In this document: positions 1 through 39,243 of the stretch, piece by piece
Position numbering within the stretch: position 1 is the first letter of the stretch
Layout: each line of letters opens with the position of its first letter
Source: an uncultured Acidobacteriia bacterium
GTDB lineage: Bacteria > Acidobacteriota > Terriglobia > Bryobacterales > Bryobacteraceae
Assembly (NCBI GenBank): GCA_903925015.1
Contig: CAIYDY010000326.1
Span: forward strand, 1 to 39,243
Reading direction: 5' to 3'
Length of the DNA: 39,243 nucleotides
Notes under the pieces: generated by a model
The model's database searches: none
The model's input: the letters and a program-made list of their open reading frames with translations, nothing else
Told to the model about the DNA's origin: nothing
Position numbers and translations under genes: made by a program

Positions 1-2
1 CC

Positions 3-770
3 CTTGACGGCAAGATTGGACGCACATGGCGGCCACTGGCCGATACCGCCGTTGCTGCGCAGGTTCTCTACGCATCGCGCGGCGACTACACCGACCTACG
101 CCGCAGCGTCGACTATTACACCGAAGGCACCCTGATCTGGCTGGAAGCGGATGTCACAATCCGGCGTCTGAGCGGCGGCAAGAAGTCCCTCGACGATTTC
201 TGCAAGCTCTGGGCTGGCGGCCCGGGTGGAACTCCCGAGGTCAAGACCTATAACTTCGAAGATGTGGTGAAGACCTTGAATGCCACGCAAGCCTACGATT
301 GGGCGAAGTTCCTGAACGATCGCATACAATCCACATCGCCACGGGCACCACTTGGCGGAATCACCGGCGGCGGCTACAACTTGGTGTACACAGCCGAGCC
401 GTCGGCCTACTGGAAATCCGTCGAGGGTGTGCGGAAGGCCGTCAACATGCAGTATTCGCTCGGATTTGTGGCCAAGGCAACGGGAGAGATCGGTGATGTT
501 CGGCTGGAGACCCCGGCAGCCAAGGCAGGCATCACCCCCGGAACCAAGATCATCGCAGTCAACGGGCGGGAGTTTTCGCCATCGGTCCTCAAGAACGCTG
601 TCACCGATGCCGTCGAAAATACTGCTCCGATCTCGTTCATCGTGAAGGACGGGGAATTCTACCGGACGATTGCCGTCGACTACCACGGCGGGGAAAAGTA
701 CCCCCAACTGGTACGCGACAATTCAAAGCCAGATGTGCTGGGCGACATCATTGCGCCAAAGGCCAAGTAG
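3..770 (+). CDS. M61-family (glycyl aminopeptidase-like) metallopeptidase with PDZ domain, C-terminal part
   Basis: The reading frame is open from the window edge, so the N-terminus and the zinc-binding HExxH region lie outside; 255 residues are visible. The first 60 or so contain the helical stretch that follows the catalytic domain in M61 peptidases (YYTEGTLIWLEADVTIRRL, then SLDDFCKLWAG). Residues about 155-235 form a PDZ domain, with a GFVAK strand, an AAKAGITPGTKIIAVNGREF core and a final strand near FYRTIAVDY. Family members are secreted or periplasmic aminopeptidases; the PDZ domain is thought to bind substrate or partner C-termini. The frame stays open past the TAG at 768 into the next gene's frame, but a 75-bp gap separates them. 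Family assignment is firm; substrate is unknown. Confidence 0.9.
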   Translation, partial: LDGKIGRTWRPLADTAVAAQVLYASRGDYTDLRRSVDYYTEGTLIWLEADVTIRRLSGGKKSLDDFCKLWAGGPGGTPEVKTYNFEDVVKTLNATQAYDWAKFLNDRIQSTSPRAPLGGITGGGYNLVYTAEPSAYWKSVEGVRKAVNMQYSLGFVAKATGEIGDVRLETPAAKAGITPGTKIIAVNGREFSPSVLKNAVTDAVENTAPISFIVKDGEFYRTIAVDYHGGEKYPQLVRDNSKPDVLGDIIAPKAK

Positions 771-808
771 CCCGACCCGTGCTGCCAAAACGCAATAGAA
801 GCCTACTG

Positions 809-836
809 TTGGATTGAAATCAAGATCCTGTATACT
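809..836 (+). promoter_or_regulatory. Candidate sigma-70 promoter of the TGA-interrupted gene
   Basis: A -35-like TTGGAT (809-814) and a -10 TATACT (831-836) are separated by 16 bp, in the gap after the M61 peptidase gene. A transcript would begin near 842-844, only a few bases before the GTG at 846, so the message would be nearly leaderless. Confidence 0.45.
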
Positions 837-845
837 GATGGCACG

Positions 846-2531
846 GTGGGGAAAAACTACAGGGATCTTCGATTTTTAGCCGTGCCTGCTGCGCTCCTGC
901 TTGGCCTAATCGTGCCAGCTGGACCGGCCTTTGCCCAAGGTTGAGTGATCTCACGCTCCGGTCTGGGGTCAGGTGGCAGTGAAGCGAGTGGATATTTGCA
1001 GCCCGGTGACTGGACGGTCACAGGTGCGTTCCGGCACGTGTATTCGCATGTGCATTTCAGTGGTCCGACAGAAAACTTTTCACGCGAGCAGCTCGGTACG
1101 CAAGTACAGTCGAAGACAAATTTGATGAGCGTGAACGTGACCTACCAGTTGACTCCCCGCTGGAGTCTGACTGGAACGATTCCGTTCCTATCGGCCAGTC
1201 GACGCAACCAATCTCAATACGGTACGCTCCATACGTCCGGATTGGGGGATGTCAGCGTCGGTGCCGGCTATTGGATCCGCAGTCCAAAGAGTGAAAGGTC
1301 GGCGTTCAACAACGCGCAAATCGGATTGAGCCTGCTGGCACCATCCGGCAACGACCACCAGACCAACTTGATCGCAACCAGCTACGGCGCTACACCAACA
1401 ACCCAGTATCCCGACTACTCGGTGCAGCCCGGTGGCGGTACTTGGGGCATGGTGATGTCGGGGCAGGTTTTCCAGAACCTTGGCAGCAACACAATCTTGT
1501 TCGCCGATGGAACCTATGTGATGACCCAGGGCGGCCATCACAATTTCTGGACCTCCCACGGAGGCACAACAAACAATGCCCCGGCTCCCACCAAGGGACT
1601 GACCCAGTTCGATGCGGTTCAAGACCAGTACATGATCGAAATCGGGGCATCCCACCCCGCTCCAAAGATCAAGGGGCTTGGAATGACGCTGGCTGTCCGG
1701 GACGAGGGTGTACCGGCGAAGAACCTGATCGGTGACGACTTGGGATTCCGTCGACCAGGCTTTGGCATTTCATTGACGCCGGGCTTTATCTACACCAAGG
1801 GCAACCACATGCTGCAATTCAGCGTGGGCAAGGTCCTGATCCGAGACCGCACCAAGAGCGTGGCTGAAATCGTGAACGGCGTTCACGAAGGCGATGCGGC
1901 TTTTGCCAACTACGTCTGGATGGTAGGATACACGCTGAAGATGCCGGGCAAGCGCGATGCTGTCGGGACACCGGATCTGATTTCCTCGACTCGGAAAGTC
2001 GAGCCAGCGGCTCAGGCCTTAGCGATGAGCCCGCCAGCTGTGCGCGCGGCCGTCGTGAAGACGCCCGACACCTTCAAGCCGTTTGTACTGAGAACGTTGG
2101 ATGGCAAGCGCAAGACGTTGAAGGACTACGCCAACAAGGCTACTTTGGTAAATTTCTTCTTCCCGCGCTGCCCGTACTGCAATGTGGAACTTCCGGAAGT
2201 CCAAAAGATATACGACGAGTACAAAGGCAAAGGACTCTCGGTGGTCTGGATCAACATCCTGCCCGAAGAGGTTCCCCTGATTCCCGGTTGGCAGATGGTA
2301 AAGAACTTCACTGTTCCGGTGCTGATCGGTGCGACGCAGAGCGCCTTGATGAAGGACTATCAAATCAACACCACCCCGTCCTCGTACCTGCTGGGTCCGA
2401 AAGGAGAGGTGCTTTACTACGGAGCGGGCTACAAGAAGGGCGACGAAAAGATCCTCGAGGCGAAGATCGCGGAGGCTCTCCGGGTCCAATCGGCAGGCGT
2501 GGCCGGAGTTGCCGCCACAGGCGGTAATTAG
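846..2531 (+). CDS. Candidate selenoprotein: signal peptide, Sec33, beta-barrel-like domain, C-terminal thioredoxin domain
   Basis: Read from GTG 846, codons 1-32 encode a textbook signal peptide: basic Lys3/Arg6/Arg9, hydrophobic core VPAALLLGLIV, cleavage-like AFA-QG. Codon 33 is TGA (942-944). The frame then runs open for 528 codons to the TAA at 2529-2531. Residues about 55-370 have repeated aromatic/polar strands (QPGDWTVTGAFRHVYSHVHF, YQLTPRWSLTGTIPFLSAS) typical of outer-membrane beta-barrels. Residues about 405-545 are a TlpA/AhpC-like thioredoxin fold with active site Cys442-Pro-Tyr-Cys445 (FFFPRCPYCN) and cis-Pro (NTTPSSYLLG). From memory, related proteins carry Cys right after the QG, which would make codon 33 selenocysteine; the Sec-encoding selD in this window shows the machinery is likely present. 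Alternatives are a pseudogene or a sequencing error. An ATG at 838 in another frame would join this one by a slip in the GGGGAAAAA run at 848-856. The coding nature of 945-2531 is certain; Sec decoding is inference. Confidence 0.68.
945..982 (+). promoter_or_regulatory. Candidate bacterial SECIS hairpin after TGA 942-944
   Basis: Immediately 3' of the in-frame TGA, CTCC (956-959) can pair with GGGG (965-968) around a five-base loop GGTCT (960-964). An outer stem pairs TCAC (951-954) with GTGA (979-982). The GGUC loop matches the SelB-binding loop of the E. coli fdhF element, and it starts 15 nt after the TGA, near the spacing usual for bacterial SECIS. The inner stem is short and includes a T-G pair, so the fold needs an energy calculation and homologue covariation. 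Confidence 0.4.
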
Positions 2532-2555
2532 CATTTGCATTTTTGGGAGAGCATG

Positions 2556-2590
2556 AAAGGCCCGTCCGGTCCAATTCGGCGGGCCTTTTC
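2556..2590 (+). terminator. Rho-independent terminator after the barrel/thioredoxin gene
   Basis: AAAGGCCCG (2556-2564) pairs perfectly with CGGGCCTTT (2580-2588) and is followed by more T residues. It lies 25 bp past the TAA at 2531, so the preceding gene is transcribed as a unit ending here. Confidence 0.8.
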
Positions 2591-2603
2591 GTTTTGAACC
2601 TCA

Positions 2604-2615
2604 TATACTGGAACC
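2604..2615 (+). promoter_or_regulatory. -10 box placed for leaderless transcription of the TPR gene
   Basis: TATACT at 2604-2609 lies exactly six bases before the ATG at 2616, which would put the transcription start at or next to the start codon. No Shine-Dalgarno sequence fits in between. No convincing -35 was found; the upstream bases belong to the terminator. Confidence 0.35.
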
Positions 2616-3053
2616 ATGCGGTGTTGGTCTCCCAGGTTGGCAAAGCTCGCGTTGTATGTGTTTCCCGCAGTACTCTCGGCGCAACTATTACCGCCCCCCC
2701 CTACACCTCCCACGCCTCAGGTGGGCGAACAGCAGCAGCTGCCACCGGAGGAGGACACCTCGCTCGAACCGGGAGAGCAATACAGTTTCAACCCGGTAAA
2801 GTCCAAGCGGGATGTCGAAATCGGGAACCAGTATTTCAAGAACGGAAAGCTGCTGGCTGCGGCGAACCGGTTCCGATCCGCCACAAAATGGAACGACGGC
2901 AACGTCGAAGCGTGGGTAAGGCTCGGCGACACCGAGGCCAAGCGCGGCAGCAAGAAAGCCGCGCGGGACGCCTACAATAAGGCACTGGAGCTGTCACCGG
3001 ATGGCAAGATCGCCGGCGAAGTTCGCAAGAAGCTGGAGAAGCTGAAGGGATAG
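2616..3053 (+). CDS. Secreted TPR-repeat protein
   Basis: A 145-residue protein with an N-terminal signal peptide (LAKLALYVFPAVLSAQ), then a Pro/Gln/Glu-rich linker (about residues 24-50) and two TPR-like helix pairs (VEIGNQYFKNGKLLAAANRFRS..., then VEAWVRLGDTEAKRG... ending AYNKALELSPDG). TPR repeats mediate protein-protein contacts; this is probably a small periplasmic scaffold or assembly factor. The gene stands alone between a terminator and the next promoter. Family assignment by repeat pattern is good; the specific role is unknown. Confidence 0.85.
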   Translation: MRCWSPRLAKLALYVFPAVLSAQLLPPPPTPPTPQVGEQQQLPPEEDTSLEPGEQYSFNPVKSKRDVEIGNQYFKNGKLLAAANRFRSATKWNDGNVEAWVRLGDTEAKRGSKKAARDAYNKALELSPDGKIAGEVRKKLEKLKG

Positions 3054-3068
3054 TCCAATCGGCAAGAA

Positions 3069-3095
3069 TTGATGAGGCCTGAACGGTTATATAAT
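3069..3095 (+). promoter_or_regulatory. Candidate sigma-70 promoter for the LamG-like protein gene
   Basis: TTGATG (3069-3074) and a perfect TATAAT (3090-3095) are 15 bp apart. The start codon at 3131 follows with an ACAGGAGAT ribosome-binding site, so this transcript has a normal leader. The short spacer lowers certainty. Confidence 0.5.
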
Positions 3096-3130
3096 GGCCG
3101 AGTCGATTCAAACGACAGGAGATCCCGAAC

Positions 3131-3757
3131 ATGAAACGCTATCTGGCACTGGGGCTGATCGCCCTGGCCGCTGTTGGACCCTTGGCCGCCCAAGCCCCGA
3201 AAGGATGGAAGATGCGCGTGGACCGCAGCACTTCGGCCTCCGACCCGGATGCGCCCGGCGACATCAAGTTCGCAACCATGGGTACCGGCTTCCACGCCAC
3301 CAACCCCCAGGCCGCAGTGTACTGGAATCCGGCAAATTCGGGTTCCGGAACCTACACACTGAAAGGCAGCTTCGTGCTGCAAAAGCCGAGTGGACACGCC
3401 AACTACTACGGATTGGTGTTCGGCGGCAGCGATCTGGAAGGCCCCCAGCAGAATTACCTCTATTTCCTTGTGGCGCAGAACGGCACATGGCTCATCAAGC
3501 ACCGCGAGGGTGACGCCACAACGACCAATGTAGTGGGACGCACGCCAAATGACGCAGTCAGGAAGCCGGATGAATCGGGCAAGTCCGCCAATAACTTGGA
3601 AGTTCGGGTCGGCACTGACAAGGTCGAGTTCGTCATCAACGGCACGGTCGTCCACAGCGCCGCCAAGAGTGCCGTTGGCAAGACCGATGGCATCGCGGGC
3701 ATCCGCGTGAACCACCAACTGGAAGTGCACATCGACGGCTTTTCGCTCTCGAAATAA
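3131..3757 (+). CDS. Secreted LamG/DUF1080-like concanavalin-fold protein
   Basis: The 208-residue product has a signal peptide (MKRYLALGLIALAAVGPLAAQA). The rest is a jelly-roll pattern: GTGFHATNPQAAVYWNP, GTYTLKGSFVLQKPSGHANYYGLVFGG, then NLEVRVGTDKVEFVINGTVV and a closing GIAGIRVNHQLEVHIDGFSL. This alternation is characteristic of concanavalin-like domains, including the DUF1080/3-keto-disaccharide hydrolase group that Acidobacteriota export in number. No catalytic residues can be assigned. A clear ribosome-binding site (AGGAGA) precedes the ATG. Nine bases after its stop comes a Tat-exported isomerase-like gene, so the pair is probably co-transcribed and may act on sugars outside the cytoplasm. 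Confidence 0.8.
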   Translation: MKRYLALGLIALAAVGPLAAQAPKGWKMRVDRSTSASDPDAPGDIKFATMGTGFHATNPQAAVYWNPANSGSGTYTLKGSFVLQKPSGHANYYGLVFGGSDLEGPQQNYLYFLVAQNGTWLIKHREGDATTTNVVGRTPNDAVRKPDESGKSANNLEVRVGTDKVEFVINGTVVHSAAKSAVGKTDGIAGIRVNHQLEVHIDGFSLSK

Positions 3758-3766
3758 GGATCACAA

Positions 3767-4741
3767 ATGGAAATCACACGACGGGACATTGGCAAGATGG
3801 CGCTGGCGGGACTCGCCGGCAGTGCCACGGGATTGGCGGCCACCAAGCCCAATTCGAATTTCGGCGGCGTTCAGGTTGGCATCAACATCCCCTACAGCCT
3901 CCACGGGATGCCCAGCAGCGCCGACGACCTGCTGGTCTACCTGGCACAGGTCAACGTAAATGCCGCGGAACTGCGGTCGCAGCCGATCGAGGCCTTCCTC
4001 GGTGCGCCGGCTGCAGCGGCCCGCGGCGTTGGTGAAGCACCGGTTGCGGGAAGAACACCACTGACGACGGAACAGGAAGCAGCTCAGAAGGCCGAGATAG
4101 CGGCCCTGAAAAAGTGGCGCCTATCGCGCTCCATGAACGAATTCAAGGCCTTCAGGAAGAAGTACGAGGACGCGGGCGTCAAAATCCAGATCGTCAAGTT
4201 CGACAAGATCGATTCCGCCAGCGACGAGGTGATCGATTACTGCTTCCAGATGTCGAAGGCGCTCGGTGCCGTTGCGATTTCCTGTGAGATTCCGGTCAGC
4301 AAGACGAAACGGCTCGGCGCATTTGCGACCAAGCATGAGTTGATGGTGGGCTACCATGGCCACGGAAACCTGACCAATCCCGAGGCATTCGGCAGGCTGG
4401 GAGCTTGGGAACAGGCTTTCTGGTACTCCAAGTACAACGGAGCCAATGTGGACATCGGGCACTTCTTCGCGTCCAACGGCTTCTCGCCTGCCGATTGGAT
4501 CAAGGAAAACCACACCCGGATCACCCATGTCCACCTCAAGGACCGCAAGAAGAACATGGGCGAAGGCATGCCGTGGGGCCAGGGGGATACTCCGCTTAAG
4601 GAAATCCTACTCCTCATGAAAGCTGAGAAGTACAAATTCCAAGCAACCATCGAACTGGAGTACCCCGTACCGGAAGGTTCCAACACCTTGGCGGAAATCT
4701 CCAAGTGTGTGAAGTTCTGCAAGGACGTGCTGGAAGGGTAG
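3767..4741 (+). CDS. Tat-exported sugar phosphate isomerase/epimerase-like TIM-barrel protein
   Basis: The 324-residue protein starts with a twin-arginine signal (TRRDIGKMALAGLAGSATGLAA). The body follows the xylose-isomerase-like TIM-barrel family: GVQVGINIPYSL, VNVNAAELRSQ, KIQIVKFD, AISCEIPVS, LMVGYHGHGNLTN, NVDIGHFFASNG, ITHVHLKDRKK and ATIELEYPVPEGSN. His in GYHGH, Asp in VDIGH, His in HVHLKD and Glu in IELEY are in the usual metal-binding positions. Related proteins isomerise or epimerise sugars or inositols, but substrate cannot be read from sequence. Residues about 80-125 hold an Ala/Glu-rich insertion. The ATG is 9 bp after the LamG-like gene, with AAGGA upstream. Confidence 0.85.
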   Translation: MEITRRDIGKMALAGLAGSATGLAATKPNSNFGGVQVGINIPYSLHGMPSSADDLLVYLAQVNVNAAELRSQPIEAFLGAPAAAARGVGEAPVAGRTPLTTEQEAAQKAEIAALKKWRLSRSMNEFKAFRKKYEDAGVKIQIVKFDKIDSASDEVIDYCFQMSKALGAVAISCEIPVSKTKRLGAFATKHELMVGYHGHGNLTNPEAFGRLGAWEQAFWYSKYNGANVDIGHFFASNGFSPADWIKENHTRITHVHLKDRKKNMGEGMPWGQGDTPLKEILLLMKAEKYKFQATIELEYPVPEGSNTLAEISKCVKFCKDVLEG

Positions 4742-4747
4742 TCAGTA

Positions 4748-4781
4748 GGGGAACGGGATTGCGCGGGCAATCCCGTTCCCC
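4748..4781. terminator. Long perfect hairpin between convergent genes
   Basis: GGGGAACGGGATTGC (4748-4762) pairs over all 15 bases with 4767-4781 around a GCGG tetraloop. It sits between the converging isomerase-like gene and the uracil-DNA glycosylase gene. There is no T-tract on either side, so it may need Rho or act mainly as an mRNA 3'-end stabiliser for both transcripts. Confidence 0.65.
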
Positions 4782-4787
4782 GGGGGC

Positions 4788-5582
4788 CTAATCGTAGACG
4801 AAATGCAGGACTTTCTTCAAGTCCTCCCAAGCCTCGCGCTTGGCGTCTTGATTGTAGGCGCGCAAAAGGTAGGACGGGTGGTAGGTGACGATGAGCGGTA
4901 TATCGCGCCACTTGTGCCATTTACCCCTGAGCTTGGTGACGCCATCTTTGCCACCCAACAAGGCTTTGGCTGCCGTTGAACCCAGTGCGCAAATCGCCTT
5001 GGGCTGAAGCACGGACAATTGGCGGAACAGAAACTGCCCGCAGGTTTCCATCTCATCCGGCTCGGGGTTGCGATTTTCCGGCGGACGGCATTTCACCACA
5101 TTGCAGATATAAACGTCAGCACGCTTGATTGAAATGCCTTCTTTGGCGGACGTGCCCTCAATCATTTGTGTCAACAACTGCCCCGCCCTGCCGACGAACG
5201 GCAGGCCCTGTTCATCCTCGTCCGCGCCCGGACCCTCACCCACAAACACCAGCCTCGCTGCCGGATCCCCCGAGCCAAAGACAATCTTGTTCCGACCAAT
5301 ATGGAGCTTGCAGCGCGTGCAATCGCCGATGTCGGAGCAGATCCGGTCCAGTGTGTCATTTTCCGGAGCCATGCCAGGCAGTTGGATGTCGATCACCTTT
5401 GGAATCTCAATCGTGGATATCGGCACTGCACGAGGCACAGAAATCGCCTCAACGGGTTTCAACAGTGGCTCGGGGACTTGGACTGCGTCGACAACTGGAA
5501 CCCGAGTCGAGCGTCGGTACAGATCCTTGACGCCAAGGTCCCTATAGTACTCGAGTCGCGCACGAAGATCTTCCGTCCCCAT
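4788..5582 (-). CDS. Family 4 uracil-DNA glycosylase with Fe-S cluster
   Basis: This 264-residue enzyme removes uracil from DNA in base-excision repair. The catalytic domain spans about residues 78-264. Motif 1 is VGEGPGADEDEQGLPFVG (about 114-131) and motif 2 is TYHPSYLLR near the C-terminus. Cys88, Cys91, Cys165 and Cys181 have the spacing of the 4Fe-4S ligands of family 4 enzymes. An extra N-terminal segment of about 75 residues, Pro/Val/Ile-rich and probably flexible, is common in family members annotated as phage-polymerase-like UDGs. The start codon directly follows the coaBC stop (5582/5583), so it is the last gene of the long minus-strand cluster. Confidence 0.93.
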   Translation of the reverse strand: MGTEDLRARLEYYRDLGVKDLYRRSTRVPVVDAVQVPEPLLKPVEAISVPRAVPISTIEIPKVIDIQLPGMAPENDTLDRICSDIGDCTRCKLHIGRNKIVFGSGDPAARLVFVGEGPGADEDEQGLPFVGRAGQLLTQMIEGTSAKEGISIKRADVYICNVVKCRPPENRNPEPDEMETCGQFLFRQLSVLQPKAICALGSTAAKALLGGKDGVTKLRGKWHKWRDIPLIVTYHPSYLLRAYNQDAKREAWEDLKKVLHFVYD

Positions 5583-6782
5583 CTACTTTCCCAATTTCAC
5601 AATCTGGTCGAAAATATGGTCGGCAACCACCCGCTTGGGTGCGCGGTCCACAGGAATGGTTTCTCCGTTGCGCAACACAAGAAGAACCTCGTTGGATTCG
5701 GATTCGAACGCAGACCCGTCGCCACCAACACGGTTGGCGACGATCATATCGCAGTTCTTGCCTTCGAGCTTGCGACGGGCATAGTCGAGAAGGTTTTCTG
5801 TCTCGGCCGCGAAACCGACCAAGATGAAATTGCGGGGGCCGTCGCCCAGTTCAGCCAGGATATCCGGTACCGGAACCAGTTCCAACGTTCGGTCGGCGGA
5901 GGTCTTTTTAATTTTTTGCGCGGAGGGGGTTGCCGGACGGAAGTCAGCCACCGCGGCGCACTTGATGACGACCGTCGCCTCGAACAAGTGGGCAAACACC
6001 GCATCGCGCATTTCGGCCGCGGTCTGCACCTGCTCGACCTCCGCACGAGCCGGAGGCTGCAAGTTCACCGGACCACTCACCAGCAGCACCCTGGCGCCCC
6101 GCGCCAGGGCTGCCTCGGCAAGCGCATAGCCCATCTTCCCGCTGGAACGATTCGAGATATAGCGGACAGGATCGACGGGCTCGCGCGTTGGGCCCGCCGT
6201 GATCAGGATCGTCTGCCCGACCAAGTCGGTGCGGCGTTTCCGCAGTGCGTCTTCCACGGCAGCCACTATTTTTTCGCTTTCGGCCAAACGCCCGGGGCCA
6301 ACAGTTCCGCAAGCGAGATACCCGTCGCCCGGCTCCACCAAGGCGTGTCCCCGACCCCGCAAGACAGCCACATTCTCCCGGACCGCCGCATGTGACCACA
6401 TCCTATCGTTCATTGCTGGAGCAAGCACTACCGGGCCGTCAAAGGCCAAATAAAGGGTGGACAGAAAATCATCAGCCAAGCCATGGGCAAACTTTGCCAG
6501 GACGTCAGCCGTAGCGGGAGCTACCAGCAACAAATCGTGTTCGCGGGCAACCCCTATATGCTCCACCGCGCTGGACAGGGTGGCATCGGGACTGGCCGAG
6601 GAGAAGAGATCGGTGATGACCTTGCGACCCGTCAGGGAGGCAAAAGTAAGGGGGCGGATGAATTCTTCCGCCCCCTTGGTCATGACAACTGTGATTTCGT
6701 GGCCGTTCCGGACAAGTTGGCGGGCAAGTTCGGCAGCTTTGTACGCTGCGATCCCGCCGGTCACGCCCAGAACGATCCGCAT
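5583..6782 (-). CDS. coaBC: Bifunctional phosphopantothenoylcysteine decarboxylase / phosphopantothenate-cysteine ligase
   Basis: The 399-residue protein carries out two consecutive steps of coenzyme A synthesis in the cytosol. The N-terminal flavin-dependent CoaC decarboxylase (about 1-180) begins with LGVTGGIAAYKAAELARQL and contains the PAMNDRMW signature. The C-terminal CoaB ligase (about 190-399) has ITAGPTREPVDPVRYISN followed by RSSGKMGYALAEAALARGA and a KKTSADRTLELVP segment. Length is typical of fused CoaBC. Gene order gmk-rpoZ-coaBC is common across bacteria. The reading frame is intact and abuts the downstream uracil-DNA glycosylase gene. Confidence 0.97.
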   Translation of the reverse strand: MRIVLGVTGGIAAYKAAELARQLVRNGHEITVVMTKGAEEFIRPLTFASLTGRKVITDLFSSASPDATLSSAVEHIGVAREHDLLLVAPATADVLAKFAHGLADDFLSTLYLAFDGPVVLAPAMNDRMWSHAAVRENVAVLRGRGHALVEPGDGYLACGTVGPGRLAESEKIVAAVEDALRKRRTDLVGQTILITAGPTREPVDPVRYISNRSSGKMGYALAEAALARGARVLLVSGPVNLQPPARAEVEQVQTAAEMRDAVFAHLFEATVVIKCAAVADFRPATPSAQKIKKTSADRTLELVPVPDILAELGDGPRNFILVGFAAETENLLDYARRKLEGKNCDMIVANRVGGDGSAFESESNEVLLVLRNGETIPVDRAPKRVVADHIFDQIVKLGK

Positions 6783-6806
6783 GGTTTGCCGCGCCGGCTG
6801 GAAAGC

Positions 6807-7100
6807 CTACGCCAACTTCTCCACACTGAGATCTTCGGGCAGGACATTCGGAGCAAGGACAACCGGAATATCGTACTTGATCAGCCCACGTCTAGCTTCC
6901 TCCATCGCGATCACGGTCGACTTCCGCGAAGACGTCGGCAACACTGGGCGGTGCCCGCTCTGCAACTGGCGGGCGCGCTTGGCGGCCACAATGATAAAGC
7001 GGTAGGTGCTCTGGTCCGGGTCGTCCGGAATCGAGCAGTGCATGTTGTTGCGAATTGGTGCGTCGGTCATTATCTTTTCAACTTCCCCGGGACATTTCAT
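6807..7100 (-). CDS. rpoZ: RNA polymerase omega subunit
   Basis: The product is up to 97 residues. The family core is clear: YRFIIVAAKRARQLQSG followed by KSTVIAMEEARRGLIKYDI, which in other bacteria binds the beta-prime C-terminus and aids RNA polymerase assembly. The start at 7100 has AGGA 8 bases upstream. An alternative ATG at 7070 would give 87 residues starting MTDAPIRNNM; the ten residues before it look unstructured, so that start is also possible. It lies between gmk and coaBC, its usual location. Confidence 0.93.
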   Translation of the reverse strand: MKCPGEVEKIMTDAPIRNNMHCSIPDDPDQSTYRFIIVAAKRARQLQSGHRPVLPTSSRKSTVIAMEEARRGLIKYDIPVVLAPNVLPEDLSVEKLA

Positions 7101-7118
7101 CCCGCAATCCTGATGGGC

Positions 7119-7742
7119 CTATGTCGACCCTAGCGCCGCGTCGAAGGTCCGAAGGATGGGACGAATCCTGTCCTCCACCCGCACACGCCTAACCCGTTCG
7201 GCCCTGACAATGGACTTGAGCGTTTCCGCCGCCTCGTCGAGGTCCTGGTTGACAAGCACGTAGTCGTACCGGCTGTAATCGCGAATCTCCCGCGCCGCGT
7301 CCGCAAGTCGGCGGCGGATGGTCTCGTCGCTATCCGAACTGCGGGACCTCAACCGCTGTTCCAAGATCTCCCTCGACGGAGCGAGGATAAAAATCGTTAC
7401 AGCGTCGGGAATCGTCTGTTTCAATTGTGACGCACCTTGCACGTCAATGTCGAGTACCAAGTCCAATTCCCTGTCCTCGGCAATCTTCAGAGCGCTTCGG
7501 TGGGTACCGTAGTAATTGCCGAAAACCTCGGCATGCTCCAGAAACTCGCTGTTTTGGAGACGGTCCTCGAACTCCAGGCGATCAATGAAGTGGTATGCCT
7601 CGCCATCGATTTCCCGACCGCGGGGCTTTCGGGTCGTGTAGGATACCGAGAATGTAAGGCCCGGCACTTCACTCATCAAGCGTGAAACAAGGGTAGATTT
7701 ACCCGAACCCGACGGGGCGGAAATGATGAAGACTCCGGTCAT
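7119..7742 (-). CDS. gmk: Guanylate kinase
   Basis: The 207-residue enzyme phosphorylates GMP to GDP with ATP. The P-loop SAPSGSGKSTL lies at residues 8-18. The GMP-binding region follows: FSVSYTTRKPRGREIDGEAYHF, then EFLEHAEVFGNYYGT. The LDIDVQGASQLK strand and the lid region (LRSRSSDSDETIRRRL) are intact. Its ATG overlaps the yicC stop by four bases (7739-7742), which indicates translational coupling, and rpoZ follows 18 bp later. Confidence 0.97.
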   Translation of the reverse strand: MTGVFIISAPSGSGKSTLVSRLMSEVPGLTFSVSYTTRKPRGREIDGEAYHFIDRLEFEDRLQNSEFLEHAEVFGNYYGTHRSALKIAEDRELDLVLDIDVQGASQLKQTIPDAVTIFILAPSREILEQRLRSRSSDSDETIRRRLADAAREIRDYSRYDYVLVNQDLDEAAETLKSIVRAERVRRVRVEDRIRPILRTFDAALGST

Positions 7743-8650
7743 TCTATATTGAGGGACTGCTCGCGGATGCGGTCGATTTCTGCTTTCGAAGCGAGGCCCA
7801 AGTCGGTCAGGGTTAGTCCCTGCTCACCCAAGCCACCCGTCTTCGAAAGAATTGTGTTGGTTTCCCGATTCATCTCCTGAAGAAGGAAATCGAGTTTTTT
7901 GCCGGTTTCGCCTGCAACACTCAGGAGGTGTTCCACTTGGACAGCATGGGTGGAGAGGCGGACCAATTCCTCGCTGATGTCGCTGCGTTCGGCCAAGAGC
8001 GCCGCTTCCTGTGCCAGCCTAGCAGGCTCGATCTGCACACCGCCGAGCAATTCCCCCAGCCGGTCACGCAGGCGGTTGTGGAATGCGGGAAGAGCTCTTG
8101 TCCGAATATCCTCCATCCCGGACACGATGTCGCGGATGGAGGCTGTGCGCGCACGGATCTCAACCTCCGTTGCCGCTCCTTCACGGAGCCGGAAGGAGTC
8201 CAGCTCCTCCAAAGCGTCGCGAGCGACCGACAATACTTCGGATTCAAACGCCGCGTCGTCGAGCGCGGCAGGGGTTGTCGGAACACCCCGTGGGTCAAGC
8301 ATCCCCGGAACCCGCAAAGCCGCGTTCAGATCCGGCGTCGCGTCAATGCCAGCGATCTCCGCAGCGAGCCGGAAAGCGGCAAGCCAACCCCGGAATAGCG
8401 ACTCGTTGAGAGCCACTGCCATCTGTGTGTCGGCTTGGCGTTTGAGCGAGCCCTGTACTTGGACGTGTCCCCGGCTAACGCGGGAACGTATCAGGGAGCG
8501 CAAGGCCGGTTCGACCGGATCAAAGTCGCCTGGCAGGTGGAAGTGGAGATCCAAGCCGCGATGGTTCACGGCTTTGATCGAGAGCGTCAGTTCGCCAACG
8601 GGGGTCGGGCGGGACACCCTGGCAAACCCGGTCATGCTGCGGATGGGCAT
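7739..8650 (-). CDS. yicC: YicC-family endoribonuclease
   Basis: From the ATG at 8650 the product has 303 residues, close to the 290 usual for YicC/YloC. It begins MPIRSMTGFARV, the family's N-terminal signature, and contains VKAVNHRGLDLHFHLP-like sequence near residue 35. The C-terminus matches the family's conserved GKKLDFLLQEMNRETNTI and a final ASKAEIDRIREQSLNIE. YicC has been linked to RNA turnover in other bacteria. The frame is open further upstream to 8722, but that extension overlaps the SDR gene and lacks similarity. Overlap with gmk is the usual arrangement. Confidence 0.93.
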   Translation of the reverse strand: MPIRSMTGFARVSRPTPVGELTLSIKAVNHRGLDLHFHLPGDFDPVEPALRSLIRSRVSRGHVQVQGSLKRQADTQMAVALNESLFRGWLAAFRLAAEIAGIDATPDLNAALRVPGMLDPRGVPTTPAALDDAAFESEVLSVARDALEELDSFRLREGAATEVEIRARTASIRDIVSGMEDIRTRALPAFHNRLRDRLGELLGGVQIEPARLAQEAALLAERSDISEELVRLSTHAVQVEHLLSVAGETGKKLDFLLQEMNRETNTILSKTGGLGEQGLTLTDLGLASKAEIDRIREQSLNIE

Positions 8651-8687
8651 GCGGAGAATTTTGATTATGACATCCGGGCAGTCTCGG

Positions 8688-9422
8688 CTACAGGGAACGG
8701 AGGTGGAAACCGCCGTCGGCATGGATCACTTGTCCGGCGCAGTAGTCGAGGTGGCCGTCGGCAATGGAGCGGACCACTTTGGCGATGTCGGACGGCTCGC
8801 CCATTCTGCGCTGGGGCAGCAGGCCGCCCGCGATTTTTTCGTCGTAGATTTTTTCAACCTTGGCAATCATGTCGGTCCGGATGATGCCGGGCTGGATCTC
8901 GAAAACCTGAATGCCCTCGTGTGCCAAACGCTGGGCGAACACCATGCGGGACATGCTTTCCCCGGCTTTCGAAATGCAATACTCGGCCCGGTTGACCGAG
9001 GCGGTAAAGGCGGAGATGGAGGACACGAAGATGATCCGCCCGCTGGCAGTTTCGAGCATCCATCGGGCGGCGAGCTGCGTGAGGAAGTGGGGTCCTTTCA
9101 AGTTCGTGGCCATGAGTTCGTCGAAACTCTCCTCGGTCGCATCGAGAACGTCGTGGCGCTCCCTAGGCGCGATTCCGGCGTTGTTCACCAGCAGGTCGAG
9201 TCCGTCGGGAAAAAGTTCGCGGGCCCGGTCAATCAGTGCGGCCCGGTCCGCAGGCTTGGAAATATCGCATTGGAAGATCTCGCAGCCAGTTTCGGCCTTC
9301 AGGGATTCTGCGTGGGAGAGGCTCCCGAGATAAGTGGCCAACACGTTGTGGGTCTTCGAAAGTTCCTGTGCGATTCCCCGTCCGATGCCGCGGCTTGCGC
9401 CCGTTACGATTGCGTTCACCAC
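8688..9422 (-). CDS. Short-chain dehydrogenase/reductase (FabG-like)
   Basis: The 244-residue protein has a classical SDR layout. The nucleotide-binding TGASRGIG is at residues 7-14, NNAG at 80-83, and the catalytic Ser135, Tyr148 and Lys152 are all present (SSISAFT... EYCISKAG). The C-terminus carries IQPGIIRTDM and ends YCAGQVIHADGGFHLRSL. This resembles 3-oxoacyl-ACP reductases, though many SDRs of this type use other carbonyl substrates, so a specific reaction is not assigned. It lies between the DsbA-like gene and yicC in the same minus-strand cluster. Confidence 0.9.
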   Translation of the reverse strand: MVNAIVTGASRGIGRGIAQELSKTHNVLATYLGSLSHAESLKAETGCEIFQCDISKPADRAALIDRARELFPDGLDLLVNNAGIAPRERHDVLDATEESFDELMATNLKGPHFLTQLAARWMLETASGRIIFVSSISAFTASVNRAEYCISKAGESMSRMVFAQRLAHEGIQVFEIQPGIIRTDMIAKVEKIYDEKIAGGLLPQRRMGEPSDIAKVVRSIADGHLDYCAGQVIHADGGFHLRSL

Positions 9423-9456
9423 CCTATTCTACGGAACCGGCGCGTGCGGGTCCGAA

Positions 9457-10062
9457 TCAGTGCCCCAGTTCGACGTCGAGTGCGTGGGCGATGTCCTCGT
9501 AGATGATTGTTTCCACAAACGATTGATTGCCGATGTACACAGTTGGAGTCTTCTTGACACCGCGTCCGGCACCGGCCTGAATGTCCTGCTCCAAAGCCGC
9601 GATCAGGCGACCGTCCGAGAGGCAGTTGGTGATCCCGTCGGGGTCCAAGTGGTTCCGCAGTGCAAACTGGCGCAGCCACGACGGCAAGCCGTGGACGGTC
9701 AGGTGGTTCTGTTCGGAAAGCACCTCGCGGCGGAACTCGATTCCAGCCTTCGGATTGCGTTCGTAAATCCAGCGCCCGGCGATGGCGGCGTCACGGGCCC
9801 ACTCGTGCTTGGACAGCGGGAAGTCCCTGTGGATGAACGCTACACGCCTGCCGTATTTTGGCAACAGTTTCTGGTCGAGAATTTCTCGAAGCGTTTGGCA
9901 GTCCGAGCACTGTAAATCCTCGTACAGGAAAACCTTGACGGCGCTCGCCGGATTTCCTTCCACGATTTCCACTCGCGCTCCATGAAGACTGGGGATCATT
10001 ATCATCGCAATCACGGTCGTCAGTAGCCGGACCCGGAGGAGTTCTGTTCTTCCTATTCCCAT
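9457..10062 (-). CDS. DsbA-like thioredoxin-fold protein
   Basis: The 201-residue protein has an N-terminal signal/anchor (LLTTVIAMIMIPSLHGA) and one thioredoxin-fold domain of the DsbA/BdbD kind. The active site is Cys52-Ser-Asp-Cys55 (LYEDLQCSDCQTL), and the cis-proline loop is KKTPTVYIGNQSF with Pro173. The middle insertion (FPLSKHEWARDAAIAGRW) is typical of family members that oxidise or isomerise disulfides in the periplasm. Both active-site cysteines use ordinary Cys codons. It starts 8 bp after the DUF697 gene, so the two are probably co-transcribed. Confidence 0.9.
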   Translation of the reverse strand: MGIGRTELLRVRLLTTVIAMIMIPSLHGARVEIVEGNPASAVKVFLYEDLQCSDCQTLREILDQKLLPKYGRRVAFIHRDFPLSKHEWARDAAIAGRWIYERNPKAGIEFRREVLSEQNHLTVHGLPSWLRQFALRNHLDPDGITNCLSDGRLIAALEQDIQAGAGRGVKKTPTVYIGNQSFVETIIYEDIAHALDVELGH

Positions 10063-10070
10063 AGTTGGAC

Positions 10071-10946
10071 CTACCCGGGGCTGGAAACCCCGCGGAGCGA
10101 ACTTTGATCTACCAGTTCGGCGGCAACGTCCATTCCCTTGTCCAGCGCGTAGCCGTACGCCGCAACACGTTCCGCCTGCGTCAGCGTCTCCCCTGTTCTC
10201 CGGGCCTTGTCAACACCCAAGCCAACCACCCAGGTCGCGGCGAACGAAATGGCGGCCTTCGGGATCAGTCCCCCACCCAATGGGATTTTTCCAGCCAGTT
10301 CACGGGCGACCGCCCGCCAACCGAATGCTCCGGCAACGATTGCGGCAATCTCTACCTTGAGATCAGCGTAACCGACAGGATGGCCGTGAACCGCAGACAG
10401 CATCAGGGCCAAGCGAATTTGGTTCATGGTCAGAAATGCCGTGTCGGATGCGAATTCGCCGACCGCCCATGGCAGCTCAATAATGCTGGGAATGACGTTT
10501 GGCAGAGCCGTAACGATGGAAAACAGAGCGTTCTCGCGTGCCACACGCTGGATCAACCTTCCGACCACGGCAGTGCGGAAGGCTGGGAAAGTGCGGGCCA
10601 AGGCAAGTTCCAAGTCCTCACTTTCGGCCAAAATCAGATCCACGACGGACTCACACGAATTTTGGTCGAACAGGAAACCGTTCCTCGGCAGCGGAACTCC
10701 CGGACCACACAGGACAACGTCGTAGCGCGTGGCTGAATCGTCGACGATTCTCAAGGAGCTTTGCGCCCTGGCACGCGATTGGACTGGCAAGGTCCTTGGA
10801 ACCAAGAACGATTCCATCCTGCGGTAATCGTCCGGGGAAGCTGCTATAAGACCAATCTGAACGTCCCGGAATGCCGATTCGCGGATCTGACCCGCATCGA
10901 CGCGAGCGAACAACTTGCGAATGTCCTTCAAAACATTGATCGACAC
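10071..10946 (-). CDS. DUF697-domain protein of unknown function
   Basis: The 291-residue product has two parts. Residues 1-130 are a soluble region starting from GTG ([15 protein letters not shown]) with a Rossmann-like [10 protein letters not shown] segment. Residues about 135-275 are a hydrophobic domain resembling DUF697/Ycj[27 protein letters not shown], then [13 protein letters not shown] and a Gly-rich [26 protein letters not shown]. Such domains often sit next to or are fused to Ras-like GTPases, but no GTPase gene is adjacent here. It is the first gene of the cluster that runs to the uracil-DNA glycosylase. Function is not known. Confidence 0.75.
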
Positions 10947-11071
10947 GCTATACCACCGTCCGGTTCGGCAACAAATCCCAGTTTACCGCCATCCAGGGTG
11001 CAACGGAGCTTCAGTGCCGAGCCCCGGAGTTGAACGTGCAATAAAAATATCGTTCGACCCAACTTCGACCC

Positions 11072-11099
11072 TAAACCTTTCGGCCCAGCCTGCCGATAG
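11072..11099 (+). promoter_or_regulatory. Sigma-28 (FliA)-like promoter of the chemoreceptor gene
   Basis: TAAA (11072-11075) and GCCGATAG (11092-11099) match the sigma-28 core elements TAAA and GCCGATAA. The gap is 16 bases, against 15 in the consensus. It points at the chemoreceptor start at 11176 with a leader of about 70 bases, and sigma-28 is the known regulator of motility and chemotaxis genes. Confidence 0.55.
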
Positions 11100-11175
11100 A
11101 GGTACATCGGGCGAAGAAAACGTCCGTGTTTCCCGGCTTCCAGGCCGGATGAAAAGTGTATTTGAGGGAAGGCTA

Positions 11176-12741
11176 ATGACACTTCGAACGAAATTTGTTG
11201 GCGGGTTTGCCGCCTTGCTCCTGATGGTCGCAGCATTGGCGTTCACGTCGATGCGGGCGATGAGCTCATTAAACGGAGGATTGGACAGAGTGGCAAACCG
11301 TCTCGCCGCCCGGTCGGACAGAACAAGCCAGCTGGTCGAGAACTTGGTCGAGATCAGCGGGCGGCAGCGCGCAATTCTCCTGCACTCGATTCTCAGCGAT
11401 ACAGCCGGGGTCGAACAGGACCGGAAAGCGGTTGGGGAAATTGAAACCCGAATTGACGGTCTCTTTTCAGAACTGAACCAACTGCTGGACCAGCCTGAGG
11501 ACAAGCGCCTGTCCCAAGACCTTCAGGCAAAGATGCTGGCGGTCAAGCCCGTAAGCGAACAGGTCCTGCAACTGATCCAAAAGCAACAGATGAGCGACGC
11601 TTTGAAGCTGGTTGGCGAAAAGTTGCTTCCAGCTTACGAGGATCTACAGAGGAACGCCCGCGATTTCCTCAACAACCAGCGCGAAAGGACCAAGGCCGAT
11701 GCAGTGGAAGTCCAAGCAACCGCCAATTCGACCCGGCTGCTCGCGTTCATATTTCTAGCTTTGACGATTGGCTGCTCGATCCTGATCAGCATCGTGGTGA
11801 AGCAGATGGCTGCTGGCTTGGGGGGCATGGGAACCCAGGTCACCGATGGTGCCCAGGAGGTGGCCAGGGCGGCCACCCAAATGGGGTCAATCAGCCAGTC
11901 GTTGGCGCAAGGTGCATCGGAACAGGCTGTGTCACTCGAGCAAACCTCTGCGTCTGCGGAGCAAGTCAACCACATGGTCCAGCGGAATGCCAAGAGTTCC
12001 CGGGAAGCCGCGGAACATACAAACGACGCAAACCGCCTCTTGACAGAAGCCAATCAGAAGTTGGAGCAAATGCTGGTTTCAATGAGGGACATCTCAACCT
12101 CGAGCGAGAGGATCTCGAAGATTATCCGGGTCATCGACGAGATCGCGTTCCAAACCAATATTCTCTCGCTGAACGCGGCCGTCGAAGCGGCACGGGCCGG
12201 CGAGGCGGGCATGGGATTCGCAGTAGTCGCCGACGAGGTCAGAAACTTGGCTCAGCGTTGCTCCCAGGCGGCAAAGGATACTTCCGGACTGATTGAGGAA
12301 TCCATCCAGCATTCCAAGACCGGCAAGGTGAGACTGGACGAGGTAGCAGCTGCAATGCGCCAAGTAACAGACAGTGCAATACAAGTACAACGGCTGTCCA
12401 ACGAAGTCAACGCCGGAAGCGAGGAGCAGGCGAGGGCTATCGAGCAGATTTCGAAGGCAATCCTGCAAATCCAGCAGGTTACCCAGCAAACCGCCGCCAG
12501 CGCTGAAGAGGGCGCGAGCGCGGGCGCACAAATGTCGGCTGAGGCCGAGCATCTCCAGTCGGCCGTCCAGAAGATGCGGGCAATGCTCGGGATGGGCGAT
12601 GAATCGGACGGGAAGAGGCAAAAGGCCCGTAGAAGCACAAATTCCGCTTCAGCCCAACACTACGGCGACTCCAACCGCTTCAGCGGTGGCGCTAACCACA
12701 TGGCTTCGGAGAAGCATTCAGAACAGTTTGCATGGAGGTAG
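11176..12741 (+). CDS. Methyl-accepting chemotaxis protein
   Basis: From ATG 11176 (preceded by GAGGGAAGG) the receptor has 521 residues. TM1 lies at about 8-28. A periplasmic helical-bundle sensor of about 155 residues follows, then TM2 at about 187-208 ([21 protein letters not shown]). The cytoplasmic signalling domain contains the invariant hairpin tip [20 protein letters not shown] and the following [17 protein letters not shown] (about 320-361). Gln/Glu pairs around 250-290 and 430-455 are candidate methylation sites. No HAMP domain is obvious after TM2. The C-terminal tail (about 475-521) is Ser/Asn/His-rich and has no CheR-binding pentapeptide. The frame is open upstream to 10915, but that part has no ribosome-binding site and covers the candidate promoter. 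Confidence 0.95.
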
Positions 12742-12746
12742 GAAAC

Positions 12747-13127
12747 ATGTCACAAACATACAAAGGATTTATGACTGCATTATCGGTCGCCGCTTTGGCA
12801 CTAACGGCGCTCATCGGGACCAGCACCCTCAAAGCAGAGGACGTGGTTGTCCACGTGAGCCAGAACGAGGCGGTGAAGGCTGCGAAGGAAAAGGTCCAGC
12901 CCGAATACCCCGCTATGGCCAAGCAGTTGCATTTGGAAGGCACAGTGCAAGTGGAGGCCCATATCGGCAGCAGCGGAAACGTGGATGAGGTCAAACCGCT
13001 AGCTGGCAATGCCGTGCTCATGAACGCGGCAGTGCAGGCCTTGAAGCGATGGAAGTTCACGCCGTTCACCGCCGACGGGAAGCCCACCAAGGCGGTTGCC
13101 GACATGAGCTTCAGCTTCAAACTTTAA
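12747..13127 (+). CDS. Small exported TonB C-terminal-domain protein
   Basis: The 126-residue protein has a signal peptide (FMTALSVAALALTALIGTSTLKA) followed directly by one TonB C-terminal domain (about 40-126): VQPEYPAMAKQLHLEGTVQVEAHIGSSGNVDEVK, then AAVQALKRWKFTPF. There is no Pro-rich spacer and no long transmembrane anchor, so it cannot span the periplasm as a classical TonB. The GGAGGTAG ribosome-binding site overlaps the stop codon of the chemoreceptor gene, which implies co-transcription. Acidobacteriota encode many such short TonB-domain proteins; role unknown. Confidence 0.88.
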   Translation: MSQTYKGFMTALSVAALALTALIGTSTLKAEDVVVHVSQNEAVKAAKEKVQPEYPAMAKQLHLEGTVQVEAHIGSSGNVDEVKPLAGNAVLMNAAVQALKRWKFTPFTADGKPTKAVADMSFSFKL

Positions 13128-13210
13128 GGCTGGCTGCGGGCCGGTCAACCTACCTCCCGATTTCGCAAGGAGGAATGGCAACCGGTCCGCGGAACTGATA
13201 CCAATTAGGT

Positions 13211-13672
13211 ATGCGACAGGCCTTGAAGGCAATGCTCGCTCTCCCGCTCTTGCTACAGGCGGGAGACAACGGCAGTCGGGTCCACTATATGGGAGGGACC
13301 TTCGCCGGCATACCCAACAATTGCGAAGTTCAAGTCGATGTGCATGGCAAGGATGCCATGGAAGTGCGGTTCCTACCGCGTTCCCGCCGCCAACTCGTCA
13401 CAGTGCCGTACTCCAGTATTGAAACCTTGGAGTACGGTATGAAGGTGGATAGGCGCTACATCGAAGCGGTCCTGATCTCACCTCTGTTCCTGCTGGCAAA
13501 GAGGCGGGCCCATTTCCTGACCGTGGGCTATATGGAGGGCGGACAACGGGAAGTAATCGTTTTCCAAGTGGACAAGGCGGATATTCGGGCACTGCTGGTG
13601 TCGCTCGAGGCCCGTACCGGAAAACGAGTCGAATACCAGGATGAGGAGGCTCGGCGTGCGGGCAAGGGCTAG
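13211..13672 (+). CDS. Secreted protein of unknown function
   Basis: The 153-residue product has a short hydrophobic N-terminus (ALKAMLALPLLLQAG). A mostly beta body follows (VHYMGGTFAGIPNNCEVQVDVHGKDAMEVRFLP, then VTVPYSSIETLEYG and LFLLAKRRAHFLTVGYMEG), ending in a helix near DKADIRALLVSLEARTGKRVEY. The pattern resembles PH-like or DUF-type domains, but I do not recognise the family. The last 32 bases overlap the next gene, so the two are translationally coupled. The start is uncertain: a strong AGGAGG at 13168-13173 sits directly before an ATG at 13175 whose frame is the same but closes at a TGA after seven codons. Confidence 0.7.
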   Translation: MRQALKAMLALPLLLQAGDNGSRVHYMGGTFAGIPNNCEVQVDVHGKDAMEVRFLPRSRRQLVTVPYSSIETLEYGMKVDRRYIEAVLISPLFLLAKRRAHFLTVGYMEGGQREVIVFQVDKADIRALLVSLEARTGKRVEYQDEEARRAGKG

Positions 13673-14282
13673 ATTCATACTGGCTGCGAGCGTTGCTCTT
13701 GCCGGAACACCTTTGTTGCCCGCGGTTGAATTGACCGGTCCGCCGGCAGGTCTGCTACAGGTCCGCCGAATTTATGTCGATCTTCTCTCGGGCGGCGAAG
13801 TCGGAGAACAAATGCGTGACATGCTGATTGCGGCAATTCAAAACACGGGCCTATTTGCTGTAACGGACAATCCTGAGAGGGCAGACGCTGTACTGAAGGG
13901 GTCTACCGACGAGCAGGTGTTCACGGACGAACACCACACCACCGATTCTCTGGGCTTCCATGTGTCCGACGGCAATGGTTCCAGTTCGAGGGCGATCCTC
14001 GGTGCCGCCACATCGAACCAAAGCAACCGGAGCGCCGGACTCACGCAGAACGAGACAAGCATCATTAAGGAACGTCGACAGGATGCACGGGCGTCAGTTC
14101 GGATGATCAACTCCGATGGGGACATCATTTGGGCGGCGATGATGGAGAGCGGTGGTGGAAAATTCCGCGGAGCCATGGTCGACGTGGCGGAAAAAATTGC
14201 GCGCAAGCTCACCGAAGACACCAAACGCTTGAGGGAGACCGCCGCGGCGGTCTCGACCACACGGCCGGCACCCGCTAAGTAA
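13641..14282 (+). CDS. Secreted CsgG/LpoB-like protein of unknown function
   Basis: The 213-residue protein has an Arg-rich signal peptide (RARARFILAASVALAGTPLLPA). The first half, RIYVDLLSGGEVGEQMRDMLIAAIQNTGLFAVTDNPERADAVLKGS, has the topology of CsgG/LpoB-like domains that compute small-protein family members (beta strand, helix, then a TDNPERADAVLKG strand). The second half contains ARASVRMINSDGDIIWAAMMESGGGKFRGA followed by a helical VAEKIARKLTEDTKRL. Residues 105-140 (Ser/Asn/Thr-rich) form a likely loop. Similar proteins of unknown role are common in Acidobacteriota. It overlaps the preceding gene by 32 bp. Confidence 0.72.
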   Translation: MRRLGVRARARFILAASVALAGTPLLPAVELTGPPAGLLQVRRIYVDLLSGGEVGEQMRDMLIAAIQNTGLFAVTDNPERADAVLKGSTDEQVFTDEHHTTDSLGFHVSDGNGSSSRAILGAATSNQSNRSAGLTQNETSIIKERRQDARASVRMINSDGDIIWAAMMESGGGKFRGAMVDVAEKIARKLTEDTKRLRETAAAVSTTRPAPAK

Positions 14283-14349
14283 CGCCATGGCTGGGGCGGA
14301 TCTGTAGCCTCACACGGTTGCGCCGCAGGATCAATGAGACACTGAAGAA

Positions 14350-15486
14350 ATGGCAGTTCCTGTCTCCCAGATGTGGACCGTCGTCACCTACGTGCTCAAA
14401 CAGCAGTGGGCTGGACGAAAACAGTATCCCTTCGTTCTCATGCTGGAACCGTTGTTCCGGTGCAATTTAGCGTGCGCTGGCTGCGGCAAGATCCAATATC
14501 CGGCTCACGTCCTGAAGATGAATCTTTCGCCGGAGGACTGTTTCCGCGCCGTCGACGAATGTGGAGCCCCGATGGTCTCAATTCCCGGTGGCGAGCCCCT
14601 GATGCACCCGGAAATCGACAAAATCGTCGAAGGCTTGGTAGCACGCAAAAAGTACATTTATCTGTGCACCAATGCGCTGCTGCTCAAGGAGAAGCTCCAC
14701 CTTTTCAAGCCCAGCAAATATCTCTCGTTCTCAGTGCACGTGGATGGCCAGAAGGAACACCACGACTTCTCCGTCTGCAAGGAGGGCGGGTATGAGCAGG
14801 CGATTGAAGGCATACGCGTGGCAGTCGAGGCAGGGTTCAGGGTGACGACAAACACAACGCTGTTTGACGGTGCCGACCCGAAGAGTGTCAGATCGTTCTT
14901 CGACGAAATGATGGACCTCGGGGTCGAAGGCATGATGCTTTCCCCGGGCTATTCCTACGATAAGGCCCCCGACCAACAACACTTCCTTGGACGCGGGCGC
15001 ACCCGTCGGCTTTTCCGCTCGATCCTTTCCAACCGGAAGGCCTCTTGGAAGTTCAACATGTCACCGCTCTTCCTTGAATTCCTAATGGGGAAACGGCATT
15101 ATGTCTGCACCCCATGGGGCATGCCAACCTACAACGTCTTCGGCTGGCAGAAACCCTGCTACTTGCTCCAGGACGGCTACACGGACACCTTCGCAGAACT
15201 CCTTGCGGAAACCAAGTGGGAGGACTACGGAACGGAGTCTGGAAATCCAAAGTGCGCCAACTGCATGGTTCACAGCGGATATGAGGCAACGGCCGTCAGC
15301 CACCAGTTCGGATCGTGGAAGGGCTTTTTTGAGCTCGTCCGTGCCAATTTCGCGCTGTACCGGGATCCCGAGGCGGCCAAGCTTCTGGAGGAACCCGTCA
15401 AACCTGTCCACGCACCCGCCGGTCTGGTGCAATTGACACTCAAGACTGAGGCCAAACATGCAACTTCCGAACTTGCAAGCCATTGA
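14350..15486 (+). CDS. hpnH: Adenosyl-hopene transferase HpnH (radical SAM)
   Basis: The 378-residue enzyme joins the 5'-deoxyadenosyl group of SAM to hopene, the first step of extended (C35) hopanoid synthesis. The radical SAM cluster motif is Cys38-x3-Cys42-x2-Cys45 (RCNLACAGCGKIQYP). SIPGGEPLMHPEI provides the SAM-binding GGE motif. The rest, including YLSFSVHVDGQKEHHD, MMLSPGYSYDKAPDQQHFLGR and WGMPTYNVFGWQKPCYLLQDGY, matches HpnH throughout, and length is typical. Two more Cys (PKCANCMVHSGYEA) follow near residue 305. No other hopanoid genes occur in the window. Its 3' end overlaps the following small gene by 29 bp. Confidence 0.95.
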   Translation: MAVPVSQMWTVVTYVLKQQWAGRKQYPFVLMLEPLFRCNLACAGCGKIQYPAHVLKMNLSPEDCFRAVDECGAPMVSIPGGEPLMHPEIDKIVEGLVARKKYIYLCTNALLLKEKLHLFKPSKYLSFSVHVDGQKEHHDFSVCKEGGYEQAIEGIRVAVEAGFRVTTNTTLFDGADPKSVRSFFDEMMDLGVEGMMLSPGYSYDKAPDQQHFLGRGRTRRLFRSILSNRKASWKFNMSPLFLEFLMGKRHYVCTPWGMPTYNVFGWQKPCYLLQDGYTDTFAELLAETKWEDYGTESGNPKCANCMVHSGYEATAVSHQFGSWKGFFELVRANFALYRDPEAAKLLEEPVKPVHAPAGLVQLTLKTEAKHATSELASH

Positions 15487-15874
15487 AGAACTCGAAGTTG
15501 TACCCGGTTTCGAGCATCATTTCCTGCAAGGCCAAGTATGGGCTGCCGCATCCGAGGAGGAACTCCGCGAGGGCTTGGAGAAGGCCTTCGACTATCGCGG
15601 GGATGTGACAATCTCCCTAAAATCCGGTGATTCGGTCGAGGGATACATTTTCGACCGCAAGACCGGGGCAACACTTGGCACCTCATTCGTACGGCTCTTC
15701 CCGAAGAACGAAGCCCGCAAGGTCACTGTGTCGTATTCGGAAATCCAAGGCTTGGCGTTCACAGGACGCGACACCGCCGCGGGAAAGAGTTGGGAAGCTT
15801 GGCTAAAAAAATATTGGGAGAAGAAACAGGCTGGCGAGGCCAACATTGAGCTGAAGCCCGAAACCTTGGACTAG
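15458..15874 (+). CDS. Small protein of unknown function coupled to hpnH
   Basis: The 138-residue protein has no signal peptide. Its middle, GDVTISLKSGDSVEGYIFDRKTGATLGTSFVRLFPKNEARKVTVSYSEIQGLAFTG, reads as a compact five-stranded beta barrel of the Sm/SH3 type, and the ends are helical (ASEEELREGLEKAF; SWEAWLKKYWEKKQ). It overlaps hpnH by 29 bp, so it is probably made together with HpnH and may serve the same membrane-lipid process; this rests on position only. It is not an HpnH domain. I do not recognise a named family. Confidence 0.75.
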   Translation: MQLPNLQAIEELEVVPGFEHHFLQGQVWAAASEEELREGLEKAFDYRGDVTISLKSGDSVEGYIFDRKTGATLGTSFVRLFPKNEARKVTVSYSEIQGLAFTGRDTAAGKSWEAWLKKYWEKKQAGEANIELKPETLD

Positions 15875-15889
15875 CCCCCTGAACGACCG

Positions 15890-17623
15890 CTAACGGGCTT
15901 TCGGAACCTCCAAAACCATTCCTAGCCCCTCGAGAAGACTCCATGTGGCGCGTTCGTACCCAACAAACGCCTGCTGGTAGGCCACTTGGGCGTTCAAGAC
16001 CGCACTCTCTGACGCCGAGAGTCGGCTCTGGGAATCCAGCAGCTCAAATGCCGAAATCGTTCCCAGCTCGTATTTCTGCTGCTCTGCCTCTACATTGCGC
16101 CGAGCCAAGTCGCGAGCAAAGGTTGCAGCCTCAATACCAGCCTTGGCGAGGTCCAAGGCATTGAGCGTCAACCGGACATCCTGGATAATCTGCTGCTGTA
16201 CTTGGCGCTCGGCATATTGGTCTCGTGTCCTCGAAATCAGGGCGTCCGCCAGCTGAACCCTTGCGGCAGTACTCTTGATCGGCAAGGTCAATTGCAGAGA
16301 CGCTCCGTAGGTCGGGGTATTGAATCCGAAGATCTGTCCCAGCGTGTCGGAGAGCCCACCCGAAACCGCCGGACCGGCACCGATCCCCAAGCCATTGTTC
16401 GTCACCACGTGCCGCCCAGCCAGACCCAAGCCCGAGCCTTGGACGCTTAGGTCCAGCCTTGGCGTCATCAGATTCCGGGCAATCCTAGCGTTCAAGTCAT
16501 CCACGGTAACCCGCCGGTGTGCCGCATCCATCTCCGGCCGGACTCGCAGCGCTGCGGTCAAGGCTTCCTCGTAGGGCAAAATCTTCTCCCGGCCTGGCAG
16601 CACCGATGGGTCATCGCCCAGCACGATTTCCACCGCTCTGGTATCGGGCGACAAATCCGCCCCCATCAGCCGCCTCAATCCATCAAGGGACGACCGGTAC
16701 GCGTACTGGGCCTGAACCAAGTCCCGCTTCCGCTCGGCCACCTGCGTTTCCGACTGCAGAATATCCAAGCTCGCCAACGCACCCAAATCCAAAGCCAGTT
16801 TGTCACGTTCGAACGACTTCTTTGCCAGTGCCAGAGTCTGTTCTAACACCTTAATATTGTCCCGTGCCCGGACAGCATCCCAATACTGGCCCGCCGCCTG
16901 CGCCACCAAATCCGCGATCCGGGCCTCACTCTGCCTCGATGTGATGACTAGCTGTGTCCGGGCAATCTGCTGTGGCCCTTGGAACTGGATCCGGTTCCGA
17001 TTCTGCAGGAGGGGCTGCGTCAAGGAAAAATTCAACGCTCCCGAAATGCTGGGATTGAACAAATTGAAGGCGCTGTTGGTGGAATTCCGGGAAGTACTGA
17101 AGCCGATACTCCCGTTCTGGCCGGTCGGAAGCAGCTGTTGGAAGCTAATATTCGAATTCTGGTTCAAGCTGCTGAGAGTGGAGGCGCCCGCAATTTGGGA
17201 AAACTGCGGAGATACCGCCCGGACAGTATTGAACCCCATCGAGACCGAAGGATCAAACACCGCCGTACTTGATTTCACCGACTCGGCCGCAGTGTAGACA
17301 TCCAGCCGTGTCATGTTGATGTCGGTGGAATTCCGGAGGACCAATTCAAGGAACTCACGGATCGTCAAAGCCAAGTGCCCGTCCTTGATCCGCTCGGCGA
17401 TTCCGCGAACCTCCCGAACCTGAACGGTCTCGGGATGGAATCTATGATTGAGCCAGCCTGCAACTGGGGCCGGAATCAACGCCTGGAGTGGCGGTTCCGC
17501 CGCTTCCAAGCCGAATCCCACAGACAGGACGGCCGCCAAGAAGGAAATCTTACTCGTAACGAAGCGCTTCAATGGGATCAATTCTGGACGCCTTCCTAGC
17601 GGGGTAAATACCGAAAAGCACAC
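15890..17623 (-). CDS. TolC-family outer-membrane efflux protein
   Basis: Up to 577 residues. Two tandem OEP repeats are visible: one begins near LVLRNSTDINMTRLDVYTAAESVKSSTAVFDPS, the other near EEALTAALRVRPEMDAAHRRVTVDDLNARIARN. Long coiled-coil helices alternate with beta segments, and the C-terminus has the common YELGTISAFELLDSQSRLSASESAVLNAQVAYQQA motif. Such trimers form the outer-membrane exit of tripartite pumps. The start is uncertain: the frame opens at 17623, but the overlap with the permease gene suggests a TTG around 17581 or 17572 preceding the signal peptide (KISFLAAVLSVGFGLEAA). It is the last gene of the efflux operon. Confidence 0.92.
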   Translation of the reverse strand: MCFSVFTPLGRRPELIPLKRFVTSKISFLAAVLSVGFGLEAAEPPLQALIPAPVAGWLNHRFHPETVQVREVRGIAERIKDGHLALTIREFLELVLRNSTDINMTRLDVYTAAESVKSSTAVFDPSVSMGFNTVRAVSPQFSQIAGASTLSSLNQNSNISFQQLLPTGQNGSIGFSTSRNSTNSAFNLFNPSISGALNFSLTQPLLQNRNRIQFQGPQQIARTQLVITSRQSEARIADLVAQAAGQYWDAVRARDNIKVLEQTLALAKKSFERDKLALDLGALASLDILQSETQVAERKRDLVQAQYAYRSSLDGLRRLMGADLSPDTRAVEIVLGDDPSVLPGREKILPYEEALTAALRVRPEMDAAHRRVTVDDLNARIARNLMTPRLDLSVQGSGLGLAGRHVVTNNGLGIGAGPAVSGGLSDTLGQIFGFNTPTYGASLQLTLPIKSTAARVQLADALISRTRDQYAERQVQQQIIQDVRLTLNALDLAKAGIEAATFARDLARRNVEAEQQKYELGTISAFELLDSQSRLSASESAVLNAQVAYQQAFVGYERATWSLLEGLGMVLEVPKAR

Positions 17624-18797
17624 CTACAGCCACGGACACTCCAAACGCAATGCCAATCGAGGACGGGGTTACAATCGTCTTCCACTCCGCCGCGCGGGCA
17701 ATCAGCCACGAAAGAAAGTACCCAAAGCCTATCCCCACTACGCCACCCCCGATCGATATCAACACCGACTCGAACAGAAACTGCCGCACGATATCGCTCC
17801 GGCGTGCGCCAATGGAGCGGCGGATTCCAATTTCGCGCGTTCGTTCCAACACCGTCGCCAAAACAATATTCATGATGCCGATGCCGCCGACCAACAGGGA
17901 AATCGCCGCAATCGCAACCATAACGTAAGTGAAAATCGACTGTGACCGTTGCTGCTCAGCCAGCAACTCGGCCGGGATTGTGACTAAAAAGTCAGGGATC
18001 TTATGGTGCGTCGAGCTCAGAATCGCAGACACGACCTTGGCTGCGGCAACGCTGTCGGCACCTGCCTTCAACCGGATATCCACCCCGTCCAGTTCATCCT
18101 TCAAATTGCCACCCCGGTCAAAAAAACGGTACTGGAATGTGTTCAGCGGGATATAGATGACCAAATTCGGGTCTTGCGACTGGGCCGTTCCGGACCCGGA
18201 ACTGACTTGGTTCTGCAAGACCCCAACCACCTGCAGCCAAGTATCGTTGACCTTGACAAACTTGCCAACGGCGGAATCATAACCCAGAATCGCCACTTTG
18301 GCGCGCTCTCCCAGCACACAGACCGCGGCACTGGCATCGTCACCCGCATCGTCGAACTGACGCCCTTCGGCGAACTTCCAGTTGTGGATTGCCGCATACG
18401 CGGGCCGGACACCGAACAATTCCGGCAAATCCGGCGTCGGTTTGGGGAACACCTGTGCAGGGTGCAACGACCGCCGCGCCGAAATCAACTCCAACTCCTC
18501 AACATTGGCTGCCAGAACACGTGCATCGCGCTGTGTCAAACCCGGCGAGGATCGCCGCCGCTGCTGCAGTTCCTGATCGCTGGAAGCCGGGCGCGCCTCG
18601 ATTAGCAGATTCCGCACACCCAAGGTCTCGATAAAGCGCATCGATTCCTCGCGGGCCCCCGCCCCGATTGCGAGCATCCCAATGACAGCCCCGACACCGA
18701 AGATAATACCCAGAGCGGTGAGGACCGTGCGGGTCTTCTGCGCCCAAAGGTTTGTGGCCGCTAGGGCGAAGTCCGACATGTAGCGAACAATCATCAT
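17550..18797 (-). CDS. MacB-type ABC transporter permease
   Basis: From ATG 18797 (GGCGG upstream) the product has 415 residues. The N-terminal helix (TRTVLTALGIIFGVGAVIGMLAIG) is followed by a large periplasmic MacB-PCD domain (about 50-270), then three C-terminal helices: YVMVAIAAISLLVGGIGIMNIVLATV, FLFESVLISIGGGVVGIGFGYFLSWLI and IAFGVSVAVGVLFGIYP. The coupling motif TREIGIRRSIGARRSDIVRQF and the end PARKASRIDPIEALRYE are diagnostic for this family. There is no fused or adjacent ATP-binding domain, so energy must come from an ATPase encoded elsewhere. MacB-type systems move peptides or small molecules from the periplasm through TolC. Confidence 0.93.
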   Translation of the reverse strand: MMIVRYMSDFALAATNLWAQKTRTVLTALGIIFGVGAVIGMLAIGAGAREESMRFIETLGVRNLLIEARPASSDQELQQRRRSSPGLTQRDARVLAANVEELELISARRSLHPAQVFPKPTPDLPELFGVRPAYAAIHNWKFAEGRQFDDAGDDASAAVCVLGERAKVAILGYDSAVGKFVKVNDTWLQVVGVLQNQVSSGSGTAQSQDPNLVIYIPLNTFQYRFFDRGGNLKDELDGVDIRLKAGADSVAAAKVVSAILSSTHHKIPDFLVTIPAELLAEQQRSQSIFTYVMVAIAAISLLVGGIGIMNIVLATVLERTREIGIRRSIGARRSDIVRQFLFESVLISIGGGVVGIGFGYFLSWLIARAAEWKTIVTPSSIGIAFGVSVAVGVLFGIYPARKASRIDPIEALRYE

Positions 18798-18819
18798 TTG
18801 AATTCCGCCTTGGTAAAGC

Positions 18820-20136
18820 CTATTTGGGTAGTGCCTGCATCGCTCCCCCTGCGGGAGCCTTCTTCTTCGCGGTTTCGGTGGGATTGGAGAGCGCCACAAC
18901 CTGACCCTCCTCCAACCCGGACACCACAACCCGCATCTCGTTCCGACGCACTAGTGTGACGGCCTTGGTGGAAAATCCGCCATTCCGTTCCCTGACGTAC
19001 ACGAAAGACTTGCCGTCATTTTCGAAGAGTGCCTGGGCTGGCAGGGACAGAACCCCCTTCAGCCGGTCCGTCGTAATAACAATATTGGAGCTCATACCGG
19101 GCCGGAGTTCGATCGATGGATCCTGAATCGCAATTTTGCAATCAAAAACACGGTTCCACGCCGGCCCGCTGGTGCCACCCATCTCCTTCACCCGCCCCAG
19201 ATATTGGCGTCCCGGTACCGCTACGATCCGAATCCCCGTACTCTGACCCACCGAAATGTGGCCTCGGTCCAGTTCGCTGATCCTAGCCGCAATTTCCCAG
19301 TTCCGAAGGTCGGGAATCTCAGCCACCGCCATGCCCGGACGGACCGTGTCGCCGATCTGATAGGTAGGCAACTGCATCCCGAAAAAGGTCATATTTTGGT
19401 TCGTGTTTTGCCTGATCGAGACGTAACCGTCGCGGTGGGCCCTGAGGGTCATCGCCTCGATATTCTCCCTTGCGGTGCCGGCCTGTGAAGCCGCCCGGCG
19501 TTTGGCAGCCTCCTGGACCGCGACCCCAGCCGAATCCGTGGCCTGGCGATTGGCGATATTGTGCTGCAACTGCGTCAACCGGTCCTTGGCCGCGTCCAAC
19601 GCCAAGGTATTCTGACGAGCGGTCAACAGGGGCAGCAGGGGATTCTTGCGAACCTCCAGCTCTGCCAATGTCACATCGTCTGCTGCCTTCAACATCAGGA
19701 ACCGGTCTTCCTCCTCCTGCGCCTCGTTGGATGACCGAACGTAGAGCAGCCGCTGTTCCGTTTCGGCCAAGTCGTCCTCGGCTTCGCGGAGCCTGTATTC
19801 CTGTTCGGTCGTGTCGAACTCGGCCACCACCTCCTCTGCCCGCACCTCGCTGCCGCTTTCTTTGAGCGACGTCAGGTGCATGTCGAGGCCGCCCGTCATC
19901 GGTGCGATTAAAACCTCCGGGTTTCCCCCTCTGAGTTCCCCGCGCGCGCTGACCTCCAACGTGACATCGCCGAGGAGGACCTTCGCCGTCGGAATGATTT
20001 CCGTCTTGGCACCAGTAATATCGCGCCACGCCCTCATGGCGTACAAAAATGCGGCGGATGCCAAGGCCGCCACCACAACCATCGCGAACAGCCACCTACC
20101 CCATTTCCGCCCTCCGGATGCCGCCTTTACACTCAC
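18820..20136 (-). CDS. HlyD/RND-type periplasmic adaptor, membrane-anchored (third of three)
   Basis: The GTG at 20136 overlaps the preceding adaptor's TGA by four bases (20133-20136) and gives 438 residues. The frame is open to 20433, but that extension is out-of-frame translation of the neighbour. An N-terminal anchor (WLFAMVVVAALASAAFLYAMRAW) is followed by a lipoyl/barrel-sandwich half (VLLGDVTLEVSARGELRGGN), a long alpha-hairpin (about 105-215), and beta-barrel and membrane-proximal domains (GMAVAEIPDLRNWEIAARISE; VLSLPAQALFENDGKSFVYV). The C-terminus is Lys/Ala-rich. This is the adaptor closest to the permease gene and most similar to MacA. Confidence 0.9.
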   Translation of the reverse strand: MSVKAASGGRKWGRWLFAMVVVAALASAAFLYAMRAWRDITGAKTEIIPTAKVLLGDVTLEVSARGELRGGNPEVLIAPMTGGLDMHLTSLKESGSEVRAEEVVAEFDTTEQEYRLREAEDDLAETEQRLLYVRSSNEAQEEEDRFLMLKAADDVTLAELEVRKNPLLPLLTARQNTLALDAAKDRLTQLQHNIANRQATDSAGVAVQEAAKRRAASQAGTARENIEAMTLRAHRDGYVSIRQNTNQNMTFFGMQLPTYQIGDTVRPGMAVAEIPDLRNWEIAARISELDRGHISVGQSTGIRIVAVPGRQYLGRVKEMGGTSGPAWNRVFDCKIAIQDPSIELRPGMSSNIVITTDRLKGVLSLPAQALFENDGKSFVYVRERNGGFSTKAVTLVRRNEMRVVVSGLEEGQVVALSNPTETAKKKAPAGGAMQALPK

Positions 20137-21365
20137 TTGGATTCCTTGGGCGGCTCCGCCAGAGCCACAACCGCACCGCCGGAAATGCCCCGGACAGCCA
20201 CCTCGTCTGGATTCCTTGCGGCAACTTCCACAAATGTCGGCACGTACTGCCCCGCAGCCTTGACGTACACTGCGGAACGTCCGTTGATCGTGAACAGCGC
20301 CTTGGCAAGGATACTGACAGCGTCCGGGATCCGCCGTTCGATCAAGTCCGCCCCTGCGTTCATGCCCGGCCGCATCCGCGCATCCGGGCTGTCCAAGGCG
20401 ATGTAGGCCCGGAAGCTTCGGCTTGGAGGCCATTCATTGAAACTTTGCTCAGTCAAGGGCGTGATCCCGGAAATCCTCCCTGCCACGACCCGCTCAGGGA
20501 ACGCATCGACCCGGACCAACGCCTTGGTACCCGGGGCGATCCGCCCCCGGTCCACCTCTTCGACCTTACTGTCCAATTCCAACGTGCTCATTTGCGGGAT
20601 CTCGGCCAGGATCTGGCCCGCCGCCACATGATCTCCGATTTTGAAGGGCTGTGCGTTGAGAGATCCCTGCGAGTAGTTGGGCAAATAGTTCACGATGCCG
20701 TCCAAGGGGCTCTTCAGCTCCATCAGGGCAAGGTGGGCATTGGCCAAATCGAGGAGCCTCCGAGCGTTGTCGCGGGCCCGTTCCAGTGCAGAAATGCGCG
20801 AGTCGTAGGCACGTTTGTGGGTTACAACCGCAGCCTCCTGCACCCGGAACCGCTGCTGGGCGACACCCAGGTCAATCTGGCTTTCCTCGCCTTGAATCTT
20901 GCTCATGATCGCCTGTTTGGAAGCCTCCAGCTTCGCCCGTTCCACGGTGTACTTCCAAGTGGAAAGATCGAGTCGGTCCTGATCCTCCGTAATTCTCGAC
21001 TGAGCGATGGCTTGTTCCAGAGTTGATAGGGCTTGTTCGAGCGTCGAAGTGCGGTCCTTGATCTCCTGTTGGGTCCTGCTGGGGTCGAACTTGATCAACG
21101 GCTGGCCTTTCTTCACTTCGCCGCCAGCCGGAGCCAGCCAGACTATCTGGAGATCGGTCACATCCAATGGAGCCGCCAACTGCTCCGAGTGGTGGGCCTG
21201 CAGTTGGCCCCGGCACCGGATCAATACCAAAAATTCGCCCTTGTGCGCGGTCGCCACTGGCAACTCCGCAGCCTGCTTGGTCTTTCGGAACTCGCGGAAC
21301 GCGTAACCGGCTCCCACCAGAACCAGCACCGCAATTGCGACCCGAATCAGCCCCGCAACGCTCAC
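20133..21365 (-). CDS. HlyD-family periplasmic adaptor (second of three)
   Basis: The 410-residue protein starts at a GTG overlapping the first adaptor's stop (GTGA, 21362-21365). It has one N-terminal transmembrane helix (AGLIRVAIAVLVLVGAGYAF), a barrel-sandwich half (FLVLIRCRGQLQAHHSEQLAAPLDVTDLQIVWLAPAGGEVKKGQPLIKFD), a coiled-coil hairpin (about 95-200), the returning half (ALMELKSPLDGIVNYLPN) and a beta barrel (STLELDSKVEEVDRGRIAPGTKALVRVDAFP). These are hallmarks of MacA/HlyD adaptors that bridge an inner-membrane pump to TolC. It differs clearly from the other two adaptors, so the set is not a recent duplication. Confidence 0.9.
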   Translation of the reverse strand: MSVAGLIRVAIAVLVLVGAGYAFREFRKTKQAAELPVATAHKGEFLVLIRCRGQLQAHHSEQLAAPLDVTDLQIVWLAPAGGEVKKGQPLIKFDPSRTQQEIKDRTSTLEQALSTLEQAIAQSRITEDQDRLDLSTWKYTVERAKLEASKQAIMSKIQGEESQIDLGVAQQRFRVQEAAVVTHKRAYDSRISALERARDNARRLLDLANAHLALMELKSPLDGIVNYLPNYSQGSLNAQPFKIGDHVAAGQILAEIPQMSTLELDSKVEEVDRGRIAPGTKALVRVDAFPERVVAGRISGITPLTEQSFNEWPPSRSFRAYIALDSPDARMRPGMNAGADLIERRIPDAVSILAKALFTINGRSAVYVKAAGQYVPTFVEVAARNPDEVAVRGISGGAVVALAEPPKESK

Positions 21366-22354
21366 GGGGTGACACCTATATCCACGGCGGCGGACAAATC
21401 CGGGAGCAACCGGGGGTCCTTTTGGTCCAACCGGAACCGGGCAATAAAGGTCTTCACGGAAATTCCAAGGGGCGATGTAGCCACGGGGCTCGCCGAGCTG
21501 AAGTGAGCCGTAAAAGTAGCATCCGGGAATGCGTCCAAATGAACAACCGCCTTGGCACCGGGCACTAAAACCGCCCCGTCCGGCTCGCCGACAGCAACCT
21601 CAACTTCCATCAAGGTCGGATCGAACAGCTTCATCAATGGACTGCCGGACCAGACCTGATCGCCCTCCTGGGCGTGCCCCATGGAGTTGTTCCGATACAC
21701 ATTCTGCAGCGCGACCATGCCCTTGAGAGGAGCCCGAACGGACAGCCTTTCGGAATTTCGAACCTGCCGTTCAACCGCGACTTTTTGCCGATCACGCTGG
21801 AGTTCCAGAATCCGCATCTCGGCCTTGTCAGCCTGCTCGCGCGCCTTCGTCGATTTTTGGAGACTCGCCACGTGCGCCCGCGCATCGGCTAGCCGCACCT
21901 GGTTCTTCTCCCGCTCGATGGCACTGAGCACGGGTCCCTTGCGCAACTCGATCTCCGACTTCTTGAGATCGGCTTCGGCCTGTGCAAGATCGGAAATGCG
22001 CTTTTCGGCGTTCCCGAGATGCTCCGCCTTCTTCTGTTGGATCAAATGATCCGCGTCGTCGAACCGGCTCTGGGCGTCACGAAACAGTTTCATTTCGTTG
22101 GCCCTATCAAACGAGGCCAGCAGAGCGCCCTTGTCAACCAGTGCGCCGTTTTCAACCATGCCGATCAAGGTCTGGCTCCCGCCCAGTCCCTCGATCCGGG
22201 GCACCAGAATCGTGACCGACGTGACCGCGCGGACAAGTCCTGTCGCACGCACGGTCCGCCGGGCGGGATCCGTTGCGATTGCAGGCAAAACAGCAATTGT
22301 GAATAGGAGGAACAGCCGCAGGGAGGTCTGTCCGCCAAGTCTCGTCTTCATCAA
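21362..22354 (-). CDS. HlyD-like periplasmic adaptor with signal peptide (first of three)
   Basis: The 330-residue protein has a cleavable-type signal peptide (LRLFLLFTIAVLPAIA) instead of an anchor helix. A barrel-sandwich half (GLVRAVTSVTILVPRIEGL... GALVDKGALLASFD) is followed by a long Lys/Glu/Ala-rich coiled coil (about 85-200) and a second half (ERLSVRAPLKGMVALQNVYRNNSMGHAQEGDQVWSGSPLMKLFDPTLMEVEVAVGEPDGA). It ends soon after the beta barrel and lacks the membrane-proximal domain of the other two. It is the first gene of the efflux operon, with a candidate operator about 65 bp upstream. Confidence 0.85.
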   Translation of the reverse strand: MMKTRLGGQTSLRLFLLFTIAVLPAIATDPARRTVRATGLVRAVTSVTILVPRIEGLGGSQTLIGMVENGALVDKGALLASFDRANEMKLFRDAQSRFDDADHLIQQKKAEHLGNAEKRISDLAQAEADLKKSEIELRKGPVLSAIEREKNQVRLADARAHVASLQKSTKAREQADKAEMRILELQRDRQKVAVERQVRNSERLSVRAPLKGMVALQNVYRNNSMGHAQEGDQVWSGSPLMKLFDPTLMEVEVAVGEPDGAVLVPGAKAVVHLDAFPDATFTAHFSSASPVATSPLGISVKTFIARFRLDQKDPRLLPDLSAAVDIGVTP

Positions 22355-22417
22355 ACGCTCACACCGTCACCGTTTTTCAGGTAACTTCGGTTCTTTGAAA
22401 ACGAGTCTATCACGGAC

Positions 22418-22445
22418 CCGTTTAACGTTAACGCTGTTTAAACGG
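22418..22445. promoter_or_regulatory. Inverted repeat upstream of the efflux operon
   Basis: CCGTTTAA (22418-22425) and TTAAACGG (22438-22445) form a perfect 8-bp inverted repeat with a 12-bp spacer that itself contains GTTAAC. It lies between the end of the aminotransferase gene and the first adaptor gene, where the efflux operon promoter should be, and overlaps the aminotransferase stop. It may be an operator for a TetR- or MarR-like repressor; no such gene is nearby. Confidence 0.3.
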
Positions 22446-23730
22446 TCGCCGCCTGCGTCAAACTGGCATCCAGACGAAGGATGAACTCGTCGACATCCGG
22501 TTTCCCGATGTTCATCGGCGGTGAGATGCGAATCACGTTTCCGTACAAGCCACCCTTACCGATCAAGATCCGGTTTTTCCGTGCCGCTTCCAGCAACCGG
22601 GCGGTGGCAGCGGTGGCGGGAGCCTTGGTGACACGATCCTCCACCAATTCGAGTGCCAGTAGGAGGCCCATCCCCCGGACATCGCCCACAAGCTGGTGTT
22701 TTTCCTGAAGACCCAGCAATCCTTGGCGCAGGTACCCGCCCACTTCCTCGACGTTTCGGGGAAGATTCTGCTCCTCAACGTAATCCAACACCGCCTTCGC
22801 AGCAGTTGTCACCACTGGATTGCCGCCGAAGGTCGAAATAGTCAAGCCCTTCAAGGAATCCGCCACATCGGCGCGGGCCATTGTCAGCCCGATCGGCAGA
22901 CCGTTCCCCAACCCCTTTGCACTGGTGACGATTTCCGGCTCGACCCCCCAGTGTTCGATGCCGAACCATTTGCCGCCAGTGCGCCCCCACGCGGTCTGCA
23001 CCTCGTCGGCGATCAGGATGCCGCCATACTTGCGCACAATTTCCGCCACGATGCCGAAGTACTCCTTGGGAGGTGTGATGAATCCGCCGACACCCTGGAT
23101 GGGCTCCGCGATCAATCCGGCGATACGCCCCGAGGTGGTGGTGCGGATGACCTGTTCCACATCCGTGGCACAGCGTACGTCGCAGGAGGGATACTCCAGC
23201 CCGAACGGGCACCGGTAGCAATAGGCATTCACGGCATGCGTGATGCCGGGCTGCGGTGGACCCAATTTCCAAGCGCCTTGGCCAGTCAACCCCATTCCCA
23301 ATGCGCTGCGGCCATGGTAGCCGTGCCTGAGGGCCACGATCTCCGTTGAACCGGTGTAGCAACGCGCGGCCAGAATCGCCACCTCGTTCGCCTCGGTGCC
23401 GCTGTTGGAAAAGAACGATTTTGTGGGTCCCCCGATGGGGCTGATCTGCGCCAGTTTTTGCGCCAGCGCCACTTGGGGCTGGTTGGCAAACACCGTGGAC
23501 ACATGTTCCAGCTTGTCGATTTGCGCGTGGACCGCCTTGTTGACGGACTCGTTGCAATGCCCCACGCTGACCGTGACAATTCCACCGAAGAAATCCAGAT
23601 ACTGGTTCCCATCGGCATCCCAAACGTATTGGTCCCTGGCGCGCTCCACAACCAGCGGCTCGCTGAAGTAATGGAAGACGGCCGGAAAGAGGAATTCCTT
23701 CTGGGCAAGCAGTATCTCGGATTTGGTCAT
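22438..23730 (-). CDS. Class III pyridoxal-phosphate aminotransferase
   Basis: The 430-residue enzyme has all class III landmarks: SNSGTEANEVAILAAR near 109, RHGYHGRS near 135, AEPIQGVGGFITPP near 208, Asp242 in IADEVQTAWGRTG, and the PLP lysine Lys272 in SAKGLGNGLP. A CYRCPFGLEYPSCDVRC insertion (about 171-187) places it with the aspartate-aminotransferase-family/AGXT2-like subgroup, which includes alanine-glyoxylate and omega-amino acid transaminases. The exact amino donor cannot be assigned. It is transcribed divergently from ftsY and stands apart from the efflux operon by a short intergenic region. Confidence 0.92.
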   Translation of the reverse strand: MTKSEILLAQKEFLFPAVFHYFSEPLVVERARDQYVWDADGNQYLDFFGGIVTVSVGHCNESVNKAVHAQIDKLEHVSTVFANQPQVALAQKLAQISPIGGPTKSFFSNSGTEANEVAILAARCYTGSTEIVALRHGYHGRSALGMGLTGQGAWKLGPPQPGITHAVNAYCYRCPFGLEYPSCDVRCATDVEQVIRTTTSGRIAGLIAEPIQGVGGFITPPKEYFGIVAEIVRKYGGILIADEVQTAWGRTGGKWFGIEHWGVEPEIVTSAKGLGNGLPIGLTMARADVADSLKGLTISTFGGNPVVTTAAKAVLDYVEEQNLPRNVEEVGGYLRQGLLGLQEKHQLVGDVRGMGLLLALELVEDRVTKAPATAATARLLEAARKNRILIGKGGLYGNVIRISPPMNIGKPDVDEFILRLDASLTQAATV

Positions 23731-23773
23731 GGGCTGAGCCCATTATGCCAAGTTGCTACCATCGTCTTATAAG

Positions 23774-24760
23774 ATGATCCAGACCCTCTTCAATACCGTT
23801 CCCCAGGAGCCGTCTCTTCTTGACAAACTCCGGGACGGCGTCCAGAAGACGCGCGAAGGCCTCGTCTCGGCGATTGAGGACGTACTCGCGGGCAAGAAGC
23901 AAATCGACGCGGACCTTTTGGAGGAGCTCGAGTACACCCTCATTTCCGCCGACATCGGTGTCTCGACCACCGAGGACATCCTGGAGCGCATCCGCGAGCG
24001 CGTGAACCGGCAATTGGTCGGCGATGCCAGCGAATTGCGCGGCTTGATCCGAGAATATCTGCTGGAAATTCTTGTCGCCAACGACAGGCCTTTGGCTTGG
24101 GTGAATACCCCTCCGGCAGTGGTCATGGTTGTCGGGGTCAACGGGGCCGGCAAGACGACGACCATCGGCAAACTGGCCTCGCATCTGAAATCGGAAGGCC
24201 ATTCCGTGCTCCTTTGCGCCGCAGACACATTCCGCGCCGCAGCTATTGAGCAATTGGAGGTTTGGGGAACCCGCACCGAGACCCAGGTCATCCGCCAGAA
24301 CACCGGATCGGACCCGAGCGCGGTCATGTTCGACGCCCTGACAGCTGCCAAGGCACGCGGGGTCGACTACGTCATCGTCGACACCGCCGGGCGTCTCCAA
24401 ACAAAAACCAACCTGATGGCAGAGTTGGAAAAGATGCGCCGGACGGCATCGCGCGTGATTGACGACGCTCCGCACGAAGTGCTGCTGGTTCTGGATGCCA
24501 CCACGGGCCAGAACGGATTGGAACAAGCGCGCAAGTTCACCGAAACGTCGGGCGTCACCGGTATTGTCCTCACCAAGCTGGACGGCACCGCCAAGGGCGG
24601 CGTGGTGGTTGCCATCGCCAAGGAACTCGGGTTGCCCATCCGGTACATCGGCGTGGGCGAAAAAGTGGAGGATCTGCTCCGTTTCGACCCGGAAAAATTC
24701 ATCGACTCCCTGTTTGCAACTTCAAAGCCTGCAACTTCAAAGCCTGCGACGTCAAAATAA
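23774..24760 (+). CDS. ftsY: Signal recognition particle receptor FtsY
   Basis: The 328-residue GTPase docks SRP-ribosome complexes at the inner membrane. The helical N domain (about 15-100) is followed by the G domain with G1 GVNGAGKTTT (121-130), the DTFRAAAIEQL insertion-box element, DTAGRL, the GTP-specific TKLDGTAKGG and a GVGEKVEDLLRFDPEKF closing motif. It lacks the long acidic A domain of E. coli FtsY, as in many bacteria. The last residues, ATSKPATSKPATSK, come from a 15-bp tandem repeat (24716-24745, with a degenerate third copy). The chosen ATG is at 23774; a TTG at 23753 is possible. RibD begins 3 bp after its stop. Confidence 0.97.
   Translation: MIQTLFNTVPQEPSLLDKLRDGVQKTREGLVSAIEDVLAGKKQIDADLLEELEYTLISADIGVSTTEDILERIRERVNRQLVGDASELRGLIREYLLEILVANDRPLAWVNTPPAVVMVVGVNGAGKTTTIGKLASHLKSEGHSVLLCAADTFRAAAIEQLEVWGTRTETQVIRQNTGSDPSAVMFDALTAAKARGVDYVIVDTAGRLQTKTNLMAELEKMRRTASRVIDDAPHEVLLVLDATTGQNGLEQARKFTETSGVTGIVLTKLDGTAKGGVVVAIAKELGLPIRYIGVGEKVEDLLRFDPEKFIDSLFATSKPATSKPATSK
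24716..24760 (+). repeat. 15-bp direct repeat at the 3' end of ftsY
   Basis: GCAACTTCAAAGCCT occurs at 24716-24730 and again unchanged at 24731-24745. A diverged third copy runs into the TAA. It encodes ATSKP units that extend FtsY beyond its conserved end, and copy number could vary without breaking the frame. Confidence 0.85.
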
Positions 24761-24763
24761 CTT

Positions 24764-25888
24764 ATGAACCTCGTACACATGCGGGAAGCATTGGATCTGG
24801 CCAAACAGGGCGTCGCCCTCGCTACGCCCAATCCGATGGTGGGTTGTGTCCTGGTGGGTGCCGACGGCACTGTCGTAGGCCGCGGCTTCCATACGTGGGA
24901 CGGCGTAAAGCACGCGGAAATCATGGCATTGGAACAGGCCGGACCAGCGGCGAAAGGCGCTACAGCTTACGTCACGTTGGAACCGTGCTCGCACGTCGGG
25001 CGAACTGGCCCCTGTGCCGATGCCCTGATCGCAGCCGGAATTGTACGGGTGGTTGCAGCCATGGGGGATGTCAACCCGTTGGTTTCCGGTGCCGGTTTCG
25101 CCAAACTGCGCGCTGCCGGGATCGCAGTGGAACCCGCCCCGGATTACCGGGCCGAGGCCGAAAAACTCAACGAGGCCTGGCTTCATTTCATCCGCACCGG
25201 CAGGCCGCTGGTGACGTTGAAGTGCGCTGTTACATTGGACGGCAAAATTGCCGCGCCCGAGGACAACAGCGGCTGGATCACCAGCAAACGGGCCCGCGCC
25301 CATGTCCAGGAATTGCGCCACGCCACCGACGCCATGGTTACGGGTATCGGCACAGCGCTGGCGGACGATCCGCTTCTCACCGACCGCAGCGGCCTGAAAC
25401 GCGCCCGACCATTGCTCCGCGTAGTTCTTGACTCATTGCTGCGGCTCCCGCTGGAATCGAAACTGGTCGAGTCCGCCGACGGAGATGTTCTGGTGATTGG
25501 CACATCGGCGGCCTCGATGGAGCGGCGCAGGGCTCTCGAAGGGGCTGGCGTCGAGGTGCGGATTCTGGATGGCCCGCGCGGTCGCGTCGACATCCGCGAC
25601 ACCATTCGGCTGCTGGGACAGCGCAAGTGCCTCTCGGTGATGATCGAGGGCGGCAGCAAGGTCAACTGGGCCGCGCTTGAGGCCGAAGTAGTGGACAAGG
25701 TTTTCCTGTATTACGCGCCCAAGATCCTAGGTGGCATGAATTCGCTGCCGATGGCCGGAGGGACGGGCCGCCAGCGCCGGGTTGACGCGATCCGGTTGGA
25801 ACGCACCACAATCCACCAGATACCCCCTGACGAATTTGCCGTTGAGGCCTACATCCGTAGGGAAGTGCCGACGGGGAGCGACTCCTAA
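24764..25888 (+). CDS. ribD: Bifunctional riboflavin deaminase/reductase RibD
   Basis: The 374-residue enzyme performs the second and third steps of riboflavin synthesis. The N-terminal zinc deaminase (about 1-145) has His50-Ala-Glu52 and Pro74-Cys75...Cys84 (LEPCSHVGRTGPCADAL) as zinc ligands and catalytic acid. The NADPH-dependent reductase (about 150-370) starts VTLKCAVTLDGKIAAPEDNSGWITS and contains VTGIGTALADDPLLTDRS and a MIEGGSKVNWAAL nucleotide-binding motif. Both halves are full length. It follows ftsY by 3 bp and its stop directly abuts the GTG of ribE. No FMN riboswitch was seen. Confidence 0.97.
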   Translation: MNLVHMREALDLAKQGVALATPNPMVGCVLVGADGTVVGRGFHTWDGVKHAEIMALEQAGPAAKGATAYVTLEPCSHVGRTGPCADALIAAGIVRVVAAMGDVNPLVSGAGFAKLRAAGIAVEPAPDYRAEAEKLNEAWLHFIRTGRPLVTLKCAVTLDGKIAAPEDNSGWITSKRARAHVQELRHATDAMVTGIGTALADDPLLTDRSGLKRARPLLRVVLDSLLRLPLESKLVESADGDVLVIGTSAASMERRRALEGAGVEVRILDGPRGRVDIRDTIRLLGQRKCLSVMIEGGSKVNWAALEAEVVDKVFLYYAPKILGGMNSLPMAGGTGRQRRVDAIRLERTTIHQIPPDEFAVEAYIRREVPTGSDS

Positions 25889-26494
25889 GTGTTCACCGGA
25901 ATTGTTGAGGAGCTGGGCCGGGTCGCCTCGCTCGAAAAGCATGCCTCGGGAGCCCGGCTCTCGATCGCCTGTTCCGAAGTCCTCGGAGACAGCATCATCG
26001 GATCCAGCATCGCGGTGAACGGCGTGTGCCTTACGGCGGTGGAACTGCGTCCGGACGGTTTCGCCGCGGATCTGGCACCGGAAACCCTGCTCCGCACCAA
26101 CTTGGAGGACCTGCGCCCCGGTGACCCAGTGAATCTGGAGCGGCCCGTAACCCCGGTGACCCGGCTCGGCGGCCACATCGTACAGGGCCACGTGGATGGC
26201 ACCGGTGTCCTCGAATCGCTGCAGCCGTTGGGAGACGGCAACTGGGAACTTGCGGTCCGGGTGCCTGACGAACTCGAACGCTTTTTTGTCTTCAAAGGCT
26301 CCATCTGCCTTGATGGCATCAGCCTTACGATAGCGGCAATTGAAGGACCCCGAATCCGGATCGCCATCATCCCGCATACCTACGAGGCAACGAATCTTTC
26401 GGCGCGAAAGCCGGGGGATCGGATCAACGTGGAGTGCGACATCCTCGCAAAGCACGTGGACCGCCTGATGAAACCGTATACAATCTCTAACTAG
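25889..26494 (+). CDS. ribE: Riboflavin synthase alpha subunit
   Basis: The 201-residue protein dismutates two lumazine molecules to riboflavin. It has the two duplicated lumazine-binding halves: MFTGIVEELGRVASLE with GSSIAVNGVCLTAVE, and GHIVQGHVDGTGVLES with GSICLDGISLTIA. The FTGIVEE start motif fixes the GTG at 25889, immediately after the ribD stop. The late IIPHTYEATNL and CDILAKHVDRLM segments are also conserved. Length is normal. With ribD it forms a coupled pair at the end of the ftsY transcript; ribBA and ribH are not in the window. Confidence 0.97.
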   Translation: MFTGIVEELGRVASLEKHASGARLSIACSEVLGDSIIGSSIAVNGVCLTAVELRPDGFAADLAPETLLRTNLEDLRPGDPVNLERPVTPVTRLGGHIVQGHVDGTGVLESLQPLGDGNWELAVRVPDELERFFVFKGSICLDGISLTIAAIEGPRIRIAIIPHTYEATNLSARKPGDRINVECDILAKHVDRLMKPYTISN

Positions 26495-26509
26495 AGGGAA
26501 CAAAAAACT

Positions 26510-27067
26510 ATGAACAAAATCGCTGTCACACTGCTGATCGCCGGCCTGTCCACCGGAATCGCAATGGCCCAGGACAAGGCCGCTGATAAGAAGGCTGCGC
26601 CAAAGGCTGCGAGCAAGCCAGCAGCCGAAAAGAGCATCCTCCAACCCGGCATGGAGCCGACCGGCGGCTGGACTCCGGCTGGCGAACTCGGCGACAAGAC
26701 CGCCGAAGCCTGGTCGAACACCACCAAGGGTGCCGCTGTCGACAATAAGCCCGTTGCGGGCAAGGTTGTCACCGTTACCGGGGAAATCCTCGACCTCTCC
26801 TGCTATCTCCAACTCGGCAAGCACGGCGACAAGCACTCCTCCTGCGGCAAGAAATGCCTGACCAACGGCCAGCCCATCGGTCTCGTGACCAAGGCTGGCG
26901 ACATCTACCTGCTGATCGATGAGGAACACGACCTCCGCCGCGACGGCCAAACGACGTTCCGCGCCGCCGCCGCCGACAACTTTGCCAAGGTCATGACCGT
27001 CACCGGCACCGAGACATCGGTCAACGGCTCCAAGACCATCTTCGTGCAGGGCTATATCAAGAAGTAG
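26510..27067 (+). CDS. Small secreted Cys/His-containing protein of unknown function
   Basis: The 185-residue protein has a signal peptide ending AMA-QDK (residue 20) and an Ala/Lys-rich linker (22-40). A single domain follows (about 80-185): VVTVTGEILDLSCYLQLGKHGDKHSSCGKKC, then GLVTKAGDIYLLIDEEHD, then KVMTVTGTETSVNGSKTIFVQGY. The strand order suggests an OB-like fold; Cys98, His105, His109, Cys112 and Cys116 could bind a metal or form a disulfide. Related small proteins occur in Acidobacteriota and Planctomycetota, but I know no assigned function. It has a GAGGGAAC ribosome-binding site and lies 33 bp before the di-heme peroxidase. Confidence 0.8.
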   Translation: MNKIAVTLLIAGLSTGIAMAQDKAADKKAAPKAASKPAAEKSILQPGMEPTGGWTPAGELGDKTAEAWSNTTKGAAVDNKPVAGKVVTVTGEILDLSCYLQLGKHGDKHSSCGKKCLTNGQPIGLVTKAGDIYLLIDEEHDLRRDGQTTFRAAAADNFAKVMTVTGTETSVNGSKTIFVQGYIKK

Positions 27068-27100
27068 CTCCGGCACAATCCGGGCAACATCCAAGGCATT

Positions 27101-28111
27101 ATGAAGAAGGCTCTCGTAACGGCTGGCGTCCTGTCGCCAGCCGTCCTCCTGTTTGCGGCGGCCACGGTCGCCAAAGCCCCCAAGGAACCGCTCGGACTGC
27201 TCCCGATCACCTGGCCCAAGGACAACCCCTACTCCGCGGAAAAGGTCGAACTCGGCAAAGTCCTCTACTTCGACAAGCGCCTGTCCGCCGACGGCACTGT
27301 CTCCTGCGCCACCTGCCACGACCCCAAGTTCGCCTTTACCGACGGCGCACCGACGTCCACCGGCATCAATGGACAAAAGGGCGGCCGCAGCGCCCCCACC
27401 GTGATCAACCGCGCATGGAGCAATGCGCAATTCTGGGATGGTCGCGCCGCTTCCTTGGAAGCCCAGGCGCTCGGCCCTGTCCAAAACCCCATCGAGATGG
27501 GCAATTCGCTCAACAACATGGTGAAAACGCTCAACGGAATCGCGGGATACAAGCCGTTGTTCACCAAGGCTTTCGGCGATGGCGAAGCCACTGCCGCCCG
27601 CGTGGCCATGGCGATTGCAACCTTTGAACGCACCGTGGTTTCGGGGAATGCACCTTACGACAAGTGGAAGGCCGGACAGGCAACCGCGATGTCGCCTGCC
27701 GCAATCCGGGGCTACAAGGTCTTCCAGAAAGCCGAATGCGATGCATGCCATGAGGGCCAGAGCTTCACGTCGAACATGTACACCAACATCGGCGTGGGTC
27801 TCGACAAGCCCAATCCCGACCTTGGCCGCTACGTTGTCACCAAGAATGACGCCGACTGGGGCGCGTTCAAGACCCCGACCCTTCGTGAAATCGAGCATAC
27901 CGGCCCCTACATGCACGACGGCAGCATGAAAACGCTGGAAGAGGTTGTCGATTACTACGACAAGGGCGGCACGCCGAACAAGAACCTTGATACGCATATC
28001 AAGAAGCGGAATCTCAGTGCTGGCGAGAAGTCCGACTTGGTGGCGTTCATGAAGGCTCTCAGCGGTACGGGTTGGCGTGGCATCGCCGCGCCGACGTCGT
28101 TCCCGCAGTAG
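27101..28111 (+). CDS. Di-heme cytochrome c peroxidase (CcpA/MauG family)
   Basis: The 336-residue periplasmic protein has a signal peptide and two heme c sites: Cys69-x2-Cys72-His73 (CATCHD) and Cys213-x2-Cys216-His217 (CDACHE). Conserved family segments include LGKVLYFDKRLSADGTVSCA, TVINRAWSNAQFWDGRA, ALGPVQNPIEMG, RYVVTKNDADWGAFKTPTLREIEHTGPYMHDGSMKTLEEVVDYYD. Family members reduce hydrogen peroxide or, as MauG, oxidise protein substrates. Which applies here is unclear. It follows the small Cys/His protein by 33 bp and is closed by a terminator, so the two form a likely two-gene unit, with the small protein a possible partner. Confidence 0.93.
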   Translation: MKKALVTAGVLSPAVLLFAAATVAKAPKEPLGLLPITWPKDNPYSAEKVELGKVLYFDKRLSADGTVSCATCHDPKFAFTDGAPTSTGINGQKGGRSAPTVINRAWSNAQFWDGRAASLEAQALGPVQNPIEMGNSLNNMVKTLNGIAGYKPLFTKAFGDGEATAARVAMAIATFERTVVSGNAPYDKWKAGQATAMSPAAIRGYKVFQKAECDACHEGQSFTSNMYTNIGVGLDKPNPDLGRYVVTKNDADWGAFKTPTLREIEHTGPYMHDGSMKTLEEVVDYYDKGGTPNKNLDTHIKKRNLSAGEKSDLVAFMKALSGTGWRGIAAPTSFPQ

Positions 28112-28136
28112 ATCCGAAGTTCATCAGGAAAAGCCG

Positions 28137-28167
28137 GGGGTGGGGGCCACAAGCTCCCACCCCTTTT
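28137..28167 (+). terminator. Terminator after the cytochrome peroxidase gene
   Basis: GGGGTGGG (28137-28144) pairs with CCCACCCC (28156-28163), followed by TTTT. It lies 26 bp past the peroxidase stop and isolates it from the tRNA gene. Confidence 0.75.
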
Positions 28168-28213
28168 CGCTATTTGGACGGCTCGTCGGAGTCAATCGGG
28201 TAGTATGGAAAGT

Positions 28214-28303
28214 GGAGGAATGGCCGAGCGGTTGATGGCGGCGGTCTTGAAAACCGTTGACGGGGAAACCCGTTCGGGGGTTCGAATCCCTCTTCCTCCG
28301 CCA
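28214..28303 (+). tRNA. tRNA-Ser (anticodon UGA)
   Basis: The 90-nt gene folds as a class II tRNA. The acceptor GGAGGAA (28214-28220) pairs with TTCCTCC (28293-28299), followed by discriminator G and an encoded CCA. The anticodon stem-loop CGGTCTTGAAAACCG places TGA as anticodon, reading UCA Ser codons. A long variable arm and a GGTTCGAATCC T-loop are present. It is not tRNA-Sec, which has a UCA anticodon and a longer acceptor/T helix. Confidence 0.97.
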
Positions 28304-28332
28304 ACCATCCCTGGGTAGTCCCCATCCCTTCC

Positions 28333-28361
28333 TGTACAGACGCGAGCGCTTGCCCCATAAT
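28333..28361 (+). promoter_or_regulatory. Candidate promoter of the BNR protein gene, leaderless type
   Basis: TGTACA (28333-28338) and CATAAT (28356-28361) are 17 bp apart. The -10 box lies six bases before the ATG at 28368, so the transcript would begin at the start codon; no Shine-Dalgarno site is visible. Confidence 0.4.
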
Positions 28362-28367
28362 CCATAT

Positions 28368-31300
28368 ATGGCAAAGCGACTCCTCCTCGCCGCACTCCTC
28401 ACACTTTCAGCATCCGCGCAACAATTCCCTTCCGACCTCTTCCAACCCTTGCGTTGGCGCAACATCGGACCCTTCCGGGGTGGCAGGACCCGTGCCGCCG
28501 CCGGTGTTCCCTCCCAGCCCAATGTCTTTTACGTCGGCCAGGTGAATGGCGGCGTCTGGAAGTCCGACGACTACGGCCGCACGTGGCTGCCCATATTTGA
28601 CGCCCAACCCACCCAATCCATCGGAGCCATCGCCGTGGCACCTTCGGACCCCAACATTGTCTACGTTGGAAGCGGCGAGGGACTCCAACGGCCCGATCTA
28701 TCGGTGGGCGACGGCATCTACCGCTCCGCCGACGCCGGACGGACCTGGACACACCTGGGCCTCCGTGACGGCCAGCAAATCCCAGCCTTGGCAGTAGACC
28801 CCCGCAATCCCAATCATGTCTACGCCGCCGTCCTGGGGCACCCCTACGGACCCAACGCCGAACGCGGGCTCTATGCCTCCTCCGACGGTGGGGCAACCTG
28901 GACCAAATCCCTCTACATCGACGAAAACACCGGAGCGTCGTCCGTGGAGATGGACCCGCTGAATCCGGACATCCTCTACGCCTCCATGTGGGAAGCACGC
29001 CAAGGCCCCTGGGAATTTAACAATGCCTACGCGGGAACGCACGGCGGCTTGTTCAAGACCACAGACGGAGGCCGCAACTGGCGCAAGGTCACTGCCGGCC
29101 TTCCAGCCATCCAGCAGGTCTACGTCGCGATCGCGCCTTCAGATCCACGCCGTGTCTACGCCGTTGCCGCTTCCGCGGGCACAGTCCAAATCTTCCGTTC
29201 CAATGATGCGGGCGAATCCTGGAGCAAGGCCACCGAGGACACCCGTCCTGCCGGACGCATCGGTGGCGGTGACCTGCCTGTCCCGAAAGTCGACCCCAAG
29301 AACCCGGATGTGGTTTACAGCACCAGCACGGTGACTTGGCGCTCCACCGACGGTGCCAAGACTTGGACCGGCATCAAGGGCGCCCCCGGTGGCGACGATT
29401 ACCAGAATATTTGGATCAACCCGACCAACCCCGACGTGATCCTGCTGGTCAGCGACCAGGGTGCCGCCGTCTCCGTCAACCACGCCCGCACTTGGAGCTC
29501 CTGGTACAACCAACCCACGGCCCAGCTCTACCACGCCATTGCCACGAACGATTTCCCCTACCGCGTCTGCGGCGGACAGCAGGAAAGCGGCTCCGTCTGC
29601 GTCGCGAGCCGGGGCAATGACGGGGCCATCGGCTTCCGTGAGTGGCATCCGGTGGGCGTGATCGAGTACGGCTACGTTGCGCCCGACCCGCTGAACCCGG
29701 ACATCATCTACGGTGCCGGCCGCGGCCAGGTGTCGAAGCATTTCCGCAAGACCGGCGAAGTCCAGTCCGTAACCCCAACCCCCGGACGCGACCCCAAGTT
29801 CCGTTCTGACCGCACCCAGCCAATCATGTTCTCCCCGGTTGACCCACACCTGCTCTACTATGCGGCCAATGTCGTGTTCCAGAGCACGGACGGGGCCCAG
29901 ACATGGAAGCAGATCAGCCCCGACCTGGCCCGGCAGGAGCCCGGCGTTCCGGCCAGCCTCGGCCAAATGGCGGCGGCGGACCGCAATGCGGGCAAGCAGC
30001 GGGGCGTGATCTACTCGCTAGCGCTGTCTTTCCGCAACACCCAAACGATTTGGGCTGGCACGGACGAGGGCCTGATCCACCTGACCCGCGACGGCGGCCT
30101 GCACTGGAAGGACGTCTCCCCGAAGGAGCTCGAACCCTGGAGCAAGGTGACGCAGCTGGTGGCCTCGCACTTCGATGACGACACCGCTTACGCGTCTGTG
30201 AGCCGGTTCCGAGTCGACAACCAGAAGCCCTACATCCTCCGCACCCGCGACGGCGGCAAGACTTGGACCAGCATCGTCACCGGCATCACCGAGGACGCGC
30301 CAGTCAACACGGTCCGCGAGGATTCGGTGCGCAAGGGCCTGCTCTTTGCGGGAACCGAGAAATCCGTTTGGGTTTCCTTCGACGCCGGCGACCACTGGCA
30401 ACCCCTCCAGCTCAACCTGCCCCACACCTCGATGCGGGACCTGTGGCTCAAGGACAACGATCTGATCGTGGGCACACATGGCCGGTCCTTCTGGATTCTG
30501 GACGACATCACGCCCCTGCGGCAGGTGACTGCGGCGACACTCGACGCCAAAGCGACTCTGTTCAAGCCCGGCAAGGCGGTGCGGGTGCGTTGGAACACCA
30601 ATACCGACACTCCCCTGCCCCCGGACGAGCCGGTCGGCGAGAACCCGCCCGATGGCGTCGCCATCGATTACTTCCTCAAGGAACCGGCCAAGGGCGTGGT
30701 CACGTTGGAAATCGTTGATGCGGCGGGCAAGACCGTCCGGAAGTTCACGTCGAACGACAAAATCGTCCCGACACCGGAGGCCATCGCGCAGCTCAGCATT
30801 CCCGCCTACTGGCCGAAACGCGGGCGAACCCTGTCCTCGACCGCCGGGATGCACCGCTGGATTTGGGATCTGCACTACCGGGCACCGGATTCCTCCCGCC
30901 ACGATTACCCCATCGCCGCGATTCCCTTCAACAGCCCGCGCCTACCGTACGGGCCCCGCGCGCTGCCGGGCGTCTATACGGTGAAGTTGACCGTCGACGG
31001 CGAAGTGAAGACAGCCCCGCTCACCGTCACCATGGACCCGCGTGTAACCGCAACCCCTGCGTCCATACGTCGGCTGTTCGACGCTCAAGTCAAACTGGCG
31101 GGTCTGATGAGCAGGACCACGGAGGGTGCCAACGAGGCTAGGTCCATTGAGGAGCAGGTCGCCAAGCTCACCGGTATCGACAAAGCGGAATTCGAGAGGA
31201 ACGTGAAGGCCCAACTGGCTGCGCTTACAGGACTGAACGGCCAAGCGTCGGCGCTGTACAAGGATCTCGACGGAACCGACAGCGGCCCAACCGCCGCCCA

Positions 31301-31484
31301 GACAACCGCTATCGCAACAGTCGCCAGGAATGCGGAAAAGGCCATGGATACTTGGGAGGCAACTGCCAAAGGGGGAGTCGCCGCATTCAACGTCAGACTC
31401 AAGGCTGCAAATCTCCCCGAACTCAAGGTCGCCCAGAAAGAACTGGACGAGGAGGAGGACGGCGACGACGACGATATCGGATAG
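28368..31484 (+). CDS. Large secreted BNR-repeat (VPS10/sortilin-like beta-propeller) protein
   Basis: The 1038-residue protein has a signal peptide (KRLLLAALLTLSASAQQ). Residues about 25-690 contain repeated BNR/Asp-box motifs: SDDYGRTWLP, SADAGRTWTH, SSDGGATWTK, TTDGGRNWRK, SNDAGESWSK, STDGAKTWTG, STDGAQTWKQ, TRDGGLHWKD and TRDGGKTWTS. Between them lie repeated NPDIIY/DPRRVY-type strands, consistent with one or two propellers. A C-terminal part (about 750-1038) has immunoglobulin-like strands (VVTLEIVDAAGKTVRKF) and a helical tail ending in an Asp/Glu run. Such proteins are annotated as glycosyl hydrolases or VPS10-domain proteins, but catalytic residues cannot be identified. The ATG at 28368 was chosen because upstream sequence is the tRNA. 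Confidence 0.9.
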   Translation: MAKRLLLAALLTLSASAQQFPSDLFQPLRWRNIGPFRGGRTRAAAGVPSQPNVFYVGQVNGGVWKSDDYGRTWLPIFDAQPTQSIGAIAVAPSDPNIVYVGSGEGLQRPDLSVGDGIYRSADAGRTWTHLGLRDGQQIPALAVDPRNPNHVYAAVLGHPYGPNAERGLYASSDGGATWTKSLYIDENTGASSVEMDPLNPDILYASMWEARQGPWEFNNAYAGTHGGLFKTTDGGRNWRKVTAGLPAIQQVYVAIAPSDPRRVYAVAASAGTVQIFRSNDAGESWSKATEDTRPAGRIGGGDLPVPKVDPKNPDVVYSTSTVTWRSTDGAKTWTGIKGAPGGDDYQNIWINPTNPDVILLVSDQGAAVSVNHARTWSSWYNQPTAQLYHAIATNDFPYRVCGGQQESGSVCVASRGNDGAIGFREWHPVGVIEYGYVAPDPLNPDIIYGAGRGQVSKHFRKTGEVQSVTPTPGRDPKFRSDRTQPIMFSPVDPHLLYYAANVVFQSTDGAQTWKQISPDLARQEPGVPASLGQMAAADRNAGKQRGVIYSLALSFRNTQTIWAGTDEGLIHLTRDGGLHWKDVSPKELEPWSKVTQLVASHFDDDTAYASVSRFRVDNQKPYILRTRDGGKTWTSIVTGITEDAPVNTVREDSVRKGLLFAGTEKSVWVSFDAGDHWQPLQLNLPHTSMRDLWLKDNDLIVGTHGRSFWILDDITPLRQVTAATLDAKATLFKPGKAVRVRWNTNTDTPLPPDEPVGENPPDGVAIDYFLKEPAKGVVTLEIVDAAGKTVRKFTSNDKIVPTPEAIAQLSIPAYWPKRGRTLSSTAGMHRWIWDLHYRAPDSSRHDYPIAAIPFNSPRLPYGPRALPGVYTVKLTVDGEVKTAPLTVTMDPRVTATPASIRRLFDAQVKLAGLMSRTTEGANEARSIEEQVAKLTGIDKAEFERNVKAQLAALTGLNGQASALYKDLDGTDSGPTAAQTTAIATVARNAEKAMDTWEATAKGGVAAFNVRLKAANLPELKVAQKELDEEEDGDDDDIG

Positions 31485-31493
31485 CCGTTGAAA

Positions 31494-32237
31494 CTACCTG
31501 GGAGCGTTCTTGCGACGCTCCACCATCGTCTTCACAGCCGCCGGAAGGTCGAAACGGCCTTCCGGCACGCTCTCCTCGTAGCTGACCTTGTCAAATTTCA
31601 TGGTCATGACTTGGTTCATGGCATTCATGACCATGAGAAACGGGGTTTGGACACCGGTGACCATGCGGTAGTCCCCCAGCCGCTGGTCGACGGCAATTTC
31701 CCCCATGGCCGTGGGCATCGACATCGTCATCCGCACAGGCAAGCCAGACTTCTTGTCGAGGTAAAAGATCTCCGGCTTTCCGGTGGTCGGGGTCATTTCC
31801 ACCTTCCACGCCGGTTGCCCGTCCACATCCTCCTCGCCGATCGTCTTGACTGCGGTGTAGGAGTCTCGCCAACCGCTGAGCGGTGTCAGTTTGGCGCCGC
31901 GCACGCTCAAATCGCGTTCGGCCCCCTCCTTCACCCGGACCCCTTGCAGTGCGCTCATCTCCCAGGCGGTCTGGCCATCGAAGCCCTCCTCGACCTTGCC
32001 GATACCCGGCAATTCGAGTGTTGTATAGGACTTTCCGTCGGCTTGGTACATCAAAACCGTGCCGACCAAGCTGCCGCCACCCATTTCCAGCTTGCCAGAC
32101 ATGGTGGTCGCTTTGAATTTGGCGGTCGTCTTTTCGCCACCGGTAACCTCGAAGGCCTTCTGGATGAGGCTTTCACCCGAGGGCAGATCGGCGGCGAGGC
32201 AGGACGCTACAAATAAAAGGGACGAGAGAATGCGCAT
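31494..32237 (-). CDS. Outer-membrane lipoprotein-sorting (LolA-like) protein
   Basis: From ATG 32237 the product has 247 residues. It has a short signal peptide (MRILSSLLFVASCLAA) and a single LolA/LppX-like half-barrel: ESLIQKAFEVTGG, FKATTMSGKLEMGGGSLVGTVLMYQADGKSYTTLEL, GFDGQTAWEMSA, WKVEMTPTTGKPEIFYLDKKSGLPVRM and TMKFDKVSYEESVPEGRFDLPA. Family members carry lipoproteins or other lipids through the periplasm. Acidobacteriota have several paralogues, so it should not be equated with LolA. The start at 32261 would only add eight unrelated residues. It converges with the BNR gene, 9 bp apart. Confidence 0.85.
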   Translation of the reverse strand: MRILSSLLFVASCLAADLPSGESLIQKAFEVTGGEKTTAKFKATTMSGKLEMGGGSLVGTVLMYQADGKSYTTLELPGIGKVEEGFDGQTAWEMSALQGVRVKEGAERDLSVRGAKLTPLSGWRDSYTAVKTIGEEDVDGQPAWKVEMTPTTGKPEIFYLDKKSGLPVRMTMSMPTAMGEIAVDQRLGDYRMVTGVQTPFLMVMNAMNQVMTMKFDKVSYEESVPEGRFDLPAAVKTMVERRKNAPR

Positions 32238-32270
32238 GGCGTATTCCCATCTTAGTCCCAAGCTGCAGAG

Positions 32271-33044
32271 CTATTTCTTGACCGGCTTTTCCCGGATCAC
32301 AATCTTTTCCCTTGGAAGGAAAGGATCGAGGGGTTTGTAGTCCAGTGCCTCAGAAAGTGCCTCCACCAGACGCGTCAAGGTTTTTACCCTGGCGAAATAC
32401 TTGTCGTTACCTTCCACCAACGTCCATGGAGCGGTACGTGTGCTGGTCTTCAGAAGCATTTCCTCAACAGCTTCCTCGTAGGCCGGCCATTTTTCACGGT
32501 TCCGCCAGTCCTCCTCGGTGAGCTTCCACGCCTTGTAGTGGGTGTTGCGGCGCTCCTCGAAGCGGCGCAGCTGTTCCTCGCGCGAGATGTGAAGCCAAAA
32601 CTTTACCAGGATCGTCCCATAGTCGCGCATCTGCCGTTCAAAGGAATTGATCTCCCGGTAGGCGCGCTTCCACTCGGACGGTGACGCAAAACCTTCGACG
32701 CGCTCCACCAGCACCCGCCCGTACCAGCTACGGTCAAAGATGGCAAGGTGGCCGTCCTCCGGATAGCGCAGCCAAAACCGGTAGAGGTAATGCCGGGACT
32801 TCTCATCGACATTCGGCGCACTGATGGGAAACACCGAATACCCCCGGGGATCCATCTTTTCCGTAATCCGCTTGATGGCACCGCCCTTGCCCGCGGCATC
32901 CCACCCCTCGAACACAATCATCACGGAACGTTTCCGCGCATACACCTGCAGCGCGAGTTCACGCAATTGTATCTGGCGGCGTGTAATCTCGGCGACGTAC
33001 TCATCCTTGGGGATGGAAAGTGATAAGTCCAGATTTTCCAGCAT
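32271..33044 (-). CDS. Polyphosphate kinase 2 family protein (second of tandem pair)
   Basis: The 257-residue protein transfers phosphate between polyphosphate and a nucleotide. Walker A is FEGWDAAGKGGA (45-56), Walker B is IFDRSWYGR (102-110), and the lid region contains FWLHISREEQLRRFEER. All three match active PPK2 enzymes. The ATG at 33044 is 7 bp after the upstream PPK2 stop; the longer frame up to 33134 is Pro/Arg-rich out-of-frame sequence of the neighbour. Polyphosphate:AMP phosphotransferases (PPK2 class II) contain two such domains in one chain, so the two genes may encode the halves of that enzyme. Confidence 0.92.
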   Translation of the reverse strand: MLENLDLSLSIPKDEYVAEITRRQIQLRELALQVYARKRSVMIVFEGWDAAGKGGAIKRITEKMDPRGYSVFPISAPNVDEKSRHYLYRFWLRYPEDGHLAIFDRSWYGRVLVERVEGFASPSEWKRAYREINSFERQMRDYGTILVKFWLHISREEQLRRFEERRNTHYKAWKLTEEDWRNREKWPAYEEAVEEMLLKTSTRTAPWTLVEGNDKYFARVKTLTRLVEALSEALDYKPLDPFLPREKIVIREKPVKK

Positions 33045-33051
33045 ACGCGGC

Positions 33052-33855
33052 CTATGCCTCCCCACCGTCGTCGAGCGGCTCGACCGCGGTCGCGGCCTCG
33101 GCGTCGGCGGCGGCGGCCTCCTCCGGGGTCTCACGCGGAGGCACCAAACCGCCCAGACGCTGCTCCAACGCAGCGATCACAGTTCTCAAGATCTTGGTAC
33201 GGGCCCAACGGCGCGAAGTTGCCTCGACAATCGTCCAGGAGGCATGCGCCTCCTCTGTCCGGTCCAGCATGTCTTCCACGGCGGCCAAGTACTCGGCGTA
33301 CTTCTTATGGCGGGCCCAGTCGGCCCGCGTCACCCGCCAAGCTTCGAGGGGATCCGCTTCCAGAACCTTGAAACGCTTCTCCTGTTCCTTGCGGCTGATG
33401 TGGAGGAAAAACTTCACGATCACGGTGCCGTCATCGGCCAACGTGCGTTCAAAATCGGCAATATCGCCATAGGCGGCCCGCCAACTCCGCTCATGCACCA
33501 AGCCTTCGACGCGTTCCTCCAGAACCCGGCTGTACCAGCTCTGGTCGAAAATGGCCATCTCTCCAGCCATGGGCACCCGTAGCCAGAATCTCCGCAACCA
33601 GGGCCAGTTCAACTCGAACGGGCGCGGCAGGGACATGGCGTGCAGCTTGAATCCGCGAGGGTCCAATCGCTGCGTCAAGGTGGCGATGGAAGTGCCTTTG
33701 CCAGCCGCGTCCCAGCCTTCGAAGACGATGATCGAGGAAACCTTGTTGTCCCAGCACGTCTTTTCCAAATCGTACAGACGCCGCTGGAGGCCCGGAAGCA
33801 CGCGGGCGTATTCGTCGCCCGACATCCTGCGCTTCAGATTTACATTTTCGAGCAT
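33052..33855 (-). CDS. Polyphosphate kinase 2 family protein (first of tandem pair)
   Basis: The 267-residue protein has the same register as its downstream neighbour: Walker A FEGWDAAGKGTS at 45-56 and the Walker B region IFDQSWYSR at 102-110. Here the usual Arg105 is Gln and Gly109 is Ser, both at positions conserved in active PPK2 enzymes. The lid FFLHISRKEQEKRF is intact. An Ala/Glu/Asp-rich tail of about 30 residues follows the domain. This chain may be the weaker or regulatory half of a two-subunit enzyme; that is inference. It lies 18 bp downstream of larE. Confidence 0.9.
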   Translation of the reverse strand: MLENVNLKRRMSGDEYARVLPGLQRRLYDLEKTCWDNKVSSIIVFEGWDAAGKGTSIATLTQRLDPRGFKLHAMSLPRPFELNWPWLRRFWLRVPMAGEMAIFDQSWYSRVLEERVEGLVHERSWRAAYGDIADFERTLADDGTVIVKFFLHISRKEQEKRFKVLEADPLEAWRVTRADWARHKKYAEYLAAVEDMLDRTEEAHASWTIVEATSRRWARTKILRTVIAALEQRLGGLVPPRETPEEAAAADAEAATAVEPLDDGGEA

Positions 33856-33873
33856 GGTGGGTACCGGAGCAGG

Positions 33874-34719
33874 CTAGACGCGGGAGGCCAGTACTTCGTT
33901 CAAAGAGCCCTGCCGATAGCCCTCCAAGTCCAAGGTGACGTATTTGTAGCCCAACCCCTTGAAGATCGACGTGAACCGGGCCGCCATGGCAGGATCCAAC
34001 GCCTTGGGCAGTTCCTCGCGCGCCACTTCGATCCTCACCAGTTCGCCGTGGAATCGGGTCCGGAACTGGCGGAAACCAAGCGCCTTGATTTCCTCCTCGC
34101 CCACCTCGACGGTCTTGATGTTCTGAATCGTGACGGGCGTACCGTAGGGAATCCGCGAGCTGAGGCAGGCGGCTGCGGGCCGGTCCCAAGTCGGCAACCC
34201 GGCCTGGCGGGAAAGTTCGCGGATCTCCGCCTTCGTCAGACCCGCTTCCACCAGCGGAGCCTTCACCTGGTGCAGTTGGGCCGCGCGCTGGCCGGGACGG
34301 TAGTCGCCCAGATCATCCTTGTTTACGCCGTAGACGATGTTGGAATACCCGCGTTCCAGTGCCATCCGCCCCAGGACATCGAAAAGTTCGTCCTTGCAGT
34401 GGAAACAGCGGTCCGGTCCGTTCTTCACGTAGTCGGGATTGTCGAACTCGCGCGTCTCCACATACTCGTGCCTGATGCCGTACTTCCGCACAAACTCCTC
34501 GGCATCGCGTTTGTGGGAGGCCGGAATCGAGGCGGAATCCGCAGTCACCGCCAATGCGCGGTCACCCAATTCCCGCCAGGCGATCCACGCAAGGTAAGCC
34601 GAATCGGTGCCGCCGGAATACGCCACAACCACTTGGCCCATGTCGCGAAGAAGGGCCGCCAGCAGATCCTGCTTGCGCTCCAGCCCCGATTGCGTGCTCA
34701 ACTCGACCATCACCGCCAT
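33874..34719 (-). CDS. larE: LarE-type ATP-dependent sulfur transferase
   Basis: From ATG 34719 the product has 281 residues. LarE proteins adenylate and add sulfur to a nicotinate-derived dinucleotide during synthesis of the nickel-pincer cofactor of lactate racemase. The PP-loop is VAYSGGTDSA (32-41). Cys105-x2-Cys108 (DRCFHCKDEL) and Cys185 (AACLSSRIPYG) are present; from memory, this trio marks LarE proteins that carry a 4Fe-4S cluster and need not sacrifice their own cysteine. Other motifs, VNKDDLGDYRPGQRAA and VRIEVAREELPKAL, fit the family. LarB, LarC and LarA genes are not in the window. It is divergent from selD, 50 bp apart. The frame extends to 34836 without support. Confidence 0.9.
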   Translation of the reverse strand: MAVMVELSTQSGLERKQDLLAALLRDMGQVVVAYSGGTDSAYLAWIAWRELGDRALAVTADSASIPASHKRDAEEFVRKYGIRHEYVETREFDNPDYVKNGPDRCFHCKDELFDVLGRMALERGYSNIVYGVNKDDLGDYRPGQRAAQLHQVKAPLVEAGLTKAEIRELSRQAGLPTWDRPAAACLSSRIPYGTPVTIQNIKTVEVGEEEIKALGFRQFRTRFHGELVRIEVAREELPKALDPAMAARFTSIFKGLGYKYVTLDLEGYRQGSLNEVLASRV

Positions 34720-34769
34720 ATTTCGATGATACAGGCTATTGAACGCGCATCCTATACTGAAAGCGGCCC
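34720..34769. promoter_or_regulatory. Divergent larE/selD promoter region
   Basis: For larE (minus strand), a -10-like TATCAT occupies 34726-34731, six bases from the ATG at 34719. For selD, TATACT (34753-34758) lies 11 bases before the ATG at 34770. The 50-bp space is too short for two normal leaders, so both messages are probably leaderless or nearly so. No clear -35 boxes were found. Confidence 0.4.
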
Positions 34770-35795
34770 ATGGAGTTCTCCCGGAAATTGACGGCGCACG
34801 TAAAAGCGGCCGGTTGAGCGAGCAAATTGAGTCCAAAGTTGTTGGACCAAGTGCTCGGCTCGCTGCCGCGCGTCCACAATCCGAATGTCCTAGTCGGTTA
34901 CGATACGTCCGACGACGCCGGAGTGTATCGTTTATCCGACGATCTCGCCCTCGTCCAGACTGTCGACTTCTTCACGCCGATTGTGGATGATCCCTTCACC
35001 TTCGGGGCCATCGCAGCGGCCAATTCGCTGAGCGACGTCTATGCGATGGGCGGCAAGCCGATCTCTTCGCTCTCGATTGTGGCGTTTCCGGGCGGGGCCG
35101 ACATGGAGATCCTCGGGGAAATCCTGCGCGGCGGCTTGGAGAAGATGCGCGAGGCCGGGTGCGCAATCCTCGGCGGCCATTCCGTCAACGACCCCGAGAT
35201 CAAGTTCGGCTACGCGGTCACCGGCACCATCCACCCCGGAAAAATCAAAGCCAATACCGGGGCGCGCGTGGGCGACGCGCTCGTCTTCACGAAGGCGATC
35301 GGCACGGGCGTAATCGGAACGGCTCTCAAGCGCGGCATCGCGTCGGAGGAGTCCGTCGCAGCCGCCACCGCGTCCATGCTCGGCCTGAACAAGGCCGCGT
35401 GCGAGGCGATGCTGGCATACGACGTCCATGGCTGCACGGATATTACCGGTTTTGGTCTGGCCGGTCATGCGAGGGAGATGGCGGTGGGCAGCAATGTCAC
35501 GTTGGAAATCGACACCGCCCGTGTGCCCCTGCTGCCCGGTGCGCTCCAAGCGGTGGAAGCCGGGGCTGTTCCCGGTGGTTTGCGCAACAACCGGGACTTC
35601 GCCGAATGCTCCGTGGAATCGGCACAGGGAATCCCGGAGGCGCTGTTGACGCTGATGTTCGACCCCCAGACTTCAGGGGGTCTTCTGATTTCCCTGCCCG
35701 AACCCGATGCGGACGCACTCTGCGAGGACCTGCCAGCCGCCCGCAAGATCGGCAGGGTGGTGGCGCGCGAAAATAAACCCATAAGATTTTTATGA
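34770..35795 (+). CDS. selD: Selenide, water dikinase, itself a selenoprotein (Sec16)
   Basis: The 341-residue enzyme makes selenophosphate from selenide and ATP, the selenium donor for tRNA-Sec. From ATG 34770 the frame reads MEFSRKLTAHVKAAG, then TGA (34815-34817), then ASKLSPKLLDQVL. This is the catalytic loop of SelD, where the residue after AAG is Cys or Sec (Cys17 in E. coli) and the nearby Lys19 is essential. The conserved core follows: GYDTSDDAGVYRL, VQTVDFFTPIVDDP, NSLSDVYAMGGKP, GGHSVNDPEIKFGYAVTG and DPQTSGGLL. A start at the TTG 34827 would lose the catalytic loop and is wrong. Sec decoding is supported by family knowledge and a SECIS-like hairpin. Its stop overlaps pyrF (ATGA). 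Confidence 0.95.
34818..34863 (+). promoter_or_regulatory. SECIS-like hairpin of selD
   Basis: Directly after the TGA, GCGAGC (34818-34823) pairs with GCTCGC (34858-34863). Inside, TTG (34827-34829) pairs with CAA (34848-34850), A34830 is bulged, and GTCCAA (34831-34836) pairs perfectly with TTGGAC (34842-34847) around the loop AGTTG (34837-34841). The GU-containing loop starts 19 nt after the TGA, the distance at which bacterial SelB recognises its stem-loop. Confidence 0.75.
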
Positions 35796-36490
35796 ACCAC
35801 GACCCGCTGATTGTCGCCCTCGATCTCGATTCCGCAGCAGAGGCCGACGCCCTTGTCGGCGCGCTCGGGGATTCCGCAACCTTCTACAAGGTCGGCATGG
35901 AGCTCTACGCCGCCGCCGGCATGGATTATGTCCGCTCCCTGATTGCCCGGAACAAGAAGGTATTCCTCGACCTGAAGTATTACGATATCGGCGAAACCGT
36001 GAAGCGGGCCGTCGCGGTGGCTTGCAAGTCGGGCGCGACGTTTTTGACGGTTCACGCGGTCGGCCAGGTGATGCGCGCAGCGGTGGAGGGCCGTGGCGAT
36101 TCCGACACCAAGCTTCTGGCCGTGACCGTGCTCACCAGCTTCGACCAGAAGGATTTGGTTGAAATGGGCCATGATTGCACCGTCAGCGAACTGGTGGCCA
36201 AACGTGTTCGACAGGCCATGGCTTCGGGAATCGACGGTATCGTGGCCTCGCCGCTGGAAGCCAGCGCGATCCGCTCCATCGCGGGTCCGGACGCATGCAT
36301 CGTTACGCCCGGCGTGCGCTCCGCGGGCACGGACAAGGGCGACCAGAAGCGGGTGGCGACTCCCGCCGACGCTCTCCGCGACGGAGCCGACTACCTGGTG
36401 ATCGGCCGCCAGGTGACACGCGCGAAGGATCCGGTTGCCGCCATCGCGGCCATCCGGGAAGAGATTGCGAACTTGCCGGAAATCGCTTGA
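35792..36490 (+). CDS. pyrF: Orotidine 5'-phosphate decarboxylase
   Basis: The 232-residue enzyme decarboxylates OMP to UMP, the last step of pyrimidine synthesis. It is a short TIM barrel with the catalytic Asp60-x-Lys62-x-x-Asp65 (FLDLKYYDIGETV). Further family segments are VALDLDSAAEADAL at the N-terminus, TVHAVGQVM, and the phosphate-binding VTPGVRSAGTDKGDQKR and ADYLVIGRQVTRAKDPV near the end. Start and selD stop overlap as ATGA, and the stop overlaps the next gene as TTGA, so the three are translationally coupled. Confidence 0.97.
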   Translation: MNHDPLIVALDLDSAAEADALVGALGDSATFYKVGMELYAAAGMDYVRSLIARNKKVFLDLKYYDIGETVKRAVAVACKSGATFLTVHAVGQVMRAAVEGRGDSDTKLLAVTVLTSFDQKDLVEMGHDCTVSELVAKRVRQAMASGIDGIVASPLEASAIRSIAGPDACIVTPGVRSAGTDKGDQKRVATPADALRDGADYLVIGRQVTRAKDPVAAIAAIREEIANLPEIA

Positions 36491-37077
36491 TCGAGCTTTT
36501 TCTCACCCAGTACGGCTATCTGGCGATCTTCCTGCTCCTGATACTGGGGATCGTCGGTCCGCTGATTCCCGACGACACGATTCTGGTGCTTTCCGGTCTT
36601 GCCGCCAGCAGGGGCACCTTGGATCTGTTCACGGCAATCGCTGTGGCCTACGCCGGAAGTTTGTGCGGGATCACTCTGAGCTATGTCCTCGGCAGAACGG
36701 GTGCGGTTTATGTTCTGGAGCGTTTCGGGCCGACGCGCTCGTTGCTGGATTCGCACCTGCCCAAGGTGGAGCAATGGTTTGAGAAGTACGGCAAGTGGAC
36801 GCTGTTTTTCGGCTATTTCTTTGCCGGAATCCGCCATTTCACAGCGCTGGCGGCTGGAATCAGCAAGGTGCCGTTCCGTATCTTCGCCATCTATGCCTAC
36901 CCCGGCGGCCTGGTCTGGGTGGCGTCGTTTGTATGCCTTGGATACACGGTCGGCGCGCAGTGGGAGAGGCTGAAACCGCTGATTGAGCGGGGTGCGACCG
37001 GCATTGGAATGGCGGTTGTCATCATCGGACTGGGAATTTGGTGGTATCGACGGAAGCACCCCCGACCGTTACCATAG
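36487..37077 (+). CDS. DedA/SNARE-associated family membrane protein
   Basis: The 196-residue integral membrane protein starts at a TTG overlapping the pyrF stop. Predicted helices include YGYLAIFLLLILGIVGPLIPDD, FTAIAVAYAGSLCGITLSYVLG and the C-terminal MAVVIIGLGIWWY. The family motif around the re-entrant loop is present: WTLFFGYFFAGIRHFTALAAGISKVPFRIFAIYAYPGG, with the conserved Arg in GIRHF. Acidic PDD near residue 31 is also typical. DedA proteins include undecaprenyl phosphate flippases and proteins of proton-motive-force homeostasis; the specific role here is not known. It is the third gene of the selD operon. Confidence 0.9.
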   Translation: MIELFLTQYGYLAIFLLLILGIVGPLIPDDTILVLSGLAASRGTLDLFTAIAVAYAGSLCGITLSYVLGRTGAVYVLERFGPTRSLLDSHLPKVEQWFEKYGKWTLFFGYFFAGIRHFTALAAGISKVPFRIFAIYAYPGGLVWVASFVCLGYTVGAQWERLKPLIERGATGIGMAVVIIGLGIWWYRRKHPRPLP

Positions 37078-37104
37078 AGTCTGGATACCGGAGGAAATAC
37101 CGCA

Positions 37105-37587
37105 TTGACCCGTCATCTCGTCCTATGGCTGCTACTGACCACCTGCCCTCTCGGGGCACAAGCCCAAGGCGGGCGGGTCCCGCTCGACCTAGGCTTGAAG
37201 GCCCTCCAGGAACCACTCCAAACCCTATCCACGGGTGACCGCCAGGTGGTCGACACTGTCATCGGCCTTATCAAGGAGAGCAAGCACACGCAGGCATTCG
37301 CCTACCTCACAACCCTCACAACGAACAATCCGATGAATTCCTCGGTGCGCGTCCTCAGGGCCTACGTGATGCTGGAATTGGGCAACCTGACCGGGGCGCT
37401 GGATGACGCCAAGTCAGCCGAAGACTCCGGCACGCATTCGGCGTACCGTTGCTGGTTCCTCGCCCAGGTCGCATACGTGGCGGGGGACAAATCGGTTTGC
37501 CTGCGGGAAATCAAGCACTTGGACGGCAGCGCGGAGTACGGCGCGCAAGCGCAGCAACTTGGCAGGAAGCTGAACGGCACAAAGTAA
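37105..37587 (+). CDS. Small secreted TPR-like protein
   Basis: From the TTG at 37105, preceded by CCGGAGGAAA, the product has 160 residues. A signal peptide (LVLWLLLTTCPLGAQA) is followed by a helical-repeat region: VVDTVIGLIKESKHTQAFAYLTTLTTNNP, SSVRVLRAYVMLELGNLTGALDDAKSAEDSG and AYRCWFLAQVAYVAGDKSVCLREIKHLDG. These are TPR-like helix pairs of the kind seen in periplasmic adaptor proteins. The gene lies 27 bp after the dedA-like gene and ends 7 bp from convergent xerC. Function unknown. Confidence 0.8.
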   Translation: MTRHLVLWLLLTTCPLGAQAQGGRVPLDLGLKALQEPLQTLSTGDRQVVDTVIGLIKESKHTQAFAYLTTLTTNNPMNSSVRVLRAYVMLELGNLTGALDDAKSAEDSGTHSAYRCWFLAQVAYVAGDKSVCLREIKHLDGSAEYGAQAQQLGRKLNGTK

Positions 37588-37594
37588 AACAGGC

Positions 37595-38491
37595 TCAGCC
37601 GCTCCGGGGGTGGGCCTTGTCATAAACCTTCATCAAATCCGTTAACGACACCTGCGTGTACTTCTGCGTGGTCGACAACCGGGCATGCCCCAGCAGTTCC
37701 TGAATCGCCCTCAGGTCCGCCCCCGCGCTCAGCAAGTGCGTCGCGAAAGCATGCCGCAGGGTATGTGGATGAATCGTCGAATCCCCCACCGTCCACCGCG
37801 CATAGAACTTCACGATTCCCCTCGCCCCTCGGTCGGACAGCCGTTCCCCCTCGTGGTTTAGGAAAAGCGCGCCGGAATGCGCACCGGGCTCGCGCTCGGC
37901 CAAATACCCCGCCAGCGCATCCGCCGCCTTGCCCCCGTACGGCACCTGGCGCTCCTTGCGCCCCTTGCCTCGCACCCGCAGCCACTGCTCGGCCCGGTCC
38001 AAATCCTGCAAATCCAGTCCGACCGCCTCGCTGACTCGCAGCCCGCATCCGTACAGCAGCTCGAGCAGCAACCTGTCGCGCTTGGGGTGGGGCCGCTCGA
38101 TGGAAACGGGAAGTTCGCCGTCCACCACCGCGTTCGTGGTCTCCTCGTTGGGCACGTCCGGCAAAGCTTTGGGGGATTTTGGCAGTCTCAGCAACCGCGC
38201 GGGGTCTACCGCCACCCAGCCTTCGCGCGACAGGAACCGGAAAAAAGACCGCACCGACGCCAGCTTCCGACGGATCGTTGCCGGCAGGTGCTCCCGGTCA
38301 TACAGACTGCCCAGCCACTCCCGCATCAAGGGAAGGTCGAAATTGTCCAACTCCGCAGTAGTTCCGCCGGGCGGCGTGAAGTACCGCTCGAAATCCCGCA
38401 GGTCGGCCTCGTAGTTGCGCAAGGTGTGGGGAGATTCGTTGGACCGGGTCAATTCACCCAAATAGGCGTCGATGGACTCCGCAAGCGTCAT
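37595..38491 (-). CDS. xerC: Tyrosine recombinase XerC
   Basis: The 298-residue recombinase resolves chromosome dimers at dif together with XerD. The N-terminal SAM-like DNA-binding domain (about 1-90) includes ESPHTLRNYEADLRDFERYF. The catalytic residues are all in place: Arg152 (GCGLRVSEAVGL), Lys176, His243 and Arg246 (HPHTLRHAFATHLL), His269 (ELLGHARLSTTQKYT) and nucleophile Tyr278. It could also be XerD by sequence alone; its position directly downstream of trmFO, as in many bacteria (trmFO-xerC), supports XerC. No dif-like site was recognised in the window. Confidence 0.92.
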   Translation of the reverse strand: MTLAESIDAYLGELTRSNESPHTLRNYEADLRDFERYFTPPGGTTAELDNFDLPLMREWLGSLYDREHLPATIRRKLASVRSFFRFLSREGWVAVDPARLLRLPKSPKALPDVPNEETTNAVVDGELPVSIERPHPKRDRLLLELLYGCGLRVSEAVGLDLQDLDRAEQWLRVRGKGRKERQVPYGGKAADALAGYLAEREPGAHSGALFLNHEGERLSDRGARGIVKFYARWTVGDSTIHPHTLRHAFATHLLSAGADLRAIQELLGHARLSTTQKYTQVSLTDLMKVYDKAHPRSG

Positions 38492-38504
38492 CTCAGACCA
38501 GATC

Positions 38505-39242
38505 TCAGCCCAGGTACTCTTCCAGCTTCGCCAAAGCGATGCGGCAGGTCTCGGTCTGCCGTTCGCGCCGGTCCTTGAGAGGAGGATCCAGCGCCGGGAA
38601 CAAATCGAAGGCGATGTTGGCTGGCTGGTAGTGCTTGGGGTCGGCGTGCGAAATGTAGTGGCACAACGAGCCCAGCGCAGTCTCGCGCGGGAAGGCCCGC
38701 ACTTCCCTGCCCTCCAACCGCGCAGCCATCAGCCGTCCGGCCAGAAGACCGGTCGCGATGGACTCCACATAGCCCTCAACCCCCGAAATCTGTCCGGCAA
38801 AGAATACCTCCGGATGTTCGCGCAGATGCAAGGTATCGGTCAACAGTAACGGCGCGTTGATGTACGTATTGCGGTGGATCTGACCGAAACGCAGGAATTC
38901 GGCGTTCTCCAGCCCGGGAATCAGGCGCATGATCCGTTTCTGCTCGCCGAACTTCAGATGGTTCTGGAAACCGACCAGGTTGTAGCTGTCCGCCCGCAAA
39001 TTCTCCTGGCGCAGCTGAACGGCCGCATAGGGGCGCCGACCGGTCCTCGGATCCGTCAATCCCATAGGCTTCATGGGGCCGAAGCGCAGAGTGTCGCGGC
39101 CCCGGCGAGCAATCTCCTCGATCGGCAGGCACGATTCAAAATACGGCACATCGTTCGGAACGTGGGCCTCGACTGCGTGCGCTGCGAGCAGTTCGTCGAC
39201 AAAACGCTCATACTCAACCTTGTTGAAAGGGCAGTTCAGGTA
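38505..39242 (-). CDS. trmFO: tRNA m5U54 methyltransferase TrmFO, C-terminal part
   Basis: The 5' end of the gene lies beyond the window; 245 residues are visible. They match TrmFO, the folate- and FAD-dependent enzyme that methylates U54 of tRNA. Visible segments include the Cys region NCPFNKVEYERF, then PYFESCLPIEEIARRG, GRRPYAAVQLRQEN, YNLVGFQNHLKFGEQKRI, ALQVQ-like LTDTLHLRE and the FAD-binding FFAGQISGVEGYVESIATGLLAG. The two cysteines used in the methyl transfer (family knowledge) correspond to the NCP and ESC residues. The C-terminus is complete and xerC starts 13 bp later on the same strand. Confidence 0.95.
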   Translation of the reverse strand, partial: YLNCPFNKVEYERFVDELLAAHAVEAHVPNDVPYFESCLPIEEIARRGRDTLRFGPMKPMGLTDPRTGRRPYAAVQLRQENLRADSYNLVGFQNHLKFGEQKRIMRLIPGLENAEFLRFGQIHRNTYINAPLLLTDTLHLREHPEVFFAGQISGVEGYVESIATGLLAGRLMAARLEGREVRAFPRETALGSLCHYISHADPKHYQPANIAFDLFPALDPPLKDRRERQTETCRIALAKLEEYLG

Positions 39243-39243
39243 G

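Follow-up and report, generated by a model that had tools for sequence, protein, structure and literature searches.

Two kinds of described proteins come closest to the gene analysed here, namely plugged outer-membrane channels and bacterial selenoproteins. In the COG4313 channel Pput2725 (structure 4rl8), the lumen takes up a stretch of about 14 residues from the N-terminus (PMC4493636, excerpt). The protein FapF (5o65/5o67) has a helical plug in a 12-stranded barrel as well as a periplasmic coiled coil and serves amyloid secretion (PMC5557850, excerpt). On the side of the selenoproteins, nine new families have been reported, none of which is described as a barrel of this kind in the excerpt of PMC12013277 used here, and the table of the same source, as far as seen, gives no new families for the one Acidobacteriota genome noted in it. 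For Acidobacteria, three families and four selenoproteins were counted in PMC1794560 (excerpt). The gene described here lies in a stretch of 39,243 nucleotides, in the following called the window, which is contig CAIYDY010000326.1 of an uncultured Acidobacteriia bacterium (assembly GCA_903925015.1). Taken as a whole, it is best explained as coding for an outer-membrane channel that bears selenocysteine (Sec) in a redox-active plug and is served by a thioredoxin, a reading to which we assign a probability of roughly 70%. The features of the window are as follows.

846-2531, plus strand: putative Sec-containing gene for barrel and thioredoxin, 561 residues when translated with TGA as Sec
846, plus strand: start codon GTG, with ATG at the homologous place in the sister gene of locus L061
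846-935, plus strand: signal peptide, residues 1-30, with a predicted signal peptidase I site between AFA and QG
936-1010, plus strand: N-terminal segment of 25 residues ahead of strand 1, a likely channel plug by analogy with COG4313 (pLDDT 50-63)
942-944, plus strand: TGA, read as Sec, precursor residue 33 and predicted mature residue 3; this column is TGA or Cys in 176/176 readable genes
955-969, plus strand: candidate SECIS hairpin GCUCC(GGUCU)GGGGU, which pairs in 6/6 distinct sequences of the clade
1011-1943, plus strand: predicted 12-stranded outer-membrane beta-barrel, COG4313/FapF-like, according to AlphaFold2, Foldseek and a profile match
2067-2465, plus strand: TlpA/ResA-like thioredoxin (Redoxin) domain, residues 408-540 (PF08534, E 1.9e-15)
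2169-2180, plus strand: CPYC active site
2529-2531, plus strand: terminal stop of the gene
34770-35795, plus strand: selD with one TGA inside, in frame at 34815-34817 (TIGR00476, 365.9 bits); the start at 34770 is the chosen ATG

The gene thus runs from the signal peptide over Q31-G32-U33, the barrel and a linker to a Redoxin/AhpC-TSA domain. The initial annotation had seen a single TGA between a signal peptide and a 528-codon frame of the same phase, and both the coordinates and the frame held, as without read-through an ORF of 528 codons starts at 945 and the TGA at 942-944 is the only one in frame. Judged by comparison with its relatives, UGA 942-944 almost certainly encodes Sec. An alignment of the column of residue 33 with homologues had been proposed as a check on this point, and among 176 distinct readable genes, including that of the window, the site codon is TGA in 74, TGC or TGT in 102 and anything else in none. 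This set contains no pair of genes that are 97% or more alike over the stretch of 230 nt used for the comparison. It counts L256 and L261 as a single gene, L170 repeats L168 and L182 repeats L154, and L171, L178, the shared place of L258/L262 and one of two L244 segments were left out with an unreadable site. For the profile search TGA had been translated as Cys, a step that eases the alignment at the site and cannot account for the absence of other codons. A first pass over 149 genomes of the phylum gave 14 barrel loci, window included, with eight TGA and six Cys at the column. The set of 158 distinct genes, to which most counts below refer, was drawn from 80 of 403 relatives matching one pattern, from 396 phylum genomes (37 matching) and from 257 order genomes (55 matching); it has TGA in 63, TGC in 57, TGT in 38 and no other codon. 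Nine extra distinct genes comprise three with TGA and six with Cys, and a replicate in 392 genomes from Planctomycetota, the phylum of L082 by record label (12 matching), yielded nine new readable genes, eight with TGA and one with TGC.

If the TGA were a true stop, the downstream frame would either restart at the GTG at 945, which does follow the TGA directly, or be decayed. However, a protein restarted there would have no signal peptide, 102 genes have Cys in the column and none has anything but Cys or TGA, and a hairpin follows the TGA in the family. Furthermore, selection speaks against it: between the window gene and L061, dN and dS are 0.125 and 1.73 in the signal part and 0.084 and 1.53 in the barrel, which indicates that purifying selection is acting on either side of the TGA. 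The probability left for a genuine stop is minimal, and the same applies to a sequencing or assembly mistake or a TGA standing for another amino acid. The latter might be considered as the closest records, L060 and L061, are metagenome-assembled genomes (MAGs) of uncultured Acidobacteriia; but the same TGA is found in L060 (99% identical; another assembly of what is, by sequence, the same species), in L061 (87%) and in another 72 distinct genes, relatives align a Cys with it, and the machinery for Sec is present. Restart after a stop, sequencing error and code reassignment were therefore rejected on recurrence, selection and column counts.

The surroundings of the site are highly conserved. 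In all 158 genes Gln is found at -2, preceded at -3 by Ala, Gly or Ser, and Gly occupies -1 in 157/158, whereas Arg at +4 is present in 63/63 Sec genes and in 72/95 Cys genes (His in 22). Exceptions among 18 later genes are L177 (G-G-C), L179 (Q-C-U) and L259 (V-G-U). As the residues at -5 and -3 suit signal peptidase I, the mature protein probably starts with Q-G-Sec. The suggestion of the initial annotation that the TGA stands at the place of a mature N-terminal Cys is therefore right with regard to the Cys of the relatives, but the predicted position is mature residue 3 (A, then QGU) and not 1. A lipobox has a Leu-type residue at -3 and a small residue at -2 before the Cys; a lipoprotein reading was ruled out, given Gln at -2 and Ala/Gly/Ser at -3. 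Some genomes carry several such genes. L061 has two barrel-thioredoxin fusion genes in tandem (4135-7689), of which the first has Cys (TGT) at the site and the second TGA, a natural pair for comparing the two residues within one genome. Genome G608 (L204, L238) has one Sec-type and one Cys-type barrel gene of different clades, and genome G996 (L252, L260, L263), from the Planctomycetota search, has three barrel genes, each of which carries the TGA.

A TGA followed by a hairpin recurs in related genomes, a second point that had been named as worth checking. The hairpin of the family has at least five contiguous base pairs and a 7-nt loop, often CGUGnnY, and lies 23 nt after the UGA. At this fixed place it is present in 51/63 Sec genes vs 2/95 Cys genes (Fisher p 3e-27, relatedness ignored), and likewise in 5/8 Planctomycetota Sec genes. 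The 12/63 Sec genes without it comprise six of the clade of the window and six others lacking a clear one (L106:6079, L064:6082, L193, L194, L240 and L244); L259, L260 and L263 lack a clear one as well. For the first 32 Sec genes, mean stem length is 6.0 bp vs 3.3 bp in resamples that keep protein and codon use, with no single gene being significant alone in this synonymous-resample test. For covariation, 55 distinct 48-mers of non-fusion Sec genes were used, the hairpin-lacking exceptions included. There, 90% of the cells pair and slid partners do far worse, and double-change cells amount to 38 vs 13.7 in shuffles (0/500 as high), whereas pairs changed on both sides, 5/8 vs 3.6 in shuffles (79/500), do not go beyond chance. 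RNAalifold recovers the family helix de novo. In many Sec genes of the main type a peptide motif of the kind NAPVFGA overlies the hairpin (e.g., L014:1468-1515), which is rare in the Cys genes listed; the RNA hairpin may shape the protein sequence there. One Cys gene, L074:6094 of a Gammaproteobacteria MAG, keeps a 5-bp hairpin resembling the Sec type in a genome with SelB and is perhaps a recent change from Sec to Cys.

The fixed-place hairpin is absent from the clade of the window, which has the GGUCU hairpin instead. Across the clade it reads GCUCC(GGUCU)GG[A/G]G[U/C], with one-sided changes that preserve pairing in two pairs, for which the shuffle control is uninformative. The RNAalifold consensus of the clade includes this hairpin together with another small helix, of which the UGA is a part. 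The loop GGUCU is, we presume, that of E. coli fdhF. The window sequence alone folds no better than shuffles (z 0.32) and has another fold as its minimum, and the two Rfam matches near the gene are both below their gathering scores, neither being relevant. The loop starts 15 nt past the TGA, slightly closer than the 16-37 nt of the published SECIS model (PMC13188914, excerpt). The SECIS-like hairpin claimed at the outset thus exists and pairs throughout the clade, but it is energetically ordinary by itself and unlike the hairpin of most Sec genes of the family. Altogether, the hairpin evidence is strong for the family and moderate for the window gene.

The genome of the window (G000; 97% complete, 459 contigs) contains selA, selB, selD and a tRNA-Sec with the anticodon UCA (G000:C9), so that the presumption that the decoding machinery is present proved correct, as did that of a Sec-encoded selD in the window itself. 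The search with RF01852 also matches other tRNAs, and only the UCA tRNA was accepted; the match at 28214-28299 of the window was rejected as tRNA-Sec, being a tRNA-Ser according to ARAGORN. In the phylum sample, SelB was found in 20/22 Sec-type vs 2/15 Cys-only genomes (p 3e-6), a difference to which relatedness contributes, as 11 of the 13 SelB-less Cys-only genomes belong to one family (f2). Within the order of the window, SelB fails to separate Sec-type (35/38) from Cys-only genomes (13/17; p 0.18) because 208/257 genomes there carry SelB. Among 31 chosen genomes, SelB is present in 7/9 of the Sec type, two of which (L060 and L061) probably also figure in the order sample as G412 and G414, and in 3/22 Cys-only genomes above the cut-off, with a fourth below. 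No match to the SelB wing was obtained in 5/59 Sec-type genomes of the phylum and order samples; both of those that were checked have selA.

The proposed combination of a barrel with a thioredoxin domain carrying CPYC was supported by structure prediction and Pfam. Modelled without the thioredoxin, the barrel reached a mean pLDDT of 86.7 and a pTM of 0.86 in AlphaFold2, with 12 main strands by count, residues 1-20 being of low confidence (pLDDT 50-63); the thioredoxin part of the full-length model was poor. Foldseek placed FapF first (E 4e-13, TMt 0.70), followed by the COG4313 channel 4rl8 (TMt 0.70), and a sequence profile matches FapF with E 4.6e-9 over model positions 86-270 only. PF13557 (Phenol_MetA_deg) is found in 27/108 alignment rows at E 0.01 or better, and it gave no match to the window protein at E 1. 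Among the barrel matches listed for NCBIfam over the 108 rows (25 of 27 families), FapF accounts for 20 rows (best E 1.2e-8) and GSU2204 for two; the GSU2204 model NF041027 has no match to the window protein and its two rows are weak (best E 7.6e-4). By analogy with the channels named at the beginning, the Sec probably sits in the channel lumen.

The domain at the C-terminus is a Redoxin/AhpC-TSA domain with CxxC and thus of the TlpA/ResA type, with the NCBIfam ResA model remaining below its cut-off. In 7/158 genes the barrel is fused to a TlpA-like partner (window, both L061 copies, L219, L220, L224 and L231); in 49/158 such a gene lies within 600 nt, and in 102/158 none was seen at that distance, with no more than 15 of the 158 loci being of insufficient length to show one. 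The 49 unfused neighbours are located downstream on the same strand in 17 cases, upstream on the same strand in 12 and upstream on the opposite strand in 20. Barrel and thioredoxin in one chain, announced as a new architecture, are therefore real in the window but confined to a small clade, the 49 others having adjacent genes. A thioredoxin is fused or near in 16/63 Sec and 40/95 Cys genes, and none was seen in 47/63 Sec genes. Within 92 neighbourhoods with 893 ORFs, all 14 thioredoxin-like ORFs belong to the barrel loci, three being the barrel gene and 11 lying next to it, and CxxC is present in all 79 thioredoxin match places, overlapping loci being counted repeatedly. Neighbour clustering, which is rough as the ORF calling took some ORFs on the wrong strand, revealed no gene other than the TlpA-like one that repeatedly accompanies barrels from more than one group. 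The redox model is based mainly on this repeated association, and on balance we lean towards a redox cycle in which Sec works with the TlpA-like partner. The two-component genes adjoining a few barrels look generic. Cluster c1 (15 loci, mostly Bacteroidota; e.g., L072:5076-5642) consists of a protein of approximately 180 aa with an N-terminal hydrophobic stretch directly upstream of the barrel, and no Pfam match was found in the two members scanned. On the minus strand, the window also holds a DsbA/Thioredoxin_4-like protein (9457-10062, PF13462).

The same selenoprotein might instead handle metal. The Sec or Cys would then bind a soft metal or metalloid ion at the periplasmic mouth, the TlpA/SCO-like partner would be a metal or thiol chaperone, and the channel would import or export the ion or its complex. 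A single Sec/Cys with an Arg four residues on would fit, and the fused domain is weakly SCO1-SenC-like (PF02630, E 3.1e-5); however, that match is far weaker than the one to Redoxin, no metal gene occurs among the 20 neighbour proteins scanned with Pfam (recurrent or adjacent ones only), and the invariant columns of alignment A1 hold no second Cys, His or Met. We consider such a metal function unlikely.

With regard to the evolution of the site, a quick tree of the 158 barrels, built with the 20 residues nearest the site removed and read as unrooted counts, requires at least 11 changes between Sec and Cys, nine of them forced by the starred branches, with long branches that meet weakening single placements. 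A further alternative must be seen in this light, namely that the residue is non-catalytic and anchors the plug, through a stable mixed disulfide or selenodisulfide, to the thioredoxin or some other partner. It would agree with the lone thiol or selenol, as 88/158 barrels have no further Cys, and with a partner carrying CxxC. Yet that Sec has been kept or regained in so many lineages suggests chemistry rather than a fixed bond, and a purely structural role is most improbable. In a careful tree of 61 chosen rows, the fused clade of the window (six Sec, one Cys) lies within a group of 28 with 22 Cys rows (support 100/100) and adjoins the Cys rows L200 and L203 (support 99/95). In these closest unfused relatives the thioredoxin gene lies downstream at a distance of 6 and 10 nt, and this accounts for the fusion. 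The tree suggests that the clade of the window regained Sec from Cys with a new hairpin, the direction being unprovable from unrooted counts; the simplest reading is that Sec then changed to Cys in one copy of the tandem pair of L061.

The mechanism that we favour, the Sec-bearing channel with a redox-active plug, would proceed as follows. UGA 942-944 would be decoded as Sec via SelA, SelB and tRNA-Sec, and the precursor would be exported, cleaved before Gln31 and inserted into the outer membrane as a 12-stranded channel of the COG4313/FapF kind. By analogy with the known plugs, the short N-terminal segment, whose third residue is the Sec, probably enters the barrel from the periplasm and folds up inside it. 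There, the lone Sec, which is Cys in many relatives, would be the redox-active selenol of the plug and would either gate the channel or reduce an oxidised compound. Re-reduction of the selenol would be the task of the TlpA-like thioredoxin with its CxxC, which in the window is attached to the periplasmic C-terminus and in many relatives is encoded by an adjacent gene. The Sec/Cys column, the hairpins, the decoding genes, the predicted fold and the association with thioredoxin are what the comparison supports, whereas luminal position, redox cycle and substrate are what we infer from it. Tentatively, one may go further and think of an outer-membrane selenoenzyme with a catalytic Sec in the luminal plug and a dedicated periplasmic thioredoxin, for example reducing hydroperoxides of lipids or other hydrophobic compounds that enter the barrel, or gating the pore by redox state, whose Sec was regained in the clade of the window from a Cys ancestor together with a fresh SECIS hairpin and the gene fusion; this detailed version is possible but rather doubtful.

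The gene appears to represent a new candidate selenoprotein family that many relatives share. It would be a sizeable one, with 74 TGA genes in Acidobacteriota and, by record label, Planctomycetota, and such genes are easily cut short in annotation. With Sec placed in the segment ahead of the barrel, and a thioredoxin gene frequently nearby, the family offers a testable route to redox control at the outer membrane; moreover, it is well suited to studying the gain of Sec, in view of its repeated Sec/Cys switches, the tandem pair and the likely return from Cys to Sec alongside a new hairpin. No such family is named in the table of 119 selenoprotein families (PMC13188914 Table 1, 2026, excerpt), with whose nameless hypothetical proteins the comparison ran via NCBIfam models only. 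In NCBIfam 20.0 no model scored above its cut-off for the window protein or three relatives. Among the titles and abstract openings listed in the literature searches none deals with such a family, and it may be listed unnamed elsewhere, e.g., in supplementary tables.

Compared with the known systems, the COG4313/PF13557 channels such as Pput2725 are alike in their 12 strands and in an N-terminal segment before strand 1. Pput2725 differs, as the text of PMC4493636 does not contain the word cysteine and its excerpt describes no thioredoxin partner. Fold and profile of the window barrel match best with FapF, which is also a plugged 12-stranded barrel but is not known to contain Sec. It differs by its coiled coil and by the export of amyloid (PMC5557850, excerpt). 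The TlpA/ResA-type thioredoxins resemble the fused domain and the scanned neighbours in Redoxin/AhpC-TSA and CxxC, with ResA models below cut-off, and differ in that the domain is here fused to a barrel in 7/158 genes. Finally, GSU2204 (MtrB/PioB-type) and the FCYXU TonB-dependent receptor are outer-membrane barrel proteins that are listed as selenoproteins (PMC13188914 Table 1, excerpt). The initial claim that no known bacterial selenoprotein family is of this type consequently holds as far as that table and NCBIfam are concerned, but Sec in an outer-membrane barrel as such has precedent in these two, which belong to other families and have other motifs than the window barrel.
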